From the NCBI GenBank assembly GCA_015065455.1, contig SVQI01000006.1, positions 10,239 through 74,238 on the forward strand: a stretch of DNA of 64,000 nucleotides, written 5' to 3'. Shown here piece by piece: positions 1-64,000 of the stretch (position 1 is its first letter; each line of letters begins with the position of its first letter). This DNA comes from Oscillospiraceae bacterium (GTDB lineage Bacteria; Bacillota; Clostridia; Oscillospirales; CAG-272). The notes under the pieces were generated by a model that saw only the letters and a list, made by a program, of their open reading frames with translations, searched no databases and was not told the DNA's origin. The position numbers and the translations under genes were made by a program.

Positions 1-77
1 CTCGGGATTCTTCGCTTCGCTCTAGAATGACAACGCGGCGGCGCAGTGAAGGATCTCTGGCGATTCGTTATTCGAAA
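1..77. repeat. Dispersed repeat, direct copy A (cut by window start)
   Basis: These 77 bases recur without a mismatch at 149-225, a period of 148 bp. The core contains CGGGATTCTTCGCTTCGCTC followed by TAGAATGACAACG. Repeats with a similar GAAGAATC / CATTC core are common intergenic elements in many bacterial genomes. The left part is cut by the window edge. Confidence 0.85.
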
Positions 78-128
78 TTCAAAAAATTAAAAGTAACGTT
101 TGTTTCTGCCAAACTTCACTTAGCCCGC

Positions 129-225
129 GTCATCCTCGAACAAGCCGCCTCGGGATTCTTCGCTTCGCTCTAGAATGACAACGCGGCGGCGCAGTGAAGG
201 ATCTCTGGCGATTCGTTATTCGAAA
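129..225. repeat. Dispersed repeat, direct copy B, left flank of the GIY-YIG gene
   Basis: Bases 149-225 are identical to 1-77. Bases 129-148, reading GTCATCCTCGA then AAGCCGCC, extend the element and match the inverted copy at 530-622. The unit is imperfectly palindromic: GTCATCCTCGA on one side, GAAGGATCTC on the other. It overlaps the 3' end of the GIY-YIG gene, whose stop lies at 216. Confidence 0.85.
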
Positions 226-512
226 ACACCCGGAAACAATTTATCTGACAGATCAATCCATTCTGGATTCATCGTTTCAACCAATTCATTTTTTCTAACG
301 CGTAAAAGCCCTTTAAGTTTTTTCTCCCTAAAAATAGCATCATTTATATCATTGTAGCATTCATAGTATACCAAGTTGTGAACATGATATTTTTTTGTGA
401 AACCGTCAAGAAGCTCTTTTTTGTGTTCGTACAGGCGACGCTTTAAATCATTTGTAACACCTATATACATAACCTTGTTTGTTTTATTTGTCAAGATGTA
501 AACGTAATACAT
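216..512 (-). CDS. GIY-YIG nuclease family protein (UPF0213-like, 98 aa)
   Basis: A short single-domain GIY-YIG endonuclease-fold protein. The motif appears as YYVYIL near residue 2 and MYIGVT near residue 15, followed by a conserved Arg (DLKRRLYEHK) and YYE near residue 50; the later EKKLKG segment is also typical. Proteins of this size are usually annotated as UPF0213 or YhbQ-like; their role is uncertain, with DNA repair or mobile-element association suggested. Here the gene sits alone between inverted copies of a dispersed repeat (129-225 and 530-622), and its C-terminus runs into the left copy. That suggests the gene and the repeat move or are maintained together, which is inference. The family call is firm; the function is open. 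Confidence 0.85.
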   Translation of the reverse strand: MYYVYILTNKTNKVMYIGVTNDLKRRLYEHKKELLDGFTKKYHVHNLVYYECYNDINDAIFREKKLKGLLRVRKNELVETMNPEWIDLSDKLFPGVFE

Positions 513-529
513 AATTTATTCCTTATTCT

Positions 530-622
530 GTCCGCCGAGATCCTTCGCTACGCCGCCACGTTGTCATTCTAGAGCGAAGCGAAGAATCCCGTGGCGGCTT
601 ACGCTCGAGGATGACGCGGCGG
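530..622. repeat. Dispersed repeat, inverted copy C, right flank of the GIY-YIG gene
   Basis: The reverse complement of this stretch matches 129-225 with a few substitutions over roughly 80 bases, including GTCATCCTCGA, AAGCCGCC and the exact core GGGATTCTTCGCTTCGCTCT. With copy B it forms an inverted pair framing the nuclease gene. Confidence 0.8.
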
Positions 623-654
623 TGGGACACCAACCATCATCAAACCGTCGTGTT

Positions 655-706
655 GATACTTTTGAATTAACACTTAAAACTTAACCGGTTAAAAACTTGA
701 CTATCT
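655..706 (-). repeat. Cassette 3' element, copy 1
   Basis: Immediately after the stop of the 183-aa gene. Read on the plus strand it aligns with the elements at 1450-1495 and 2040-2085 over about 50 bases, sharing ACACT, AAAA, AACCGGT, a run of A, then CTTTATT. It is the most diverged of the three clear copies. Confidence 0.65.
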
Positions 707-1258
707 TTATTGCAATATAGTTTTAATTGCTTCAATATCGTAATCATTCTTAACGGGTAAAAAATCGATATTTTCATATTTCACATCAGGATGCTCGTCA
801 AATAAATCTTTATCTATTAAAACAACTGCTTTTTTACATATATCATTCTTTAACAAGTCATTACACTCATTAATAGCAGCTTCAACTTCACCTTTTATAT
901 CTACATATTCATCTTCAATTTCTGCTAACCAGATATTTTTCTCTGCATCAAAACAAGGATCAAATTCGTTTAAAATAAGGGTGTCTTTATAAACAAAGAA
1001 ACCGTAACCAGTAAAATTATCATTATTACATCGGTAATAATCAATGGGCAAGTTTTCTTTTTTGATCAAATCGTATAATTTGATATAATACGAAACTGTG
1101 CAAAGCCAAGAGTATTTTTCTTTTGTGTCCTTATAGTAACGCGACTTTTTATATTTATAATAATCAATGGGTGTTAGCACTAGTAAAAACAATAAAAAAA
1201 CAACAGCAATAGGGATAAGCAAAATAGTTGTTATAATTTTTGTAATATTCTTTTTCAT
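707..1258 (-). CDS. Hypothetical membrane-anchored protein, cassette 1 (183 aa)
   Basis: I do not recognise the family. A Lys-rich N-terminus is followed by a hydrophobic segment (about residues 8-30), so the protein is probably anchored by one helix. The rest is hydrophilic and acidic, with many Tyr, Asp and Glu. The ATG follows GGGGGTAAAATA and lies just downstream of the conserved cassette promoter at 1279-1307. The downstream element resembles those behind the next two genes although the proteins are unrelated. The C-terminal two-thirds could be a small globular domain facing either side of the membrane; topology cannot be decided by eye. Confidence 0.6.
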   Translation of the reverse strand: MKKNITKIITTILLIPIAVVFLLFLLVLTPIDYYKYKKSRYYKDTKEKYSWLCTVSYYIKLYDLIKKENLPIDYYRCNNDNFTGYGFFVYKDTLILNEFDPCFDAEKNIWLAEIEDEYVDIKGEVEAAINECNDLLKNDICKKAVVLIDKDLFDEHPDVKYENIDFLPVKNDYDIEAIKTILQ

Positions 1259-1278
1259 TATTTTACCCCCTTTAGTGT

Positions 1279-1307
1279 ATTATAGCATAAAAGCGGCGAA
1301 GCCGCAA
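1279..1307 (-). promoter_or_regulatory. Cassette promoter 1
   Basis: On the minus strand: -35 TTGCGG, 17-bp spacer ending in TTTTATGC, then -10 TATAAT (extended TGC form). A small TTGCGGCTTCGCCGC hairpin overlaps the -35. The segment TTTTATGCTATAATACAC is shared with cassettes 2 and 3. Confidence 0.8.
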
Positions 1308-1420
1308 TAATTATTCATTATTCATCAGCGTAAGCGGCTTCATTTTTCATTATTCATTTGAAAATCCGTTCACTTTTAATGAATGTTGAATATTGAAAAA
1401 TGAATAATCCAAACAAAAAT
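1305..1420. repeat. AT-rich inverted repeat (TTATTCATTATTCAT type)
   Basis: Left part has ATTATTCATTATTCAT and TTCATTTTTCATTATTCAT; right part has AATGAATGTTGAATATTG and AAAAATGAATAAT in the opposite sense. The stretch can fold into a long A/T hairpin and lies between cassettes 1 and 2. The cassette 2 terminator begins just after it. Confidence 0.6.
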
Positions 1421-1421
1421 C

Positions 1422-1495
1422 CGCCCTCTTACGAGAACGGATTTTCGTTTGGAAACGACACTCAAAATGGAACCGGTCTAAAAAACTGATTTTCT
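1422..1495 (-). repeat. Cassette 3' element, copy 2, with terminator-like hairpin
   Basis: Contains the hairpin AAATCCG / CGGATTT (about 1422-1450) followed, on the plus strand, by GACACTCAAAATGGAACCGG and then AAAAAACTGATTTTCTTT. The second part is almost identical to 2048-2085 behind the next gene. On the coding (minus) strand the order is stop codon, conserved element, hairpin. Confidence 0.75.
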
Positions 1496-1879
1496 TTATT
1501 CAAATTCTAATATATAAATTGCAGTCGAATTCTCTGTTGTACCTGTACATTCTAACTCAAGCCTAGTATCGTACCAATAAATATTTTTAATATTATATTC
1601 ATATAGCCCAGCACCATCATTATGAATCGAAATTGCTTCTTTGTCAACTGTTTTTCCATTAGAGTTAACAACCATGATTTGTGCCTTAACCGGACCAAAA
1701 GGCCACTCAGGTGAGCCGACTTGATAAAGAACAAATTCAAACTCACTATTGGGACTCATTTCTCGATATATTTCTCTTTTTTCAAAATATTCTGCATAAA
1801 TTAAAAGCGAAATGAAAGAAAATATCGCAACTAATATTATAACAATCAGTGAAACAATTACCACTTTAAGTTTCTTCAT
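1496..1879 (-). CDS. Hypothetical membrane-anchored protein, cassette 2 (127 aa)
   Basis: Family not recognised. An N-terminal hydrophobic segment (about residues 5-29) is followed by a ~95-residue domain that looks extracytoplasmic and beta-rich (SEFEFVLYQVGSPEWPFGP, then a mid-domain VDKEAISIHNDGAG and a Trp-Tyr strand). It could be a lipoprotein-like or immunity-like domain, but no lipobox is present. The ATG follows AAGGCGGTGAT, a near-perfect anti-SD complement carried in the conserved cassette leader. It is unrelated in sequence to the neighbouring cassette genes. Confidence 0.6.
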   Translation of the reverse strand: MKKLKVVIVSLIVIILVAIFSFISLLIYAEYFEKREIYREMSPNSEFEFVLYQVGSPEWPFGPVKAQIMVVNSNGKTVDKEAISIHNDGAGLYEYNIKNIYWYDTRLELECTGTTENSTAIYILEFE

Positions 1880-1901
1880 ATCATCACCGCCTTATATGTG
1901 T

Positions 1902-1930
1902 ATTATAGCATAAAAGCGGTGGAACCGCAA
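1902..1930 (-). promoter_or_regulatory. Cassette promoter 2
   Basis: Minus strand: TTGCGG, 17-bp spacer, TATAAT, with the same TTTTATGC upstream of -10 and the same AAGGCGGTGAT ribosome site 9-10 bases downstream as cassette 3. The leader is only about 20 nt. Confidence 0.8.
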
Positions 1931-2009
1931 TACTTATTACCTCTTACCTATTACTTCTTACTTCCCAAAAATCCCGAATAATGAGTTTAAGTGAAGAGTA
2001 AAAAAGTAA

Positions 2010-2085
2010 AATCCCGCCCACTTTCGTGAACGAGATTTTTGGCTCCGACACTCATAATGGAACCGGTCTAAAAAACTGATTTTCT
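2010..2085 (-). repeat. Cassette 3' element, copy 3, with terminator-like hairpin
   Basis: Hairpin AAATCCCG / CGAGATTT (about 2010-2039), then plus-strand GACACTCATAATGGAACCGG and AAAAAACTGATTTTCTTT, matching copy 2 with about one substitution in 38 bases. It abuts the stop codon of the 155-aa gene. Confidence 0.75.
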
Positions 2086-2553
2086 TTAAATTTGTATAAA
2101 AGATAATATTTCAAAATACAAAGACAATAGCAAAAGTGGTATGCCAAGGATATATGTCAATCTTTTCTCCGCTATTTTATCTCTCCCCGTATCTTTAATT
2201 GAATAAAACATTATAATCATAAAACAAATCGGTAGACATATAGGCAGAAAAAGCACGGTGGAGATTCCTTTGCTTAAAACAAATCTAAAAGCATCAACAA
2301 CAACAAGATCTAACACAATAAAACACGTACATAAAATGAGTGCTTTATTCATACTGTCGTTCATCTGATTTCTGAAACACTTTTGTAAACTCTTAATAAT
2401 TAACGGAACAAATAATAGTCGTAAATAAGTATGTAGAATTACATCGACCGCAAAATTTTTTAATATTAAGGATAAAACAGCAAGTAAAATCAAAGTCACA
2501 GCAAGTGCAGCAATGATCACAGTAAATATAATACGTTTCTTTGTTTCATACAT
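2086..2553 (-). CDS. Hypothetical multi-pass membrane protein, cassette 3 (155 aa)
   Basis: Family not recognised. Four or so hydrophobic segments can be read (about residues 8-31, 36-55, 66-90, 97-115 and a last one near 130-152), separated by short polar loops, so it is a small integral membrane protein. The N-terminus is Lys/Arg-rich (ETKKR), which suggests the N-terminus inside. The start follows AAGGCGGTGATTTT in the shared leader. There is no detectable relation to the other cassette proteins except membrane association. Confidence 0.6.
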   Translation of the reverse strand: MYETKKRIIFTVIIAALAVTLILLAVLSLILKNFAVDVILHTYLRLLFVPLIIKSLQKCFRNQMNDSMNKALILCTCFIVLDLVVVDAFRFVLSKGISTVLFLPICLPICFMIIMFYSIKDTGRDKIAEKRLTYILGIPLLLLSLYFEILSFIQI

Positions 2554-2574
2554 AAAATCACCGCCTTTACGTGT

Positions 2575-2603
2575 ATTATAGCATAAAAGCGGTAGAGAAG
2601 CAA
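2575..2603 (-). promoter_or_regulatory. Cassette promoter 3
   Basis: Minus strand: TTGCTT, 17-bp spacer ending CGCTTTTATGC, TATAAT. Sequence from CCGCTTTTATGC to ATACAC is the same as in cassette 2. Confidence 0.8.
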
Positions 2604-2604
2604 G

Positions 2605-2835
2605 ATGTTAGTGATATTCTGTGTTTCACACAGAGTGATATTTTTACTTCGTGAAAGCGATATTGAAACCTTTGGTTTCAGTGATATTAAATCCGTCCCC
2701 TAACCCGACGAAGTCGGATTTCATCACGAAGCGATTTCACCCGAACGAAGTGAGGATTTATCCCGTCCATCAGGACGGATTTAGTTGAAAAAGAAAAGAC
2801 AAGTCTTTCGACTTGTCTTTTCTTTTTCTGGGTGT
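2605..2835. repeat. Chain of mini-hairpins with GTGATATT and GATTTCA(T/C)C spacers, ending in a terminator
   Basis: This is the content of the 335-bp gap between cassettes 3 and 4. Short palindromes (GTGTTTCACAC, TTCGTGAA, GAAACCTTTGGTTTC) are separated by (A)GTGATATT or CGATATT at roughly 24-bp steps. A second series follows (CGACGAAGTCG, CACGAAGCGA, CGTCCATCAGGACG) with ATTTCATC / ATTTCACC / ATTTATC spacers. The last hairpin, AAGACAAGTC / GACTTGTCTT (about 2795-2827), is flanked by A- and T-runs and would act as a terminator in either direction. No reading frame is present. Confidence 0.6.
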
Positions 2836-2887
2836 TTTGAACTTAATGACACGAATAAAAAATGCCTGAAAACTGAAAAGTTTTATA

Positions 2888-3160
2888 TTAAGCTAATGTG
2901 CTTTTTATCATTTGTATCAATTTAGGAAATGTATCTTCTTTCTCTTTATATTGGTAAGAACTATCACATAGCATTTCATCATTGTGATATATTTCGCCCC
3001 TATCCGTTATAAAAGTATGAACTTTTCCGTTTTGCTTTATCTTAGCAATCATATTTCCAAAGCATTTTGAATCATATATAAAATCAATTAATATTGCATC
3101 ATTCGGCAACGCAGAAATAATAAACTGTTTCATTTCATCAATAGAAAAATACTTACTCAT
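2888..3160 (-). CDS. Hypothetical small soluble protein, cassette 4 (90 aa)
   Basis: Family not recognised. No signal peptide or membrane helix. A helix (SIDEMKQFIISALP), a beta-rich centre ending in FITDRGEIYHNDEML, and a C-terminal helix (PKLIQMIKS) suggest a compact alpha/beta domain. Ribosome site AAGGCGGTGAGTTT lies directly before ATG in the same leader type as the other cassettes. Behind its stop, plus-strand GACAC..ATAA..AA..AAAACTGA (about 2835-2885) resembles the 3' element of the others, more weakly. Confidence 0.55.
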   Translation of the reverse strand: MSKYFSIDEMKQFIISALPNDAILIDFIYDSKCFGNMIAKIKQNGKVHTFITDRGEIYHNDEMLCDSSYQYKEKEDTFPKLIQMIKSTLA

Positions 3161-3180
3161 AAACTCACCGCCTTGGGTAT

Positions 3181-3209
3181 ATTATAGCATAAAAGTGATA
3201 ATAAATCAA
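3181..3209 (-). promoter_or_regulatory. Cassette promoter 4
   Basis: Minus strand: TTGATT, 17-bp spacer ending CTTTTATGC, TATAAT, then AAGGCGGTGAG. The -10 region and ribosome site match cassettes 1-3; the spacer is more diverged. Confidence 0.75.
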
Positions 3210-3249
3210 TGCGAAGCATTGTGTTTTTAATTCGTGGCGAAGCCACACC

Positions 3250-3337
3250 GAACTTATTACCTCTTACCTTTTACTTATTACTTCCCAAAGCCCCAAGGAC
3301 TTTTGAGGTAAGAGTGAAGAGGTAATAGGTAAGAAGT
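3250..3337. repeat. Inverted repeat (TTATTACCTCTTACC type)
   Basis: CTTATTACCTCTTACC with TTACTTATTACTTCCC on the left and GAAGAGGTAATAGGTAAGAA on the right form a long inverted repeat. A partial copy (TTATTACCTCTTACCTATTA) lies at about 1934-1975 between cassettes 2 and 3. Confidence 0.6.
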
Positions 3338-3368
3338 AAGCCCCAAGAACTTATCGTCCTTGGGGCTT
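3338..3368 (-). terminator. Hairpin downstream of tRNA-Thr
   Basis: AAGCCCCAAG and CTTGGGGCTT arms, loop about 10 nt, immediately after the tRNA 3' end on the minus strand. The tail is only weakly T-rich. Confidence 0.5.
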
Positions 3369-3444
<76 letters not shown>

Positions 3445-3460
3445 GCTTCATCGAGATATC

Positions 3461-3489
3461 ATTATATCAAACCATATATTTTTTGTCAA
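3461..3489 (-). promoter_or_regulatory. Promoter of tRNA-Thr
   Basis: Minus strand TTGACA, 17-bp spacer, TATAAT: a perfect sigma-A consensus about 17 bp upstream of the tRNA 5' end. Confidence 0.85.
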
Positions 3490-3521
3490 TACCTTTTGCA
3501 AGATATTTCTTTGTACACAAT

Positions 3522-4199
3522 TCATTGTCTTTTTGTCTTTTTCTGTATGTTTTTATAATCAGGACAATAGCGTAGAAGAAGCTCATAAAACTCCTTATTA
3601 TGCCCTTTTACTCTTAAATGCGTCAACTCGTGATACACTACCGATTCGATAAATTCATAAGGCTTTTCCATAAGCCAAACTGATAGCCAAATTCTTCCCT
3701 CTTTTGTATTACAGCTTCCCCATCGTGTCTTCATATTTTTTAAACGCCATTCGTTTGCAGAAATCCCCGATATTCTTTCACACTTCTCTGTCATTTGTGG
3801 CATTATCTCACTCAAAGCATCTCTGTAAACATCAGCCAAAGCTTTTTTTCTTGACTCAACCGTACTGTTTTTTCCTACACAAATAACTATATCGTTCCCT
3901 TTAAAATAATACCCCTTATTTTTCTCCGTATCAGTATGCAGAGTATATTTTCTTCCCCAAAAAAACCTTTCTTCTCCCTCTGAAAAAGTCTGTTCTTTTT
4001 TATTTCTGCTGGAAACTTTTTCTATTGTTTTTTCTAACCATTCTTCTTTAGAATTTACAAAATCAATTATATCATAGTCATTCATAAACAACGGTGCAGA
4101 TACAAAAACTTCTCCGTTATTTTTCACACGGAGATATATATTCTTTATTCTTTTTTTGACAACAAAAACGTCAATTCCGTCAACGTTGATTATTTTCAT
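3522..4199 (-). CDS. YgjP/WLM-like zinc metallopeptidase family protein (225 aa)
   Basis: Member of the YgjP-like family (M48-related, formerly DUF45). The C-terminal part carries the gluzincin signature HELTHLRVKGH followed by NKEF (about residues 192-206), in which two His and Glu would bind zinc and catalyse; WGSCN near residue 164 is the usual upstream motif. The N-terminal half is the beta-rich domain with KRIKNIYLRV. In-vivo substrates are poorly known. I use ATG at 4199, which has GAGG five bases upstream, rather than the GTG at 4205. The gene is divergent from rnpB. Confidence 0.85.
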   Translation of the reverse strand: MKIINVDGIDVFVVKKRIKNIYLRVKNNGEVFVSAPLFMNDYDIIDFVNSKEEWLEKTIEKVSSRNKKEQTFSEGEERFFWGRKYTLHTDTEKNKGYYFKGNDIVICVGKNSTVESRKKALADVYRDALSEIMPQMTEKCERISGISANEWRLKNMKTRWGSCNTKEGRIWLSVWLMEKPYEFIESVVYHELTHLRVKGHNKEFYELLLRYCPDYKNIQKKTKRQ

Positions 4200-4224
4200 A
4201 TCCACCTCATAAAAACACTATGAC

Positions 4225-4253
4225 TTGACAAAAAACAAAAAAATAAATATAAT
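4225..4253 (+). promoter_or_regulatory. Promoter of rnpB
   Basis: TTGACA, 17-bp A-rich spacer, TATAAT: perfect consensus. The predicted start is at about 4260, matching the RNA 5' end inferred from pairing. Confidence 0.9.
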
Positions 4254-4260
4254 ACAAACG

Positions 4261-4640
4261 TACCAGACGGTGCGTTCGCGTAATATCATGCCGAAAGGTC
4301 TTATTGCGAGGAAAGTCCGGGCTTCATAGGGCAGGATAACGGATAACGTCCGCCGGAGGCGACTCCCGGGAAAGTGCAACAGAAATAAACCGCTGATATT
4401 TTATCAGTAAGGATGGAAAGGCGAGGTAAGAGCTCACCGGCATAATGGTAACATTGTGCAAATGTAAACCCTATCTGAAGCAACACCGCATAAGAGTATG
4501 TAGCAATACAGCGGCTGCCCGTCGTTTACTCTTGGGTGGCACGGAGCTTTTTGCTCCGAAGCTTGTCGGTAACGGCAAGCGAAGATAGATGAACGCAGTC
4601 AAGCTTTGCTTGGCACAGAACCCGGCTTACAAGTCTGATA
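4261..4640 (+). ncRNA. rnpB: RNase P RNA (M1-type)
   Basis: The catalytic RNA of RNase P, which matures tRNA 5' ends. Hallmarks seen: GAGGAAAGTCCGGGCT (CR-I) near 4308, the GTAAGAGCTCACCGG region near 4425, and ACAGAACCCGGCTTA (CR-V) near 4616. The ends pair as P1 (TACCAGAC at 4261-4268 with GTCTGATA at 4633-4640, one mismatch). Length of about 380 nt suits a bacterial RNase P RNA; type A versus B was not resolved. It is flanked by a consensus promoter and a strong terminator. Confidence 0.95.
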
Positions 4641-4648
4641 TACCATTT

Positions 4649-4687
4649 ATATATCCCCCACAAAATTTTGTGGGGGATATATTTTTT
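4649..4687 (+). terminator. rnpB terminator
   Basis: ATATATCCCCCACAAAA / TTTTGTGGGGGATATAT stem followed by TTTTT. It is symmetrical enough to also stop minus-strand transcription from ruvX, whose stop codon lies at 4686. Confidence 0.9.
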
Positions 4688-5108
4688 ATAACATTCTGTT
4701 ACTGTCCATATAATTTTGCAATATTATCTGCGCAGAAAGGGTATCAACTACGCCCTTTCTTTTTTTGCCGCGCGTATTCGTTTCATTCAAAAATTTATGC
4801 GCTGCCATAGTAGTGCATCTTTCATCAAAAAGCACAACGGGTAAACCCGTCTTTTCCCTAAGTCTTTCAGCAAGCTTTGCAACCTTTTCTGATTTCGGGC
4901 CCAAAGTTCCGTTCATATTAACGGGATTTCCGAGAACAAGCATTTCAACAGACAGTTCACTCGCTTTTTCGGCAATCTTATTTATAAGTCTGTTTATATC
5001 TCTTTCCTCAATATTTCCTACACCGTTTGCAAGAAGTCCCAAAGCATCACTGACAGCAATCCCCGTTCTTGCTTCGCCGTAGTCTATACCCATAATTTTT
5101 TTAGCCAT
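4686..5108 (-). CDS. ruvX: RuvX/YqgF, Holliday-junction resolvase-like rRNA-processing nuclease (140 aa)
   Basis: RNase H-fold protein of the YqgF/RuvX family, essential in many bacteria and implicated in 16S rRNA 5' processing. The first strand motif MGIDYGEARTGIAVSD (residues 6-21) carries the first catalytic Asp, LGNP occurs near residue 60, FDERCTT near residue 93, and the C-terminal KRKGVVDTLSAQIIL carries the last Asp. Full length for the family. It is the last gene of the minus-strand run before rnpB. Confidence 0.93.
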   Translation of the reverse strand: MAKKIMGIDYGEARTGIAVSDALGLLANGVGNIEERDINRLINKIAEKASELSVEMLVLGNPVNMNGTLGPKSEKVAKLAERLREKTGLPVVLFDERCTTMAAHKFLNETNTRGKKRKGVVDTLSAQIILQNYMDSNRML

Positions 5109-5134
5109 ATTCCAGCATCACTTTCGTTTTATTT

Positions 5135-6091
5135 TCAATTAAATCTCATACACTCTACAACGCCGGCAATAACCTCATCGCACCATTCGTGTATATCATC
5201 AAACACTTCTTCTTTATTCGTTTCATTTACAAGCTCGTGTCTTGCGCCCTCATAGAGCTTAAACGTCAGATTGTTTATTTCTGCATCCTCTAACGCCTTA
5301 AACACCTCTGTAACACCTTTACCCTTAGCACCGATCGGGTCATCGGAACCGCTTATCATCAATATAGGCAAGCTTTTCGGCACGTCGTTTGCCCATTCGG
5401 GATACGAAACATTATCGTAAAGTCTTAAAAGGTCATTGTATCCTCTTGAAGTGAAGGTAAAATTACATAATTCATCGTTATCGTTATCTATACCGACCTG
5501 TGCATCTCTCGACAGCCACGCCATCGGTGTTTTTTCGGGATAATCCATATCAAAAACCTTCATTATAGCATCCTTTAAAGACTGGCGCTTTGAGCGTCCG
5601 CCCTTAAATCTTGCCGTAAACTCAGTCAGCGCAAGCCCCTGCTTTAACGGAAATTTACCGCCCACCGTTCCTGCAATTATAGCACCGTCAATGTCAGTTC
5701 CGTGATCAACTATATAGTCACGAAGCACAAGACTTCCCATACTATGTCCAAACATAATATACGGTAGTCTTTTGTATTTTTGGCGCATTATAACACGCAA
5801 CGATTCTGTATCCTTGCTGAAATAATCATATCCCTTTTTTGCTCCGAAAAAGCCGAGATCATCCTTTGTTTTTGCGCTCTTTCCGTGTCCTCTCATATCA
5901 AAACCGCAAACAACTATTCCCTTTTCGCACAAATACTCCGCAAAATGCTCGTATCTTTCCATATATTCACACATTCCGTGAATAATCTGAAACACTGCCT
6001 TAGGAGTTACGTCAGGTGTATACACGTAGTATACTATCTCAGTTTGCTCATCATCGGAAATAAAACTCTTTTGTTCTTTTGTATAAGCCAT
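5135..6091 (-). CDS. Alpha/beta hydrolase (lysophospholipase / monoacylglycerol lipase-like, 318 aa)
   Basis: Serine hydrolase of the Hydrolase_4 (serine aminopeptidase S33) group. The oxyanion segment is FQIIHGMCEYMERY (about residues 35-48). The nucleophile elbow GHSMGS is near residue 115, the acidic residue lies in SGSDDPIG and the His in GARHELVNE. No signal peptide, so cytoplasmic. Substrate is probably a monoglyceride or lysophospholipid, by family analogy only. The ATG follows ATGAGGAATTGGA. A strong hairpin separates it from the kinase gene. Confidence 0.85.
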   Translation of the reverse strand: MAYTKEQKSFISDDEQTEIVYYVYTPDVTPKAVFQIIHGMCEYMERYEHFAEYLCEKGIVVCGFDMRGHGKSAKTKDDLGFFGAKKGYDYFSKDTESLRVIMRQKYKRLPYIMFGHSMGSLVLRDYIVDHGTDIDGAIIAGTVGGKFPLKQGLALTEFTARFKGGRSKRQSLKDAIMKVFDMDYPEKTPMAWLSRDAQVGIDNDNDELCNFTFTSRGYNDLLRLYDNVSYPEWANDVPKSLPILMISGSDDPIGAKGKGVTEVFKALEDAEINNLTFKLYEGARHELVNETNKEEVFDDIHEWCDEVIAGVVECMRFN

Positions 6092-6129
6092 TCCAATTCC
6101 TCATTACATAATCTTACTGTGTATATTAC

Positions 6130-6157
6130 TTAGGCGGCACCTATACGTGCCGCCTAA
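6130..6157 (-). other. Intergenic hairpin
   Basis: TTAGGCGGCAC / GTGCCGCCTAA, 11-bp perfect stem with 6-nt loop CTATAC, between the PfkB kinase stop and the hydrolase start. On the minus strand no T-run follows, so it may be a weak terminator or an mRNA processing/stability element. Confidence 0.6.
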
Positions 6158-6164
6158 AATTTTG

Positions 6165-7100
6165 TCAAATCAAATTAACGCCAAGTCTGTCGGCAAATTT
6201 TTCAACCTCATCGCGAGTCGGTACAGAAGCGTAAGAACCCTCTCTTGATACCGCAATAGCGCCCGCCAGGTTGGCAAATTCACAAGCCGCCTTCATATCC
6301 CCGTGCCGCATATATTCAACAACAAGCGCCGCTGTGAAAACGTCACCCGCAGCAGAACCGTCAATGAAAGTCGTATCATAAGCCGGTACAACGTTGTAAT
6401 ACTTTCCGTCATACACGAAAGCCCCTTTTCTGCCCAGCTTAAGAACTATGTACTTAGCATTTACCTTTGTTGCAAGAGCCATACACGCTTTAAGGCATCT
6501 TTCGGGGTCTCCCGGATAAATTCCTGTGTAATGGTATACCTCTTCTTCGTTAGGTGAAAAAACCTCAACGTTTTCAAGATATTCCAAAGGAAGCGTCATC
6601 TTGTTTGGACCCGCGTCAATAAACACGGGAATATCCTGTCTTTTTGCAAGTCTTGTAGCCGCAACAATCTCTCTGTCGGGCAATTCAAACTGCAAAAACA
6701 AAGCGTCAGGATAACATACAAAAGCATTTTCAAGGTCTTCTCTGCCAAAACGCTTGTTAGCACCCGGGTAAGTAATCGTACGGGTAGTATCTCCCGCTTC
6801 ATTGATAACAGCCGAAAAGCCCGTAGGCAATTCTGTGTCACGGGTAATAAATCTGGTGTCAACTCCGCTGTCATTATAATATTTTATGAGCCTTAAGCCG
6901 TTTTCGTCATCACCGAGTCTTGCGCAGAAAACAGAATCGGCAGAAAGCTTCGCAAAAGCAACAGCCGCAACGCTTCCGCGCCCTCCGGGCACATAAGCGT
7001 AATTATTCCCTTCCGTTACCTGTCCCGATGACGGAAGTGTGCCGATATTCATCACCATATTCATATCCGCTCTGCCAACTGTCAATATTCTTTTACGCAA
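6165..7100 (-). CDS. PfkB-family carbohydrate kinase, ribokinase-like (311 aa)
   Basis: Sugar kinase of the ribokinase/PfkB fold. N-terminal GGRGSVAAVAFAKL (about residues 39-52) is the substrate/lid motif. GSAAGDVFTAALV (about residue 248 on) is the second PfkB signature, with GSAAGD in place of the usual GAGD and the catalytic Asp kept. PNEEEVYHYTG and VLKLGRKGAFVY are typical of ribokinases. Most likely phosphorylates a pentose, but the sugar cannot be named. Start is TTG at 7100 after GAAGGTG. It may be co-transcribed with the upstream PurM-like gene (40-bp gap). Confidence 0.85.
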   Translation of the reverse strand: MRKRILTVGRADMNMVMNIGTLPSSGQVTEGNNYAYVPGGRGSVAAVAFAKLSADSVFCARLGDDENGLRLIKYYNDSGVDTRFITRDTELPTGFSAVINEAGDTTRTITYPGANKRFGREDLENAFVCYPDALFLQFELPDREIVAATRLAKRQDIPVFIDAGPNKMTLPLEYLENVEVFSPNEEEVYHYTGIYPGDPERCLKACMALATKVNAKYIVLKLGRKGAFVYDGKYYNVVPAYDTTFIDGSAAGDVFTAALVVEYMRHGDMKAACEFANLAGAIAVSREGSYASVPTRDEVEKFADRLGVNLI

Positions 7101-7140
7101 CCTTCACACCTTCTTTTTCTATAAGGTTATAATCCAAAAA

Positions 7141-8307
7141 TCAATAATTGAATTCTTCTCCACCGTGTCTTATCGTAACCTTGTTAACGCCTGTATCGCT
7201 TGCTTCAACGCGGCCGACAATCTTAGCTTCAACGCCGTATTTTTCTGCTGCCTTAATCATAAATTCAGCATCTTCGGGAGCACAGAACACTTCAAGTCTG
7301 TGACCCATATTGAACACTCTGTACATTTCAGCCTTTCCAACGTCAGAGTTTTCACCAATAGCCTTGAAAAGCGGAGGAACATCAAAAAGATTATCCTTGA
7401 TGTAATGCAAACCAACACCGAAGTTCTTGCATTTCACCTGACCGCCGCCTGTGCAGTGAACCATACCGTGTACAGCCTCGCGTCTGCCTTCAAGGATGTC
7501 CTTAACAATAGGAGCATACGTTCTTGTAGGAGAAAGAATAGCATCGCCTACTGTTACGTTTGTGCCGGGGAGTATATCTGAGAACTTGTAAGTTCCGCAG
7601 TAAACCTGCTCATCAGGAATAGTATTTGAATAAGTTTCGGGATACTTTGACGCATACTCGTGAGCAAGGAGCAAATGTCTTGCAGCAGTAAGTCCGTTAG
7701 AACCCATACCTGCATTATATTTATCTTCATAAACTGCCTGTCCTGATGATGCAAAGCCGACAATAACGTCGCCCGCCTTAATGTTATCGCAGTTTATAAC
7801 GTGGTCTCTTCTCATTCTTACAAAGAAAGTAGAGTCAACAATAAGCGTCGAAACCAAGTCACCTACGTCAGCAGTTTCACCGCCGCACATAGTAATATCA
7901 ACGCCGTATTTACGCATCTTTTCTACAAAGCTTGTATAACCCGTAATTACAGCTTTAACAGCGTTTCCGTCAACACGGTGAGCGTTTCTGCCTATAGTGT
8001 TTGACATAATAAATCCCTCAGTTGCGCCTACGCAAAGAAGGTCGTCGAGGTTCATTACCATCGAGTCCTGAGCAATATCGGAAAATGCTGTATAATCTCC
8101 CGTTTCATTAAACTTAATGTATGCAAGAGAGGACTTTGTACCTGCTCCGTCAGCGTGCATCGCAGCGCAGTATTCTTCATCTCCCGTAGGGTCGGGCATA
8201 AGTGTACAGAACGCACCCTTAAAAACGCCCTTGTCCAATGTCTTTACAGCGTTATGAACGTCTGTCTTTTCAGCGGATACGCCTCTTGATAAATATGCTT
8301 CACTCAT
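7141..8307 (-). CDS. AIR synthase-like protein (PurM family, 388 aa)
   Basis: PurM-type fold, homologous to phosphoribosylformylglycinamidine cyclo-ligase, which closes the imidazole ring in purine synthesis. Recognisable parts: N-terminal YLSRGVSAEK, the glycine-rich AMHADGAGTKSSLAY, MNLDDLLCVGA, TMCGGETADVGD and the C-terminal MGHRLEVF. It is longer than standard PurM (about 345 aa) and resembles the long form seen in Bacteroidetes and some Clostridia. No other purine genes are nearby, so a related ATP-dependent role cannot be excluded. I start at ATG 8307, preceded by ATGGAGAC, rather than the longer frame to 8352. Confidence 0.75.
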   Translation of the reverse strand: MSEAYLSRGVSAEKTDVHNAVKTLDKGVFKGAFCTLMPDPTGDEEYCAAMHADGAGTKSSLAYIKFNETGDYTAFSDIAQDSMVMNLDDLLCVGATEGFIMSNTIGRNAHRVDGNAVKAVITGYTSFVEKMRKYGVDITMCGGETADVGDLVSTLIVDSTFFVRMRRDHVINCDNIKAGDVIVGFASSGQAVYEDKYNAGMGSNGLTAARHLLLAHEYASKYPETYSNTIPDEQVYCGTYKFSDILPGTNVTVGDAILSPTRTYAPIVKDILEGRREAVHGMVHCTGGGQVKCKNFGVGLHYIKDNLFDVPPLFKAIGENSDVGKAEMYRVFNMGHRLEVFCAPEDAEFMIKAAEKYGVEAKIVGRVEASDTGVNKVTIRHGGEEFNY

Positions 8308-8523
8308 CTGTTTGTCTCCATTCCTGCCGCATAATAAACACATTACGGCCATATTACATTATAATTAAACATATTATATCACATTATTTTCTTTTCTGCA
8401 AGTAAATTTTATCCATTTTTTATTTTATATCACACTTTCTTATTTTTCATCTTCAAATGCCCTGTAATTTTTATGATAATAATGAAAAATATGTGAAATT
8501 GGGTGAATTTTTTGTGAAACCGG

Positions 8524-8552
8524 TTGATAAATCAAGCGGATTTATATATAAT
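8524..8552 (+). promoter_or_regulatory. Promoter of murD
   Basis: TTGATA, 17-bp spacer, TATAAT. The predicted transcription start (about 8559) coincides with the upstream ATG at 8560 and so argues for a downstream translation start. Confidence 0.8.
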
Positions 8553-8595
8553 ATATTAGATGTACATTTTATTGTATAATCAAAACTGTTTAAGG

Positions 8596-9972
8596 GTGAT
8601 TATTACGGACAAAATACAACTCTATAAAAACTCCATAAAAGGAAAACGTATTTCCGTCTGCGGAATAGGTGTATCTAATCTTCCTTTGATCGATTTTCTT
8701 TTGTCTGCCGACGCTTTGGTTACGGCGCGTGATATGAAGAAAAAAGAAGAATTGGGAGACATCGCTATTTCCCTTGAACAAAAGGGTGTCAGACTCATTG
8801 TGGGTGAAAAGTATCTTGACGATATTGACGATGAAATAATCTTCCGTACCCCCGGGATGAGATATGACCATCCGTCGTTTGTCAAAGCCGTAAAAAACGG
8901 TTCTGTCCTCACAAGCGAAATGCAGGTATTCTTCGACCTTTGCCCTTGCACTAAGATAGGCATTACGGGAAGCGACGGCAAAACCACCACAACTACTCTT
9001 ATTTCTGAAATTTTAAAATCAGCAAATAAAACAGTTTGGCTCGGCGGAAACATCGGAAAACCGCTTTTACCTGACGTTGAAAAAATGAGACCGGAACATT
9101 TTGCGGTCATAGAATTATCGTCTTTCCAGCTTCACACAATGAAAACGTCGCCCGAAATTGCGGTAGTTACAAATATTTCTCCCAACCACCTCGACTACCA
9201 CACAGACTACGGCGAATATATTGACGCTAAGAAAAATATATACAAACACAACAGCAATATCACTTTCATAACTAATGCAGAAAACGACGTAACGTTAGAA
9301 ATGGCAGAAGACGTATCGGGAGAAAAAATATTCTTCTCAAGCAAGAAAGAAAGCGATATATGCGAAAAAGACGGTTATATCTGCCTTAACGGTGAAAAAT
9401 TATTAAAAACAGACGATATTCTTCTCCCCGGAAGATATAACATTGAAAACTACATGGCGGCTATCGGCGCCGTTTACAAATTTGTAGATATTGATGCGAT
9501 AAAAAAAGTTGCTACGTCTTTTAAAGGCGTTGAGCACAGACTTGAATACGTAACAGAGAAAAACGGGGTAAAATATTACAACGGCTCAATTGACTCCACC
9601 CCCACAAGAACGATAGCGGCGCTCAGCGCATTCACTAAAAGAAATCTTATCGTTATTTGCGGCGGCTACGACAAAAAGCTTGACTATTCCCCATTGGCTC
9701 CCGTTATGGCAAAAAAAGCAAAATGCGTTATTTTAACGGGTGCGTGCGCTGATAAAATTAAAAACGCGCTTATTAACTCCGATGAATTTATATCGTCGGG
9801 AACGGTTATAAAAGAAACAAGCGATTTTAAAGAAGCCGTTTTACTTGCATCTGAATGTGCAAAAAAAGGCGACATTGTTCTTTTATCACCCGCCGCTGCA
9901 AGTTTTGATAAATTCAAAAACTTTGAAGTTCGCGGACAGTATTTTAAAAATATTGTTTTAAACGAAATATAA
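8596..9972 (+). CDS. murD: UDP-N-acetylmuramoyl-L-alanine:D-glutamate ligase MurD (458 aa)
   Basis: Adds D-glutamate to UDP-MurNAc-L-Ala in the cytoplasm during peptidoglycan precursor synthesis. The N-terminal Rossmann part has KRISVCGIGVSNLPLI. The ATP P-loop is GITGSDGKTTTTTLI, followed by GGNIGKPLL and ELSSFQLHTM. ISPNHLDYHTDY is the Mur-ligase central motif, GVEHRLEYV starts the C-terminal domain, and GGYDKKLDY and LLSPAAASFDKF close it. The frame is open from ATG 8560, but the promoter puts that codon at the mRNA 5' end. GTG 8596 is chosen; an ATT start just after AAGGGTGAT is also conceivable. The rest of the mur-ftsW cluster is absent. Confidence 0.9.
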   Translation: MIITDKIQLYKNSIKGKRISVCGIGVSNLPLIDFLLSADALVTARDMKKKEELGDIAISLEQKGVRLIVGEKYLDDIDDEIIFRTPGMRYDHPSFVKAVKNGSVLTSEMQVFFDLCPCTKIGITGSDGKTTTTTLISEILKSANKTVWLGGNIGKPLLPDVEKMRPEHFAVIELSSFQLHTMKTSPEIAVVTNISPNHLDYHTDYGEYIDAKKNIYKHNSNITFITNAENDVTLEMAEDVSGEKIFFSSKKESDICEKDGYICLNGEKLLKTDDILLPGRYNIENYMAAIGAVYKFVDIDAIKKVATSFKGVEHRLEYVTEKNGVKYYNGSIDSTPTRTIAALSAFTKRNLIVICGGYDKKLDYSPLAPVMAKKAKCVILTGACADKIKNALINSDEFISSGTVIKETSDFKEAVLLASECAKKGDIVLLSPAAASFDKFKNFEVRGQYFKNIVLNEI

Positions 9973-9983
9973 GGTGAAAATAT

Positions 9984-11219
9984 ATGGTTATTTCCGATAA
10001 ACTCCAGGCGCTTGCGGCTGAAGCCGAGGTTGCTTTGAGAGAAAAGTTTGATTATTTTGACAAAATATCTTTTGAAAACACAAAAAGAGTTCTTAACGCT
10101 TTCAGCGAAGAACGCGTTGCAGAGGCTATGTTTGCGGGTTCGTGCGGCTACGGCTATGATGACAGAGGCAGAGACACTCTTGACAGAATATATGCAAAAG
10201 TATTCAACAAAGAGGCAGCATTAGTCAGACACACGCTTATTTCAGGCACTCACACTCTGTCAACCGGTCTTTTCGGCCTTTTGCGTCCCGGAGATACTCT
10301 CCTTTCGGTTACCGGAAAGCCTTATGATACGCTTGACGAGGTTATCGGAATTAAAGATGACGGCAACAATAACGGAAGTCTTAAAGATTTTGGTATAATA
10401 TATAAGCAAATAGATTTGACTGCCGACGGAAAAATTGACATTAACAAAGTTGTTGAAACACTAAAACAGGAAACTGTTAAGGTAGTCTATATCCAGCGTT
10501 CAAAGGGGTATCTTGACAGACCGACTCTCTCTGTCGCAGAAATGAACGAACTTTACCGTGCAGTTAAGGAAGTTTCCGATTCTTACGTATTCATAGACAA
10601 CTGTTACGGAGAATTTGTTGAAACATCCGAACCCGACGCTGACGTCATCGCAGGCTCTCTTATAAAAAACCCCGGCGGCGGTATGGCTGAAACAGGCGGT
10701 TATCTTGCAGGTTCAGCAAAAGCTATTGAGCTTATTTCCTATAGACTTACTTCAGTCGGAATAGGAAGCGAGGCAGGATGCACTCTTAACACATTAAAAA
10801 GCATGTACAAGGGTTTCTTCTATGCACCGCACACCGTAGCTCAGGCATTAAAAACGGCTGCATTCGCGGCATATATATTTGAAAAACTCGGTTTTTACAC
10901 AAACCCCAAGTGGAATGATGACAGATACGATATAATTCAGGCAATACATATGATGGACGGGGACAAGCTGTGCGCGTTCTGCCGCGGTATTCAAGCAGGT
11001 TCACCGGTTGATGCATTCGTTACGCCTGAACCTTGGGATATGCCGGGATATTCTGACGCTGTAATTATGGCGGCAGGCACTTTCACACAAGGTGCATCAA
11101 TTGAGCTTTCTGCAGACGGTCCTATGAAAGAGCCTTATATAGCATATTTCCAAGGCGGACTCACCTATGAAAGCGGTAAGCTCGGTATTCTTTACGCCGC
11201 TTCACAGGTTTTAAATTAA
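9984..11219 (+). CDS. Methionine gamma-lyase family PLP enzyme ('aluminium resistance protein', 411 aa)
   Basis: PLP-dependent fold-type I enzyme of the family usually annotated as aluminium resistance protein or cystathionine beta-lyase-like, widespread in Firmicutes. Family features: FAGSCGYGYDDRGRDTLD (about residues 50-67), AALVRHTLISGTHTL, VYIQRSKGYLDRPTLS, FIDNCYGEFVE and PGGGMAETGGYLAG. Full length. The physiological reaction is not settled; a C-S lyase is the best guess. Starts 11 bp after murD with AAGGTGAAAATAT before ATG, so probably co-transcribed. Confidence 0.85.
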   Translation: MVISDKLQALAAEAEVALREKFDYFDKISFENTKRVLNAFSEERVAEAMFAGSCGYGYDDRGRDTLDRIYAKVFNKEAALVRHTLISGTHTLSTGLFGLLRPGDTLLSVTGKPYDTLDEVIGIKDDGNNNGSLKDFGIIYKQIDLTADGKIDINKVVETLKQETVKVVYIQRSKGYLDRPTLSVAEMNELYRAVKEVSDSYVFIDNCYGEFVETSEPDADVIAGSLIKNPGGGMAETGGYLAGSAKAIELISYRLTSVGIGSEAGCTLNTLKSMYKGFFYAPHTVAQALKTAAFAAYIFEKLGFYTNPKWNDDRYDIIQAIHMMDGDKLCAFCRGIQAGSPVDAFVTPEPWDMPGYSDAVIMAAGTFTQGASIELSADGPMKEPYIAYFQGGLTYESGKLGILYAASQVLN

Positions 11220-11256
11220 CTAAAAATAACAAAGACACAAAAAAGAGGTAGATTTT

Positions 11257-11787
11257 ATGAAAAAGTATATTGCATTGTTTTTAACGTTTGTTTTGTGCAT
11301 AGGCGTCCTCTGCGGTTGTTCAAACAACAAAAAGGCAGCTCCGGACGGAATGAAGGCTGTCGAAAGCAGCGACAATCTTGATTACAATATTTTTATTCCT
11401 GAAACTTGGACTCAGGACTTGTCAACAGGCGTTATAAGCGCTTACTGCAAGTCATCAGACCTCTCCAACATCTCTGTAACTCAGTTCAATCTTGAGGATA
11501 CAGATACTTTGGCAAAGCACGTTGAAGACTACGTAAACGAATTAAAGGAAAACCTTGCAGAGTTTACTCTTTCAAAGGACTACCCCCAGAATACACTTCT
11601 CGGCGGAACTGCCGCATCCAAGATTGAATACACAGCAAAGCTTGTCGGTAACGAATATAAGTATATGCAGGTTATTTGTATAAGAAAAGGAACTATCTAC
11701 TTCTTCACTTATACTTCTCTTGCAGAACGCTACGACGAGCACGCAGAGGAAGTAAAGAGTATTCTTGATAACTTCTCTTTCAGATAA
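11257..11787 (+). CDS. Lipoprotein of unknown function (176 aa)
   Basis: A Lys start, a hydrophobic core and the lipobox GVLCGCSN (Cys at about residue 21) mark an exported lipoprotein anchored to the outer face of the membrane. The mature part (about 150 residues) has a beta-rich look, with FIPETWTQDLSTGVISAY, LLGGTAASKIEYTA and a C-terminal ERYDEHAEEVKSILDNFSF. This layout is like PsbP/DUF1795-type domains, which is a guess. GAGGT ribosome site. It lies in a co-directional run between the PLP lyase and the cysteine desulfurase without an obvious functional link. Confidence 0.7.
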   Translation: MKKYIALFLTFVLCIGVLCGCSNNKKAAPDGMKAVESSDNLDYNIFIPETWTQDLSTGVISAYCKSSDLSNISVTQFNLEDTDTLAKHVEDYVNELKENLAEFTLSKDYPQNTLLGGTAASKIEYTAKLVGNEYKYMQVICIRKGTIYFFTYTSLAERYDEHAEEVKSILDNFSFR

Positions 11788-11811
11788 AATAACCAAAGAG
11801 AATCAGTAATT

Positions 11812-12966
11812 ATGACTTATCTTGATAACAGCGCAACCACTTATCTTTGTGATAGTGCAAAGATAATGATGCAGAAAGCTATAGATAGCTTTGGCAATCC
11901 CAGCTCCCTTCACAGCATCGGCTTTGAGGCAGAAAAATTAAGGGAAGCAGCAAGGGACAGTGTATATAAGGCTTTAGGAGTTCGCAAAAGCTCATCTGAC
12001 AAAATAATATTTACAAGCGGCGGTACAGAGGCGAACAATATGGCAATTTTCGGTTGTGTCCGCTCAAAACCTTCAAATTTCGGCAAAAAAATAATCACAA
12101 CTGACAGCGAACACGCGTCTGTACTTACCCCATTTAAAGCTCTTGAAAAAGAGGGATACAGAGTTGTATATCTGCCTACAAAAAACGGATACGTAGATAT
12201 TGAAGACGTCAAGAAAAATGTTGACAAGGATACCGTTTTTATTTCAGTTATGGCAGTAAACAACGAAACGGGCGCTATATACGATATACAAAATATTTTT
12301 AAAACAGCAAAATCAATAAACCCCAACATAACGACACACTGTGACTGTGTACAGGGATTTATGAAAATGCCTTTCTGTCCGTCAAGATTGGGAATAGACT
12401 TATGTACGATAAGTTCTCACAAGATTCACGGTCCTAAAGGCTGCGGAGCTTTGTATATTTCTGCAGACGTGATAAAAACCAAGAGAATTATTCCGATTAT
12501 ATGCGGTGGCGGACAAGAAGGAAATTTGCGTTCGGGTACAGAAAATATGATAGGCATATGCGGTTTCGGCGGAGCTTGCGAATATATGTATTCCCGCATT
12601 TCCGAAAATATTGAAAAGCTAACTAATTTAAGAGAATACGCGATAGAAAAGCTATCACCAATAGTGAGAATTAATTCTCCAAAAAATTATATTCCCAATA
12701 TAATCAACTTTACGTTACCGTCAATAAGAAGCGAAACAATGCTTCACCATCTTTCAAGTACGGGTATATTTGTTTCGAGCGGATCTGCTTGCTCGTCAAA
12801 TCATGCAAAGACAGCAAGTCACGTTTTACTTGCTTTTGGACTCTCCGAAAAAGAGGCTGACTCGTCTTTGAGGATTAGTTTTTGTGAGGATAACACAAAA
12901 AATGACGTTGACGCTTTGGTTGATGCTTTATCAAAGGGGATTGAAAAACTGGCAAAGTCAAACTGA
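11812..12966 (+). CDS. Cysteine desulfurase, NifS/IscS family (384 aa)
   Basis: PLP enzyme that takes sulfur from L-cysteine for Fe-S clusters or thio-modified tRNA. Seen: YLDNSATTYL at the N-terminus, SGGTEANNMA near residue 67, the PLP-lysine motif SSHKIHGPKG near residue 201, GGGQEGNLRSGTEN near 238, and the catalytic-Cys loop SSGSACSSN near residue 322. Full length. No iscU, mnmA or thiI lies next to it, so the acceptor is unknown. It differs enough from housekeeping IscS that NifS-like is the safer label. Confidence 0.9.
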   Translation: MTYLDNSATTYLCDSAKIMMQKAIDSFGNPSSLHSIGFEAEKLREAARDSVYKALGVRKSSSDKIIFTSGGTEANNMAIFGCVRSKPSNFGKKIITTDSEHASVLTPFKALEKEGYRVVYLPTKNGYVDIEDVKKNVDKDTVFISVMAVNNETGAIYDIQNIFKTAKSINPNITTHCDCVQGFMKMPFCPSRLGIDLCTISSHKIHGPKGCGALYISADVIKTKRIIPIICGGGQEGNLRSGTENMIGICGFGGACEYMYSRISENIEKLTNLREYAIEKLSPIVRINSPKNYIPNIINFTLPSIRSETMLHHLSSTGIFVSSGSACSSNHAKTASHVLLAFGLSEKEADSSLRISFCEDNTKNDVDALVDALSKGIEKLAKSN

Positions 12967-12969
12967 TTT

Positions 12970-12998
12970 TTGACAGATATACTGTTTTAGTTTTAAAT
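12970..12998 (+). promoter_or_regulatory. Possible promoter of Gld-like ABC operon 1
   Basis: TTGACA, 17-bp spacer, TTAAAT (4 of 6 matches). It lies directly behind the desulfurase stop, with about 37 bp to the ABC gene start. Confidence 0.4.
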
Positions 12999-13034
12999 TT
13001 GAAAATAATATAACTCAAATATGGAGGATAAAAT

Positions 13035-14018
13035 ATGATAAAAATTGACCATCTGGTTAAACATTTCGGTGATAAAAAAGCTGTAAATGACATCAGTTTT
13101 ACCGTTGAAGAAGGCGAGATCGTCGGATTCCTCGGTCCGAACGGCGCCGGAAAAAGCACAACAATGAATATTCTGACCGGATACCTCTCCTCTACCTCGG
13201 GAAAAGCCGAGATCGATGGAGTTGATATTCTGGAATCTCCTATTGAAGCGAAGAAAAAGATTGGCTTTCTTCCCGAACAGCCCCCTCTTTATCTTGATAT
13301 GACAGTAGAAGAATATCTCAATTTTGTATACGACCTCAAGGACTGCAAGCTTAATCGCAAGAAGCATATTGCAGAAATATGTGAGGTTGTAAAGATCACC
13401 AACGTTTACAAAAGAATGATCAAGAACCTTTCAAAAGGATATAAACAGCGTGTGGGAATTGCTCAGGCTCTTATAGGTAATCCCAAGGTAATAATATTTG
13501 ATGAGCCCACGATCGGTCTTGACCCCAAACAGATTATTGAAATCAGAAATCTTATAAAAACTCTCGGCAAAAACCATACCGTTATTCTCAGCACCCACAT
13601 TCTTCCTGAAGCGCAGGCAGTTTGCGACAGAATTATTATCATTAACGAAGGTAAGGTCGTCGCTAACGAAAAGAGAGAAAATCTCTCTAACCTCATTCAA
13701 GGAAACAGAAGATTTGAAGTACAGATATGCGGTCCTCAGAAAGAGGTATTGTCGGAATTAAGATCACTTCAAGGCATTTCGCGCGTTGACTATATCGGTG
13801 CTGCGGATCTTGAAGGACATTCTTTTATGATTGAAAGCCAGCCCGGAATTGATATCAGAAAAACACTTTTCTATATGCTTTCCAAAAACAACTGGCCGCT
13901 TATCGGAATCGATGCTATGGGAGCTACGCTTGAAGATATCTTTATCTCACTTGTAGATAAGACTCCGGACAAGCAGTCATCAAAACGAACAAAAACAAAA
14001 CAGCAAGGAGGAAAATAA
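13035..14018 (+). CDS. ABC transporter ATP-binding protein, GldA-like, operon 1 (327 aa)
   Basis: ATPase of an ABC-2 type system. Walker A GPNGAGKST (about residues 35-43), signature LSKGYKQRV, Walker B VIIFDEPTIGLDP and the switch His in LSTHILPEA are all intact. The ~90-residue C-terminal extension, with a basic end (KRTKTKQQGGK), is typical of GldA-like ATPases. With the next three genes it forms a set homologous to GldA-GldF-GldG plus a DUF4340 protein; in non-gliding Firmicutes the substrate is unknown. Clean GGAGGATAAAAT start. A paralogue is at 26639-27673. Confidence 0.9.
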   Translation: MIKIDHLVKHFGDKKAVNDISFTVEEGEIVGFLGPNGAGKSTTMNILTGYLSSTSGKAEIDGVDILESPIEAKKKIGFLPEQPPLYLDMTVEEYLNFVYDLKDCKLNRKKHIAEICEVVKITNVYKRMIKNLSKGYKQRVGIAQALIGNPKVIIFDEPTIGLDPKQIIEIRNLIKTLGKNHTVILSTHILPEAQAVCDRIIIINEGKVVANEKRENLSNLIQGNRRFEVQICGPQKEVLSELRSLQGISRVDYIGAADLEGHSFMIESQPGIDIRKTLFYMLSKNNWPLIGIDAMGATLEDIFISLVDKTPDKQSSKRTKTKQQGGK

Positions 14019-14021
14019 TTT

Positions 14022-14729
14022 ATGTTGGCTATTTACAAAAGAGAGCTCCGCTCTTATTTCTCAACATCAATAGGATATATATTTATTGGTATATTCCTTG
14101 CACTTAGCGGCGCTTTGTTTTCATACTGCACACTTCAGCAGGGTACAAAGAGTGACACTGCGCTTTATTTCTCCTTTATGCTTTTTGCATTCGTAGTTAT
14201 TATTCCTCTTCTGACAATGAAGCTGTTTTCAGAAGAACGCAAGCTTAAGACCGAACAGCTTCTTCTTACTGCCCCTATAAGCCTTTGGAGTATGGTTATA
14301 GCAAAGTTTCTGGCAGCTTATACTATGTTTGCTTGTACTTTCCTTGTAAGCTGTTTTAACTTTATAATCCTCTACTCATACGGACAGCCCGAAACAGCCA
14401 TAATTATCGGTAATATAATAAGCATACTTCTCGTAGGCGGTGCATTTATTGCAATCGGAGTATTTGTATCGGCTCTTACTGAAAACCAGCTTATTGCGGC
14501 ATTTGGTACTATTGCAATCCTTTTGGTACTTTTGCTTCTCGGAGTTGTAGGTTCTTACGTAAACTTCACTCCTGTACGAGTAGCTATTAACTGGCTTTCA
14601 ATCTTTACGCGCTTCTATCCTTTCACATACGGTGAATTCAGCTTCAGCGCGATTGTTTACTATGCATCAATAGCATTTGTCGCTCTCTTCCTTACAGTAC
14701 GCGTTTTTGAAAAACGCCGTTGGGAATAA
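14022..14729 (+). CDS. ABC transporter permease, GldF-like, operon 1 (235 aa)
   Basis: ABC-2 type membrane subunit with six hydrophobic segments. It begins MLAIYKRELRSYF, the usual ABC-2 permease opening, and carries LLTMKLFSEERKLKTEQLLLTAP, a conserved cytoplasmic motif of the GldF/NosY group. It starts three bases after the ATPase stop with AGGAGG upstream, so the two are translated together. Shorter than the paralogue at 25776-26639 (287 aa), mainly in the central region. Confidence 0.88.
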   Translation: MLAIYKRELRSYFSTSIGYIFIGIFLALSGALFSYCTLQQGTKSDTALYFSFMLFAFVVIIPLLTMKLFSEERKLKTEQLLLTAPISLWSMVIAKFLAAYTMFACTFLVSCFNFIILYSYGQPETAIIIGNIISILLVGGAFIAIGVFVSALTENQLIAAFGTIAILLVLLLLGVVGSYVNFTPVRVAINWLSIFTRFYPFTYGEFSFSAIVYYASIAFVALFLTVRVFEKRRWE

Positions 14730-14756
14730 GACAAGAGAAAGAGAGGCATAAAAAAT

Positions 14757-16268
14757 ATGAAAAACTCAAAAAAATCATTTTTTAACAACAAAAAATTTAA
14801 ATACGGTGCTACCGCTGTTGCTTTTACCTGCGTATGCATAGCTTTCGTTATTATATTCAACGTTATGTTCTCTGCCCTTGCGAACAAATTCCTCTGGAGC
14901 ATAGATATGACAAGCACTCAGCTCTTTACTCTTTCCGATGCAACCCGAGAGCTGCTCAAGGACGTTAAGAGCGACAAAAAGATTACAATAAACTTCTGCG
15001 AGCCTCTTGATAAGCTTATGCAGAACAGCTCCCAGAACCTTGTGTACCAGTGCGCAAAGGAATACGAAAAAGCTTTTGACTTTATCGAAGTTAAATATAT
15101 AGACATTATTACCGATCCTACTGCAATAGAAAAGTTTGCTACAACCTCAAATTCAAAAATAAAAACAACGAGCGTTGTGGTAACGAGCGATACTGACTTC
15201 AGAACATATACTCTGGAATCTTTCTTTGCAGTCAACAGCGAAACTAATGAAGTTTTGGCTTTTGACGGAGAAATTAAATTTACAACTGCAATTCTTCAAC
15301 TTGTAACAGACAGTCCTATTGCTTATTTCTCGGTTGGACACGGAGAGGCTACAGGTACCGACGAAAATACACGTCCTGCTCTTTGGAATCTTTTTAAAGA
15401 GGCCGGATATGACGTAAGAACTATTGACCTCAGCAAAGAAGAATTTGACGAAGAAGCTCAGGTTCTTATAATCAACGATCCTCAGAAAGACTTTCAAGGC
15501 TTTAAAAGTGCTGTAAACGAAATAGAAAAAATCCAAAATTATATTGAAAAACTTGGAAATCTTATGGTGTTTATCGACCCCGAAACACCCGATCTCCCCG
15601 AACTTGAGGCTTTGCTTGAAGAATGGGGCATCAAGGTCGAGGATGCAGTTATCAAGGACTTTGAACACAGCTACGATACAGAAGGAGTAAAGCTTGACGC
15701 TTTCTATCCTTCCACAACTACAGGCTCAAAACTCCACGAAAAACTCCGTGAGCTTGATTCTCTTCCTAAATCTGTAGTAAACTATGCAAGACCTCTTTCG
15801 ATTATATGGAAAAAGGACGGAAGCCAGATCACTGACTCAACAAGCGCAAGAGAGGCTTCTGCCGTTCTTACCTCCTACGACAGTGCGAAGCACTTCCCCT
15901 TTGCAAATGCAGAAGTTTCATCTTCACTTAAAGCTCCCTATAATCTTATGACTATCACCTGTGAGCAGAAATATATAAACAACCAGCCTTACGAATCCTA
16001 CGTTATGGTAATCGGTTCAACAGACTTTGCAAACAACGATTATCTTCACAACAAGGCTTACTCAAACAGCGATATTTTATATGCGGCTATGAGAGCAATG
16101 GGAAGAGAAACAGTTCCCCACAATCTTGAAAGCAAGTATCTTGAAAACGAAGCTTTGACAATCACAAAAGAAGTTGCAAATAACTGGACTCTTGCCGTTA
16201 CTATCATCGCTCCCATTATTGTATTTGCTGTTGGAATAGTTATTCAAATAAGGAGAAAGCATTTATGA
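14757..16268 (+). CDS. GldG-like ABC-associated protein, operon 1 (503 aa)
   Basis: Membrane-anchored extracytoplasmic protein with an N-terminal helix (about residues 18-42), a large outside domain and a C-terminal helix (about 477-497) followed by RRKHL. The outside domain has DMTSTQLFTLSDATRELL and FSVGHGEATG, characteristic of the GldG/ABC_transp_aux family. It probably associates with the ABC-2 permease, facing the cell wall. Overlaps the DUF4340 gene by ATGA. Cargo unknown. Confidence 0.88.
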   Translation: MKNSKKSFFNNKKFKYGATAVAFTCVCIAFVIIFNVMFSALANKFLWSIDMTSTQLFTLSDATRELLKDVKSDKKITINFCEPLDKLMQNSSQNLVYQCAKEYEKAFDFIEVKYIDIITDPTAIEKFATTSNSKIKTTSVVVTSDTDFRTYTLESFFAVNSETNEVLAFDGEIKFTTAILQLVTDSPIAYFSVGHGEATGTDENTRPALWNLFKEAGYDVRTIDLSKEEFDEEAQVLIINDPQKDFQGFKSAVNEIEKIQNYIEKLGNLMVFIDPETPDLPELEALLEEWGIKVEDAVIKDFEHSYDTEGVKLDAFYPSTTTGSKLHEKLRELDSLPKSVVNYARPLSIIWKKDGSQITDSTSAREASAVLTSYDSAKHFPFANAEVSSSLKAPYNLMTITCEQKYINNQPYESYVMVIGSTDFANNDYLHNKAYSNSDILYAAMRAMGRETVPHNLESKYLENEALTITKEVANNWTLAVTIIAPIIVFAVGIVIQIRRKHL

Positions 16269-17866
16269 TAAAAAAGCGTATCTATCTTATATCGGCTATT
16301 GCAGTCTTATTTGTCGCTTTAACCTGCGTATATTTTATTGTAATTGCTCCTATGCTCAAAGATTTGACCACAAATGAACCCATCAAATTGCTTGAAGGCG
16401 AGGCTTATGCTTCATCAACTACGGTTCTTATGTTTGAACATCAGCCGAGAGAAGCAATTCAGTCAATAGAAGTAAACAATAAAGCGGGAAGCTATAAGTT
16501 CTTCTATGACGAAAAGCAAAAAGATTTCTTTATTGAAGGATATTTAAATGCCCCTTACAGTAAGGAAATGTTCTCAACGTTGATTTCAAATGCAGGTTTC
16601 CCTGCAACAATGCGCAGAGTTACCGAAAAAGCAGATGACTTCAGTAAATACGGTCTTGCAGAATCTGACAACCCTTCATACTACGTTCTTACAACGAGAA
16701 AGGGCGTACAGCATAAGGTTTATATAGGTAACTTGATTCCTACGGGCGCAGGCTTCTATGCAAGATACGAGGGACGAGATGCTGTTTATATTGTAGACGG
16801 TGGTGTTTCGCAGACACTGCTCGGTCCTGTTGAAAACCTGATAACACCGATGCTGTTTATTCCTACTTCGCAGACTGACTACTTCACCGTTAAAGATTTT
16901 ATTTTGTTAAAATACGACGATAACAAAACTAACACTGATAACGGTGATGAGCTTGGAAATATTTACGAAAACCTCGATACAAAGAACGTTTTTGTTGCAA
17001 TAACTTCTAAAACAAAAGAAGAACAGACGGAAAACGGCGAAAAGTACGAAGACTTTCTTAATTACCAGATGTATTACCCCGGTATATATAACGTATCAAC
17101 AAGCTATGACGAGCTTCTTCAGAGCTTTATGGATTTCTACGGCGAAGCAGTTATAAAGCTGGGCAAGGACGACGAAGTCTTCACAAAAGAGGATTTGAAA
17201 GAGTTTAACCTCGACAAACCCGCTTACGAAATTTTCTTTACTCACAAGGGTATTCATAACAATATTCTTATAAGCAAACAGAACGAAGATGGCTCTTACT
17301 ACGCTTACTCACCGCTGTTTAACACCGTAATTCTTATGGCTGAAGAAAAGTTTGATTTTCTTGAATGGGAATTGATAGAATACGTTGAAAAACCGATATT
17401 CCAATACAATATCAAGGATATTTCAAGCATATCTATCTCATCGGGCAGCTTTGAAGAAACGTTTATCCTCTACACTTCCGAGGGAGAAACAACAACAAAT
17501 CCCATAACGGGCGTTACTTCAACTGAAACGATTCTTGAAGTAAAACTCAAGAGCACGGATAAATATATAGATTCTCCCGACAACTTCAGACAGCTCTATA
17601 TGATGCTTTTGACAACAAACCTTGTAACGACTGCGGACGTTGAAGACGAAACGGGACTTGACTGTCTTGCTACTTTCAAGATTATTACAAAAGAAGGAAA
17701 GAAGCTTGAGTATGCTTTCTATCCTTACTCAACCCGCCGTTGCTTCTTTACCCTTAACGGCAAAGGCGAATTCTACGTTCTTAAAGATTCAATCGAGAAT
17801 ATAGTTAACGCTGCACAAAAGGTTATCAAAGGCGAAACTGTTGACTACCAAAATCCTAACGGATAA
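16265..17866 (+). CDS. DUF4340 domain-containing protein, operon 1 (533 aa)
   Basis: One N-terminal membrane helix (about residues 7-29) and a long extracytoplasmic region made of repeated beta-rich DUF4340 units, with YGLAESDNPSYYVLTTRKG and EFNLDKPAYEIFF as recognisable turns. Such proteins are found with GldG-like proteins and ABC-2 systems in many Firmicutes. The function is unknown; a cell-envelope role is inferred from topology. Last gene of the operon, closed by the terminator at 17879-17912. The paralogue at 22964-24334 is shorter (456 aa). Confidence 0.85.
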   Translation: MIKKRIYLISAIAVLFVALTCVYFIVIAPMLKDLTTNEPIKLLEGEAYASSTTVLMFEHQPREAIQSIEVNNKAGSYKFFYDEKQKDFFIEGYLNAPYSKEMFSTLISNAGFPATMRRVTEKADDFSKYGLAESDNPSYYVLTTRKGVQHKVYIGNLIPTGAGFYARYEGRDAVYIVDGGVSQTLLGPVENLITPMLFIPTSQTDYFTVKDFILLKYDDNKTNTDNGDELGNIYENLDTKNVFVAITSKTKEEQTENGEKYEDFLNYQMYYPGIYNVSTSYDELLQSFMDFYGEAVIKLGKDDEVFTKEDLKEFNLDKPAYEIFFTHKGIHNNILISKQNEDGSYYAYSPLFNTVILMAEEKFDFLEWELIEYVEKPIFQYNIKDISSISISSGSFEETFILYTSEGETTTNPITGVTSTETILEVKLKSTDKYIDSPDNFRQLYMMLLTTNLVTTADVEDETGLDCLATFKIITKEGKKLEYAFYPYSTRRCFFTLNGKGEFYVLKDSIENIVNAAQKVIKGETVDYQNPNG

Positions 17867-17878
17867 ATATAACAAAAA

Positions 17879-17912
17879 ATAAAAACTGCCAAAAAAGGCA
17901 GTTTTTATTTTT
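17879..17912. terminator. Bidirectional terminator
   Basis: AAAAACTGCC / GGCAGTTTTT stem with A- and T-runs on either side, between convergent DUF4340 and sleC genes. Confidence 0.85.
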
Positions 17913-19164
17913 ATGTCCCTGAAGCAAGTCTTTCAACGGCTACGAAAATATTTGATATCTGATACCAAGTTCCAAAATCAACTACTCCCGAAACAGGAAG
18001 GTCAAATATCTCCTGAAACGTTCTGACAGCTTCTTCAGTCAATGGTCCGTATATACCGTCAACACGTAGCTTTTGTATAGCGGGATAGTTATCCGATATA
18101 GCGTTCAGCTGTTCTTGTATCGTTCTTACGTAGTTTCCTTCCGAGCCAACCTGAAGATCAAATCCCGGGTATGACGACGGAACTCCCGAAACAGTTTCGG
18201 CTGCGGCAAGATATATGTCACTTCCGTAATATTGCCTCAAAATTTCAACCGCATCAAAACCTCTGTCTCCAAGCTCCTTTGACCCCCACTGACTTAACCA
18301 TCCGGGGCACGTAACGTTACTTCCGTTACAATATTGCGCAAACAAAGGCTGCCTTATGTTCGGTTTTGTAATATAGGTGGTAAAAAGATAATCAACAATC
18401 TCTGATATTTCAGAGAAAATATTTCTTCCGTATACAAAAGCCTGATCGTATGCCGTAGAATTTGTAATTGTGAAATCATATCCCCTACCTCTGTACCACT
18501 CTGTATACACTCTGTTTAATGTAAATGAAATAATGGCAAGCACGTTTGCCTCTATCGTTTCTACGGGCCACGTTGAATATATTTCACAGCTCGCAACGTT
18601 TTTTATGTAATCCTTAAAGGGCACGTAATAATTCTGCGCAGATGAATTAGATGGCACACCGTCGTGTACAATTATAAATTCAGGCACTACCGGTTCGGGC
18701 AGTACTACAAGCCCCTCTCCTGTCGGTAATTCCTTTACGGCATCCTCGGGTATTTTTGGTGGAAAAGTTTCCCACAACGTATGCGGCAATATAAATATAT
18801 CGTTTTCGATAGGAACGTTCGTCTGTCTTCTGGTCAAAAATATATTCTGCAACGCCAACGCCTCGGGTAATATTTGAACTCCCTCAACCCTGAACGGCTC
18901 AAAACCATCGGCATTTACAGTTATATCGTATTCCGAATAAGGTCTTATTCTTGGTGCCGGCTCAAGAGAATACGCTATATCCGGTGCGCCGAGGTTTATT
19001 GTTTCAGTATTTCCCGATGAATTTGTAACAAGATTTTCAATAACCTGCCCGTCTTCTCCCGGTTCGGATATGCTTACCGTTATATTGTTAAGCGGTCTGC
19101 CTTCCGTTTGGTCATACACACTTACACGCAAAAATCCGTCCTGGAAATTGTTTGCATTTTGCAT
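17911..19164 (-). CDS. sleC: SleC-like spore cortex-lytic enzyme with peptidoglycan-binding domain (417 aa)
   Basis: In clostridia, SleC is stored in the spore as a zymogen and degrades cortex peptidoglycan during germination after Csp proteases cleave it. Here the N-terminal ~130 residues form a beta-rich pro-region (DGFLRVSVYDQTEGRPLNN). The centre (about residues 185-320) is SpoIID/LytB-like, with YIKNVASCEIYSTWP and Ala/Glu-rich helices. The C-terminus (about 345-410) is a PG_binding_1 domain (DGIYGPLTEEAVRTFQ). No classical signal peptide. The length fits SleC (about 420-440 aa). It is divergent from two Csp-type protease genes, which strongly supports the call. GAGGTG ribosome site. Confidence 0.85.
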   Translation of the reverse strand: MQNANNFQDGFLRVSVYDQTEGRPLNNITVSISEPGEDGQVIENLVTNSSGNTETINLGAPDIAYSLEPAPRIRPYSEYDITVNADGFEPFRVEGVQILPEALALQNIFLTRRQTNVPIENDIFILPHTLWETFPPKIPEDAVKELPTGEGLVVLPEPVVPEFIIVHDGVPSNSSAQNYYVPFKDYIKNVASCEIYSTWPVETIEANVLAIISFTLNRVYTEWYRGRGYDFTITNSTAYDQAFVYGRNIFSEISEIVDYLFTTYITKPNIRQPLFAQYCNGSNVTCPGWLSQWGSKELGDRGFDAVEILRQYYGSDIYLAAAETVSGVPSSYPGFDLQVGSEGNYVRTIQEQLNAISDNYPAIQKLRVDGIYGPLTEEAVRTFQEIFDLPVSGVVDFGTWYQISNIFVAVERLASGT

Positions 19165-19274
19165 AAAAACACCTCATTTGTTTACTTTATAACATATTAT
19201 GCTTCATTTTTGTTTTTATTGAATTTCACACAACCAAACAAAAAAACATATACTGCCTTTAAGGTGAGTTTATT

Positions 19275-21008
19275 ATGAATTTTTCTGTGAATAACGAAAA
19301 CTTTTCTTCAAACAATATTGATTCGCTTCTGCGCTTTAATCCGGGATTGTTAATTGACGGAAGACTTGAAGTAATAGTTAAATATAACGGAGATATCCTT
19401 TTGTATCAAGACAATTTTGAAGCAATAGAAATACTGAACAACAGCTATGCAATCGTAACGGGTACAACAGATCAAATAAAATCCTTGTATTTCTATCCAA
19501 ATATTGAATATATTGAGCTTCCAAAAACTTTAACGTACGAACTGTCAAACAGCCGTTACTCCGTCTGCGTAACGAGAGCACAGTCAACTCCTTATAATCT
19601 ATCGGGAAAAGGCACGGCAATAGCCATTATTGATTCAGGTATAGACTTTACCCACCCGGATTTTTTAAATGAAGACGGAACAAGCAGAATACTGTATATA
19701 TGGGATCAGACAACAGACGGCAATGCCCCTCAGGGATTCAGAAGCGGAACGGAATATACAAACGAACAAATTAATCAAGCACTTTTAAGCCCAAACCCTT
19801 TTGAAGTCCTAAACTTCAGCGATAACGCGGGGCATGGGACGGCTGTATCCGGCATTGCGGCAGGTAACGGAAGATCATCTGACGGACGGGAAAGAGGGAT
19901 TGCGCCCGCTTCTTCATTGCTTGTTGTCAAATTAGGTCGGCGGGGGGTCGGCGCTTTTCCGAGAACGACCGAGGTAATGAGAGCCATAAAATACGTAATT
20001 GACAAAGCAACAGCTTTAAATTTGCCACTCAGCATAAATCTAAGCTACGGAACGAATAACGGCTCACACAATGGGAATACACTTTTCGAGCAATACATAA
20101 ACGATGCGGCTGATGAATGGAAATGCGTTATATCTGTTGCTACGGGAAACGAGGGTGATGCGGGACATCATTTCTCAGCGGTTATTTCCGAGGGAGAAGC
20201 TCTGAATATTCCAATATTCGTCTCAAGTACGCCTTCAAAAATATATATGACATTATGGAAGAATTTTTCCGATACGATATCTTTCAAACTTACTTCTCCG
20301 TCAAATCAATCGTCGGTGGAAATAGTTCCAACCCAAATCTACTATCTTTTCACTCTGTCAAATACTGATATTACAGTTTTTTACGGTCAACCAACGAATT
20401 ATACTCAATATCAAGAAATATACTTTTTGTTTGAAAGTCGTTCATTCAGCATTCCCGAGGGGATATGGACGCTGAGCGTTACGGGAGAAAGCATTGTTGA
20501 CGGCAGATTTGATATATGGCTTCCGACCGTCGAAGACGTCACGAACGATACTTCTTTCTCTACCCCCGATATAAACGTTACTCTCACCCTTCCCTCAACT
20601 GCTGAAAAAGTTATATCTGTCGGTGGATATAATGCAAACTCCAACACAGTCGCCGCATTTTCAGGCAGAGGTTATACAAGAAATAACGTGTACGTAAAAC
20701 CCGACGTTGTCGCACCTGCCGTAAATATTCTTACCACAAGATCAGGTGGGGGGTATATGCAGTTTACTGGAACAAGCTTTGCTTCTCCATTTGTTGCGGG
20801 AGCTGCAAGTCTTTTAATGGAGTGGGGTATCGTGCAACGAAACGATGTTTTTCTCTACGGTCAAAGAGTAAAAGCATTTCTTCAAAAAGGGGCTAGAAGA
20901 ACCGAAAACATACAATATCCAAACAACATCTGGGGATACGGAACGCTCTGTATTTCAAATGCGCTTGATCTCCTCGTTCTATATAATCAAGGGGGTATAA
21001 TATTATAA
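19275..21008 (+). CDS. Csp-type subtilisin-like protease 1 (577 aa)
   Basis: S8 peptidase of the clostridial Csp group that processes pro-SleC during germination. A ~95-residue prodomain precedes the catalytic domain. The triad is complete: Asp120 in AIIDSGIDFTHPDF, His187 in AGHGTAVSG and Ser501 in FTGTSFASPFVAG. The ~190-residue insertion between His and Ser regions, including a jellyroll-like beta domain, is the Csp hallmark. No signal peptide, as expected for a protein packed into the spore from the mother cell. AAGGTGAG start. It overlaps the next gene by one base (TAATG), so the pair is an operon. Which of CspA, CspB or CspC it matches cannot be told by eye. Confidence 0.88.
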   Translation: MNFSVNNENFSSNNIDSLLRFNPGLLIDGRLEVIVKYNGDILLYQDNFEAIEILNNSYAIVTGTTDQIKSLYFYPNIEYIELPKTLTYELSNSRYSVCVTRAQSTPYNLSGKGTAIAIIDSGIDFTHPDFLNEDGTSRILYIWDQTTDGNAPQGFRSGTEYTNEQINQALLSPNPFEVLNFSDNAGHGTAVSGIAAGNGRSSDGRERGIAPASSLLVVKLGRRGVGAFPRTTEVMRAIKYVIDKATALNLPLSINLSYGTNNGSHNGNTLFEQYINDAADEWKCVISVATGNEGDAGHHFSAVISEGEALNIPIFVSSTPSKIYMTLWKNFSDTISFKLTSPSNQSSVEIVPTQIYYLFTLSNTDITVFYGQPTNYTQYQEIYFLFESRSFSIPEGIWTLSVTGESIVDGRFDIWLPTVEDVTNDTSFSTPDINVTLTLPSTAEKVISVGGYNANSNTVAAFSGRGYTRNNVYVKPDVVAPAVNILTTRSGGGYMQFTGTSFASPFVAGAASLLMEWGIVQRNDVFLYGQRVKAFLQKGARRTENIQYPNNIWGYGTLCISNALDLLVLYNQGGIIL

Positions 21009-22717
21009 TGCTTCAAGGACAAGAGCTTCAGGATTTTTTGAATGACCCTAACACTACGGACTTTGTTGTAAGAGCTAATGAGTATTACATAAACGAAATA
21101 CAAAATTATCCTTTTATCCGCGTAACACAACTGCTTTCGGATTACTATATTTTGGGATACATAAATTCTGCCGACTCGGAAAATCTTACAGAAATATTAG
21201 GCACAAATTACTATTCTTCACTTCCCTACGTTATGGGACTTCTTGACCGTTCGGCACTTGAAAGCTCGGGCATAATTCAAGTTCAGGAGCAGTCTTTTCT
21301 CGAGCTTACGGGCAGAGGTGTTCTTATCGGGGTTATTGATACGGGAATAGACTATACAAATCCCGTGTTCAGATTTGAAGACGGAACAAGCAAGATAGTG
21401 TCAATATATGACCAGACTATAACAACAGGACCTGCACCTGAAAACTTTTTGACAGGCACAGAATACACAAATGCACAGATAAATGAAGCGCTCACCTCAC
21501 AAACGCCCTTACAAATTGTTCCAAGCACAGATGACGTAGGGCACGGCACCTTTTTGGCATCATTAGCGGCAGGAAGAGGTATTGAAGATTTCAGAGGGGC
21601 AGCGCCTGACTCCGAGCTTGTGATTGTGAAACTGAGAACTGCACGTCAGTTTGTACGCGACAGTTATCTTGTTCCTGAGAACAATTTAAACGTGTACGAA
21701 TCTACCGACGTTATGGTGGGAATTGAATACATCTTGCAAAAAGCAAGAGAGCTTGGAAGACCCGTAGCAATTTGCCTCGGACTCGGTACAAATCTCGGAA
21801 GCCATGATGGAAGCACCTTGTTTGAACAGTACCTCGGACTTGTTGCAAACATTACGGGAGTGTGTATATGTACGGGCGCAGGAAACGAAAGTCAGGACAG
21901 ACATCACGCAAGGGTAACTATCCCTGCAACCAACGGTACGGCAGAAATAAATATAAACACACAAAACGAACAGAGTGGAATATATCTTTCTATCTTAAAT
22001 ACAGCATCCGACAGAGTTTCCGTTTCACTGAAATCTCCGACAGGAGAGGTGGTGGGCAGAATACCCGCAAAAGGCGGAACGACATATACATCAAGACTTG
22101 TTCTTGAAAGAGCAAGGGTGACGATTGAATATTATTTTCCGTTATCAATCAGCAGCGGTCAGGCAACCATAATAAAGATTGAAAATGCGACACCGGGTAT
22201 ATGGACAATTACTCTATATGGGGATATAGTTCTTGACGGAACTGTGGACGCCTACCTTCCAATTTCAAGTGTCGGTTACGCTAACGTTGAATTTCTTGAG
22301 CCTGACCCGAATTTCACGATAACAGTCCCCGGAACTTCTCCGGCAATTATAACATGCGGAGCATACAACGATGAAGATAATAGCCTTTTTATCAATTCCT
22401 CGTGGGGTCCAACAAGATTACCCGCATCATCACCCGATTTTGTTGCTCCCGGGGTAAGAGTAAACGGTATATACCCTACAGGAATAGGCTTTATGAGCGG
22501 AACGTCGGTAGCAACAGCGATAACGACAGGCGCATGCGCTCTTATGCTTCAATGGGGAATTGTTGAAAAGAATGCAATCACCCTCGATACGTTTCAAATA
22601 AAAGGTTACCTTATACGCGGATGTACGCGTGATAATTTAAGAGTATACCCCAATCCCCAATGGGGCTTTGGAAAATTAGACTTATACAATTCGTTTAATT
22701 TGCTCAGGCAAACATAG
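21008..22717 (+). CDS. Csp-type subtilisin-like protease 2 (569 aa)
   Basis: Second Csp-family S8 protease, about the same length and domain plan as the preceding one and clearly paralogous (shared GTEYTN.QIN, GSH.G.TLFEQY and DGTSKI blocks). The triad is complete too: Asp111 in GVIDTGIDYTNPVF, His179 in VGHGTFLASL and Ser500 in MSGTSVATAITTG. In Clostridioides difficile only CspB is catalytically active while CspA and CspC are pseudoproteases; here both copies look active, the arrangement expected in C. perfringens-like systems. Translationally coupled to the first protease. A germinant-sensing role is possible but not shown. Confidence 0.88.
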   Translation: MLQGQELQDFLNDPNTTDFVVRANEYYINEIQNYPFIRVTQLLSDYYILGYINSADSENLTEILGTNYYSSLPYVMGLLDRSALESSGIIQVQEQSFLELTGRGVLIGVIDTGIDYTNPVFRFEDGTSKIVSIYDQTITTGPAPENFLTGTEYTNAQINEALTSQTPLQIVPSTDDVGHGTFLASLAAGRGIEDFRGAAPDSELVIVKLRTARQFVRDSYLVPENNLNVYESTDVMVGIEYILQKARELGRPVAICLGLGTNLGSHDGSTLFEQYLGLVANITGVCICTGAGNESQDRHHARVTIPATNGTAEININTQNEQSGIYLSILNTASDRVSVSLKSPTGEVVGRIPAKGGTTYTSRLVLERARVTIEYYFPLSISSGQATIIKIENATPGIWTITLYGDIVLDGTVDAYLPISSVGYANVEFLEPDPNFTITVPGTSPAIITCGAYNDEDNSLFINSSWGPTRLPASSPDFVAPGVRVNGIYPTGIGFMSGTSVATAITTGACALMLQWGIVEKNAITLDTFQIKGYLIRGCTRDNLRVYPNPQWGFGKLDLYNSFNLLRQT

Positions 22718-22750
22718 AAAAGACAATACTATCTATTTAAAACATTCTTT

Positions 22751-22805
22751 CTTCTCTCCCTCAGTCAAAAACAAGTTTTTGACAGCTCCCTCCTCAGATG
22801 GAGCC
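22751..22805. repeat. CTCTCCCTCAGTC-type hairpin repeat, copy 1
   Basis: CTTCTCTCCCTCAGTC, then the palindrome AAAAACAAGTTTTT, then GACAGCTCCCTCCTCAGATG and GAGCC. Ends are conserved with the copies at 35439, 35812 and 35914, while the internal palindrome differs. Confidence 0.7.
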
Positions 22806-22843
22806 GAGAAATACGCGCTTTGCGCGTAAAAAGGCACAAAGTA

Positions 22844-22918
22844 TCAGCTTCTTCGCTACCGAACCCACACCAAAGGTGCTTTTTGAAAAAAGCTCCTTTG
22901 GAATCCGCAAAAACTTTA
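22844..22918. repeat. Partial copy of the long dispersed repeat
   Basis: GCTTCTTCGCTACCGAACCC, ACACCAAAGGTGCTTTTTG and AAAAAAGCTCCTTTGGA correspond to the right-hand third of the repeats at 36145-36491 and 59577-59990. Confidence 0.6.
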
Positions 22919-22931
22919 TAAATAACACAAA

Positions 22932-22965
22932 AAAACGCTATCGTTAAAGATAGCGTTTTGTTTTT
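22932..22965 (-). terminator. Terminator of Gld-like ABC operon 2
   Basis: AAAACGCTATC / GATAGCGTTTT stem with T-run in both directions; it lies at the stop of the DUF4340 gene. Confidence 0.85.
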
Positions 22966-24334
22966 ATGCTTGTGCTTTGTCGATTATTGTGTTAACCTTT
23001 TCGGCAGATACAAGAATATTATTCCATTTATCAAACGATGCAATACAATTTTGTTCATCAAATTTGTTCAAGGTCAAGGTCATTTCAGCTTTACCTGTAT
23101 TAAATATAACCTTCGCTAACACTTCACCTTTTTGCGAATTTGTTTCCCCTGCTCTAACAATGCTTGTAATACTATTGAATATTCCCTTTGCCTTTTCATT
23201 GTTCTTCAAGTCAGATAAAGTATATGAATATATATTTTCACCAATTTCAATTTTTATAGACTCTATATCGTTTGTGGTAAACGGACAGACAAACTTTGAT
23301 TCAAGCTCCGCGGAGAGCGCATTGAACAGCGCTTCTCCCTCTTTTAATTCATAAAGAATATATGAATTGTCAAGCATAGCATAATATGAAACCTTTGAAT
23401 CCTCGGCAACGTACTTACCTATATAGAAAGAATAACTCTCTTTTTTAGTAACGCTTGCGGACGTTTGTTCGTTATCTGTGGTTACTTTATTATTATAATT
23501 AACCTTTATAACAGCGTATTTATTGTCTGCAAGACCGTACTTTTCGAGCGTTGCTTTGTCAATTTTATATCCCTTAACGTTTCCGAGAACTGCGGAAGAA
23601 ACGGCATTCATAAGTGCAGCAGATTTTTGAGAATCGGCAGCAATCTTATTTCCTTCAGAATTAAAGGTAAAATACGTATATATATCCGAATAGAAATCCG
23701 TATTCGTCTTATCCGTTGTTACAACGTATTTTCTACCGTCAACAACACATTCAACCTCAGTGATATCCTCCGCCTTAACCGCAGGCAGCTTGTCAGTCTT
23801 TATCATATCAAGCTTTGCGTATGAGAAAGTCTGAATCATAGATTTATCTATCAAAAAAATTTTATTCTGCGTTGATATTTTAAAATAATAGCCGTCTACA
23901 ACAGAATTATAAGAACCGATAGTATAAACGTAATCCTGTCCACTTCCTGTAGAACACTTAACAACCATAGCCGGCTTATCCAAACCGTAATCACTTTCGT
24001 TTTTAAGTGTTTCTGATATAATTCGTTTTGCCGAAACATTCATCAAGGCATCTTTCATATAATTTGTATACGTGGTGTTGATGGGAAACTCCTCATCATC
24101 TGCCAATTTCCACGCCCCGTCAGAATATTTTAAAGATACGTTTTCTTCTTTATATGAATACTCTATCGAGGAAATAACCTCATTTCCAAGATCAATTACC
24201 TCGATATCCGTATCTTCGTCAATAGTAGGATCAGTAATTGGCTGTTCGGTATTTTTACCCGTAATTATTACGTATCCTGCAACAAGTCCGCTGAGGACCA
24301 ACAGCATAACGACGAGTTTTATAATCTTCTTCAT
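22964..24334 (-). CDS. DUF4340 domain-containing protein, operon 2 (456 aa)
   Basis: Paralogue of the protein at 16265-17866. N-terminal helix (about residues 5-22) then an extracytoplasmic beta-rich region with SDYGLDKPAMVVKCSTGSG and KYGLADNKYAVIKVNY, the repeated DUF4340 turn. It is shorter than the operon 1 protein by about 80 residues. The ATG at 24334 overlaps the GldG-like stop (TAATG) and has GGAGCAAATA upstream; a longer frame to 24412 lies entirely within the GldG gene and is rejected. Probably an accessory subunit of the ABC-2 complex. Confidence 0.85.
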   Translation of the reverse strand: MKKIIKLVVMLLVLSGLVAGYVIITGKNTEQPITDPTIDEDTDIEVIDLGNEVISSIEYSYKEENVSLKYSDGAWKLADDEEFPINTTYTNYMKDALMNVSAKRIISETLKNESDYGLDKPAMVVKCSTGSGQDYVYTIGSYNSVVDGYYFKISTQNKIFLIDKSMIQTFSYAKLDMIKTDKLPAVKAEDITEVECVVDGRKYVVTTDKTNTDFYSDIYTYFTFNSEGNKIAADSQKSAALMNAVSSAVLGNVKGYKIDKATLEKYGLADNKYAVIKVNYNNKVTTDNEQTSASVTKKESYSFYIGKYVAEDSKVSYYAMLDNSYILYELKEGEALFNALSAELESKFVCPFTTNDIESIKIEIGENIYSYTLSDLKNNEKAKGIFNSITSIVRAGETNSQKGEVLAKVIFNTGKAEMTLTLNKFDEQNCIASFDKWNNILVSAEKVNTIIDKAQA

Positions 24335-25758
24335 TATTTGCTCCTTCTGCGATACCAGACCACAAAGCCCGTTCCCACAGTTGCCACAGGAATGATTACA
24401 GCAAACACCCACGTCAAGAGAGTGCTTTGAGCCTCATTTATTTCCAACGTTGAGATATCATCAGTTTTTGAAGGAATAGTGATTAAATCCTCAATATTAC
24501 ACATCCAGGCAAATGAATTAACAAACACCGAAGGCTCCATTCCGATAGCGTTTATCCACACGAGCTGTGTCTCATTACCGTCATCTAAAACCTCACTGAC
24601 TGCTACACCTATATTGAAAGGTCCGTCAATATCTCCGTCTTCCTTAGAAACTGTCGTTGCATTTTCGTTAACCTTTGAATACGCTTTATTTGATGTAGAA
24701 ATCAAAGAAGTTACTTTTAACGTATCTCTTAAATCGTCAGCAATACCTATTCCCTGACAGCCCGTCATAACCATATTAGTTCCAATAAGCTTTTTCGTAA
24801 TCGTATGATTTGAAAACGCAGGAAGAAGATAAGTCGGATTGTTAGGATAAGCATAGTTGCTGTCACCTTCAACTATATATCCTTTTACGCTCGACAGACC
24901 GTAATAGCTGAGTACCGAGTCAAGATTAGGCTTATCAGTCTTTGCATTTCCGCCATAGTACGAAACGTACATAAGCTTTCCGCCCGATTTAAGATAATTC
25001 AGAAGTCTATCGCTTTCCTCTTTGGTCAAATCAGAAGAAGGAGAACAAATAAAGATGCTGTCACAATCTTCGGGAACTGCTTCAACCGTTGACAAATTCA
25101 GCTCCTTCATCTGCATACTTTCAGACTTTATAGCTTCAATATATACTGTATCAAGCGTCATTTCGCCATGACCTTTAAGCGTATATATTATCGGAAGAAC
25201 GTCTGTCGTTACGTATTTAATTGCAGAAGTGAGGCACTTTTCTGCGCTGAACGTAGTAGACTCAGGATACTGACCGTAATAATACTGATAATTTATCAAA
25301 TCCTCTTCCGGTATACCATTATAATAAATATCGTTATAAGTTATATTTTTGCTTCTTTTTGCAGACTCAACAACTATACTTCCGACAGATAATTCTGCTC
25401 TGTCACCCGTGAAAAATGCAATATTTACCGCAGGGTCTATCTGCTGAAGCGTTATTTTTTTATTAAGGTCTTTGTATTTATTCAATATATTATCTATATT
25501 AGCATCTTCTTTTCCGTGTTCTGCAACGTAATAAATCTTTATATCGTCTTTTACACGCTTTACAACGTTTTTCGTTTCATCGGTTAATGAATACATATCC
25601 GTAGATGTGGTATCAAAACGTGTATACGAAACGGGAAGACGGTTTACAACCAAATTTATTATAATAACAATAGCTATGGCAACAACTGAAATGATTACGG
25701 AATAACCACCCGTTTTGAGATACTTTGTATTAAGCTTCAATGATTTTATATTACTCAT
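24334..25758 (-). CDS. GldG-like ABC-associated protein, operon 2 (474 aa)
   Basis: N-terminal helix (about residues 20-40), outside domain with TRFDTTSTDMYSLTDETKNV and YTLKGHGEMTLDTVY, C-terminal helix (about 447-467) then WYRRRSK. This is the GldG/ABC_transp_aux layout. I start at ATG 25758, with GGGGGTG eight bases upstream, rather than at 25785, which overlaps the permease. Compared with the operon 1 copy the outside domain is shorter and diverged, so the duplication is old or the operons were acquired separately. Confidence 0.87.
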   Translation of the reverse strand: MSNIKSLKLNTKYLKTGGYSVIISVVAIAIVIIINLVVNRLPVSYTRFDTTSTDMYSLTDETKNVVKRVKDDIKIYYVAEHGKEDANIDNILNKYKDLNKKITLQQIDPAVNIAFFTGDRAELSVGSIVVESAKRSKNITYNDIYYNGIPEEDLINYQYYYGQYPESTTFSAEKCLTSAIKYVTTDVLPIIYTLKGHGEMTLDTVYIEAIKSESMQMKELNLSTVEAVPEDCDSIFICSPSSDLTKEESDRLLNYLKSGGKLMYVSYYGGNAKTDKPNLDSVLSYYGLSSVKGYIVEGDSNYAYPNNPTYLLPAFSNHTITKKLIGTNMVMTGCQGIGIADDLRDTLKVTSLISTSNKAYSKVNENATTVSKEDGDIDGPFNIGVAVSEVLDDGNETQLVWINAIGMEPSVFVNSFAWMCNIEDLITIPSKTDDISTLEINEAQSTLLTWVFAVIIPVATVGTGFVVWYRRRSK

Positions 25759-25775
25759 ACTAAACACCCCCATCA

Positions 25776-26639
25776 TCAGCTCCAACGGCGCTTCTCTACT
25801 GATTGTACAGTCAGGAATACAAACAGGAAAATTACCGAAAGAAAATACACTACTGCGGTCAGGTCAAATATGCCCATATAGAAATTATAGCATCTCTCAT
25901 ATACGGATATCCAACCAATTACTTTGCCAAACAATCCTTCAAACATCGTTTGATTTTTGCTAAACAACAATGCCAAAGTAACCTCGCATACAGCCGATGC
26001 GCCCAAAGCAATAACGTAGTTTTTTACCATAACGTATACGATAACACCAAAGAGAATTGCCATAACGGTAAATGCTACGAATGAGCTTTGTGATGTTGCG
26101 GGAACCAAGCTTGCAAGCGCAGACGAGAAATAGATTATAAGCATTGCTACAAAAGATATAACGGCGGAAATTATCTGGTTTTCCGTAAGTGATGAAATAA
26201 ACAATCCTATTGCAAGAAGACAAGCTCCCATAAGGAAAAATGACAGAATATATCCGAACGTTCTTGCAAAGTTAATCATTCCAAAACTGCTCAAAACAAA
26301 AGGATATAAACATATAACTGCCATCGGAATTGCAAATACTGTCAACAAAGCAAGGTATTTTGCAATTACAACCGAGCTTACCGAAACAGGTAATGAATAC
26401 AAAAGCTGGTCTGTCTTTTTCTGTCTTTCTTCAGCTATACTTCTCATAGTCAAAAGAGGTGTTACAAGCAGTACGACGAGCGAAAGATAGTCAAAAGAGA
26501 GAGCAAGATCAGAGTAAGTCTGTTTAAAGCTTATAATTGAAGTAAACAGTCCCATAAAGAACAGGATAATGGCAATATAAAGATAACCGAAAAGATTATT
26601 GAAATAAGATTTCAGTTCTTTTTGATATATAGCAAACAT
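25776..26639 (-). CDS. ABC transporter permease, GldF-like, operon 2 (287 aa)
   Basis: ABC-2 permease with six or seven hydrophobic segments. Opens MFAIYQKELKSYF like its operon 1 paralogue and has LLTMRSIAEERQKKTDQLLYSLP in the first cytoplasmic loop. The end SVEKRRWS parallels the VFEKRRWE end of the other copy. It has about 50 extra residues in the C-terminal half. Start overlaps the ATPase stop by one base. Confidence 0.88.
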   Translation of the reverse strand: MFAIYQKELKSYFNNLFGYLYIAIILFFMGLFTSIISFKQTYSDLALSFDYLSLVVLLVTPLLTMRSIAEERQKKTDQLLYSLPVSVSSVVIAKYLALLTVFAIPMAVICLYPFVLSSFGMINFARTFGYILSFFLMGACLLAIGLFISSLTENQIISAVISFVAMLIIYFSSALASLVPATSQSSFVAFTVMAILFGVIVYVMVKNYVIALGASAVCEVTLALLFSKNQTMFEGLFGKVIGWISVYERCYNFYMGIFDLTAVVYFLSVIFLFVFLTVQSVEKRRWS

Positions 26640-27673
26640 TATTCTTCATCTCCTTTCGTATCATTCACGTCAGACGTAAACAGTGGAGTGTATTCTTTTT
26701 CGTTTACTTCCGAATCTACAGTTTCATCAGCGTCTTCTTCGTCTTCAGTGTCTGTATCTGTAAGCTTCAGGAAGATATCTTCAAGACTCATATTATTGCT
26801 TGTCAATTCCATAACGGGCATTTTTAATTCACAAAGCGCAAAGAAAACTTCTGCTCTTATATCCGTATCGGAATGTATTTTCATTCTTACTATACCGTCT
26901 TCACTTTCCGATACGACCTCAATGTTTTTAACACCTTTTATCTTTTTCAGAGTAGTTACAACAGCCTTTCTTGCTCCCTTTACGGATATATCCAAAAGAC
27001 ATCCGGATATATGCTTACTTAGGTTTTCGGGAGTATCACTTGCAACTAACTTTCCGTCGGCAATAATAAGAACGTAGTCGCATATTGCGCTTACTTCGCT
27101 TAATATATGAGAGCTTAAAAATACCGTATGGTTTTCTTTTAAAGACTTGATAAGCTCTCTGATTTCAATAATCTGCTTAGGGTCAAGACCCACCATCGGC
27201 TCGTCAAGAATAATTACTTCAGGAAAACCGACAAGCGCCTGAGCAAGTCCCACTCTCTGTCTGTAACCCTTTGAAAGATTTTTAATTAAACGGTCGGAAA
27301 CGTGAGTTATTCCCGTCATTTCCATAATTTTTTCTATTTGAGAATGCAATTCAGAGCCTTTTACACCTTTTGTCTTACCGACAAAATACAAATACTCCTC
27401 AGGTGTCATATCCATATAGACGGGGGGGAGCTCAGGCAAATAGCCTATGCATTTTTTTGCTTCCTTCGGGTTTTCATATATATCATACCCGTTTATTATA
27501 ACGTTTCCGTCAGTCGCGGCAAGACAGCCTGTCATTATATTCATAGTAGTAGATTTCCCAGCCCCGTTAGGACCGAGAAAACCGTATATCTTACCCGTAT
27601 CTACCTTAAAACTGATATTCTTTACAGCCGTATGATTTCCGTATTTTTTTACAAGATTTTTTACTTCAATCAA
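26639..27673 (-). CDS. ABC transporter ATP-binding protein, GldA-like, operon 2 (344 aa)
   Basis: Walker A GPNGAGKST, signature LSKGYRQRV, Walker B VIILDEPMVGLDP and switch LSSHILSEV are intact. The C-terminal extension ends in an acidic tail (TDTDTEDEEDADETVDSE) unlike the basic tail of the operon 1 ATPase. TTG at 27673 is preferred: GGAGGATATTGTT precedes it, and the apparent upstream TTG is inside that ribosome site. First gene of operon 2, divergent from htrA. Confidence 0.9.
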   Translation of the reverse strand: MIEVKNLVKKYGNHTAVKNISFKVDTGKIYGFLGPNGAGKSTTMNIMTGCLAATDGNVIINGYDIYENPKEAKKCIGYLPELPPVYMDMTPEEYLYFVGKTKGVKGSELHSQIEKIMEMTGITHVSDRLIKNLSKGYRQRVGLAQALVGFPEVIILDEPMVGLDPKQIIEIRELIKSLKENHTVFLSSHILSEVSAICDYVLIIADGKLVASDTPENLSKHISGCLLDISVKGARKAVVTTLKKIKGVKNIEVVSESEDGIVRMKIHSDTDIRAEVFFALCELKMPVMELTSNNMSLEDIFLKLTDTDTEDEEDADETVDSEVNEKEYTPLFTSDVNDTKGDEE

Positions 27674-27827
27674 AACAATATCCTCCAAAAAATATAAAAT
27701 CTTTTACATATAAGAAATATACCAAATAATATTGTACATAATTATTCACTCATTTACAATGGATTATTTGAAAAATATGGTTAAATTTTATTGTTTTTTC
27801 AAAGAAATTCATTAAGGTTTCGTTTGA

Positions 27828-27861
27828 TTTTCACACAGTCTTCACATAAAAAGTTTATAAT
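27828..27861 (+). promoter_or_regulatory. htrA promoter with OmpR-type direct repeat
   Basis: TTTTCACA (27828-27835) and TCTTCACA (27839-27846) form a direct repeat with an 11-bp period, followed by -10 TATAAT at 27856-27861. No good -35 is present; the repeat takes its place, as in promoters activated by OmpR/PhoB-family regulators. It resembles CssR-type boxes before htrA in Bacillus (from memory). The rest of the 325-bp gap (27674-27997) shows only AT-rich sequence. Confidence 0.5.
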
Positions 27862-27997
27862 ACTGTTCGAATGTAAAGAAATATATACCGATTTTCGCAA
27901 TTTTTCAAACACCTTTCGGCTAAATATCATATTTTCATCACATTTGAGCACTATAATCATATCGTAAAGAAAAAAACATCCTTGAAAGGAGATTATT

Positions 27998-29365
27998 ATG
28001 TCTGACGAAATCAGAAACGACTTAAATCAAAATGAGGAAAATACACAAAATACACAAAACGAACCTACTCCTCAACAGTTTGGAAAAACAACATACAGAC
28101 CGGAGAATACACCTATGTACAACACAGGCTACTTTTCTTCAGCGGACAATAGTCAAAACAACACGAGCGGTGTATATTCATATCCAGTAAACCAACAATA
28201 CGGATATCAGAATCAAGCCCCTATAAAAGAAGAACCCCAAAAAAGAAAAAAAGGAAGCGGCAAACTCGTATTTGCTTGTATAATTCTTTCTCTTGTATGC
28301 GGAATTGCAGGCGCTTTTGGCGGAATGTACGCATACGATATGCTCTTCTCAACATCTAACGGACAAGCAAATACAACAGGCAGTACAACTGTTATATACG
28401 AATCGGCAGACACAAAGGTTCCAACAACCGTAACGGAAGCGGGCGCAGTAGCGGCTGTTGCAAAAACTGCACTTCCCTCTGTAGTTGAAATCAGCACTGA
28501 AGCTGTTGCAAACAACAGTTTTTACGGTCAGTACGTAACTGAAGGCGCCGGAAGCGGAGTTGTTATTTCAAAAGACGGATATATAGTTACCAATAACCAC
28601 GTTGTCAACGGAGCGTCCAACATTACAGTACGTCTCAGCAATGGAGACGAACACAAAGCAACCCTTATCGGTACCGATTCACAGACAGACGTTGCCGTTA
28701 TCAAAATCGACGTTGACGGACTTACTCCCGCAATATACGGAAACTCGGATAATCTTATTATAGGCGAACTTACGGTCGCTATCGGTAACCCCTTGGGTAA
28801 ACTCGGCGGAACGGTTACAGACGGTATAATAAGTGCACTTGACAGAGAAATAACCGTTGAGGGAGAAAATATGGTGCTTCTCCAGACAAATGCGGCAGTC
28901 AGCCCAGGAAACTCAGGCGGCGGACTCTTTAACGGCAAGGGAGAATTAATTGGTATTGTCAACGCAAAATCCTCGGGTGAAAACATTGAAGGTCTTGGCT
29001 TTGCAATTCCAATAAATACAGCTAAACCCATTATAAACGACCTTATCGAAAAAGGATACGTTACGGGCAGACCCTCGATTGGTGTTTCTGTTATCGAAAT
29101 CACAACCGACTATCAGAAATATATGTATAAGGTGAACGAATACGGAGTTTATATTCAGTCTTCAATTAACAAGGATTTCAAAACGGGCGACAGAATTATA
29201 GCCATCGACGGCAACACCGTAAGCACATTTGCAGAAATTAAGGCTATAATCAAAAATCATAACGTAGGAGATAAGCTTACAGTAACCGTGTCACGCCAGA
29301 ACAAAATTATTGACGTAAAGGTCACCCTTGTTGATTCTTCACAGAACACGACAGCAAATAAATAA
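27998..29365 (+). CDS. htrA: HtrA/DegP-like serine protease with PDZ domain (455 aa)
   Basis: Membrane-anchored quality-control protease for misfolded exported proteins. A long Gln/Asn-rich cytoplasmic N-terminus (about residues 1-85) precedes a single helix (about 90-112). The trypsin-like domain has His201 (VTNNHVVNGA), Asp231 (DSQTDVAVIKI) and Ser306 (SPGNSGGGLF). A PDZ domain lies at about 360-445. This is the usual Firmicutes HtrA plan. Strong GAAAGGAG site. A response regulator and kinase follow, suggesting CssRS-like control by secretion stress. Confidence 0.92.
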   Translation: MSDEIRNDLNQNEENTQNTQNEPTPQQFGKTTYRPENTPMYNTGYFSSADNSQNNTSGVYSYPVNQQYGYQNQAPIKEEPQKRKKGSGKLVFACIILSLVCGIAGAFGGMYAYDMLFSTSNGQANTTGSTTVIYESADTKVPTTVTEAGAVAAVAKTALPSVVEISTEAVANNSFYGQYVTEGAGSGVVISKDGYIVTNNHVVNGASNITVRLSNGDEHKATLIGTDSQTDVAVIKIDVDGLTPAIYGNSDNLIIGELTVAIGNPLGKLGGTVTDGIISALDREITVEGENMVLLQTNAAVSPGNSGGGLFNGKGELIGIVNAKSSGENIEGLGFAIPINTAKPIINDLIEKGYVTGRPSIGVSVIEITTDYQKYMYKVNEYGVYIQSSINKDFKTGDRIIAIDGNTVSTFAEIKAIIKNHNVGDKLTVTVSRQNKIIDVKVTLVDSSQNTTANK

Positions 29366-29400
29366 CCCTTGAAATTACAAGTAATATAATATATAATTAT

Positions 29401-29450
29401 ACAGGGAGCAGATTTTTCTGTTCCCTGTAACAGTATTATTTTGTTTTTTA
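29401..29450 (+). terminator. Terminator after htrA
   Basis: ACAGGGAGCAGA / TCTGTTCCCTGT stem with TTTT loop, then a T-rich stretch. It separates htrA from the two-component genes at least partly. Confidence 0.7.
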
Positions 29451-29483
29451 AAATAACCACTGTAAAAAAGAGGAGGAAGCCGT

Positions 29484-30161
29484 ATGTATAAAATCCTTGT
29501 GGTCGACGATGAAGCGCAGATACGAACTATTATAAAAAAATATGCAGCATTTGAAGGACATAACGTTTTTGAAGCAGAAGACGGTATGCGCGCCATTGAG
29601 TTATGCAAAACCAATATGTACGATATAATCATTATGGATATAATGATGCCAAATCTTGACGGCTTTTCTGCCTGCCGCGAAATAAGAAAATTTACGGATA
29701 CTCCAATACTTATGCTTTCCGCAAGGGGAGAAGAATATGACAAAATAAACGGCTTTGAGGTTGGTGTTGACGACTTCGTCGTAAAACCCTTTTCCCCGAA
29801 AGAGCTTATGCTCCGCATCAATGCAATTATGAAAAGGGCCAATAGCACAAAAAAAGAACCGCAAAACGAAATAGTCACCATTGAAGGCTTTACAGCAGAC
29901 CTGACGGCAAGATTAGTCTATATTGACGGACAGAGAGTCAACCTTTCTCCCAAAGAATACGACCTGTTATTTTATCTCATAAAAAACAAAAACATAGCTT
30001 TGACAAGAGAAAAGCTTATATGCGACGTGTGGGGATATGATTTCTACGGAGACGACCGTACTCTTGATACACATATTAAACTGTTAAGAAAACAGCTTGG
30101 CGAGTATGCCAAACACATAGTTACTGTCAGAGGGGTGGGATACCGTTTTGAAACAGTATAA
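29484..30161 (+). CDS. OmpR-family response regulator (225 aa)
   Basis: Receiver domain (residues 1-115) with the acidic pair VVDDEAQ, phospho-acceptor Asp52 in IIIMDIMMPNLDG and KPF at about 104. The C-terminal winged-helix domain has NLSPKEYDLLFYLIKNKN and ends with DTHIKLLRKQLG and TVRGVGYRFE, the OmpR/PhoB signature. It partners the kinase whose start overlaps its 3' end by 14 bases. The likely operator is the TTCACA direct repeat before htrA; the envelope-stress role is inferred from position. Confidence 0.92.
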   Translation: MYKILVVDDEAQIRTIIKKYAAFEGHNVFEAEDGMRAIELCKTNMYDIIIMDIMMPNLDGFSACREIRKFTDTPILMLSARGEEYDKINGFEVGVDDFVVKPFSPKELMLRINAIMKRANSTKKEPQNEIVTIEGFTADLTARLVYIDGQRVNLSPKEYDLLFYLIKNKNIALTREKLICDVWGYDFYGDDRTLDTHIKLLRKQLGEYAKHIVTVRGVGYRFETV

Positions 30162-31608
30162 GAAAACAAAACATAAATTCAGTATCAAGTGGAAGGTGTT
30201 TTCGTTTTTAGTCATTTTTACTGCAATAATACTGCTTATACTGTGGTTATCTCAGACTATTTTTCTTTCTGATATATACAAAGCAATAAAAATGCAAAGC
30301 TTAAAAAACAGCGCAAATGAAATTGCAGAGGTTATCCACTCCGAAAATCTTGAAAAAACAGTCAAAGACCTTGCGACAAAAAATGAATTCTGTATTATAG
30401 TTCAGGACAACGAAGGAAAAATTCTAGCGGATTCTGAATTTATGCACAATTGTGTAATCCACAATATTTCATACAGAGACCGCGCAAAGCTTTATCTTGA
30501 AGCCAAAGAAAAAGACGGAATATTAATAGAAAGATTTAAGTATAACCCCAAGGAAAACGTTTTCCAATCTGTAAAGGACGAGGAAACGACCTCGGAAGAA
30601 AATATTATATTCACAAAATACTTTACAGACAGTAACGGAAACGAAAACGCTATTTTTATAAATTCTATTCTCACCCCCGTCAATGCAACCGTAAAAACAC
30701 TTAATACTATGCTGATAGGAATAAGCATAGCTTTACTTGCAATAGCTCTTGTATTGTCATTTGTTATTTCGTACAGCATATCAAAGCCTATAAATAAGCT
30801 TACAAAATGCGCAAAAACTCTTGCTGACGGCAATTATGATACTATCTTTCCGACAAATTCATCAAAAGAAATATCAACTCTTGCTGATACACTTAACTAC
30901 GCTTCATCGGAGTTAAAAAAGAACGAGGCTTTAAAGCGAGAGCTTATTGCTAATATATCCCACGACCTGCGCACTCCCCTTACACTTATTACGGGGTACG
31001 GAGAGGTTATGATGGATATTCCGAATGAAATGACAACTGATAACGTAAAAATTATCGTTGATGAATCAAAAAGGCTATCTTCACTTGTAAACGACGTGCT
31101 TGACGTGTCTAAGCTCGGTTCGGGCACGGTAGAGCTTACCCTTGAAAATTTTGACTTAACCGAAACCGTTCATCAGTCTATGGAAAGATATAAAAAGCTT
31201 GTTGAACAAGAGGGTTATGATATAAGATTTGAACCTGTCGGCAATTATTACGTTAATGCAGATAAACAGAGAATATTGCAGGTTGTATATAACCTTGTAA
31301 ATAACGCGGTTACCCATACGGGAGACGACAAAAAGGTTATAATATCTCAAAGTGTCACACAGCATTTCGGTAAAAACTACGTTAGAATTGAGGTTACCGA
31401 CACCGGCGACGGAATAGAAGCTGACAAACTGCCTCTTATCTGGGACAGATATTACAAGGTTGATAAATTCCATAAACGAGCTCAGATGGGCTCAGGGCTT
31501 GGTCTTTCAATTGTTAAATCAATTGTTGAATTACACCAAGGCTATTACGGAGTAAACAGCACTGTGAATATAGGCTCGACTTTCTGGTTTGAGCTTCCGA
31601 TTATATAA
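30148..31608 (+). CDS. Membrane sensor histidine kinase (486 aa)
   Basis: Topology: helix about 17-40, extracytoplasmic sensor about 41-185, helix about 186-210, HAMP about 212-262. Then HisKA with the phospho-acceptor His272 in NISHDLRTPLTL and the ATPase domain (VYNLVNNAVTHTG, EVTDTGDGIEADKLPLIWDRYYK, GSGLGLSIVKSIVE). Starts at TTG 30148 inside the response-regulator gene, so translation is coupled. The outside domain shows no motif I can name. Likely a CssS-like secretion-stress sensor, given htrA next door. Confidence 0.9.
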   Translation: MKQYKKTKHKFSIKWKVFSFLVIFTAIILLILWLSQTIFLSDIYKAIKMQSLKNSANEIAEVIHSENLEKTVKDLATKNEFCIIVQDNEGKILADSEFMHNCVIHNISYRDRAKLYLEAKEKDGILIERFKYNPKENVFQSVKDEETTSEENIIFTKYFTDSNGNENAIFINSILTPVNATVKTLNTMLIGISIALLAIALVLSFVISYSISKPINKLTKCAKTLADGNYDTIFPTNSSKEISTLADTLNYASSELKKNEALKRELIANISHDLRTPLTLITGYGEVMMDIPNEMTTDNVKIIVDESKRLSSLVNDVLDVSKLGSGTVELTLENFDLTETVHQSMERYKKLVEQEGYDIRFEPVGNYYVNADKQRILQVVYNLVNNAVTHTGDDKKVIISQSVTQHFGKNYVRIEVTDTGDGIEADKLPLIWDRYYKVDKFHKRAQMGSGLGLSIVKSIVELHQGYYGVNSTVNIGSTFWFELPII

Positions 31609-31619
31609 CCATAAAATAT

Positions 31620-31662
31620 AATTCCCCCGACAGAAAAACTGCCGGGGGAATTGTTTTTTTAG
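31620..31662. terminator. Bidirectional terminator between kinase and apbE
   Basis: AATTCCCCCGACAG / CTGCCGGGGGAATT stem with AAAA loop and a following T-run; it serves convergent genes. Confidence 0.85.
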
Positions 31663-31663
31663 T

Positions 31664-32638
31664 TTACGTAGTTCTGAATATTTTGCTCATTGACTTATTC
31701 ATAAATATGCCGTCATCGGTTATGAAAAGATATTTTATTTCCTGGCTATTGGCGTATTTTTTGTTTACTTCCTCAAATCCCATAACAAAGAATGCTGTGG
31801 ATAAAGCGTCGCTTTTGGCACCCGAATCAGTTACAACAGCTACACAATGCACACCGTTATCAACCGGAAGTCCTGTTTTAGAATCAATTATATGGTTGTA
31901 TTTTTTGCCGTCAATCTCAAAAAAACGCTCGTAATCGCCCGAGACAGAAAGATAACCCTCATACATTTCTACGTATCCAGCAACCTTTCTTGTATCTACG
32001 GGATTTTTTATTGCAATTTTCCAAGGTTCATCATTGGGATTTTTACCGAAGAAAGCAATACTGCTCGTGAACGATACCATTCCCGACGTGACTCCATTGT
32101 TTTTTAACAGCTCTACTGCCTTATCACAAGCATATCCCTTTGCAATACCACCAAATTCAAGCTTCGTGTCTTTATTTGACTTTTCAAGAAAGTCACCATT
32201 AAATACTATTTCTTCCGGAATTGAGTTTACCGCATTCTGAATATCGCTGTCGGCGGGATATTTATTGCTGTTTTCCCACAAAGACGTCAAGCTTCCCGAA
32301 AACACAGAAAAAGCTCCGTTGGTTTCCCTTGTTATTTCATCGGAATACAGAACCAATTCTTTTAATTCTAACGGTACTTCTATTCCGTTTTCGGATTCAT
32401 TATATTTGTAAGTTACACTTTTTTTATCGGTATCGGAAAATGTTTTATCCAGTTTTTCAAGTAATTCTCTGCACTGTTTTGTTATTTCTTTGTCGTCGCA
32501 GTCTATCTTTATGCCTACGACCGTATCCATACAAAGGAAAGAGTCTTCCTGATATTTTTTCTGTACCATTCCACAAGAAAACATTGAAAATAAAAAGATA
32601 AAAACTAATCCCGAACTTATTATTTTTTTAAAATACAT
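31664..32638 (-). CDS. apbE: FAD:protein FMN transferase, ApbE-like lipoprotein (324 aa)
   Basis: Transfers FMN from FAD to Thr/Ser of exported flavoproteins, on the outer face of the membrane. The signal peptide ends in the lipobox LFSMFSCG. Family motifs: MDTVVGIKIDC, ELVLYSDEITRETNGAFSVF, LEFGGIAKGYACDKAVELL (about residues 158-176) and a C-terminal HIIDSKTGLPVDNGVHCVAV with the metal-binding region and SDALSTAFFVMG. ATG 32638 is used, with ACGGAG upstream; it overlaps the preceding gene by 11 bases. The operon with NusG_II and Gx genes is the classic extracellular-flavinylation context. Confidence 0.92.
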   Translation of the reverse strand: MYFKKIISSGLVFIFLFSMFSCGMVQKKYQEDSFLCMDTVVGIKIDCDDKEITKQCRELLEKLDKTFSDTDKKSVTYKYNESENGIEVPLELKELVLYSDEITRETNGAFSVFSGSLTSLWENSNKYPADSDIQNAVNSIPEEIVFNGDFLEKSNKDTKLEFGGIAKGYACDKAVELLKNNGVTSGMVSFTSSIAFFGKNPNDEPWKIAIKNPVDTRKVAGYVEMYEGYLSVSGDYERFFEIDGKKYNHIIDSKTGLPVDNGVHCVAVVTDSGAKSDALSTAFFVMGFEEVNKKYANSQEIKYLFITDDGIFMNKSMSKIFRTT

Positions 32639-33146
32639 ATTTTTTCTCCGTAATTTTTCTGAAGGTAACAGCAACAGCCCCCGTTATAATACCCGTTATG
32701 ACCGAAACAGGCAACAGCCACTCAAGATACCACATAACAGAAAAGTCTTTAAAAATTAAACAAGCAACCATAACCTGCCCCACGTTGTGAAGCGCCGCCG
32801 AGGCAACCGAAATTCCTATATAGCTTATTTTTTCTTTAATAACATATTTTGCAATAAGCAAGAATAAAAAGGAAAGTATTCCACCGCCAAGCGAAAACAA
32901 GAACGAGGTGGGATTTCCAAAAAGAATTGCCGTCAATACTATTTTACATAAAGATATTAAAAAAGCATCAAACGTTCCCAAATAAAAAATGGCAAGCAAG
33001 ACACTTATATTTGAAAAACCAAGTTTAAATCCGGGAATATGAATAAAATAATTTAAGGGAATAAGCGTTTCAAGATAGGAAAACATCAGTGCCATAGCGA
33101 CAAAAAAACCACCGTAAGCCGCTCTTTTAGCCGATAACGTAATCAT
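32628..33146 (-). CDS. Gx transporter family membrane protein (heptaprenyl-diphosphate synthase component I-like, EetB-like, 172 aa)
   Basis: Integral membrane protein with five or six helices and the family hallmarks IPGFKLGFSNISVLLAIF, GNPTSFLFSLGGGILSF and ALHNVGQVMVACLIF. It is often annotated as heptaprenyl diphosphate synthase component I, but the fold and context fit a transport-like subunit, and homologues are called EetB in extracellular electron-transfer loci. ATG 33146 is chosen, with GGGAAG upstream; it overlaps the NusG_II gene by about 20 bases. A role in supplying flavin or quinone parts to the outside is inferred. Confidence 0.85.
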   Translation of the reverse strand: MITLSAKRAAYGGFFVAMALMFSYLETLIPLNYFIHIPGFKLGFSNISVLLAIFYLGTFDAFLISLCKIVLTAILFGNPTSFLFSLGGGILSFLFLLIAKYVIKEKISYIGISVASAALHNVGQVMVACLIFKDFSVMWYLEWLLPVSVITGIITGAVAVTFRKITEKKYVF

Positions 33147-33495
33147 AATCCGCACTTCCCTTTCCCTCAATTTTTATATATACCCTTGCAGGAACGCAGG
33201 CTATACACTCGCCCGATTTTGAAATTTTGCCCATATTCATACAGCTTTTCTCGGGACAGTCAGTACTCTTTACATATACCTGATTGTCTTGTATAACAAC
33301 TGTTAAAGAAATATCCTTGTTATTTATATCTATAGTTTGGTTTTCGTTCAGGTTATACTTATCTACATTTTCTCCGACAGATATTGATACGAATTCCCCT
33401 CGGTCAACATTTATTAACCGAAAGCATAATACACCAAGTGTAATAAGAAGTATAACACCGATAATTACTATATCACCGATTTTAATTTTGCTCAT
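33127..33495 (-). CDS. NusG domain II-containing exported protein (EetA-like, 122 aa)
   Basis: One N-terminal helix (about residues 8-26) and a small beta-rich extracytoplasmic domain with KSTDCPEKSCMNMGKISKSG, where Cys pairs and the final CVPARVYIKIEG match NusG_II (PF07009) proteins. It is not a transcription factor: the membrane anchor and partners (Gx, ApbE) place it in the extracellular flavinylation/electron-transfer group. AAGGTGAAAT start. First gene of the three-gene operon. Confidence 0.85.
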   Translation of the reverse strand: MSKIKIGDIVIIGVILLITLGVLCFRLINVDRGEFVSISVGENVDKYNLNENQTIDINNKDISLTVVIQDNQVYVKSTDCPEKSCMNMGKISKSGECIACVPARVYIKIEGKGSADYDYVIG

Positions 33496-33638
33496 ATTTC
33501 ACCTTATGTTTTCAAGCTTAATACAAAAAAATTATACCCTATTTTTATACCTCTGTCAACAACGGTGTTTTTGTAAAAAATAAAGGCGGGAGCAAGCCCC
33601 CACCATACAAATCAGAATTTATTATAAAATAATAATGT

Positions 33639-34142
33639 TCAATTAAATTTTATTTTATTTTTTTCAAACACCTTCATTAAAACAACGCCTATAATCAGCC
33701 CCGCTATTCCTTGAACTGAATTTGCAGGAATATTTACCGCTGAAGGAACAAAACCATACATAAAGCCCTCGAACACAAAATATCCAAGTACCATCATTAT
33801 TTCAGCGGCAATACCGCTGATTATTCCCGACGTCAGACTGCCGAGCTTTTTACGGCTAAGCTTAAATCCGTAAAATGCAATAAGTGCCATTATTCCCTTT
33901 ATTATAAAGGTTGCCGGCGCATAGATTATATATGCAGAAAATATATCCGCCAATGCAGAACCAAGACCGGCTGCAAGAAAACCGTATGTAGGCGAAAGAA
34001 CCCAACCTGCCAACAATACAATACAGTCCCCAAGATTCAAATAACCTTTGAGTGGCGATGGAATTTTAATAATCATTGTTGCTACGCAAACAAGCGCTGT
34101 CATAAGCGCAGCCATAACAATTTTCTTTATTTTTGTATTCAT
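33639..34142 (-). CDS. ECF transporter S component (FMN/riboflavin-type, FmnA-like, 167 aa)
   Basis: Five or six helices with YLNLGDCIVLLAGWVLSP (about residues 33-50) and FLAAGLGSALADIFSAY, typical of the S components related to RibU/HmpT. Placed directly before the flavinylation operon, its substrate is most likely a flavin or flavin precursor (inference). No ECF A/T genes are in the window, so it would use a shared energising module. ATG 34142 with AAAGGAG ten bases upstream is preferred to the TTG at 34151. No FMN riboswitch is seen upstream. An operator-like GTGTACAC palindrome lies in the gap shared with the divergent MocR gene. Confidence 0.8.
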   Translation of the reverse strand: MNTKIKKIVMAALMTALVCVATMIIKIPSPLKGYLNLGDCIVLLAGWVLSPTYGFLAAGLGSALADIFSAYIIYAPATFIIKGIMALIAFYGFKLSRKKLGSLTSGIISGIAAEIMMVLGYFVFEGFMYGFVPSAVNIPANSVQGIAGLIIGVVLMKVFEKNKIKFN

Positions 34143-34223
34143 TTTTATCAAACTCCTTTACTTATTGACGAAAATAGTGTACACTAAATCTGATAATATA
34201 ACAATTACCAAATCAGGAGTTTT

Positions 34224-35327
34224 TTGTATAGCCAGATGAAATACGTTATTGACAAAGAAAACCGTCCCGTTTATTTACAACTTTATAAACAGATACGTGA
34301 TGATATAGTTGCAGGAAACTATCCGTACAATACAAAGCTCCCTTCTAAACGAAATCTTGCAGAAAAAACAGGCGTCAGCACTATTACCATCGAACACGCA
34401 TATGCCTTGCTTTGTGATGAAGGATACGTAGAAGCCAAAGAACGAAGCGGATATGTGGTAATATTCCGTAAAACAGACGGTTTTGCCGTTTCAAGCGAGC
34501 ATCACAAGGAACTCTATGCACACCATACCGAAGACACTTATCCCGACTTTCCATTATCAGTTATACGTAAAACATTCCGCAAGGTACTGAATGAACACGG
34601 AGAGCTTTTGCTTGAAAAATCTTCTAATTACGGGTGTAATGAACTACGAGATTCAATCCGACACTATCTTGCGCGAAACCGAAGAATTCAAGTCGAAACA
34701 GAACAGATCATTATTGGTTCAGGATCAGAGTATCTATACCGACTTATTGTAGAAATGCTCGGCAGAAACCGCATTTATGCAGTTGAATCCCCTTCTTATA
34801 AAAAGATAGAACAAGTATATCTGGCAACCGAGATTAGTTATGACACACTTCCGCTGACAAATTCCGGCATTGATAGCAAGGCACTTGCCGATACAAAAGC
34901 AGACGTATTGCATACAACTCCATACCGTAGTTATCCCAGCGGTGTTACGGCAACAGCATCAAAACTGCACGAATATATAAGTTGGTCAGAACAAGGTAAC
35001 CGCTACATTATTGAAGACGATTTCGAGTCGGAATTTTCCGTTTCCACAAAACCGACAGAAACATTGTTTGCGCTCTCACAAAATGATAACGTAATATATC
35101 TCAATACATTTTCAAAAACCATATCGCCATCGTTGCGTATTGGATATATGGTACTTCCAAAACACCTTGTAGAAGTTTTTGATAAAAAATTGGGATTTTA
35201 CTCGTGCACCGTACCGACATTTATGCAATATGTTCTCACAGAACTTATTAATAACGGTGATTTTGAACGTCACATTAACCGTGTCAGACGAAAGAAACGA
35301 AAAGAATTATTAATGCAAAATAAATAA
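34224..35327 (+). pseudogene. MocR-type GntR/aminotransferase regulator, C-terminally truncated (367 aa)
   Basis: N-terminal GntR winged helix (about residues 10-78; RDDIVAGNYPYNTKLPSKRNLAEKTGVS) followed by an aminotransferase-like domain. GSGSEYLYRLI and EDDFESEF are present, and the PLP-lysine motif reads YLNTFSKTISPSLRIGYMVLP (split here as TFSKTISP). MocR proteins normally continue another 80-100 residues past RHINRVRR, but this frame stops at QNK just before repeat DNA begins, so the C-terminal subdomain is lost. Likely a recently broken gene; it may still bind DNA. Start TTG 34224 (AGGAG four bases upstream) or ATG 34236. Divergent from the ECF gene, a possible target. Confidence 0.75.
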
Positions 35328-35328
35328 A

Positions 35329-35410
35329 TGGGACGTCGTGGCAGGGGTCCCCGAACCGCACAAAGTAAGGTTTGGGGGTTCTTGTGTGCGCCGTCCCCTA
35401 CCAAATTAGG
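35329..35410. repeat. Palindromic repeat unit after the broken MocR gene
   Basis: Starts GGGACGTCG and ends CGCCGTCCC, with an inner CCCCGAACC / GGTTTGGGG arm. Bases 35384-35410 (GTGTGCGCCGTCCCC then TACCAAATTAGG) recur exactly at 50628-50654. The inner ~42 bases (35345-35385) match in inverted orientation the stretch at 35985-36030. Confidence 0.6.
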
Positions 35411-35438
35411 ATATATTATTTATTTAAATTATTTGTTA

Positions 35439-35485
35439 TTCTCTCCCTCAGTCTTTTTGCTTACGCAAAAACCACCCTTCTCATA
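35439..35485. repeat. CTCTCCCTCAGTC-type hairpin repeat, copy 2 (diverged)
   Basis: CTCTCCCTCAGTC followed by palindrome TTTTTGCTTACGCAAAAA and a diverged right end CCACCCTTCTCATAGAT. Confidence 0.5.
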
Positions 35486-35515
35486 GATAAGGTCAAAGGT
35501 TAGAAATTGTACAGA

Positions 35516-35783
35516 GACGAACTCATCCGTCGCGCCGCGTTATATAACAAAAAATATATTTAAACATATTGGCGGCACGCCACCTTCTCCCACCGGAGAA
35601 GGCGCAAAATCTGTGCAAATTCTATGTTATAAATAAAAAATTTTTATAAAATTATAAGACAATGATATAAAAACAAAAGACCAAGACTATACTCTGTGCC
35701 TTCTCTGGTGAGAGAAGGTGGTACACCGCTAACATTCTTTAATTTTTTACAAATTAAAACGCGGTGTGACGGATGAGTTCGTC
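35516..35783. mobile_element. MITE-like element, 268 bp, with 26-bp terminal inverted repeats
   Basis: Left end 35516-35541 and right end 35758-35783 are inverted repeats with the first 16 bases perfect (GACGAACTCATCCGTC) and 24 of 26 matching. A second, inner inverted pair (CACCTTCTCCCACCGG near 35582 and CTGGTGAGAGAAGGTG near 35705) extends the palindromic design. No reading frame is inside. A clear target-site duplication is not visible. Confidence 0.7.
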
Positions 35784-35811
35784 TATCATACCGAATTCGC
35801 ACTAATTTTTA

Positions 35812-35866
35812 CCTCCATCTGAGGAGGGAGGTGGCATTTTCGTTAGAAAATGACGGAGGGAGAGAT
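35812..35866. repeat. CTCTCCCTCAGTC-type hairpin repeat, copy 3 (inverted)
   Basis: Reverse orientation: CCTCCATCTGAGGAGGGAGG then palindrome CATTTTCGTTAGAAAATG then ACGGAGGGAGAGAT. The ends match copy 1. Confidence 0.65.
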
Positions 35867-35913
35867 ATGTGTTAATTTTCTTGTTGCAATATTGTCTAAA
35901 TAAACCGTTCGTT

Positions 35914-36088
35914 CTTCTCTCCCTCAGTCTCGCATTCGCTCGACAGCGTCTACTGCAGTTCGGTCACGGTTCGGCTCTACCAGTGAACCCCCAAGCTTTA
36001 CTTCGTGCAGCTCGGGGAACCCCTAACCAGTCCACCGGACTTTTATTCACTCCCTCGCCGCCGCTTCGCTACCTCGTCAGATGGAGCT
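35914..36088. repeat. CTCTCCCTCAGTC-type hairpin repeat, copy 4, split by an insertion
   Basis: TTCTCTCCCTCAGTC at 35914 and CTCGTCAGATGGAGCT at 36073-36088 are the two ends. Between them about 140 bases are inserted, including the GAACCCCCAAGCTTTACTTC element (35985-36030), an inverted match of 35345-35385. Confidence 0.5.
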
Positions 36089-36144
36089 AAAAAGATACAT
36101 TTATTCTAAAAACGGCGGAAGCAAGATATACACCCTACAAGTTA

Positions 36145-36491
36145 AACAATACCGTCACTGCAAACAAAGGGGGGAACCGAAGGGGGTGTCCCCCTCGGTC
36201 GTTTGGTGGTTGGGGTTCAAAGGGGAGGAGGAATCGAAACCTCCGCCCCTTTGTGCCTTCTTTGGTTACTTTCTTGGCACGCAAGAAAGTAACGTAAAAA
36301 AGAAAAAAACAATACATCTTATAAAAAGAAAAAAGCTGTCGCTTTTTTTCAAATGAGTATATACTGTCAGGAGCTTCGCTCCCGAACCCACACAAGAGGA
36401 TCACTGCCCAAAAAAGTGCCATCTTGACTCCCTCAAAACTTTTAATATATTTTAATTGAGCTTTTTGAAAAAAGTACTCTGTACTCCGCAA
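36145..36491. repeat. Long dispersed repeat, copy 1 (~350 bp)
   Basis: Aligned with 59577-59990: AATACC..C..TGC.AACAAA, GGGGG, CCTCGGTCGTTT, GGGTTCAAAGGG, CCTTTGTGCCTTCTTTGG, TTACTTTCTTGGCACGCAAG, AAAGTAACGTAAAAA, GCTTCGCTCCCGAACCCACA and GCTTTTTGAAAAAAG are shared in order. The frame that stays open here (36081-36356) is an accident of the repeat and not taken as a gene. Confidence 0.75.
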
Positions 36492-36522
36492 ATAATTTAA
36501 AATTAATAAGCATTTATCGCAA

Positions 36523-36557
36523 AAAAATCCCCTCGTAAAACGAGGGGATTTTTTATT
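36523..36557 (-). terminator. Terminator of the cit-hydratase-icd block
   Basis: AAATCCCCTCG / CGAGGGGATTT stem with T-run in both directions, just past the icd stop. Confidence 0.85.
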
Positions 36558-36561
36558 ATAT

Positions 36562-37776
36562 TTAAGCCATAATCTTGTCGAGGTTTGCCTTGATAGCAAG
36601 GAGGAAGTCCTTAGTATTGAGGGCTGTTGCATTTCCGCCTTCCCACAAGTTAACAAGGTCTTTTGTCATCTTGCCTTCCTTAAGTGTAGCGATACAAGCC
36701 TGTTCAAGCTTCTTTGCAAAGTCGCAGAGCTCAGGAATATTGTCAAGCTCACCGCGCTTGTTGAGAGCACCTGTCCATGCAAAAATAGTAGCCATGGGGT
36801 TTGTTGATGTTTCTTCCCCCTTGAGGTGCTTGTAGTAGTGACGTGTTACTGTACCGTGAGCTGCTTCATATTCATAGTTGCCGTCGGGAGATACGAGAAC
36901 TGATGTCATCATAGCCAACGAACCGAATGCAGTAGATACCATATCACTCATTACGTCGCCGTCGTAGTTCTTACATGCCCAGATAAATCCGCCTTCGGAA
37001 CGAACTACACGAGCAACTGCATCGTCGATAAGTGTGTAGAAGTATTCAATGCCTGCTTCTTCAAACTTTGTCTTATATTCAGCATCGAAGATTTCCTGAT
37101 AAATATCTTTGAAAGTATGGTCATACTTTTTAGAAATTGTATCTTTTGTAGAGAACCAAAGGCTCTGCTTTGTATCAAGTGCATACTGGAAGCAAGCACG
37201 TGCAAATGATGCAATAGAAGTATCCTTGTTATATGAACCCTGAAGAACACCGGGACATTCAAAATCATATACTGTTTCTCTGAATGTTTCCTTACCTTCA
37301 TTGTTTGTGAAAACGAGTTCAGCCTTTCCTTCTTCAGGAACTCTGAATTCTGTTGCCTTGTAAATATCACCGTAAGCGTGACGAGCAATAGTGATGGGCT
37401 TCTTCCATGTTCTTACAACGGGTTTAATTTCGTCGATAAGAATAGGAGCTCTGAATACTGTACCGTCGAGCATAGCACGAATTGTACCGTTAGGGCTCTT
37501 CCACATTTCGTGGAGATTGTATTCGCTCATTCTCTGCTGGTTAGGAGTAATTGTGGCACACTTTACGCCTACGCCATACTTTTTGATTGCATTTGCAGAA
37601 TCCTTTGTAACCTGGTCGTTAGTCTTGTCTCTTTCGGGAAGACCGAGGTCATAGTATTCTGTCTTAAGATCTACGTAAGGTATAATAAGTTCATCCTTGA
37701 TAATTTGCCAGATAATTCTGGTCATTTCATCTCCGTCCATCTCAACGAGAGGAGTAGTCATTCTAATCTTTACCAT
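36562..37776 (-). CDS. icd: NADP-dependent isocitrate dehydrogenase, eukaryotic-type dimer (404 aa)
   Basis: Oxidatively decarboxylates isocitrate to 2-oxoglutarate with NADP. Characteristic stretches: [20 protein letters not shown] at the N-terminus, [19 protein letters not shown] (substrate Ser/Asn, about residues 93-111), [34 protein letters not shown] and [13 protein letters not shown] (NADP region). Length matches the ~400-aa subfamily II enzyme. AAAAGGAG start. It follows the aconitase-family hydratase, with a long hairpin between them, so citrate can be taken to 2-oxoglutarate for glutamate. Confidence 0.95.
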
Positions 37777-37819
37777 TGTGTTTTCTCCTTTTATTTATGT
37801 TTTTATTTTTTCGATCTAA

Positions 37820-37864
37820 ATATTTTTCCTTACCGCCGCACTATACGGCGGCAAGGAAAAATAT
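37820..37864 (-). other. Long stem-loop between hydratase and icd
   Basis: Arms at 37820-37838 and 37846-37864 form a 19-bp stem with one mismatch and a 7-nt loop (CACTATA). On the minus strand no T-run follows the stem, so it is more likely a processing, stability or partial attenuation element than a full terminator. Confidence 0.6.
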
Positions 37865-37875
37865 ATCATTTTTGA

Positions 37876-40110
37876 TTATTTTGCAAGACCTGCAGCGTAG
37901 TAGTTCATCAAGCAGCCTTCTGTAATAATAAGCTTTTCATCAGCTGTAAGACCCTTGCAGTAAAGTGTAATATCCTTTACACCGTCAGCGGTAATAACCT
38001 TTGCAGGAATTTCTTCTTTACCGGAAAGAATAGCTTCTCTTACACCGGGAACAAAGAGGTAATCATTTCCTGTATAGTTAAATTCAACATCCTTTTCGAT
38101 TGTGAAAGGAACGATACCCCAGTTAATGCAGTTTGAACGGTAACGCTTTGTAGCATATTCGTAACAAACGTTTGCAAAGCCGCCGAGAACCTTCTGACAA
38201 GATGCAGCCTGTTCACGAGCAGAGCCGTCACCGGGTCTCTTTGCAAATACGCAAGAGCCAATAGTAGTCTTGTTAATATCTCCGCCAACCTTTGCCAACA
38301 CTTCAACAATTTCAGCAGGAGCGTTTCCTTCCTGACGTGCAACCTCAAGTGCCTTTACAGCCTTTGATCTTTCAACGTATTCGGGAACACGGCGAGAAAG
38401 TGCAAATTCAGAAAGCTTCAAGGGATTGGAACGGTAAGAAGATGTTTCACCTGAGGGAATAAGCTCGTCTGTTGTAGTAACGTCGTCGTGGATAACAGCG
38501 CAGAGCTTAACCAACATATCATCATCGAGTCTGTACATCTTGGGCCAGTCTGTAATGTTGGGGCCGAAACGGAGTTCATATTCGGGTTCGGGCTTGCCGT
38601 AGCCGTTGTATACTCTCTTTTCGTAAATTGTAGGATCGAATTTATATTCGTGAGCAGGAACTGTGTATTCAATATCTGTTGCCGCTGTAAGAACACCGTG
38701 ATTAGCCGCTGTTGCAGCAATAGAACGAGCGTCCATAAGAGCAACTGCAGAAATCTGTCCCTGACCGGGTTTTGAACCTTCGCGGTTTGCAAAGTTTCTT
38801 GTTGCGTGACGGATAGAGAATCCGTTATGTGCGGGTGTATCACCGGCACCAAAGCAAGGTCCGCAGAATGCAGGTTTAATAACTGCGCCCGCTGACATAA
38901 GCTTTTCGCTTGTTCCGTCTCTTGTTATAGCCATATTGATAGGAGCGGATGAAGGATATACGGAAAGATCAAAATATGTATTACCGATAGACTGATTTTC
39001 AAGAATAGCGGCAGCTTCAACGAGGTTTTCGTACATACCGCCCGAGCAACCTACGATAACACCCTGATCGGCAACTACTTTGCCGTCAACAATGTTTCTG
39101 CAAAGATCCATTGTAACCTGATTTCCAAGGCTCTTCTGGCATTCAGCTTCTGTTTCCTTGAATATCTTTTCAGGATTTGCCTGAAGCTCGTGAATAGTGA
39201 ACGCCTTAGAGGGATGGAAAGGAAGAGCTATCATACTTTCCATCTTGGAAAGGTCAATCTTAACGATAGAATCGTAATATGCGCCCTCTTCAACCTTAAT
39301 TTCGTTATAAGCTTCGGGTCTACCTACGTTTTCATAGAATTCCTTAACAACGCCGTCTGTTTCCCAGATAGATGTAAGACAGCTTGTTTCTGTTGTCATT
39401 ACGTCAACGCCGATACGGAAGTCCATGGAAAGATCTGCAACGCCGGGGCCTGCAAATTCGAGAACCTTGTTCTTAACGTCAGCATTCGGGAACGTCTGTG
39501 CAACCAAAGCGATTGCAACGTCGTGAGGTCCGATACCGTGAGGAAGCTTGCCCTCGAGCCATACGAGAACAACTTCGGGAGAATCAACGTCGTATGTATT
39601 TTCAAGCAACTGCTTTACAAGCTCGCCGCCGCCTTCGCCAACACCGAGTGTTCCGTAGCAGCCGTAACGTGTATGAGAGTCTGAACCGAGGATCATACCG
39701 CCGCATTTTGCAAGCATTTCACGAGCGTACTGGTGAATAACAGCCTGGTTTGCGGGAACGTAAATACCGCCGTATTTGTGAGCAGCTGAAAGACCGAACG
39801 CGTGGTCGTCTTCGTTAATTGTACCGCCAACTGCACAAAGTGAGTTGTGGCAGTTTGTCATTGCATAAGGAATGGGGAATTTTTTAAGTCCGCTTGCTCT
39901 TGCCGTCTGGATAATGCCTACGTAAGTGATGTCGTGAGAAATCAAAGCATCAAACTTAATACGCATCTTTTTGGGATCGCTTGAAATATCATGCGCTCTC
40001 AAAATTCTGTAAGCCATCGTCTTGTCACGAGCGGCTTCAACATTGGCCGGTGCTGTAAATTCGGGTTTACCGTTTACGATAGTTACACCTTTTTTGATCA
40101 TTTCTACCAT
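37876..40110 (-). CDS. Aconitase-family hydratase (744 aa)
   Basis: 4Fe-4S dehydratase related to aconitase and E. coli YbhJ; in anaerobes lacking AcnA/B it is taken to act as aconitase. GSDSHTRYGCYGTLGVGEGG is near residue 141. The cluster ligands appear as Cys in VGCSGGMYEN and the CxxC of AFCGPCFGAGD. The N-terminal ALISHDITYVGIIQTARASG and C-terminal swivel (SCVFAKRPGDGSAREQAASC, SNCINWGIVPFTI) are present. AAGGAG eight bases before ATG. Its position between citG and icd strongly suggests citrate-isocitrate conversion. Confidence 0.85.
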   Translation of the reverse strand: MVEMIKKGVTIVNGKPEFTAPANVEAARDKTMAYRILRAHDISSDPKKMRIKFDALISHDITYVGIIQTARASGLKKFPIPYAMTNCHNSLCAVGGTINEDDHAFGLSAAHKYGGIYVPANQAVIHQYAREMLAKCGGMILGSDSHTRYGCYGTLGVGEGGGELVKQLLENTYDVDSPEVVLVWLEGKLPHGIGPHDVAIALVAQTFPNADVKNKVLEFAGPGVADLSMDFRIGVDVMTTETSCLTSIWETDGVVKEFYENVGRPEAYNEIKVEEGAYYDSIVKIDLSKMESMIALPFHPSKAFTIHELQANPEKIFKETEAECQKSLGNQVTMDLCRNIVDGKVVADQGVIVGCSGGMYENLVEAAAILENQSIGNTYFDLSVYPSSAPINMAITRDGTSEKLMSAGAVIKPAFCGPCFGAGDTPAHNGFSIRHATRNFANREGSKPGQGQISAVALMDARSIAATAANHGVLTAATDIEYTVPAHEYKFDPTIYEKRVYNGYGKPEPEYELRFGPNITDWPKMYRLDDDMLVKLCAVIHDDVTTTDELIPSGETSSYRSNPLKLSEFALSRRVPEYVERSKAVKALEVARQEGNAPAEIVEVLAKVGGDINKTTIGSCVFAKRPGDGSAREQAASCQKVLGGFANVCYEYATKRYRSNCINWGIVPFTIEKDVEFNYTGNDYLFVPGVREAILSGKEEIPAKVITADGVKDITLYCKGLTADEKLIITEGCLMNYYAAGLAK

Positions 40111-40152
40111 AGAAAATTCTCCTTAATTTATTAAATATATTTTTATTATTTT

Positions 40153-40995
40153 TTAAATAATCTGCTCGAGATTATAAATAAACCAAGTCACTGCCAACAG
40201 GTCTGCGCACCCACCGGCACTCAATCTTTTTTCAGTAAGATCTTTGTCGAACTCTCTGATTTTTTCAATATCGGAATTATAAAGTGTTGCTGACTTTTCT
40301 TTCACATACTCAGCCATTGTCTTTCCGCCTCTGTTAATTACGTTCGTATCATCAACGATACTCATTAAATATACGAGCGTACGCACCATAGCAGTATTCT
40401 TATCCATTCTTTGTTCAAAACATTTCTTCATAAACGGATAAGAAAAGACTCTGACTGTAAGAAACCCCGACTCTGCCTCACCTCTCGGTCCTTTTATTCC
40501 ATATTGCTTATATATTCTTTCGCCGTTTGACATAAGACTTTCATCGGTTATTTCAGAGTAGTCTTTTATACATATTCCGCTGACGGTCTTTGCAACGGTT
40601 TCGCATATATTTTCAATATTAATATTTTTATTCAACCGATACAGTCTTCCGACTGCCATACAAATAAGTCCTACGGAGAAAATTATGCCCTTATGGGTAT
40701 TCACTCCGTGCGTTGCAAGATACATAGCTTTTTCAGCCTCTATGCCAATCAATCGGGCTTCTGGAAGGCTGTCGCTTTCGGACATATCTGCCGTATTGTA
40801 TCCATACTCGCAAAATTTATAAAAATACGGAAACAAAGCATCAGCACTTTTTAAAAAAGTATTTATGTCCATATCGTCGTGAGCTCCGCTGTTATCACTG
40901 TCGACCAATCCCGGCTTTGGAGTTGCGGTGACCTCGTCGACAAGAGCGTTTCTTGCAAGATTGCTTACTGTATCAAATATTCTATTTGCATCCAT
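40153..40995 (-). CDS. citG: Triphosphoribosyl-dephospho-CoA synthase CitG (280 aa)
   Basis: Makes the 2'-(5''-triphosphoribosyl)-3'-dephospho-CoA precursor of the citrate lyase prosthetic group from ATP and dephospho-CoA. Family motifs: DEVTATPKPGLVDSDNSGAH (about residues 19-38), ATHGVNTHKGIIFS, RGEAESGF and the C-terminal RLSAGGCADLLAVTWF. Stand-alone protein, not fused to CitX. It overlaps citC by 14 bases; the ribosome site is weak, as expected for coupled translation. Confidence 0.92.
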   Translation of the reverse strand: MDANRIFDTVSNLARNALVDEVTATPKPGLVDSDNSGAHDDMDINTFLKSADALFPYFYKFCEYGYNTADMSESDSLPEARLIGIEAEKAMYLATHGVNTHKGIIFSVGLICMAVGRLYRLNKNINIENICETVAKTVSGICIKDYSEITDESLMSNGERIYKQYGIKGPRGEAESGFLTVRVFSYPFMKKCFEQRMDKNTAMVRTLVYLMSIVDDTNVINRGGKTMAEYVKEKSATLYNSDIEKIREFDKDLTEKRLSAGGCADLLAVTWFIYNLEQII

Positions 40996-42022
40996 TTTTT
41001 ATTTTTTCAATTATAGGTAAAGCCTTATCTGAAGTCAGAAAATTATATGTTACGTCGGGAACTTCTTTTCTGATTTTATCAAAATCGCCCTCTGCAATAA
41101 GCTTTCTGACACGGCTTGCGCTTATAATATCCCCCTCTTCGTCTGCCTTTCTTGGTATAATAAAGAGTCTGTCCATATTAAATTCAGGCAATATTTTTTC
41201 CAAAGAGGAATTATACTCTCTTGTCACTTTGTCAAATAATTCTTCGCCTACAAATCTTTTTCTGATATTAAGAGAAGGAGCGATATATCTTTCAAATATT
41301 CTTACGTCTATCTGCGTATGTGCCTTAGTTACGTCAGAGTACTCTTTTAAAAAATACGATGGAAACGTTGCGTTTGAAATAATATACTCCCCTGCCTTAA
41401 GTACTGTCACGTTGTTTAAATGTGACACTCCCTTTTCTACAAGTGAAAATCTCACGTCAGCAGGAAAAACCGATTTATCCTCGCTTAAAACAAACACGTA
41501 AAGATTATCACAGTGACGTGCGGCATATTCAACAAGATACAGATGACCGTTTGTAAAAGGGTTACAGTTCATAACAACGGCTCCGTTGTTACCTTCCTTT
41601 TTGTACTGCGAAAGCCAGTTGGTATATTCTTTTATTCCGCCGCCTCGCTCCATAAAAATCGCCTTATCGGCTCTTTCAATAAGCTTAAAACCAAAAGATG
41701 CAAACATACTTTCGTTTTCGGGCTTCGTAAAAATCGTTATATTTTTGTTTCCGTCAGACAGCAATCTCTGGAGAAGGTGGGATATTATTTTATTGGAAAG
41801 ACCTGCGCCACGCGCTTCTTCCGAGACGGCAACGCATTTTATCGTTGTTCCCGAATATCCTCCGCAAGCAACCGCCTTGCCGTCAACATCAAACAAGGCT
41901 GCCATATAATCGAGTTTTTCATATTTAAGCCCTGAAGAATCAAGCAATTTGTTTACTTCAGCCATCGAGAGTTTAAAACAAGGGGAAACCTCGCGAAGCT
42001 CAACACCGGAAAAATCACTCAT
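40982..42022 (-). CDS. citC: [Citrate (pro-3S)-lyase] ligase CitC (346 aa)
   Basis: Acetylates the thiol of the CitD prosthetic group with acetate and ATP, activating citrate lyase. The N-terminal GNAT-like part has SEEARGAGLSNKIISHL. The nucleotidyltransferase domain has VVMNCNPFTNGHLYLVEYA (HxGH-like TNGH) and ISASRVRKLIAEGDF near the end. ATG 42022 sits in the citX stop region, with AAAGGGT upstream; the longer frame from 42046 is inside citX. Confidence 0.92.
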   Translation of the reverse strand: MSDFSGVELREVSPCFKLSMAEVNKLLDSSGLKYEKLDYMAALFDVDGKAVACGGYSGTTIKCVAVSEEARGAGLSNKIISHLLQRLLSDGNKNITIFTKPENESMFASFGFKLIERADKAIFMERGGGIKEYTNWLSQYKKEGNNGAVVMNCNPFTNGHLYLVEYAARHCDNLYVFVLSEDKSVFPADVRFSLVEKGVSHLNNVTVLKAGEYIISNATFPSYFLKEYSDVTKAHTQIDVRIFERYIAPSLNIRKRFVGEELFDKVTREYNSSLEKILPEFNMDRLFIIPRKADEEGDIISASRVRKLIAEGDFDKIRKEVPDVTYNFLTSDKALPIIEKIKNGCK

Positions 42023-42521
42023 CAGAAAGTACCCTTTCAATTTCACATAAAAGTTCTTCGGTAGTGTGCTTTCTCGACCGTGAACACACGTGAGCAGGAC
42101 TACCGCAGATCAAACATTTCCTTTCCGGCATTCCAAAGTCCGAACGGGACACGGGTAACTTATCAATACCAATTACGTCGATATCAAAAAGCCTTCCTAT
42201 CTTTTCTCCATCCTCAACTTCCGTCATAAGCTTTTTTAAAGTCTCTGTCGGAAGATTAACACAATAAAATCCTTCGGGACCTGTTTTTTTATTTCTGTGG
42301 GTTTTGTATTTCACATTATATCCCTCAAGGGCAGTTTCAATGAAGAAAGTGCCCTTTTGGAATATTTTTTCTGTCATTTTGTTTTGCTTAACCTTTCCCG
42401 GCATAACCACCGTGAAAGAAACAAGCGGACATTTATATTTATCAATCAGCTCCGATTGATAGATAGCTCTGTCTTCTTTGCTTTCAAGCATATCCTCAAG
42501 ACTTACGCAAAGATTATCCAT
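42015..42521 (-). CDS. citX: Apo-citrate lyase phosphoribosyl-dephospho-CoA transferase CitX (168 aa)
   Basis: Attaches the prosthetic group to the serine of CitD. Recognisable: MLESKEDRAIYQSELI, LVSFTVVMPGKVKQN, GRLFDIDVIG and the Cys-rich RKCLICGSPAHVCSRSRKH. Separate from CitG, unlike the CitXG fusions of some species. Six bases separate it from citF. Confidence 0.92.
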   Translation of the reverse strand: MDNLCVSLEDMLESKEDRAIYQSELIDKYKCPLVSFTVVMPGKVKQNKMTEKIFQKGTFFIETALEGYNVKYKTHRNKKTGPEGFYCVNLPTETLKKLMTEVEDGEKIGRLFDIDVIGIDKLPVSRSDFGMPERKCLICGSPAHVCSRSRKHTTEELLCEIERVLSDE

Positions 42522-42526
42522 ACTTA

Positions 42527-44074
42527 TCAGTCTTTGATATTCTTGATTACATCAATAACCGAACCGTCTCTGTATGTAACAACGGCAACGACCTTGTCAC
42601 CGAAAGGAAGATCATCCGGTACACCCGAAAGTCTTTCCGCTTCTTGCTGAAGCGCTTCGATAGTAGTTACAGGAAGTCCTGCTCCACGAAGTCTTTCTTC
42701 AATTTCAGGACGCGCGGGGTTTACTGCAATTCCGTGGTCCGTTACAAGCACGTCAACGTCCCATCCGGGAGTAATTACAGTATTAACCTTCTTCATTACG
42801 GTAGGAAGTCTACCTCTCATAAGGGGAGCTGTAATAATCGTAAGAGCCGCGCCGGCCGCAGTATCGGGATGTCCGCCTATAGCTCCTCTGATTACGCCGT
42901 CACTTCCGAGAAGAACGTTTACGTTAAAGTCAACGTCAATTTCGAGAGCAGACAAAATTACAACGTCAAGCTGATTCTGAGCCGAGCCCTTATCGTAGGG
43001 ACTTGCATAGGAAACAGCGTCTATCTGATGATGGAATTCGTTATTCTTAACGCTTTCTGCGGCAACTGAATCAAAGGTCTGTACGTCAAGGATTCTTTTT
43101 ACAAGTCCCTCTTCGTGCATACTTGTAATCTGCGCTGTAATACCTCCGAGAGCAAAGCCGCATTTAATATCCTTTGCAATCATCTTATCGCGCAAGAATC
43201 TTGTTACCGCCAAGGATGCTCCGCCTGAACCCGTCTGCATAGAGAATCCGTCGTAGAAATATCCCGAAGCTTCAATAACGTCAGCAGCTGTCTGTGCGAT
43301 AAGAAGATCGTGTGGGTTCTTTGTAAATCTTGTTGCGCCCGAGGAAATCTTTGCGGGATCGCCTACTGATTCAACTTCAACGATGTAATCAACCTGCTTT
43401 GCAGGAATAGCGCAAGGAACGTTGGGGAATGCAACAATATTGTTTGTAAGTATAATAACTTTATCAGCGTATTCAGCGTCAACTCTCGCATAACCGAGCG
43501 AACCGCAAGCACCTGTTTCTTCTCCGCCTGCTGTGTATCCGTTAGCATTACCGTAGGGGTCGCACGATGATGCGCCGAGGAATGCAACGTCTATATGCAA
43601 ATCGCCTTCAGCAATAGCGGCAGCTCGTCCACCGTGTGAACGGAAAATAACGGGATCGTCCATAAGTCCGTGGCTGATCGCGTTTGCAAGCTTTCCTCTG
43701 AGTCCGCTTGTTTCGATATGAGTTACAACACCGTTTTTGATGTGTTCTATCATAGGCTCGTGAACGTTTGTAAGACTGGATGCCGCAACGCTCAGATTTT
43801 TATATCCCATTTCAGCAAGCTTTCCGAGAACGTAGTTTACAACGTGCTCGCCGTCGCGGAAGTGATGGTGGAAGGAAATCGTCATTCCGTCTTTGAGTCC
43901 TACTGCCTTAACAGCTTCCTCAAAGCTTGTAATTTTATTATTATTCTTGGAACGTTCCGCAAATGTTTCCGTACTTCTCGGAAGAAGCTTTTCATTTTCG
44001 CCCGGAACGTAGGGCTTAAGTCCCGTTTTCTCAAAGAGTGATTCGGGAATTTCACGTTTTACTGCATTTATCAT
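42527..44074 (-). CDS. citF: Citrate lyase alpha subunit, citrate:acetyl-ACP transferase CitF (515 aa)
   Basis: Swaps acetyl for citryl on the acyl carrier subunit. Typical stretches: KAVGLKDGMTISFHHHFRDG (about residues 52-71), IFRSHGGRAAAIAEG, GASSCDPYGNANGYTAGG, GFALGGITAQI and DVDVLVTDHGIAVNPARPE. Full length. GAGGTGTAATTTT before ATG, where the GTG-TAA is the citE stop context. Confidence 0.95.
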   Translation of the reverse strand: MINAVKREIPESLFEKTGLKPYVPGENEKLLPRSTETFAERSKNNNKITSFEEAVKAVGLKDGMTISFHHHFRDGEHVVNYVLGKLAEMGYKNLSVAASSLTNVHEPMIEHIKNGVVTHIETSGLRGKLANAISHGLMDDPVIFRSHGGRAAAIAEGDLHIDVAFLGASSCDPYGNANGYTAGGEETGACGSLGYARVDAEYADKVIILTNNIVAFPNVPCAIPAKQVDYIVEVESVGDPAKISSGATRFTKNPHDLLIAQTAADVIEASGYFYDGFSMQTGSGGASLAVTRFLRDKMIAKDIKCGFALGGITAQITSMHEEGLVKRILDVQTFDSVAAESVKNNEFHHQIDAVSYASPYDKGSAQNQLDVVILSALEIDVDFNVNVLLGSDGVIRGAIGGHPDTAAGAALTIITAPLMRGRLPTVMKKVNTVITPGWDVDVLVTDHGIAVNPARPEIEERLRGAGLPVTTIEALQQEAERLSGVPDDLPFGDKVVAVVTYRDGSVIDVIKNIKD

Positions 44075-44078
44075 AAAA

Positions 44079-44972
44079 TTACACCTCTTCGCCTATAATG
44101 TTCATAGCACGTGCAACGGTAATAACACGCTGTGCACGCATAACTACGGGTTTATCAACCATTTTGCCGTCAAGAGATACAACGCCTGAGCCTCTCTTTT
44201 CAGCTTCTTCTGCCGCTTTGATTATTCGCAAAGCTTTTTCAATGTCTTTATCTGTGGGACGGAACACCTCGTTAATGGGTGCAATCTGTCTGGGGTTGAT
44301 AATAGATTTTCCGTCAAAGCCGAGCTGTTTGATAAGCTTGGTTTGTTCGATAAGACCTTCTGTATCATTTACGTTTGAATATACTGTATCAAGCGCATCA
44401 ATACCTGCCGCGCGAGCCGCAACTACTATTGCAGATCTTGCATAGAAAAGCTCAGTTCCTTCCTGTGAACGAGTTGTCTTAAGGTTTGCGCAATAGTCTT
44501 CAGCACCGAGCGCTATACCAATTATACGTGATGATGCTGTTGCGATTGAATATGCATTTGTAATACCGAGAGCGCTTTCAACAGCTGTAAGTATTTTTGT
44601 TGTGCCGATTTCTACGCCCGCAGTCTTTTCAGCTTCTTCAATACACTTTTCTGTATCAATAACGTCCTGTGCGCATTCGGTCTTGGGCATTCTGATTACA
44701 GGACAGCCTGCCGCAACCATAGCGAATATGTCATCTCTTCCGTAAGGTGTAGACAAGGGATTAACACGAACAACGATTTCAACCTTTCCGTAATCAATCG
44801 TTTTAAGAGCGTTGTATACCAACATTCTTGCCGCGTCTTTTTCGCCCATGGACACTGAGTCCTCAAGGTCGAACATTACGGCATCCGAGCCGTATATATG
44901 AGCATCTGCTATCATACCGGGATTGTTTCCGGGTACAAAGAGCATCGTTCTGCGTAATCTTTCTCCGTTCAT
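44079..44972 (-). CDS. citE: Citrate lyase beta subunit, citryl-ACP lyase CitE (297 aa)
   Basis: Cleaves the citryl-thioester to oxaloacetate and the acetyl-thioester. HpcH/HpaI aldolase-fold: RTMLFVPGNNPGMIADA at the N-terminus, AVMFDLEDSVSMGEKDAAR (metal-binding Glu/Asp), VVRVNPLSTPYG, PKTE and LGAEDYCANL, followed by FDGKSIINPRQI. The N-terminal RRTMLFVPG and the operon context favour citrate lyase over other CitE-like lyases. Confidence 0.95.
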   Translation of the reverse strand: MNGERLRRTMLFVPGNNPGMIADAHIYGSDAVMFDLEDSVSMGEKDAARMLVYNALKTIDYGKVEIVVRVNPLSTPYGRDDIFAMVAAGCPVIRMPKTECAQDVIDTEKCIEEAEKTAGVEIGTTKILTAVESALGITNAYSIATASSRIIGIALGAEDYCANLKTTRSQEGTELFYARSAIVVAARAAGIDALDTVYSNVNDTEGLIEQTKLIKQLGFDGKSIINPRQIAPINEVFRPTDKDIEKALRIIKAAEEAEKRGSGVVSLDGKMVDKPVVMRAQRVITVARAMNIIGEEV

Positions 44973-44987
44973 CTTTTCATGCCCCCT

Positions 44988-45269
44988 TTACCACTTGAAC
45001 TCGCCGCCTGTCGCGCGGAGAGCTGCTGTTGTTACTCTGGCACGAATGGTACAGTCAAGAGAGCCTTTGTCGTTTGCGATAATATCAACATTCTCAAGTC
45101 CGCACTTTTCCGCCGTTTCGATTATAACCTGTTTGATTTGTCTGCCAAAAAGGTTGGCAACGGTGCTTTCAAGTTCGACATTTATACCCTGCTTTTCGCT
45201 GGGTCTGATCTCGACCATGATATCACCTGATTCGAGTGTGCCGGCTACGCCGTTCTTTTCAAGTTTCAT
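44988..45269 (-). CDS. citD: Citrate lyase acyl carrier protein, gamma subunit CitD (93 aa)
   Basis: Carries the phosphoribosyl-dephospho-CoA group on Ser14 (AGTLESGDIMVEI), the position used in Klebsiella CitD. Full length. First gene of the operon, with AAAAAAGGTGATATT before ATG. The 360-bp gap upstream (45270-45628) holds the operon promoter region, two palindromes and the tRNA-Leu promoter. Confidence 0.95.
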   Translation of the reverse strand: MKLEKNGVAGTLESGDIMVEIRPSEKQGINVELESTVANLFGRQIKQVIIETAEKCGLENVDIIANDKGSLDCTIRARVTTAALRATGGEFKW

Positions 45270-45302
45270 AATATCACCTTTTTTATGTAAAATAATATTT
45301 TT

Positions 45303-45330
45303 TGTGAATAATCACACTTATTATATTATA
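45303..45330 (-). promoter_or_regulatory. Putative cit promoter -10 region with overlapping palindrome
   Basis: Plus-strand TGTGA-ATAA-TCACA (45303-45316) is a perfect 5-bp inverted repeat lying where transcription should start. Minus-strand TATAATATAAT (45320-45330) is the -10 candidate; no good -35 is seen, suggesting activator dependence. The palindrome resembles Crp/Fnr half-sites but with a shorter spacer. Confidence 0.4.
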
Positions 45331-45473
45331 TTTTACTATTTTTTTGTTGTTTTTTCCAGCACATATTTTATTGATACCCTTTAAACCTTTTGTATGAAAC
45401 AAACTTAATATTTGTAAAACAAAAAGTTGATAATAATTCATTGTTAAAATATGCAAAAAAACTACGAAAAAAC

Positions 45474-45494
45474 AGTTTTACAAGTGGTAAAACT
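45474..45494. promoter_or_regulatory. Perfect 8-bp inverted repeat upstream of the cit operon
   Basis: AGTTTTAC-AAGTG-GTAAAACT, about 205-225 bp before citD and about 80 bp before the tRNA-Leu promoter. A further GTAAAAC half-site occurs near 45413. Candidate operator for an unidentified citrate regulator. Confidence 0.4.
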
Positions 45495-45570
45495 ATGCAT
45501 AAGGGTGTGTATTTTTATACATTTTTTATACATTTAGATATAACTAACTAAACTTCAAGCAATATATACC

Positions 45571-45599
45571 TTGACAAAACAAGATAAATATGTTAGATT
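45571..45599 (+). promoter_or_regulatory. Promoter of tRNA-Leu
   Basis: TTGACA, 17-bp spacer, TAGATT, 29 bp before the tRNA 5' end. Confidence 0.8.
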
Positions 45600-45628
45600 A
45601 TTTAAGCGCTAAAAAACAATTATACTAT

Positions 45629-45712
45629 GCGGGTGTGGCGGAATTGGCAGACGCGCTAGACTTAGGATCTAGTGTCCCCGACGTGCAGGTTCAACTCCTG
45701 TCACCCGCACCA
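45629..45712 (+). tRNA. tRNA-Leu (TAG)
   Basis: 84 nt with encoded CCA. Acceptor GCGGGTG / CACCCGC. The anticodon arm CTAGA-CTTAGGA-TCTAG gives anticodon TAG. A long variable arm is present, as in class II tRNAs, and the T-loop has GGTTCAACTCC. Confidence 0.95.
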
Positions 45713-45716
45713 CAAA

Positions 45717-45756
45717 AGAAACGACAATTTTCGACAGAAGATTGTCGTTTCTTTTT
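45717..45756 (+). terminator. tRNA-Leu terminator
   Basis: AGAAACGACAAT / ATTGTCGTTTCT, 12-bp stem with 12-nt loop, then TTTTT. Confidence 0.85.
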
Positions 45757-45867
45757 GTTCTTTTCACTTTTCTCTTTTCGTTCTTCTCTCTTCTCTAAAA
45801 TTGTCGTTTCCAGATAAAAGATAAGAAAGAAGAGATAAAAGAAAAGGTAGCTTTGCTCCGCAAAGCA

Positions 45868-45896
45868 TTGATTTGAATAACGAATTATGATATAAT
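45868..45896 (+). promoter_or_regulatory. Promoter of the four-helix-bundle remnant
   Basis: TTGATT, 17-bp spacer, TATAAT, followed by AGAGGTGATG. The design resembles the cassette promoters of the left end, with a different spacer. Confidence 0.7.
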
Positions 45897-45916
45897 ACAT
45901 TCAGAGGTGATGATGA

Positions 45917-46156
45917 ATGAACAGTCCTTTACTCGATAAATCTCTCGATTTTGCAACACAAATCGTATTGTTTTATGAAGAGTTTTCCAAATCAAAAAAA
46001 GATACAACTATCGCCAAACAATTACTTCGCTCTGCAACAAGCATAGGTGCAAACATAAACGAAGCAGTTTACGGTAACAGTATACTTCATTTAATTACTG
46101 TGAGAGTTCAAAGTCATACGCAAAACTATCTAAGATATCTTTTTTGTAACCCATAG
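45917..46156 (+). pseudogene. Four-helix-bundle (S23-type) protein, truncated
   Basis: The first ~52 residues match the S23/TIGR02436 four-helix-bundle family (SLDFATQIVLFYEEF, QLLRSATSIGANINEAVYGN). After that the sequence no longer fits the expected helix 3-4 region (normally S-K-x-D-F-I-x-K) and the frame ends at 79 residues instead of about 115-125. No other frame restores it, so the 3' half was lost by deletion. Family members are found as intervening sequences in 23S rRNA or as orphan genes of unknown role. Promoter and ribosome site are still good. Confidence 0.7.
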
Positions 46157-46167
46157 ACAAATTCACA

Positions 46168-46206
46168 AAAAATAAAAGTGTCGATTTATACGACACTTTT
46201 ATTTTT
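46168..46206. terminator. Bidirectional terminator
   Basis: AAAATAAAAGTGTCG / CGACACTTTTATTTT stem with 7-nt loop, serving the NatB-like gene (minus) and the truncated gene (plus). Confidence 0.85.
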
Positions 46207-47446
46207 ACGCTTTCCAAACGGCCTTAATAATGTTTTTGATTTTAGGAGCAGTTCCGTACATCAGAACTCCAACACGATATATTTTAGCAGAAAGAATTCC
46301 GATTCCTATGGTAGAACCGATAAGAATTGCAATCGAGATTACAATCTCGTACCAAGCCACTGTACTCATAGCAATTCTTGTAAACATTGCCATCGGAGAG
46401 GTAAACGGAATAAATGAGCAAACCTTCATCAATATATTATCTACACTTCCGCTTCCCATAGAAATCATAACAACAAGAAATCCGAAAACAAACAAATAGG
46501 TTACCGGCTGAACGGCAGTATTAATATCCTCAAGCTTTGATACAGTGGATGCGATCGCGCCAAACAAAAAGGCATAGATCAGAAATCCGAGCAAGAAGAA
46601 CACAAGCATAAATACAAGCAATTCCGGAGGAATATTGAAAATGGAATCCACGATCATATTGTCTCCCCAATAGGATTCGTTAAGATTATAAAAAACAAGT
46701 GCCGAACCGAATATCGCACTGAGCTGCACAAGGCCTGCAATACATGAAGCAATTACCTTACCAAACATCATACTGAGAGGCTTGGCACTTGTAATAAGCA
46801 CTTCCATAGCCCTTGAACTCTTTTCAGTAGCAACATTCATAGCAACCATTTGTCCATACAGAAGAATAACCATATAAAGCGCAAAGATCATAATGTACGT
46901 ATAGAAAAAATTCTGCATTTGGTCTTTTCCGAGACTTTCCACGGTGCCCTTGATCTGTATATTCATCACTTCGCCGGCTTGTTCTGCAGTCATACCGCCG
47001 TTTATCATAGCATTCATTTGATAAATCTGCTGCAAGACTTCATCTGCTATGGCAGAATTAGAATCATATATTGTAAGTGTTTCTACGTAATAGGTATATT
47101 CTGTGGCTCCCGTCATAACAAAAGCACATTCCGCTTCGCCTGATGTAATCTTACTTTTAATCTCATCAACACTGTCATTGGTAATTTGCACATCATAATC
47201 CGTAAACGCATTTGCAAATATTTCTTTTACCATATCTGCCTGTGCACTATTCTCAGCCTTAATGAGCATTACAGAGAGCTCATCTGGTGTATCAGTTGTA
47301 TTATCCGATTTAAAAAGCACCGCTATGCGTGGAAAAAACATAACTGCCGCAATCAGAAGAACGAGAAAAATTGTAATTCCAACAAAGGCCTTGTTTTTAA
47401 CATAGGATTTTAATTCAAACTTAAGTATCTTTCCAAACTGTTTCAT
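46205..47446 (-). CDS. ABC-2 transporter permease, NatB-like (413 aa)
   Basis: Two-part membrane subunit: helix 1 (about residues 20-42), a ~150-residue extracytoplasmic loop (TDTPDELSVMLIK and TSGEAECAFVMTGATEYTYYV), then five helices in the C-terminal half. ATEKSSRAMEVLITSAKPLSMMFGK is the cytoplasmic motif of NatB/YhaP-type exporters; Na+ or drug export is possible. Starts directly after the ATPase gene with AAAGGAGG, and is the last gene of an operon with LURP-one and LiaF-like proteins. Confidence 0.87.
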   Translation of the reverse strand: MKQFGKILKFELKSYVKNKAFVGITIFLVLLIAAVMFFPRIAVLFKSDNTTDTPDELSVMLIKAENSAQADMVKEIFANAFTDYDVQITNDSVDEIKSKITSGEAECAFVMTGATEYTYYVETLTIYDSNSAIADEVLQQIYQMNAMINGGMTAEQAGEVMNIQIKGTVESLGKDQMQNFFYTYIMIFALYMVILLYGQMVAMNVATEKSSRAMEVLITSAKPLSMMFGKVIASCIAGLVQLSAIFGSALVFYNLNESYWGDNMIVDSIFNIPPELLVFMLVFFLLGFLIYAFLFGAIASTVSKLEDINTAVQPVTYLFVFGFLVVMISMGSGSVDNILMKVCSFIPFTSPMAMFTRIAMSTVAWYEIVISIAILIGSTIGIGILSAKIYRVGVLMYGTAPKIKNIIKAVWKA

Positions 47447-47449
47447 AAA

Positions 47450-48349
47450 TCAGACCTCCTTTGCCGCGTCGCCTGCGACTTCTACGAAAATATCATTAAG
47501 GGAAGGCTCGTAAACCTTTACCTCATCAATATCGTAATTTTGAACAAGGCGGGTCATAACCGCTTTCTTTTCAGAAGCATCAGAAAGTCTAATAATTAAA
47601 GCGCCGTTTTCAATTGCCGCACAGGCAGCGCCAAAATCAGCTTTAATCGCATCGGGATTATCTGTGCGGACAACCAAACGATCACGGGGATAGTCACGTT
47701 TAATATCATGCAAATCACCGTACAGAGCAACGATACCGTTGTTTAGAATTGCAATACTATCGCAAAACTCTTCGATATAGCTCATTTGGTGGCTTGAGAA
47801 AAGAACAATTTTACCTTTAGCAATCTGCTCTTTAACTACATCCTTTAACAGCATTGCATTCACGGGGTCAAGTCCGGAAAAAGGCTCGTCAAGGATAACA
47901 ATATCAGGATCGTGAGCAAGAGCCGTAATAAGCTGAATCTTCTGCTGATTTCCCTTCGAAAGCGTATCCAGCCGTTTGTTACGGTATTCGGTCATGCCGA
48001 GGCGGTCTAACCAATAGTCAATGGACTTTACCGCATCTTTATTGCTCATACCCTTAAGTTCAGCAAAATATGTAAGCTGGTCAATGATAATTTTCTTGGG
48101 ATACAAACCTCTTTCTTCGGGAAGATAACCAATGCCGATTTTATTGTAATCAATAGGCTGACCGTCTATCAGCACCTCACCGCTGTCTGCAGGAAATACG
48201 TCCATTAAAATTCTTATAGACGTAGTTTTTCCGGCACCATTTCTACCAAGAAGACCGAAAGCCTTTCCGCCCTCTGCCTTGAATGATACTCCGGTGAGAA
48301 CCTTTTTATCTCCAAAGGATTTTTCTATATTTTTAAGTTCTAATATCAT
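47450..48349 (-). CDS. ABC transporter ATP-binding protein, NatA-like (299 aa)
   Basis: Walker A GRNGAGKTT, signature LSKGNQQKIQ, Walker B IVILDEPFSGLDP and switch FSSHQMSYIEE identify a NatA/YhaQ-type ATPase. The C-terminal ~90-residue domain (RDRLVVRTDNPDAIKADFG) is typical. Overlaps the DUF4097 gene by ATGA. Confidence 0.9.
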   Translation of the reverse strand: MILELKNIEKSFGDKKVLTGVSFKAEGGKAFGLLGRNGAGKTTSIRILMDVFPADSGEVLIDGQPIDYNKIGIGYLPEERGLYPKKIIIDQLTYFAELKGMSNKDAVKSIDYWLDRLGMTEYRNKRLDTLSKGNQQKIQLITALAHDPDIVILDEPFSGLDPVNAMLLKDVVKEQIAKGKIVLFSSHQMSYIEEFCDSIAILNNGIVALYGDLHDIKRDYPRDRLVVRTDNPDAIKADFGAACAAIENGALIIRLSDASEKKAVMTRLVQNYDIDEVKVYEPSLNDIFVEVAGDAAKEV

Positions 48350-49161
48350 TTCGCTTCAACCTCCTCAAACTTCACATTGATCGTGCCGATACCACCGTTA
48401 ATTTCAACTCTGTTTGTTCCGTTGCCGCCGATACCGTACTCGGATACATCCTTTCCGTCAACAGAAACACTTCCAAGCCCCTTTTGGATGTCTAATTTAT
48501 AATCATCTTTGTTTCCGATAACAGTAATGTTGGATTCTCCAATACCCATATCCATCTTACAGTCACCCGTCAGAGAGGTTGTCAGATTAAGCTGTCCCAC
48601 ACCCATATCCATATCAAGATTTTTGAGTGCACCACCTGATATTGTGATACGCCCTGCACCGCCTTCAATGTCAGCAGAGCTTGTTGCAATGAGGTTACTA
48701 ATAGATACTTCACCGGCACCAAGTTCAAAATCAAGTGTTTCTGCCGAAAGATTCTCAATAGTCAGTCGTCCTGCACCGGTGGTGAGATTTACTTTATCAA
48801 ACTCCGTACCTGCAGGTATGTAAATTGTAAGAACAGCACCGCTGTATGTACTGAAAAGCTTTTTTGTTTCCTCTATTTTAAGAAGTCCGTTCTTTTCTTT
48901 CACTTTTATATGTTTCAAATTGCTCTCTACGGAAAGCTCTTCGCCCTCTTTTATATAAAGGTCAGCAGCATTTATTTCGATATCAACATCATGTACCTCA
49001 GAAACAATAGAATAGGTCTTCATGTTATCTGAAACTTCATCTCCTTCAAAAAGCCCTCCAAACAGTCCTGCTGCACTGAGTAACCCACCAATAATGGTAA
49101 CTGCTAAAAATATTGCAAAACCCATTGCGAGATATTTTATTACCTTTTGGAACGTTGTCAT
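48346..49161 (-). CDS. DUF4097 beta-helix adhesin-like membrane protein (271 aa)
   Basis: One N-terminal helix (about residues 9-33), then a right-handed beta-repeat domain of DUF4097 type. Successive units are seen as DKVNLTTGAGRLTIENLSA, LDFELGAGEVSISNLIA, ADIEGGAGRITISGG, LDMDMGVGQLNLTT and CKMDMGIGESNITVIG. Such proteins accompany Lia/PspC-like envelope-stress genes. It probably faces outside. Function unknown; ATGA-coupled on both sides. Confidence 0.8.
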   Translation of the reverse strand: MTTFQKVIKYLAMGFAIFLAVTIIGGLLSAAGLFGGLFEGDEVSDNMKTYSIVSEVHDVDIEINAADLYIKEGEELSVESNLKHIKVKEKNGLLKIEETKKLFSTYSGAVLTIYIPAGTEFDKVNLTTGAGRLTIENLSAETLDFELGAGEVSISNLIATSSADIEGGAGRITISGGALKNLDMDMGVGQLNLTTSLTGDCKMDMGIGESNITVIGNKDDYKLDIQKGLGSVSVDGKDVSEYGIGGNGTNRVEINGGIGTINVKFEEVEAK

Positions 49162-49835
49162 TTAATATCTACGCCTCCAAACATACAAGTACCGTTTACG
49201 TAGATAGTGGGGGCCGATTTATGTACCGAGGTCTTATTTGATATTCCGCCAAATATAGAATTTGAACTGACTTTAACATTGACATTACCGGGCACAAAAA
49301 TATCAATACCTCCAAATATCGCTGTTACCTGAATAACACAGTCCTTTTCGATAATTGCGTTTCTCAAGTCACACTCCACGCCGCCAAAGACTGCGGTAAG
49401 CTCTGCGCCTTCAAAAACCTCATTATCATACTTTAATTCGCAGCCCGAGAATATTGCACACCCCGTTTTAGGTTCCTTGCCATCAAGCTTCATTTTCTTC
49501 ATAATCTCAGTTGCTTTATTTCCAAATACACCGTTGAATACCATTTTAAGACCGACAATTACGATAACAGCAGGAACAAGCAATTTCCAAAGTGTTGAAA
49601 AACTCAAAATATCCTGACAACACAAAAGCAAGAATACGCCTACGGCAATACCAATAATATTGCCCGTTTTCTCGCGCTCTGTAAACAGTCCGACAGCACA
49701 AGGCACAATTATAAATAACGTCCACCAACCATCAAAGAACACGTTTATGTCTGTTACGTTAAATGCATTAAGTGCAAAAACAACACCTACTGCCACCAAT
49801 ACGATTCCCCAAATTATACTACTTGATTTTTTCAT
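49158..49835 (-). CDS. LiaF-like membrane protein (225 aa)
   Basis: Four N-terminal helices (residues 8-100) of the LiaI-LiaF transmembrane type, then a C-terminal LiaF/DUF2154-like domain with repeats FSGCELKYDNEVFEGAELTA, VFGGVECDLRNAIIEKD, IFGGIDIFVPGNVNVKV and FGGISNK. LiaF represses the LiaRS cell-envelope stress system in Bacillus; no LiaRS genes are present here. AAGGAG start. Confidence 0.82.
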   Translation of the reverse strand: MKKSSSIIWGIVLVAVGVVFALNAFNVTDINVFFDGWWTLFIIVPCAVGLFTEREKTGNIIGIAVGVFLLLCCQDILSFSTLWKLLVPAVIVIVGLKMVFNGVFGNKATEIMKKMKLDGKEPKTGCAIFSGCELKYDNEVFEGAELTAVFGGVECDLRNAIIEKDCVIQVTAIFGGIDIFVPGNVNVKVSSNSIFGGISNKTSVHKSAPTIYVNGTCMFGGVDIK

Positions 49836-49868
49836 TTTCTATCTCCTTATTTATAAAAGTTTAAATTA

Positions 49869-50339
49869 TTAATCTCTTGAACACTTTTCTGCGTCAATCG
49901 CGAGAACAAGCATCAAAACATACACTGCATCCTGCGGGTCATTTATATCTATAACGTATGTGTCTGTAAAGTTCAAGAGTTCTTTGGCTATAACGGCAAT
50001 ACGTTGCCCTTCAGAATTGAGAATTGTATAATCCCATTCAAAATAGTCGCCATCCACGATCCAACCTTTATAATCAATACTGAACTTCGGCTTAAAGAAT
50101 GTAAATTCTTTGTTAATGCAACCTACATAACGACCGCCTATATACATTTCGAATTTAGGCAGCCATGCCAGAATTTTTTCCTTGATGTATCCGACCTCAT
50201 TGCCGTTTGCATCATAGATTCTGAGTAAATGTCCCCAAGCCAACTCTCCCTTGACAACAAACATCGTGTTGCCGGCTTCATCATAAATATCGTAGCTGTC
50301 AAACCATGAAAAAAAGCGTTGCTTAAATAACAGTTTCAT
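49869..50339 (-). CDS. LURP-one-related / scramblase-like protein (156 aa)
   Basis: LURP-one-related (LOR) domain, a Tubby/scramblase-like beta barrel: MKLLFKQRFFSWFDSYDIYD, then AGNTMFVVKGELAWGHLLRI, IKEKILAWLPKFEMYIGG and DGDYFEWDYTILNSEG. In Firmicutes these are small cytoplasmic or membrane-associated proteins of unknown role, found near stress operons. First gene here, with AAAAGGAGG. Operon control is probably through the palindrome at 50435-50460. Confidence 0.85.
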   Translation of the reverse strand: MKLLFKQRFFSWFDSYDIYDEAGNTMFVVKGELAWGHLLRIYDANGNEVGYIKEKILAWLPKFEMYIGGRYVGCINKEFTFFKPKFSIDYKGWIVDGDYFEWDYTILNSEGQRIAVIAKELLNFTDTYVIDINDPQDAVYVLMLVLAIDAEKCSRD

Positions 50340-50434
50340 TACCTTTGTCCTCCTTTTCGGCTTATTCAGTTCTTAAAATTTATATAAACATTTATATCCG
50401 AAGGTCACGCAAAAAACGTTACTCCAATCGTTGC

Positions 50435-50470
50435 CAAACAAATCTCAAGTGATTTGTTTGTTATATTATA
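50435..50470 (-). promoter_or_regulatory. Promoter -10 and perfect palindromic operator of the LURP/LiaF/NatAB operon
   Basis: CAAACAAATC-TCAAGT-GATTTGTTTG (50435-50460) is a perfect 10-bp inverted repeat. Minus-strand TGATATAAT (-10 at 50465-50470) sits just upstream, so transcription starts inside the palindrome. This is an ideal roadblock operator, or alternatively a 5'-terminal mRNA hairpin. No obvious regulator gene is adjacent. Confidence 0.6.
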
Positions 50471-50627
50471 TCATAATTGTACACAAAAAGAAAAGTGTTT
50501 TCACAAAAGTTATAAAAATATTAGACAATTAACCGAGTAAATTTTTTTTGATATTTAAGCGTGATCAACCCTTTAGCCCTACAATTTTAAGAAGTTATTT
50601 CCTTACTCTGCGTGTTCGAAATCCTTC

Positions 50628-50654
50628 GTGTGCGCCGTCCCCTACCAAATTAGG
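50628..50654. repeat. 27-bp exact repeat fragment
   Basis: GTGTGCGCCGTCCCC then TACCAAATTAGG, identical to 35384-35410. It lies in the 470-bp gap between the LURP-one and nptA genes. The remaining sequence there holds only the operator described above and the nptA promoter. Confidence 0.75.
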
Positions 50655-50694
50655 CATTATCGCCTCGCAAAAATGTAAAAAAAATTCTTCCCTA

Positions 50695-50723
50695 TTGCAT
50701 TTATATATTTTTTTTGTTATAAT
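50695..50723 (+). promoter_or_regulatory. Promoter of the Na/Pi cotransporter gene
   Basis: TTGCAT, 17-bp T-rich spacer, TATAAT, about 86 bp before the start codon. Confidence 0.75.
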
Positions 50724-50808
50724 GTGCCAGAAGCAAGAAAAAACAATTATTTTGCATTTTTTGCAGTTTTATAAACCGCAAAACCATTAAATCGAAAGGA
50801 TTTTTTTA

Positions 50809-52551
50809 ATGACACCACTTGACATATTAAAACTTATAGGCGGATTGTGTTTATTCCTATTTGGTATGAACGTAATGGGACAGGCACTCGAACGCCGTGC
50901 AGGAGGAAAACTCCAATCATTATTATCAAAGCTTACGTCAAATAAGTTTGCAGGTCTTTTAACCGGACTTTGCGTTACTGCAGTAATCCAAAGTTCGTCA
51001 GCAACTACAGTTATGGTAGTCGGATTTGTAAACTCCGGTCTTATGACACTTAAACAGGCAATAAACGTCATTATGGGCGCAAATGTTGGTACAACCATAA
51101 CAGCATGGATATTAAGCCTTAGCGGAATAAGCAGTAAAAACATATTTGTTCAGCTTTTAAAACCGACAGCATTCACACCAGTTCTTGCTCTTATTGGAAT
51201 TGTATTCTATATGTTCTGCAAGAGTACAAAGAAAAAGGACACGGGTACTATTTTGCTCGGATTTGCTGTATTAATGTTCGGTATGGATACTATGTCAGCG
51301 TCTGTATCGGGACTTTCTGACGTTCCAGCCTTTGCAGAATTGTTTATTATGTTTAAAAACCCCATTTTGGGCGTATTGGCGGGCGCTATTCTTACAGCGA
51401 TTATTCAGTCAAGCTCAGCCTCTGTCGGTATTCTTCAGGCACTCGCAACAACAGGACTTGTTTCCTACGGCGCGGCAATACCGATTATTATGGGACAGAA
51501 TATCGGTACTTGTATAACCGCCCTCCTCTCTTCGTTCGGCACAAACCGCAACGCAAAACGCGCGGCTTTGGTACATCTGTCATTCAACGTTATAGGTACT
51601 ATTGTTTGCTTAATTATTTTCACTGTTGTAGATATAGTTTTATCACCTGCTTTCTTTGACACTAATTCCTCTCTCTTTGGTATAGCAGTTGCTCACTCGG
51701 TATTCAACCTCGCGTGCACTCTTATTCTCTTACCTATGTCGTCTTTGCTTGAAAAGCTGGCATATAGACTCGTACCCGAAACACAGACGCCTGACGAATT
51801 TACGGACCTCGACGAGCGTTTGCTTACTACGCCTACGATCGCTCTTGAAAGATGCCACGAGTTTGCTTGCGAAATGGCTGATAACGCAATATATTCATTA
51901 AAACAAAGCCTTGCATGCTTGAAAGAATACTCAGAAGATACGGCAAACGAGGTAAGAGAGTTAGAAAACAAGACCGACCGTTTTGAAGACGTCATGGGTA
52001 CTTATCTTGTAAAATTAAGTACACACCAGATCAGCGACCGAGATAGTGCAGAAGCGGCAAAGCTTCTAAAAATAATCGGTGACCTCGAAAGAATTTCCGA
52101 CCATGCCACAAACATAGTTGACTCGGCTGAAGAAATGCGCGACAAGAATCTCACATTCTCAAACGATGCAGTAAAAGAACTTGAAAATCTTTGTGATGCT
52201 GTAGAAGAAATTCTGAATCTTACACTTAAAGCATTTGTTAAAGACGATCTTAATTCCGCAAATACCGTTGAACCCTTAGAGCAGGTAATTGATATTCTTA
52301 AAGATAAGCTCCGTTCGGGACACATATCAAGATTACAGCAGGGCATTTGCAGTATCGAAACAGGCTTTGTATGGTCAGATATTCTTACAAACCTTGAAAG
52401 AACCTCGGATCACTGCTCAAACATTGCGGGTTGTGTTGTTGACGCATTGGCACGTAACTTGAATTTACACGAATCTATTCGAGTAATGAAGGCAGAAGAC
52501 CCCCATTACAAAGAACAGTATTCAATTTTTGCAGATAAATATCTTGCGTAA
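50809..52551 (+). CDS. Na+/phosphate cotransporter family protein with PhoU-like domain (580 aa)
   Basis: NptA/PNaS family. Two inverted Na_Pi_cotrans repeats, each with the QSSSA motif: VIQSSSATTVMVVGF (about residue 64) and IIQSSSASVGILQAL (about residue 203), within eight to ten helices. A cytoplasmic PhoU-like helical domain (about residues 350-560) follows, with LEIISDH-like LERISDHATNI and LERTSDHCSNIAG. Imports phosphate with sodium. AAAGGA start; own promoter and terminator, so monocistronic. Confidence 0.92.
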   Translation: MTPLDILKLIGGLCLFLFGMNVMGQALERRAGGKLQSLLSKLTSNKFAGLLTGLCVTAVIQSSSATTVMVVGFVNSGLMTLKQAINVIMGANVGTTITAWILSLSGISSKNIFVQLLKPTAFTPVLALIGIVFYMFCKSTKKKDTGTILLGFAVLMFGMDTMSASVSGLSDVPAFAELFIMFKNPILGVLAGAILTAIIQSSSASVGILQALATTGLVSYGAAIPIIMGQNIGTCITALLSSFGTNRNAKRAALVHLSFNVIGTIVCLIIFTVVDIVLSPAFFDTNSSLFGIAVAHSVFNLACTLILLPMSSLLEKLAYRLVPETQTPDEFTDLDERLLTTPTIALERCHEFACEMADNAIYSLKQSLACLKEYSEDTANEVRELENKTDRFEDVMGTYLVKLSTHQISDRDSAEAAKLLKIIGDLERISDHATNIVDSAEEMRDKNLTFSNDAVKELENLCDAVEEILNLTLKAFVKDDLNSANTVEPLEQVIDILKDKLRSGHISRLQQGICSIETGFVWSDILTNLERTSDHCSNIAGCVVDALARNLNLHESIRVMKAEDPHYKEQYSIFADKYLA

Positions 52552-52555
52552 AACA

Positions 52556-52598
52556 AAAAAATCTCCGACTAAGTTTACGTTGGAGATTTTATTTTTTC
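52556..52598 (+). terminator. Terminator after the Na/Pi cotransporter gene
   Basis: AAAAATCTCC / GGAGATTTTA stem followed by TTTTTT. Confidence 0.75.
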
Positions 52599-52616
52599 TT
52601 ATTCAAAAGTTCCCTC

Positions 52617-52645
52617 TTGTTTATTTTTTGAATATATGGTAAAAT
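52617..52645 (+). promoter_or_regulatory. Promoter of yqeG-like gene
   Basis: TTGTTT, 17-bp spacer, TAAAAT, 35 bp before the start codon. Confidence 0.6.
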
Positions 52646-52679
52646 CGACAGGTAAATAAATTTTTTGAGGTTAAAATTG

Positions 52680-53192
52680 ATGAAACATCTTTTGCTTCCC
52701 GATTACGATTTTGATACATATAAGGGGGTTACCCCCGATTTTCTAAAAAGCATCGGAAAAACCTGTGTTCTCTGTGATATTGACAACACGCTCGTTCCGT
52801 ATGACGTTCCCCATCCTACCGACGACGTTTGCGCGTGGGTAAGATGCTTACAGGAAAACGGAATAAAAATTATTCTTGTTTCCAATAATGAAAAAGAAAG
52901 AGTGGAAAAGTTTAACGCGCCTTTAGGTATTCCCTATTTGTACAAATCAGGCAAGCCGTCAATAAGAACTGTAAAAAGAGCAGTAAAAATTCTTGAAGAT
53001 AACAAAAACAATGCAATCATGCTCGGAGATCAGCTTTTGACCGACGTTATTACCGCAAGAGTATCTGGAATAACTGCAGTATGGGTACCAACGATAAAAA
53101 AGGTTGAAACACCGTTTTTTAAATTTAAATCTGCAATAGAAAAGCCGTTTATCAAGCATTATTATAAAAAGAAAAACAAAACGGAGAAATAA
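52680..53192 (+). CDS. YqeG family HAD-IIIA phosphatase (170 aa)
   Basis: HAD-superfamily phosphatase of the YqeG group (phosphatidylglycerophosphatase-like or unknown cytoplasmic phosphatase). Motif I is LCDIDNTLVPYD (about residues 32-43), motif II LVSNN (about 69), motif III GKPSIRTVKRAVK and motif IV MLGDQLLTDVITA. ATG 52680 is used (GAGG nine bases upstream) instead of TTG 52665. The next gene starts two bases after the stop. Confidence 0.88.
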   Translation: MKHLLLPDYDFDTYKGVTPDFLKSIGKTCVLCDIDNTLVPYDVPHPTDDVCAWVRCLQENGIKIILVSNNEKERVEKFNAPLGIPYLYKSGKPSIRTVKRAVKILEDNKNNAIMLGDQLLTDVITARVSGITAVWVPTIKKVETPFFKFKSAIEKPFIKHYYKKKNKTEK

Positions 53193-53194
53193 GT

Positions 53195-54043
53195 ATGAGA
53201 GCTTTATTCGGTCCGGGAGGAAACTCCCTTTCATTCTACGCATCGGGCAAAAAGAGCACGGTAGATGCTCCTAAATGGATTGCCGACTTTGGTCTTGACT
53301 GCTATGAATATCAGGCAGGAAAGGGTCTGTTCGGAAGCGATGAAACATTCAAAAAGATAGGCGACGAAGCAAAGAAAAACAATATCCGTATGTCTCTACA
53401 CGCGCCTTACTATATTTCACTTTCAGGAATTGAAGAAGAAAAAAGACTAAAAAGCGTTGACTATATATTAAAAAGCGTTCGCGCGGCTGAACTTATGAAC
53501 GCTGAGCTTATCGTTATACACACCGGAAGCGCATCAAAAATCTCCAGAGAAGCAGCGGTTGAACTTGCTAAAGACACTATATCAAAAGCTCTCGAAGCCG
53601 TTGACGGAACAAACGTTACTCTGGCTCTTGAAACCATGGGTAAATTAAACCAGCTCGGCACACTTGAAGAGGTGCTTGAGATCTGTTCGATAGACAAAAG
53701 ACTCTGTCCTGTTGTAGATTTCGGTCATCTTAATGCAAGAAACATCGGCAATTATTTTGTTACGACAGACGATTACAGAAGAGTTTTTAATTTAATAGCA
53801 GAAAAACTCGGCGACAAATATGCTGATACTCTACACTGCCATTTTTCCAAAATTGAATTTACAAACTCGGGAGAAAAGAAGCACTTAACGTTTGAGGATA
53901 CTGTGTTTGGTCCCCCCTTTGAGCCGCTTATGGAAGCAATTTACAAGGAAAACGTCTCTCCGAGAATTATTTGCGAATCTGACGGCACTATGGCAGAGGA
54001 CGCTCTCGCTATGAAAAATTATTATAATTCACTTTTTAACTGA
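53195..54043 (+). CDS. nfo: Deoxyribonuclease IV (AP endonuclease 2 family, 282 aa)
   Basis: Endonuclease IV TIM barrel, which cuts 5' of abasic sites in base-excision repair with three zinc ions. Seen: SLHAPYYISL (metal His, about residue 67), LIVIHTGSASK (metal His), LALETMGK (metal Glu), CPVVDFGHLNAR (Asp-His) and LHCHFSKIE (His). PRIICESDGTMAEDA closes the barrel. Normal length. Coupled to yqeG by a 2-bp gap. Confidence 0.92.
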   Translation: MRALFGPGGNSLSFYASGKKSTVDAPKWIADFGLDCYEYQAGKGLFGSDETFKKIGDEAKKNNIRMSLHAPYYISLSGIEEEKRLKSVDYILKSVRAAELMNAELIVIHTGSASKISREAAVELAKDTISKALEAVDGTNVTLALETMGKLNQLGTLEEVLEICSIDKRLCPVVDFGHLNARNIGNYFVTTDDYRRVFNLIAEKLGDKYADTLHCHFSKIEFTNSGEKKHLTFEDTVFGPPFEPLMEAIYKENVSPRIICESDGTMAEDALAMKNYYNSLFN

Positions 54044-54082
54044 TGCAAGTATGTACAATATATTAATTTTCAAGTCTTACTC

Positions 54083-54111
54083 TTGAAAATTAGGTATATA
54101 TATGTTATAAT
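54083..54111 (+). promoter_or_regulatory. Promoter of the 100-aa membrane protein gene
   Basis: TTGAAA, 17-bp spacer, TATAAT, 36 bp before the TTG start. Confidence 0.75.
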
Positions 54112-54146
54112 CAGTGACATATTATTAAAGAAAGAGGTAAAGTTTC

Positions 54147-54449
54147 TTGGACGATTCGCCTATACCGCGATGTATTTTTAAAATGTTTTTTATAGTTGCA
54201 TGCTTGATTTTGGCTGTGTCTTTGATAGCTAATGCAAGCATTGATACATACGGTAATTTTCAAGACAGCAACTGTTTAAGTTTCACCTCTGTATCCGATT
54301 TTGAAGATTTAGGCATAATTTATAAAGTGGGAATCATATTGCTCCCTCTTTGTTGTTATGTCTTTTTTGCATTGGATAAGAGAAACAAACTTGTTACAAA
54401 AAAGAATACGCCGTTGTTTTACAGATACGGAAAAATTCTCAACTGTTGA
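54147..54449 (+). CDS. Hypothetical small membrane protein (100 aa)
   Basis: Not recognised. Two hydrophobic segments (about residues 12-31 and 59-77) enclose a polar loop with FQDSNCLSFTSVSDFEDLG, giving a two-helix hairpin protein. The C-terminus is basic. Start TTG 54147 has GAGGT eight bases upstream, and a good promoter lies at 54083-54111, which supports a real gene although the family is unknown. It precedes the CNNM gene by about 75 bp. Confidence 0.55.
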   Translation: MDDSPIPRCIFKMFFIVACLILAVSLIANASIDTYGNFQDSNCLSFTSVSDFEDLGIIYKVGIILLPLCCYVFFALDKRNKLVTKKNTPLFYRYGKILNC

Positions 54450-54523
54450 TTATCGGTTGTCAGATACAGAAATTATTAAAAAAAATAAATTATTTATCAG
54501 ATACTATTACTTAGGAGATTATC

Positions 54524-55864
54524 ATGAACATTTTACCGCAATTGTTTTTACAACTTTTGCTTATACTTTTAAACGCATTCTTTGCTGCAACCGAAATTGC
54601 AGTTATATCACTTAACGAAAACAAGCTTAAACATCAAGTAGATGAGGGCGATAAAAAAGCTCGCAAAATGCTGAAAATGGTTCAGGAACCGACCGGTTTT
54701 CTTTCCACTATACAGATAGGCATTACCCTTGCAGGATTTCTCGGCTCCGCTTTTGCTGCGGACAGCTTCTCAGACGGTCTTGTAAACTGGATGCTCAAAG
54801 TATTCTCATTGAGCGAAACATTAAGACCTACCCTTGATGCTTTCGCCGTAATCATCATCACTCTTATTCTTTCGTACTTCACTCTTATTCTCGGCGAACT
54901 CGTACCTAAAAGAGTTGCAATGAAAAACCCCGACAAATTTGCAAGAGGGGTATGCAGTATAATAACATTCCTCGCAAAAATTCTTAAACCTATCGTTTGG
55001 TTTATGACAGTATCTACAAACGGCGTTCTCCGTCTCTGCGGAATTAATCCCAACGAAACAGAAGAAAACGTCTCCGAAGACGATATTCGTCTTATGATAG
55101 ATATCGGCGAAGAAAACGGCGCTATTGACTCTGACGAAAAAGAGATGATAGACAATATTTTCGAATTCAGAGATACAACAGTAAGCGAGATAATGATTCA
55201 CCGTACCGCAGTTACTTTTATTGACGTAGCAAGCACAAATGATGAGATACTTGAGATAATCAAAGAATCGGGCTACTCACGTTTCCCCGTTTATGAAGAC
55301 AATGTTGATAACGTTATCGGTATTATGAGAACACGCGAATTCCTTATGGCGCACCTCAGAGATAAGAATTTTGACATCAGGGATTTGATTTCTCCAGCAA
55401 AATTTGTACACGAATCCGTACGAGCAGACGTTTTGTTTAAGGATATGCAAAAAACAAGAGTGCATATGAGTATAGTTATTGACGAATTTGGCGGAACAGC
55501 AGGCGTTATTACCCTTGAAGACCTTCTCGAAGAAATCGTAGGAAATATTTACGACGAATCCGACGAACAGAACAACCCCGACATTACTCAACTTGAAGAA
55601 AACCTATGGAGAATAGCAGGACAAACGTTACTTGATGATATCTGCGAAGCGCTTGACATTGATATTGATTATGAAACCGAAGGCTATAAGACGCTCGGCG
55701 GACTTATATTCTCCGAAATGCCTTCAATTCCCGAAGACGGTTCAAAACCCGAAGTAGAAGTAAAGGGTCTCAAAATCAAGGTAGAAGAAATTGTTGACCT
55801 TCGCGTTGAATGGGCTTTGGTCTCAAAAATTATTCCCGAAGTTACAGAAGACGAAGAAGAATAA
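54524..55864 (+). CDS. Hemolysin/CorC-like CNNM family protein (446 aa)
   Basis: CNNM/DUF21 membrane domain (about residues 1-190, four helices) with LLLILLNAFFAATEIAVISL and GFLSTIQIGITLAGFLGSAF. A tandem CBS pair follows (about residues 205-335, VSEIMIHRTAVTFID and GGTAGVITLEDLLEEIVG), then a C-terminal CorC_HlyC domain (about 350-440, GYKTLGGLIFSEM). Likely Mg2+/Na+ transport or divalent-cation homeostasis. GGAG six bases before ATG. Confidence 0.92.
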   Translation: MNILPQLFLQLLLILLNAFFAATEIAVISLNENKLKHQVDEGDKKARKMLKMVQEPTGFLSTIQIGITLAGFLGSAFAADSFSDGLVNWMLKVFSLSETLRPTLDAFAVIIITLILSYFTLILGELVPKRVAMKNPDKFARGVCSIITFLAKILKPIVWFMTVSTNGVLRLCGINPNETEENVSEDDIRLMIDIGEENGAIDSDEKEMIDNIFEFRDTTVSEIMIHRTAVTFIDVASTNDEILEIIKESGYSRFPVYEDNVDNVIGIMRTREFLMAHLRDKNFDIRDLISPAKFVHESVRADVLFKDMQKTRVHMSIVIDEFGGTAGVITLEDLLEEIVGNIYDESDEQNNPDITQLEENLWRIAGQTLLDDICEALDIDIDYETEGYKTLGGLIFSEMPSIPEDGSKPEVEVKGLKIKVEEIVDLRVEWALVSKIIPEVTEDEEE

Positions 55865-55879
55865 ATTACTACGAACCAA

Positions 55880-55914
55880 AAAAAGACACTCTTACAAAAA
55901 GAGTGTCTTTTTTC
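55880..55914 (+). terminator. Terminator after the CNNM gene
   Basis: AAAAGACACTCTT / AAGAGTGTCTTTT stem with T-run. Confidence 0.9.
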
Positions 55915-55950
55915 CTTTAATTTACAAACATATATTTACACTTTTCTCCG

Positions 55951-55979
55951 TTGACAAAATCTCTGAATAGTAGTATAAT
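55951..55979 (+). promoter_or_regulatory. Promoter of the DUF3048 gene
   Basis: TTGACA, 17-bp spacer, TATAAT: perfect consensus, 50 bp before ATG. Confidence 0.9.
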
Positions 55980-56028
55980 TTATCCATATCGGTGATATAC
56001 TTAAAAGAATGGAAGGTAGGACTATAGT

Positions 56029-57189
56029 ATGAAAAAAATGAACAAGAAAAAAATTATAACGATTGCTTCAATAGCGGTTATTGCTGTATTATTAGTAACG
56101 GCAATTGTTGTCGCAATAGTAAGTTCAAAAAAAGATACACCCACTATTTCTGACAATACACAAGCTACAACGCACAATCCAACCAAAACGCCCGGCAACT
56201 CAAATCAACCAACACCTACACAGCAGCCTACCCCCACCCCCACTGTTCCCGTTACACCGACGACTTTTGTCAATCCATTGACAGGGCTTCCCTGCTCAGA
56301 AGAAATAAGCAAACAGCGCCCTGTGGCAATTATGATAAACAATATACACACAGCGCTCCCTCAGGAAGGAATCTCCGGTGCTGACGTATTGTACGAATGT
56401 CTTGCAGAAGGCGGAATAACAAGACTTCTGATGGTTACACAAGACTACGCTTCACTCGGAAAAGTAGGAAGTATTCGTTCGTCAAGAGAATATTATCTCG
56501 ATTTCGCACAGAACCATAACGCGCTTTATTTCCACGCCGGCGGTTCAACCAAGGCGTATACTGAAATCTCACAAAGAAAAATAGATAACTTTGACGGCTT
56601 AGCTTTGCCTATGTTTTACAGAGACCCTTGGAGACTGCAAAACTTCGCGCTTGAACATACTTTGGTTATTACAGGTGAAGGTATTGTAAACGCTATAGAA
56701 TACAAAGGAAAGACAACACAGCAAAAAGAAGGTTTTGATAATCCCTTCAGCTTTAACACAGAGAACCAGGCTCCTAACGGAAGCGCAGCCAACTGTGTTT
56801 ATCTTCCCTTCTCTCACTACCAGACACCGTATTTGAAATATGACGAAACAACAAAAACATATAAACGCTGGCAGTACGGTCAACAGCATATAGACAAGAC
56901 CAATGATAAACAGCTTGAATTCACGAATGTTATTGTTCTTTTTGCCCACCATACAGGCGCTCTCGATAGCAGCGGACATATCGACGTAACAACAACAGGA
57001 ACGGGCGAAGGTTACTATATCAGCAACGGCAAATATATTCAGATAAAATATTATAAAGCCAATGAGGATTCCCCCATTAAGCTTCTTAATACCGACAATA
57101 CCGAGCTTCAGATAAACAAAGGAAAAACGTATATCGCAATTCTTAATCAGGATAACAAAGCTTCGGTTAATATGAATTACAATAAATAA
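56029..57189 (+). CDS. DUF3048 (YerB-like) exported protein (386 aa)
   Basis: One N-terminal helix (about residues 10-32), then a Thr/Pro/Gln-rich spacer (about 40-82) that could span the cell wall, then the YerB domain. Family motifs: NPLTGLPCSEEISKQRPVAI, GADVLYECLAEGGITRLL, GSIRSSREYYLDFAQ and AYTEISQRKIDNFDG. No lipobox is seen, unlike Bacillus YerB, so it is a membrane-anchored protein. Function unknown. The ATG at 56029 is followed by a second ATG at 56038; AAGGTAGG lies upstream. Confidence 0.85.
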   Translation: MKKMNKKKIITIASIAVIAVLLVTAIVVAIVSSKKDTPTISDNTQATTHNPTKTPGNSNQPTPTQQPTPTPTVPVTPTTFVNPLTGLPCSEEISKQRPVAIMINNIHTALPQEGISGADVLYECLAEGGITRLLMVTQDYASLGKVGSIRSSREYYLDFAQNHNALYFHAGGSTKAYTEISQRKIDNFDGLALPMFYRDPWRLQNFALEHTLVITGEGIVNAIEYKGKTTQQKEGFDNPFSFNTENQAPNGSAANCVYLPFSHYQTPYLKYDETTKTYKRWQYGQQHIDKTNDKQLEFTNVIVLFAHHTGALDSSGHIDVTTTGTGEGYYISNGKYIQIKYYKANEDSPIKLLNTDNTELQINKGKTYIAILNQDNKASVNMNYNK

Positions 57190-57197
57190 TAAAACAC

Positions 57198-57236
57198 AAC
57201 CCCAAAGCATTTTAAATTGCTTTGGGGTTATTTTTA
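57198..57236. terminator. Bidirectional terminator
   Basis: AACCCCAAAGCA / TGCTTTGGGGTT stem, 8-nt loop, T-run; between convergent genes. Confidence 0.85.
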
Positions 57237-57259
57237 CTTTTTATGAATATTAATGCATA

Positions 57260-58285
57260 TTAAAGTAAAGGCGAAAACAAATGTGTAATAATATTGTCGA
57301 CTGTGCTTTCGGCATCTGCAATTTTTGACACTCCAGGACTGTTAAATATAGTGGCAGTATCAATATTAACATCAAAGTATACGGTAGTATTTAATTCTTT
57401 TTCGTGATTGACAAGATAACCTATCTCCCACCTAAGAGAACGGCACAGCTCCTCGTACGGCAATACGTTGAAATAGTCAATTGGATTTGATTCAATAAAG
57501 CTTTCCAATGACTGTCCGTAAAGCTCAATTGAGTCTAATTCGTCATAAGCAAACTCTATTTTATTTCTTACTTTTAATCCCATATTTTCGGCAGATACGA
57601 TACACTTTCCGTTTTTGGAAACAGATAAGCAAAACAATAACAGACTTGACATCACCGTGGTAAAATATGCCGTATCAACAAATACTCCATCACAAAAAGA
57701 ATGCGTATTTGATATATCCATCTGAATTTTGTAACCTGCTCTGTGAGTAATATTTATTACCCTCTTGTACATGAATTTGTAAATGTCAGATAAAGAACAG
57801 TTATTTCTGCTGTGATTCTCAAATAGAGAAAGAGTAACGTAATTTTCAACGGAAGAAAAAATATATTTTCTTAACTTTTCCACCATTCCGTATTTGTCGC
57901 GAACCCTGTGGTCACCTTCAATAATAACGTCAAAAAGATTTCTGACACAGTCAGCCGCATCCTTGTTTAAGAATTTAAAGTCATCTCCAAAGAGAAACTC
58001 ATATTCCAGCATAAGCGGAAACATTACGACAGCATAGCCTGAGTATTCAAAAGAAATTGCGGTTTTGAACGACTCGTTCACTTTACAGTACAGCAAATTA
58101 AATCCGCCTTGTTTTTCGGGGTATACCACGCTCTTTTTATCTAAAAAACACCGGTCAAAGCTACTGTTTACCCTCGGTGCTGACGTGTATTTTTTACAGG
58201 CTTTGTTTCTGTATACAATTCTCCAATCGTTTTCACAAATATATATAGGTGTATTTATTTTGTCCAGTTGTCTGCCAAAGTCCAT
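57260..58285 (-). CDS. Unrecognised PAS-like / degenerate sensor-kinase-like protein (341 aa)
   Basis: Not assignable to a named family. The first ~40 residues (INTPIYICENDWRIVYRNKA) look like the start of a PAS domain. A middle helical part (about residues 105-165, DHRVRDKYGMVEKLRKYIFSS) and a last part with SSLLLFCLSVSKNGKCIVSAE (about 213-233) are laid out like DHp and HATPase domains. There is no phospho-His motif of H-box type and no N-, G1- or G2-box. No membrane helix, so cytoplasmic. A lost-activity kinase or dimeric sensor is one reading. GAGGAAAAACC precedes ATG; own consensus promoter; monocistronic. Confidence 0.6.
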   Translation of the reverse strand: MDFGRQLDKINTPIYICENDWRIVYRNKACKKYTSAPRVNSSFDRCFLDKKSVVYPEKQGGFNLLYCKVNESFKTAISFEYSGYAVVMFPLMLEYEFLFGDDFKFLNKDAADCVRNLFDVIIEGDHRVRDKYGMVEKLRKYIFSSVENYVTLSLFENHSRNNCSLSDIYKFMYKRVINITHRAGYKIQMDISNTHSFCDGVFVDTAYFTTVMSSLLLFCLSVSKNGKCIVSAENMGLKVRNKIEFAYDELDSIELYGQSLESFIESNPIDYFNVLPYEELCRSLRWEIGYLVNHEKELNTTVYFDVNIDTATIFNSPGVSKIADAESTVDNIITHLFSPLL

Positions 58286-58318
58286 GGTTTTTCCTCAATC
58301 GGTATATTTTATACTTAT

Positions 58319-58347
58319 ATTATACTAAAACACAGATACATTTTCAA
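58319..58347 (-). promoter_or_regulatory. Promoter of the PAS-like gene
   Basis: Minus strand TTGAAA, 17-bp spacer, TATAAT, 34 bp before ATG. Confidence 0.8.
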
Positions 58348-58395
58348 GCTTTTAGTAACAATTATAACAAATTTCATTTTTTTCCAAAAAAACAC

Positions 58396-58424
58396 TTGTA
58401 ATATTGTGCAAAATAGGTTAGAAT
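58396..58424 (+). promoter_or_regulatory. Promoter of the GAPDH gene
   Basis: TTGTAA, 17-bp spacer, TAGAAT, 53 bp before ATG. Confidence 0.75.
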
Positions 58425-58476
58425 ATATTTTGGTAAAGTTTAAAAATATTTTTTATATATTTTGGAGGATAAAAAC

Positions 58477-59490
58477 ATGGCAGTAAAAGTTGCTATTAAC
58501 GGTTTTGGCCGTATCGGTCGTTTGGCATTCAGACAGATGTTTGGTGCTGAAGGCTACGAAGTTGTTGCAATCAACGACTTGACAAGCCCTAAGATGCTTG
58601 CTCACCTTCTCAAGTACGACTCAGCTCAGGGTAGATATGCTCTCGGCGATACAGTAGTTGCAGGTGAAGATTCTATCACAGTTGACGGCAAGACAATTAA
58701 GATCTATGCTGAAAAGAACGCAGCTGATCTTCCTTGGGGAGAAATCGGTGTTGACGTTGTTCTCGAATGCACAGGCTTCTACACATCAAAAGAAAAAGCA
58801 CAGGCTCATATCGATGCAGGCGCAAAGAAAGTTGTTATTTCTGCTCCCGCAGGTAATGACCTTCCCACAATCGTTTACAGCGTAAACGAAAATACTCTTA
58901 CAAAAGAAGACAAGATCATCTCTGCAGCTTCTTGTACAACAAACTGCTTGGCTCCTATGGCTAAGGCTCTTAACGACTATGCTCCTATCCAGAGCGGTAT
59001 CATGTCTACTATCCACGCTTTCACAGGCGACCAGATGGTTCTCGACGGTCCTCACAGAAAGGGCGACCTCAGACGTGCAAGAGCAGCAGCAGTAAACATT
59101 GTTCCTAACTCAACAGGCGCAGCTAAGGCTATCGGTCTTGTTATTCCCGAACTCAACGGCAAGCTCATCGGTTCTGCTCAGAGAGTTCCCGTTCCGACAG
59201 GTTCTACAACAATCCTCGTTGCTGTTGTTAAGGGCGAAAACGTAACAAAAGAAGGCATCAACGCTGCTATGAAGGCTGCAGCTTCTGCTTCCTTCGGTTA
59301 CACAGAAGAAGAACTCGTTTCTTCCGATATCATCGGTATCACATACGGTTCTCTCTTTGATGCTACACAGACAATGGTATCTAAGATCGGCGAAGATCTC
59401 TACCAGGTACAGGTTGTTTCTTGGTACGACAACGAAAACTCTTACACATCTCAGATGGTAAGAACAATCAAGTACTTCGCAGAACTTTAA
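58477..59490 (+). CDS. gapA: Glyceraldehyde-3-phosphate dehydrogenase, type I (337 aa)
   Basis: Glycolytic enzyme oxidising glyceraldehyde-3-phosphate with NAD and phosphate. NAD-binding [16 protein letters not shown], catalytic Cys in [12 protein letters not shown] (about residues 150-161), catalytic His in [10 protein letters not shown], and [16 protein letters not shown] at the end. Codons are strongly biased to a few choices (CTC, AAG, GCT), as for a highly expressed gene. ATG 58477 has GGAGG eight bases upstream; TTG 58462 lies within the leader. The rest of the glycolysis operon is absent and a terminator follows. Confidence 0.97.
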
Positions 59491-59504
59491 TTCAAAGCGA
59501 TACT

Positions 59505-59533
59505 AAAAAGCACCCGAATGGGTGCTTTTTTTG
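59505..59533 (+). terminator. GAPDH terminator
   Basis: AAAAAGCACCC / GGGTGCTTTTT stem followed by T-run. Confidence 0.9.
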
Positions 59534-59576
59534 TTGTAAAACGAGCTAATATTAAAAACACCCCCCCACAAGACAG

Positions 59577-59990
59577 GCAATACCATTTCTGCGAACAAAA
59601 GGGGGGTACCGAGGGAGGAACGCCCTCGGTCGTTTCAAGGGTTGGGTTCAAAGGGAGGGGAAATCGAAATCCCCGCCCTTTGTGCCTTCTTTGGTTACTT
59701 TCTTGGCACGCAAGAAAGTAACGTAAAAAAAGAAAAAGAAAATATTATTAAAACAAATAATATGTCTTAAAAAAAGAAAAAAGCTATCGCTTTTTTCAAA
59801 GGAGTACATACTGTCAGGAGCTTCGCTCCCGAACCCACACAAGAGGAGCGCTTTTAAAAAAGCGCCCTCTTGACTCCCCCAAAACTTTTAAAAGATAATC
59901 ATTTATTATTTTTCTATATTATTTTTTAAAAAATAATATTTACTATGTGCGCTTTTTGAAAAAAGCACCTCTTGATGAACGCAAAAACGT
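59577..59990. repeat. Long dispersed repeat, copy 2 (~410 bp)
   Basis: Fills the 516-bp gap between GAPDH and rsmB. Blocks shared in order with 36145-36491 include CCCTCGGTCGTTT, GGTTCAAAGGG, CCTTTGTGCCTTCTTTGG, TTACTTTCTTGGCACGCAAG, ACTGTCAGGAGCTTCGCTCC and CTTTTTGAAAAAAGCAC. Open frames here (59518-59721, 59648-59842) do not resemble proteins and shift between copies. Confidence 0.75.
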
Positions 59991-60005
59991 TATAGATATT
60001 CGCTT

Positions 60006-61331
60006 TTATTTTTTTACAAATCTGCTTATAAAAAATCCGTCGGTTTTATAAACATCCGGATAAAGCGTAATCATACCGTTTTGTGATTTGACTTTATTTC
60101 CTAAATCAAAATCAAACGGTTCAAAATCTGTATGTTCTTCAAAAAATTTCTGAACTATGTTTTCGTTTTCTCGTATATTCAGCGTACAAGTTGAATATAC
60201 AAGCACACCGCCAGTCTTTACGTACTCTGATGACGAATTAAGTATTCTGTATTGAATTTCGGGAAGTCTTTCAATAGCCGATTTTTCTTTGTATCTTAAA
60301 TCGGGCTTCTTGGCTATAACTCCAAGTCCCGAACATGGTGCATCAACCAGAACTCTGTCAGCGCATCCTTTTAATTCTTCAAGATACTTGCTTCCGTCGT
60401 GTTCTTTTGTCTGTATTATGTTTATTCCGAGCCTTTTGGCGCCCTTTTCAACAAGCGAAAGCTTATTTGCATGCAGGTCAAACGAATATACTCTGCCTTG
60501 ATTTTGCATATTCAATGCAATCGAAAAGCTCTTCCCACCGGGGCACGAGCATGTATCAATAACAGTTTGTCCGTTTTTTGCACCCAACACCTCTGCGCAA
60601 AGCTGTGACGCTTCGTCCTGAACAAAAACCTCTCCGTTTTTTAATATTTCAAGCTGAGATACGGGATATGACTGCAAAAGCCTTACTGCATTTTTTGCAT
60701 ACAAGCCTTTTTCAGCTTTTATTTCTTTTTCGGACAAAATTTGAAGTACATTTTCAACCGTTGTTTTTTCGGTATTCACCCTCAGAGTCATATCGGGCGT
60801 ATTATTCAGCGATGACAATACAGCCTCGCATCTTTCAAAGCCGTAATCGTCCTTCCACATTTGACAAAGCCATTCAGGGTATGAATACGTAACCGATAAA
60901 TACTCCACAGGTTTTTGTTTTTTGTCGGGAAAAATAATCGAATCTTTTTTACGCAACAATTCGCGAAGAAGCGCATTAACAAATCCCGACGCGCTTTTCT
61001 TGTTATTCTTTGTACAAAGCAACACACTCTCGTTACAAGCGGCATGGTCGGGCACTCCGCCCATATACATAATCTGATATACACCCATTCTCAGAATAAT
61101 GAGAACTTCAGTATCAATTTTTCCTATATCTCTGCTTGAAAACTGAGATATAATATAGTCAAGTGTTATCTTCTTTTCAATCGTTCCGTACACCAGAACA
61201 GTGTAAAAAGCTCTGTCGTTGCTTGAAAGGTTGTATTTTTCAATCATCGAATCTATCTCTATATTCGGATAGCTATGATTTTTTTCGCATTTTAACAGTG
61301 ATAGAAACGCTATATCTCTGACAGTCATCAT
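60006..61331 (-). CDS. rsmB: 16S rRNA (cytosine967-C5)-methyltransferase RsmB (441 aa)
   Basis: Methylates C967 of 16S rRNA using SAM. The N-terminal NusB-like helical domain (residues 1-135) has NDRAFYTVLVYGTIEKK. The methyltransferase domain has the SAM motif DTCSCPGGKSFSIAL (about residue 252), VDAPCSGLGVIAKKPD (motif IV) and YSTCTLNIREN (motif VI) with both catalytic Cys. Start at ATG 61331 or the adjacent ATG 61328; it follows the yugP stop directly. Confidence 0.93.
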   Translation of the reverse strand: MMTVRDIAFLSLLKCEKNHSYPNIEIDSMIEKYNLSSNDRAFYTVLVYGTIEKKITLDYIISQFSSRDIGKIDTEVLIILRMGVYQIMYMGGVPDHAACNESVLLCTKNNKKSASGFVNALLRELLRKKDSIIFPDKKQKPVEYLSVTYSYPEWLCQMWKDDYGFERCEAVLSSLNNTPDMTLRVNTEKTTVENVLQILSEKEIKAEKGLYAKNAVRLLQSYPVSQLEILKNGEVFVQDEASQLCAEVLGAKNGQTVIDTCSCPGGKSFSIALNMQNQGRVYSFDLHANKLSLVEKGAKRLGINIIQTKEHDGSKYLEELKGCADRVLVDAPCSGLGVIAKKPDLRYKEKSAIERLPEIQYRILNSSSEYVKTGGVLVYSTCTLNIRENENIVQKFFEEHTDFEPFDFDLGNKVKSQNGMITLYPDVYKTDGFFISRFVKK

Positions 61332-62021
61332 TTAATCTCTGTCTCTTCCGCCAACAATAATTAAAAGTCTCAAAAGCTGACCTAAAGATACTGCCAATGC
61401 CGCTACGTATGTCATAGCAGCAGCTGTAAGCACTTTCCTTGACCCCTTAAGCTCCTCTGAACCAAGTATGCCCGTATTTTCAAGAGCGGCCATAGCTCTG
61501 CTGCTCGCGTTAAATTCAACGGGAAGCGTTACAAGCTGAAACAACGTAGCTGTCGCAAAAAATATACAGCCGAGATAAGCAAGCTCAACAAATGAGAGAA
61601 GCAAACCTATGAGAACAAGAGGCATAGCAAGATTTGAACCAATCTGAGTTATGGGAATAATAGCCGTGCGAAGCTTTATAGGTCCGTACCCGACAGCATG
61701 CTGCACAGCATGGCCCGATTCGTGAGCCGCAACGCCGATAGCCGCCACCGAGCAATTATCATAAACACTATCTGAAAGATTTACAGTATTTGTTCTGGGG
61801 TCAAAATGGTCGGTCAAATTACCTGCAACACGGTTTATCTTAACATTATACAGTCCGTTTGCGTCAAGTATTCTTCTTGCCGCATCATGACCTGTCATTC
61901 TTCTCATAGAAATAACGCTACTGTACTTTTTAAAGGTACTCTGAACCTTGAACTGAGCCCACAACGCCAAAAGCATGGCGGGAACTACAAACACAAGATA
62001 GGTGTAATCAAAATAAAACAT
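61332..62021 (-). CDS. YugP-like neutral zinc metallopeptidase (229 aa)
   Basis: Membrane metallopeptidase of the zinc_metallopeptidase/YugP group (M48-like). Helix about residues 4-22, zinc motif HESGHAVQHAVGY (about residues 99-111), VNLSDSVYDNCSVAAIGVAA before it, and helices about 125-165 and 205-225. Substrate unknown; a Firmicutes-wide gene commonly lying beside fmt-rsmB. GAAAGGA start. Confidence 0.9.
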   Translation of the reverse strand: MFYFDYTYLVFVVPAMLLALWAQFKVQSTFKKYSSVISMRRMTGHDAARRILDANGLYNVKINRVAGNLTDHFDPRTNTVNLSDSVYDNCSVAAIGVAAHESGHAVQHAVGYGPIKLRTAIIPITQIGSNLAMPLVLIGLLLSFVELAYLGCIFFATATLFQLVTLPVEFNASSRAMAALENTGILGSEELKGSRKVLTAAAMTYVAALAVSLGQLLRLLIIVGGRDRD

Positions 62022-62051
62022 CGTTTTTTTCCTTTCTAAAAAACACTGTAA

Positions 62052-62990
62052 TTATTTTTCTTTCTTAAATACATCGTCTACAGAAATTTTTCTTCCGTTT
62101 ATAAAATCCGAAGCCTTCATTCTGCCTTTCCCTTCGGGCAAAACTCCGTCTATACCGATAACTCCCTCAGACGTAGCAACGTATATATTTCCGTTTTCAA
62201 GGGATACAACAGTTCCCGGTTCCCTGTCCGTCTTTTTGTCTGTAAGAAACGATGAAATAAATTTAATCATCTTGCCATTCAAATAAGCAAACGACAGAGG
62301 AAAGGGAGAAGTTCCCCTTATCTGATTATGAACACATTCGGCAGGTCTTGCAAAATCCATAAGACAATCAGCCTTTTCGATCTTATGAGCGTAAGTGGAT
62401 TTGCTGTCGTCCTGTTTGTATCTTTTTACATTTCCGCTTTCTATAATCTTTACAGTAGATAAAAGCGCATAGGCTCCAAGATCCGCCAGCTTATCGTGGA
62501 GAGTTTCAAAATTATCCTCGGGACGAATAGCGATCTCATACATTTCTATCATATCGCCCGTATCAAGTCCCTCTGCCATATACATAGTGGTAATTCCCGT
62601 AGTCTTTTCTCCGTCTATTATCGCTCTCTGAATGGGAGCGGCGCCTCTGTATTTTGGCAAAAGTGAACCGTGAACGTTTATACACTCATACTTCGGGTAT
62701 TCAAGCACGTATTTCGGCAATATCTTGCCGTATGCCACAACGACTATAAGCTCGGGATCAAGCTCTGCCAATACCTCTGCAAAGCTGCCGTCTTTTAAAG
62801 TTTCGGGCTGATAGACAGGTATATTATGTTCAATCGCGCTCACCTTAACCGGAGGCGGCATAAGAGTATATCCTCTGCCCTTCGGTTTATCGGGCTGTGT
62901 TACAACTCCTACGATTTCGTTGCCCGAAGTCAAAAGCGACTCAAAGCATATCTTTGCAAAATCAGGAGTTCCCATAAATAATATTCTCAT
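62052..62990 (-). CDS. fmt: Methionyl-tRNA formyltransferase (312 aa)
   Basis: Formylates initiator Met-tRNA with 10-formyl-THF. N-terminal MRILFMGTPDFAKICFESLL, then VVTQPDKPKGRGYTLMPPPV. The catalytic centre NVHGSLLPKYRGAAPIQRAI (about residues 106-125) and TGITTMYMAEGLDTGDMI are intact. The C-terminal OB-like domain is present from about residue 205. It starts 11 bases after def. Confidence 0.95.
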   Translation of the reverse strand: MRILFMGTPDFAKICFESLLTSGNEIVGVVTQPDKPKGRGYTLMPPPVKVSAIEHNIPVYQPETLKDGSFAEVLAELDPELIVVVAYGKILPKYVLEYPKYECINVHGSLLPKYRGAAPIQRAIIDGEKTTGITTMYMAEGLDTGDMIEMYEIAIRPEDNFETLHDKLADLGAYALLSTVKIIESGNVKRYKQDDSKSTYAHKIEKADCLMDFARPAECVHNQIRGTSPFPLSFAYLNGKMIKFISSFLTDKKTDREPGTVVSLENGNIYVATSEGVIGIDGVLPEGKGRMKASDFINGRKISVDDVFKKEK

Positions 62991-63001
62991 ATAATTATCT
63001 T

Positions 63002-63481
63002 TTATTCCTCGTACAATTCTTCAAGTTCTTTCTGCGAAAGCATCTTTGCGTGGTCAATATACAAAACACCGTCAAGGTGATCGATTTCGTGGCAAAAAGC
63101 TCTTGCCTTAAGTTCAGATCCCGTTACCTCGTATATCTCTCCCTTTCTGTTCATAGCTCTTACTGTAACCGTCATCGGTCTTGTAGTTATACCGCACTTA
63201 CCGGGAACGGAAAGACAGCCTTCTATATCCATCTGTTCACCCTCTGTCGCGATGATCTCGGGATTTATCATTTCAAGAAGCTCTCCTCTTTCTGTTTCAA
63301 CAAGAACAATGCGGCGAAGCACTCCAACCTGAACAGCGGCAAGTCCCACACCGTCGTAGGCGTGCATAGTGTCCTTCATATCGTCAAGAAGCTGAATGAT
63401 TCTCGGTGTTATCTTATCAACAGGACGGCTTTTCTTACGCAATATTTCGTCGCCCACTTTTACTACTTTTAAAACTGCCAT
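63002..63481 (-). CDS. def: Peptide deformylase (159 aa)
   Basis: Removes the formyl group from nascent proteins. All three motifs are present: GVGLAAVQVG (about residue 45), EGCLSVPG with the metal Cys (about 91) and HEIDHLDG with two metal His and the catalytic Glu (about 132). Size and VTPR-like HDIDHL variant fit a Firmicutes deformylase. AGGAGAAAGAATA start. Confidence 0.95.
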   Translation of the reverse strand: MAVLKVVKVGDEILRKKSRPVDKITPRIIQLLDDMKDTMHAYDGVGLAAVQVGVLRRIVLVETERGELLEMINPEIIATEGEQMDIEGCLSVPGKCGITTRPMTVTVRAMNRKGEIYEVTGSELKARAFCHEIDHLDGVLYIDHAKMLSQKELEELYEE

Positions 63482-63500
63482 TATTCTTTCTCCTGTATTT

Positions 63501-64000
63501 TTATATGTTATTTGAATTCATATCAAGTGTTATCTGTATCTTTCCACCAAACTGTCTTTCGCACAAAGCGTATATCTTGGCAAAAAACATTCTTGTTACG
63601 GAATTGTTTTTGCATTTCACAACGAACTGCATACGGTATTTGTCGTTTACCTTATAAACCGATGCCTCAAAAGGTCCAAAAACGTTTAAAGCAAGACTGC
63701 TCTTTTCTTCCATATTCTCTATTTTATCCGCCATATCCTTAATTGTAGAATTGAGGAAAACACAGCCCTTTAAAAGCTCGTTTTCAGAAGCTGAGCTGAG
63801 ATTTATAAGCAACACGTCACAAAAAGGCGGAAAAACATACGAACGCCTTAGCAATATCTCGTTATTGTAAAAATCAACGTAGTTCTGCATTGAAGCATAC
63901 CGCAGTATTTCGTGTTCCGGATTATATGTCTGTATTACAGCGCACCCTTTTTTATCACTTCTTCCGGCTCTTCCCGTAACCTGTGTAATAAGGTCGAACG
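63501..64000 (-). CDS. priA: Primosomal protein N' PriA, C-terminal part, cut by the window edge
   Basis: The frame stays open from the right edge of the window to the stop at 63501, so only the last ~165 residues are seen. QVTGRAGRSDKKGCAVIQTY is the conserved helicase motif VI region of PriA, followed by PEHEILRYASMQNYVDFYNNE, LLRRSYVFPPFCDVLLINLS and the C-terminal domain ending in KIQITLDMNSNNI. PriA restarts stalled replication forks. The ATG at 63890 is internal. The order priA-def-fmt is classic in Firmicutes. Confidence 0.93.
   Translation of the reverse strand, partial: FDLITQVTGRAGRSDKKGCAVIQTYNPEHEILRYASMQNYVDFYNNEILLRRSYVFPPFCDVLLINLSSASENELLKGCVFLNSTIKDMADKIENMEEKSSLALNVFGPFEASVYKVNDKYRMQFVVKCKNNSVTRMFFAKIYALCERQFGGKIQITLDMNSNNI

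Follow-up and report, generated by a model that had tools for sequence, protein, structure and literature searches.

Unrelated small genes in exchangeable flanks behind tRNA genes of gut Clostridia suggest an integron-like cassette platform

Introduction

To our knowledge, integrons are the sole well-known platform that gathers unrelated genes as cassettes. One locus in the window, the whole 64-kb stretch of DNA analysed here, raises the question of whether gut Clostridia possess another: four small genes lie there in tandem between similar flanks, directly behind a tRNA gene. A sequence-only reading of the locus had proposed a modular system in which reading frames are swapped between constant flanks. 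If this is true, a second platform with ready-made promoters among gut Clostridia would be a hidden gene-exchange route in herbivore gut communities and would hold a large stock of unstudied small genes; there would be new recombination chemistry to look for, and the pile-up of small accessory genes behind tRNA genes would become testable. Searches confined to open-access full text gave no earlier description of a tRNA-anchored cassette system. From the evidence below, gut Clostridia of grazing animals appear to trade ready-to-express genes via a system that is not a known integron.

Results

Architecture of the array in the window

All four proposed small ORFs are present on the minus strand, and they are indeed unrelated, with no common Pfam family and no blastp grouping. 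The repeated leader, GTGTATTATAGCATAAAAG on the plus strand, was found at 1275, 1898, 2571 and 3177, the last copy reading GTATATT.... Listed from the tRNA gene onwards, the parts of the array are as follows.

3369-3444, minus strand: tRNA-Thr (GGT), called by ARAGORN; its encoded CCA (3371-3369) anchors the array, with an exact junction between CCA and linker
3196-3368, minus strand: unit 4 linker, a terminator-like hairpin, a class A imperfect inverted repeat and two small hairpins
3204-3209, minus strand: −35 element in the unit 4 linker
3177-3195, minus strand: unit 4 promoter core, −10 TATAAT at 3181-3186
2888-3160, minus strand: cassette ORF 4, 90 aa, soluble, no Pfam match
2829-2887, minus strand: unit 4 3' element, class gamma, terminating in GTTCAAAACACCCA
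2590-2828, minus strand: unit 3 linker, class B, chimeric, with GTGAAAT repeats in its first half and ATATCAC repeats in its second
2571-2589, minus strand: unit 3 promoter core, −10 at 2575-2580
2086-2553, minus strand: cassette ORF 3, 155 aa, multi-pass membrane protein, no Pfam match
2040-2085, minus strand: unit 3 3' element, class alpha, terminating in GTGTCGGAGCCA
1917-2039, minus strand: unit 2 linker, class A
1898-1916, minus strand: unit 2 promoter core, −10 at 1902-1907
1496-1879, minus strand: cassette ORF 2, 127 aa, membrane segment at the N-terminus, no Pfam match
1450-1495, minus strand: unit 2 3' element, class alpha, terminating in GTGTCGTTTCCA
1294-1449, minus strand: unit 1 linker, class A2 (ATTATTCAT type)
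1275-1293, minus strand: unit 1 promoter core, −10 at 1279-1284
707-1258, minus strand: cassette ORF 1, 183 aa, membrane segment at the N-terminus, no Pfam match
662-706 (approximately), minus strand: unit 1 3' element, alpha-like and degenerate; end of the array

Each unit runs from just after one CCA to the next CCA-like end and comprises a terminator-like hairpin, folded linker and promoter, then a Shine-Dalgarno sequence with one small ORF, and finally a 3' element whose last bases are (C/A)CA. The repeated unit is bigger than the earlier reading had it, each including a 110-240 nt hairpin-rich linker; the position of the unit boundary at the tRNA CCA had been overlooked, as had the folded nature of the linker. 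A four-gene array is real, but the span of 655-3210 assigned to it stopped short, as the array starts at the tRNA 3' end (3368), and the encoded CCA of the adjoining tRNA gene, correctly noticed, is its exact start. The 3' element had been described as clear behind three genes and weak behind the fourth. It is clear at 1450-1495 and 2040-2085, but the first gene's copy is degenerate, and what follows the fourth gene is not a weak copy but a different element, of class gamma, that is common elsewhere. Nor does AAGGCGGTGA directly precede the ATG, a gap of 4-5 nt separating the two in three genes.

Distribution of the flanks

The promoter motif has about 10 copies in the window's 1.54 Mb genome and 0 in the reversed control, and is therefore not due to chance; the same genome holds several arrays of the cassette system. 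A scan of 84,980 species genomes returned 111 stretches with the flanks, which are thus present far outside the window's locus. Among the matches listed, 80 stretches trace to 64 distinct MAGs, all Clostridia/Oscillospiraceae/Ruminococcus and mostly of ruminant hindgut origin. At least 64 MAGs accordingly show the pattern, with contigs reaching up to 243 kb; source data are MAGs throughout, with arrays frequently at contig ends.

Units are joined to the tRNA 3' end

The first unit starts exactly after the CCA of the tRNA gene and runs in the same direction as the tRNA. Nearly all of 43 readable cases, behind tRNAs for Thr, Leu, Cys, Asn, Val and Met, have an exact junction of CCA and hairpin, the exceptions being a decayed copy behind a tRNA-Ser and one array (L082) behind a tRNA-Thr call without CCA. 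In 63 cases a tRNA lies no more than 500 nt upstream on the array's own strand, and in 0 cases on the other one. The tRNAs at array starts are whole by ARAGORN, an arrangement of insertion at the tRNA 3' end with the tRNA kept intact. Because a few arrays instead start behind a protein-gene terminator (L037/L144 and L088) or, in L078, behind a 5S rRNA gene, a tRNA is not strictly required. Units measure about 0.5-1.5 kb, mostly carry one gene, stand in tandem and lack an integrase; solo linkers also occur behind tRNAs (L222, L234, L236).

Linkers fold strongly (median z = −8.2; −7.0 for the unit 4 linker of the window), and 18 of 21 pairs were altered on both sides, with a covariation score of 0.71 against 0.23 for shuffled and at most 0.17 for slid sequences. 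Judged by these patterns of substitution, the linkers are under selection to fold. The 3' elements form three main classes, each conserved as far as the CCA-like end, with conservation dropping soon after. Classes alpha and beta have GTTC exactly 24 nt ahead of the boundary, as in the tRNA T-arm. Compared with an att repeat, which would match the tRNA 3' end at the far border, no more than this GTTC at tRNA-like spacing and a CCA-like end is shared. Class gamma has its GTTC 14 nt, not 24 nt, ahead of the end, and 3' elements have little in common with tRNAs besides these two features. In a single case, the end of L043, 12 nt are identical to the locus's own tRNA-Cys.

Reading frames are exchanged between flanks

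We next consider the cassette contents. Across 88 surveyed loci, 135 cassette ORFs fall into about 90 unrelated clusters rather than being homologous copies. The same ORF, at 98-100% DNA identity, was found with unrelated linkers in L051/L094/L073, L082/L092/L109, L044/L081, L074/L109 and L015/L039, and identical ORFs also occur with differing 3' elements in different genomes. From this recurrence we conclude that frames are swapped between interchangeable flanks, which bears out the proposed modular system. Exchange points lie in the approximately 35 nt of conserved promoter/leader, and in L051/L094, L092/L109 and L074/L109 the ORF is identical and the leaders are different.

Arrays also vary between relatives, rather than being invariant. 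The orthologous tRNA-Thr in a congener carries one cassette, different from those in the window, and array contents behind one tRNA-Leu of another genus differ among 23 congeneric genomes. Two genomes share 92% identity across the tRNA and the 2.5 kb that precede it, and their similarity vanishes at the tRNA 3' end. Two candidate empty-site comparisons were dropped: what follows the tRNA-Leu CCA in G470 is a palindrome that itself recurs behind cassettes and another tRNA-Leu, and is therefore not taken as proof of an empty site, and the relatives of L084 do not conserve the flank.

The likeness of the window's four flanks could in principle stem from faulty assembly or from an ordinary conserved gene cluster in which one promoter-gene unit was duplicated. 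Either is refuted by the unrelated ORFs, the contents that vary between relatives and the recurrence in so many MAGs, leaving this explanation a negligible probability.

Search for the recombination enzyme

Of the Pfam, NCBIfam and PADLOC families listed, which covered 130 cassette ORFs, none was an integrase. Around 125 array loci we found no recombinase gene save one fragment of an ICE-type integrase, at L041, beside a tRNA 3' fragment that bears such an array. Tyrosine recombinases compared in four carriers were Xer-like and ICE-type, with no unusual one common to the four. Y1 transposase (PF01797) had no match in G000, G069 and G081, and weak matches in G001 and G082; reverse transcriptase families went unmatched in the window's genome, which is 97% complete, and in 6 of 11 other carriers tested. 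Among Y1 transposases, reverse transcriptases and serine recombinases, none was common to all carriers searched.

IntI (TIGR02249) exceeded the cut-off in 0 of 30 array-bearing genomes, all MAGs and possibly incomplete. Core pairs of attC (RYYYAAC...GTTRRRY), counted against shuffled sequence, occurred in 1 of 132 inter-ORF regions in the forward direction and 1 in reverse, with 3.6 expected by shuffling. Arrays begin at a tRNA CCA and not at an attI beside intI. The IntI and attC counts support the earlier suggestion that the mechanism is unlike that of classic integrons.

Discussion

Comparison with known systems

Integrons are extremely rare in Firmicutes (PMC9024848). Integron cassette arrays, CALIN included, are like the present ones in their tandem, small, unrelated single-ORF cassettes of mostly unknown function and in the folded, sequence-variable sites between them (PMC9024848, PMC8618304). 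Shared too are the occurrence of cassettes in several species from a single habitat and the contents that vary between relatives. Integrons differ in their attI anchor, their integrase and their attC sites; nearly every unit here, by contrast, has its own near-identical promoter, and ORFs separate from the folded linkers. A divergent or degenerate integron, a CALIN-type array with attC sites and integrase too diverged for recognition, would fit these likenesses. We disfavour this reading and regard it as highly improbable, given the IntI and attC counts, the tRNA anchor and the promoter common to the cassettes.

Genomic islands, ICEs and satellites with tyrosine integrases use tRNA 3' ends, and their element ends carry a tRNA-3'-like stretch. 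The arrays resemble them in using the tRNA 3' end, to which L041 adds its integrase fragment, but consist of tandem units of about 0.5-1.5 kb, mostly with one gene and lacking an integrase; with the tRNA they have no long block of identity in common, just GTTC and CCA. In pdif modules and other Xer-exploiting elements, an enzyme whose gene lies elsewhere shifts small genes from one short recombination site to another; the present arrays differ in their tRNA gene anchors and long folded linkers, and no dif-like site was noticed in them. Elements of the IS200/IS605 type, REP sequences and MITEs have folded ends, insert beside a short fixed sequence and include non-autonomous copies, as the solo linkers would be, whereas the present units bear diverse unrelated genes with a common promoter, and the window's genome lacks the Y1 transposase match that IS200/IS605 would lead one to expect.

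Explaining the arrays

The most serious competing explanation invokes dispersed repeats with no dedicated recombinase, in which RecA-dependent or short-homology recombination, together with natural transfer, would shuffle linkers, promoters and 3' elements. Every flanking module exists in many copies within and between genomes, many chimeric joints are found where there is short T-rich homology (for example L050_5122, L083, L107_883 and L092_773, the last of which joins an alpha element to the latter half of a class A linker), the window's unit 3 linker is itself a chimera of two sub-classes, and ORFs are exchanged inside the conserved leader. What this account leaves unexplained is the exact, one-directional joining to the tRNA CCA, with so little sequence in common between tRNA and 3' elements, and the two-sided covariation of the linkers; we consider it unlikely as a whole. 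An RNA-mediated system, in which the ORF module is a transcript from start site to CCA-like 3' end that is reverse-transcribed from its tRNA-like end, would suit the exchange points at the leader, where transcription should begin (L051/L094, L092/L109, L074/L109), as well as the CCA-like termini and strong linker folding. We give it very little credence, as ORFs separate from their 3' elements too and reverse transcriptase families were not matched in the window's genome or in 6 of 11 other carriers.

The most likely reading, to which we assign a probability of roughly 0.6, is a tRNA-anchored, integron-like cassette platform with a recombinase acting in trans. That gut Clostridia have here a gene-capture platform in a class of its own, with a tRNA anchor, interchangeable linker and tRNA-3'-end-mimic modules, trade of ORFs across families and a new enzyme, seems to us somewhat better than an even bet. 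Under the trans-acting reading, units would enter and exit at the CCA boundary through a putative recombinase recognizing the tRNA 3' end and the folded linker; recognition of the tRNA end is proposed because of the T-arm-like GTTC spacing in alpha and beta. The enzyme would be supplied in trans, since the arrays encode no dedicated one, and the likeliest candidate may be a tyrosine recombinase that targets tRNA 3' ends and belongs to an ICE or prophage resident in the cell. Counting against the platform are the lone recombinase fragment in 125 array loci and the slight resemblance of 3' elements to tRNAs, including the 14-nt spacing of gamma. A single site-specific reaction, moreover, does not explain ORF exchange at the leader as well as at the CCA. 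ORFs would instead be exchanged at the leader/Shine-Dalgarno sequence and the start of the 3' element, probably through homologous or short-homology recombination among the many copies. Each unit would supply its own promoter and the next unit's hairpin a terminator, so that a captured ORF is predicted to be expressible at once.

Viral contigs (IMG/VR) contained 0 exact matches to the three 3' elements; two viral contigs carry the promoter motif, and in one of these it belongs to a real unit.

The array behind tRNA-Thr

Behind a tRNA-Thr gene, the window carries four small open reading frames (ORFs), each lying within a unit composed of a folded linker with the promoter at its end, a Shine-Dalgarno sequence with the ORF, and a 3' element with a CCA-like end:

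707-1258, minus strand, cassette ORF 1
1496-1879, minus strand, cassette ORF 2
2086-2553, minus strand, cassette ORF 3
2888-3160, minus strand, cassette ORF 4
3369-3444, minus strand, tRNA-Thr, upstream of the four-ORF array

None of the four ORFs matched a Pfam family above cut-off or any of the other three, in agreement with the sequence-only reading, which held the coding parts to be unrelated. That reading also proposed a shared leader: GTGTATTATAGCATAAAAG (plus strand) indeed lies ahead of all four ORFs, with one copy reading GTATATT..., but AAGGCGGTGA, placed directly at the ATG, was found 4-5 nt upstream of it in three of the four. The 3' element described as common is clear behind two ORFs, but degenerate at ORF 1 and of a different class at ORF 4. 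A GIY-YIG gene (216-512, minus strand) is flanked by 64-nt inverted repeats that are 94% complementary (142-205 and 537-600), and the repeat occurs once more, in direct orientation, at 1-77; positions 142-600 are possibly a separate small mobile element.

Units begin at tRNA ends

Across the surveyed loci (L-numbers), a same-strand tRNA gene closely precedes the array in 43 cases, and in nearly all of these the linker begins right after the encoded CCA; this does not hold for a decayed copy after tRNA-Ser or for L082, where the tRNA-Thr call has no terminal CCA. Amongst tRNAs within 500 nt upstream of arrays, 63 were on the same strand versus 0 on the opposite strand. At unit-to-unit borders, the preceding 3' element ends in CCA or ACA, where the hairpin of the following linker begins. 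The 3' elements fall into three main classes, which run up to the boundary with alpha ...ACCGGTTCCATTTTGAGTGTCGGTCCCA, beta ...CCAGTTCTTTTTCGGACACGAATGACA and gamma ...ATTCGTGTCATTAAGTTCAAAACACCCA, and a fourth, rarer one. GTTC stands 24 nt from the boundary in alpha and beta, matching the T-loop GTTC of tRNA, and 14 nt in gamma; we infer that these elements mimic tRNA ends.

Other starts are protein-gene terminators (L037/L144, L088), tRNA 3' fragments (L059, L068, L073) and, in L078, a 5S rRNA gene ending ...CCAACACA, which the unit directly follows (~3860-4005, upstream of the promoter at 3626, minus strand); thus, non-tRNA anchors exist. GC-rich hairpins precede the tRNA 3' fragments of L059, L086 and L041 (1720-1920), behind which cassettes start, and these fragments may stem from island ends or tRNA-like RNAs. 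In L036, L112, L200 and L225, a palindrome that recurs, AAGCATTCAAACCCGAAC...GTTCGGGTTTG, comes straight after the CCA of a tRNA-Leu or after a 3' element of class gamma, and may be another element using this boundary. In congener G003, an apparent inverted 3' element follows tRNA-Thr at a contig end (L161, 3694-3740).

Array content differs between relatives

As the proposed swapping of reading frames had anticipated, the array varies between relatives. At the orthologous tRNA-Thr, congener G001 carries one cassette, different from those of the window, and in 23 genomes of another genus tRNA-Leu(TAA) is followed by about 12 different units or solo linkers (linkers without a cassette), by simple terminators or by other sequence. 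G443 and G470, outside the window's genus, are 92% identical across the tRNA and 2.5 kb upstream, with similarity ending at the tRNA 3' end. The comparison demonstrates a break at the CCA rather than a clean empty site. Setting window 3369-4645 beside L162 130-5100 shows tRNA-Thr and its array in opposite orientations in the window genome and G001 when the YgjP-like gene and RNase P RNA serve as reference, suggesting inversion or relocation of the tRNA together with the array. Solo linkers after tRNA-Leu in L222, L234 and L236 may be vestiges, or else the mobile unit in its basic form.

Three modules are exchanged

The 135 cassette ORFs form ~90 clusters, the largest of five, so many unrelated genes do sit between the same flanks. 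Scanning 130 of them yielded 34 Pfam families, including glutaminase, PTH2, HAD, GNAT, ADP-ribosylglycohydrolase and YcxB, with no recombinase among those listed; most ORFs had no family. Locus comparison revealed (near-)identical ORFs recurring between unrelated flanks.

Cassette ORFs shared between loci (linker class and 3' element class in brackets)
L051 (C1, alpha), L094 (B2, alpha), L073 (B2, beta): 99-100% identity
L082, L092, L109: 99-100%
L044, L081: 98%
L074, L109: 100%
L015, L039: 98%
L037, L144: 99%

In alignments, the 5' switch point falls at the promoter or between the -10 and the Shine-Dalgarno sequence; on the 3' side the flanks change immediately past AGAAAATC. Three modules are therefore shuffled. 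Deletions at short T-rich homologies account for other joints.

The 102 linkers (98-404 nt with the promoter counted) belong to several sequence classes built on one common plan, in which a terminator-like hairpin at the boundary is followed by an imperfect inverted repeat set and small hairpins. Folding them as DNA gave a median z-score of -8.2. Class B retains pairing through two-sided changes in 18 of 21 pairs, with 93% of cells pairing and a covariation score of 0.71 (0.23 shuffled, at most 0.17 slid); covarying pairs number 12/26 in class A and 15/67 in class C. This covariation and pairing indicate that the linker is selected as a folded strand, more likely acting as DNA than as RNA because a terminator stands at its start and a promoter at its end. 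A second junction type behind linkers, with longer leaders, replaces the usual promoter end by GCTTTTATGCTAT and then a GCTTGCGCTACAATAGGGACAAA-like stretch (L041 820-860 and 2080-2110, L220, L144 4873).

Distribution

Searching the window's own genome (G000, a 1.54 Mb MAG, 97% complete; the window is on contig C15) recovered 10 promoter motif copies at up to one mismatch, confined to contigs C11, C12, C15 and C29, and 0 in the reversed control. Those on C11 and C12 likewise precede small, unrelated ORFs; on C12, the array begins directly past the end of a tRNA-Asn. Contig C29 holds another, more degenerate array (L018, 7167 and 8001). Scanning 84,980 species genomes returned 111 stretches, a lower bound because the search pattern was strict; G001 carries a unit, yet escaped it. 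The 80 of 111 matches listed came from 64 MAGs, all belonging to Clostridia, Oscillospiraceae or Ruminococcus, and most bear names pointing to the gut of goat, sheep, deer, yak, cattle or buffalo. Within the order, close matches came from just a few genomes of other families. In viral contigs the promoter motif matched twice, the 3' elements not at all.

Known systems and a possible mechanism

The arrays resemble integrons in their way of working, but fail the integrase, attC and attI tests and are therefore not classed with them: integron integrase above cut-off was absent from all 30 array-bearing genomes analyzed and attC cores were not enriched, consistent with the non-integron mechanism suggested from sequence. 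Y1 transposase and reverse transcriptase had no match in G000. Islands and satellites share the tRNA 3' end with these arrays, whereas most units here hold a single gene, stand in tandem and lack an integrase. The best-supported reading, its novelty judged against open-access literature only, sees the arrays as a tRNA-anchored cassette platform that relies on an enzyme acting in trans. The enzyme would probably be a tyrosine recombinase, matches to which occur in 29 of the 30 genomes, none tied to arrays, and homologous recombination would shuffle the modules. In L041, an ICE-type integrase fragment adjoins a tRNA 3' fragment that carries an array.
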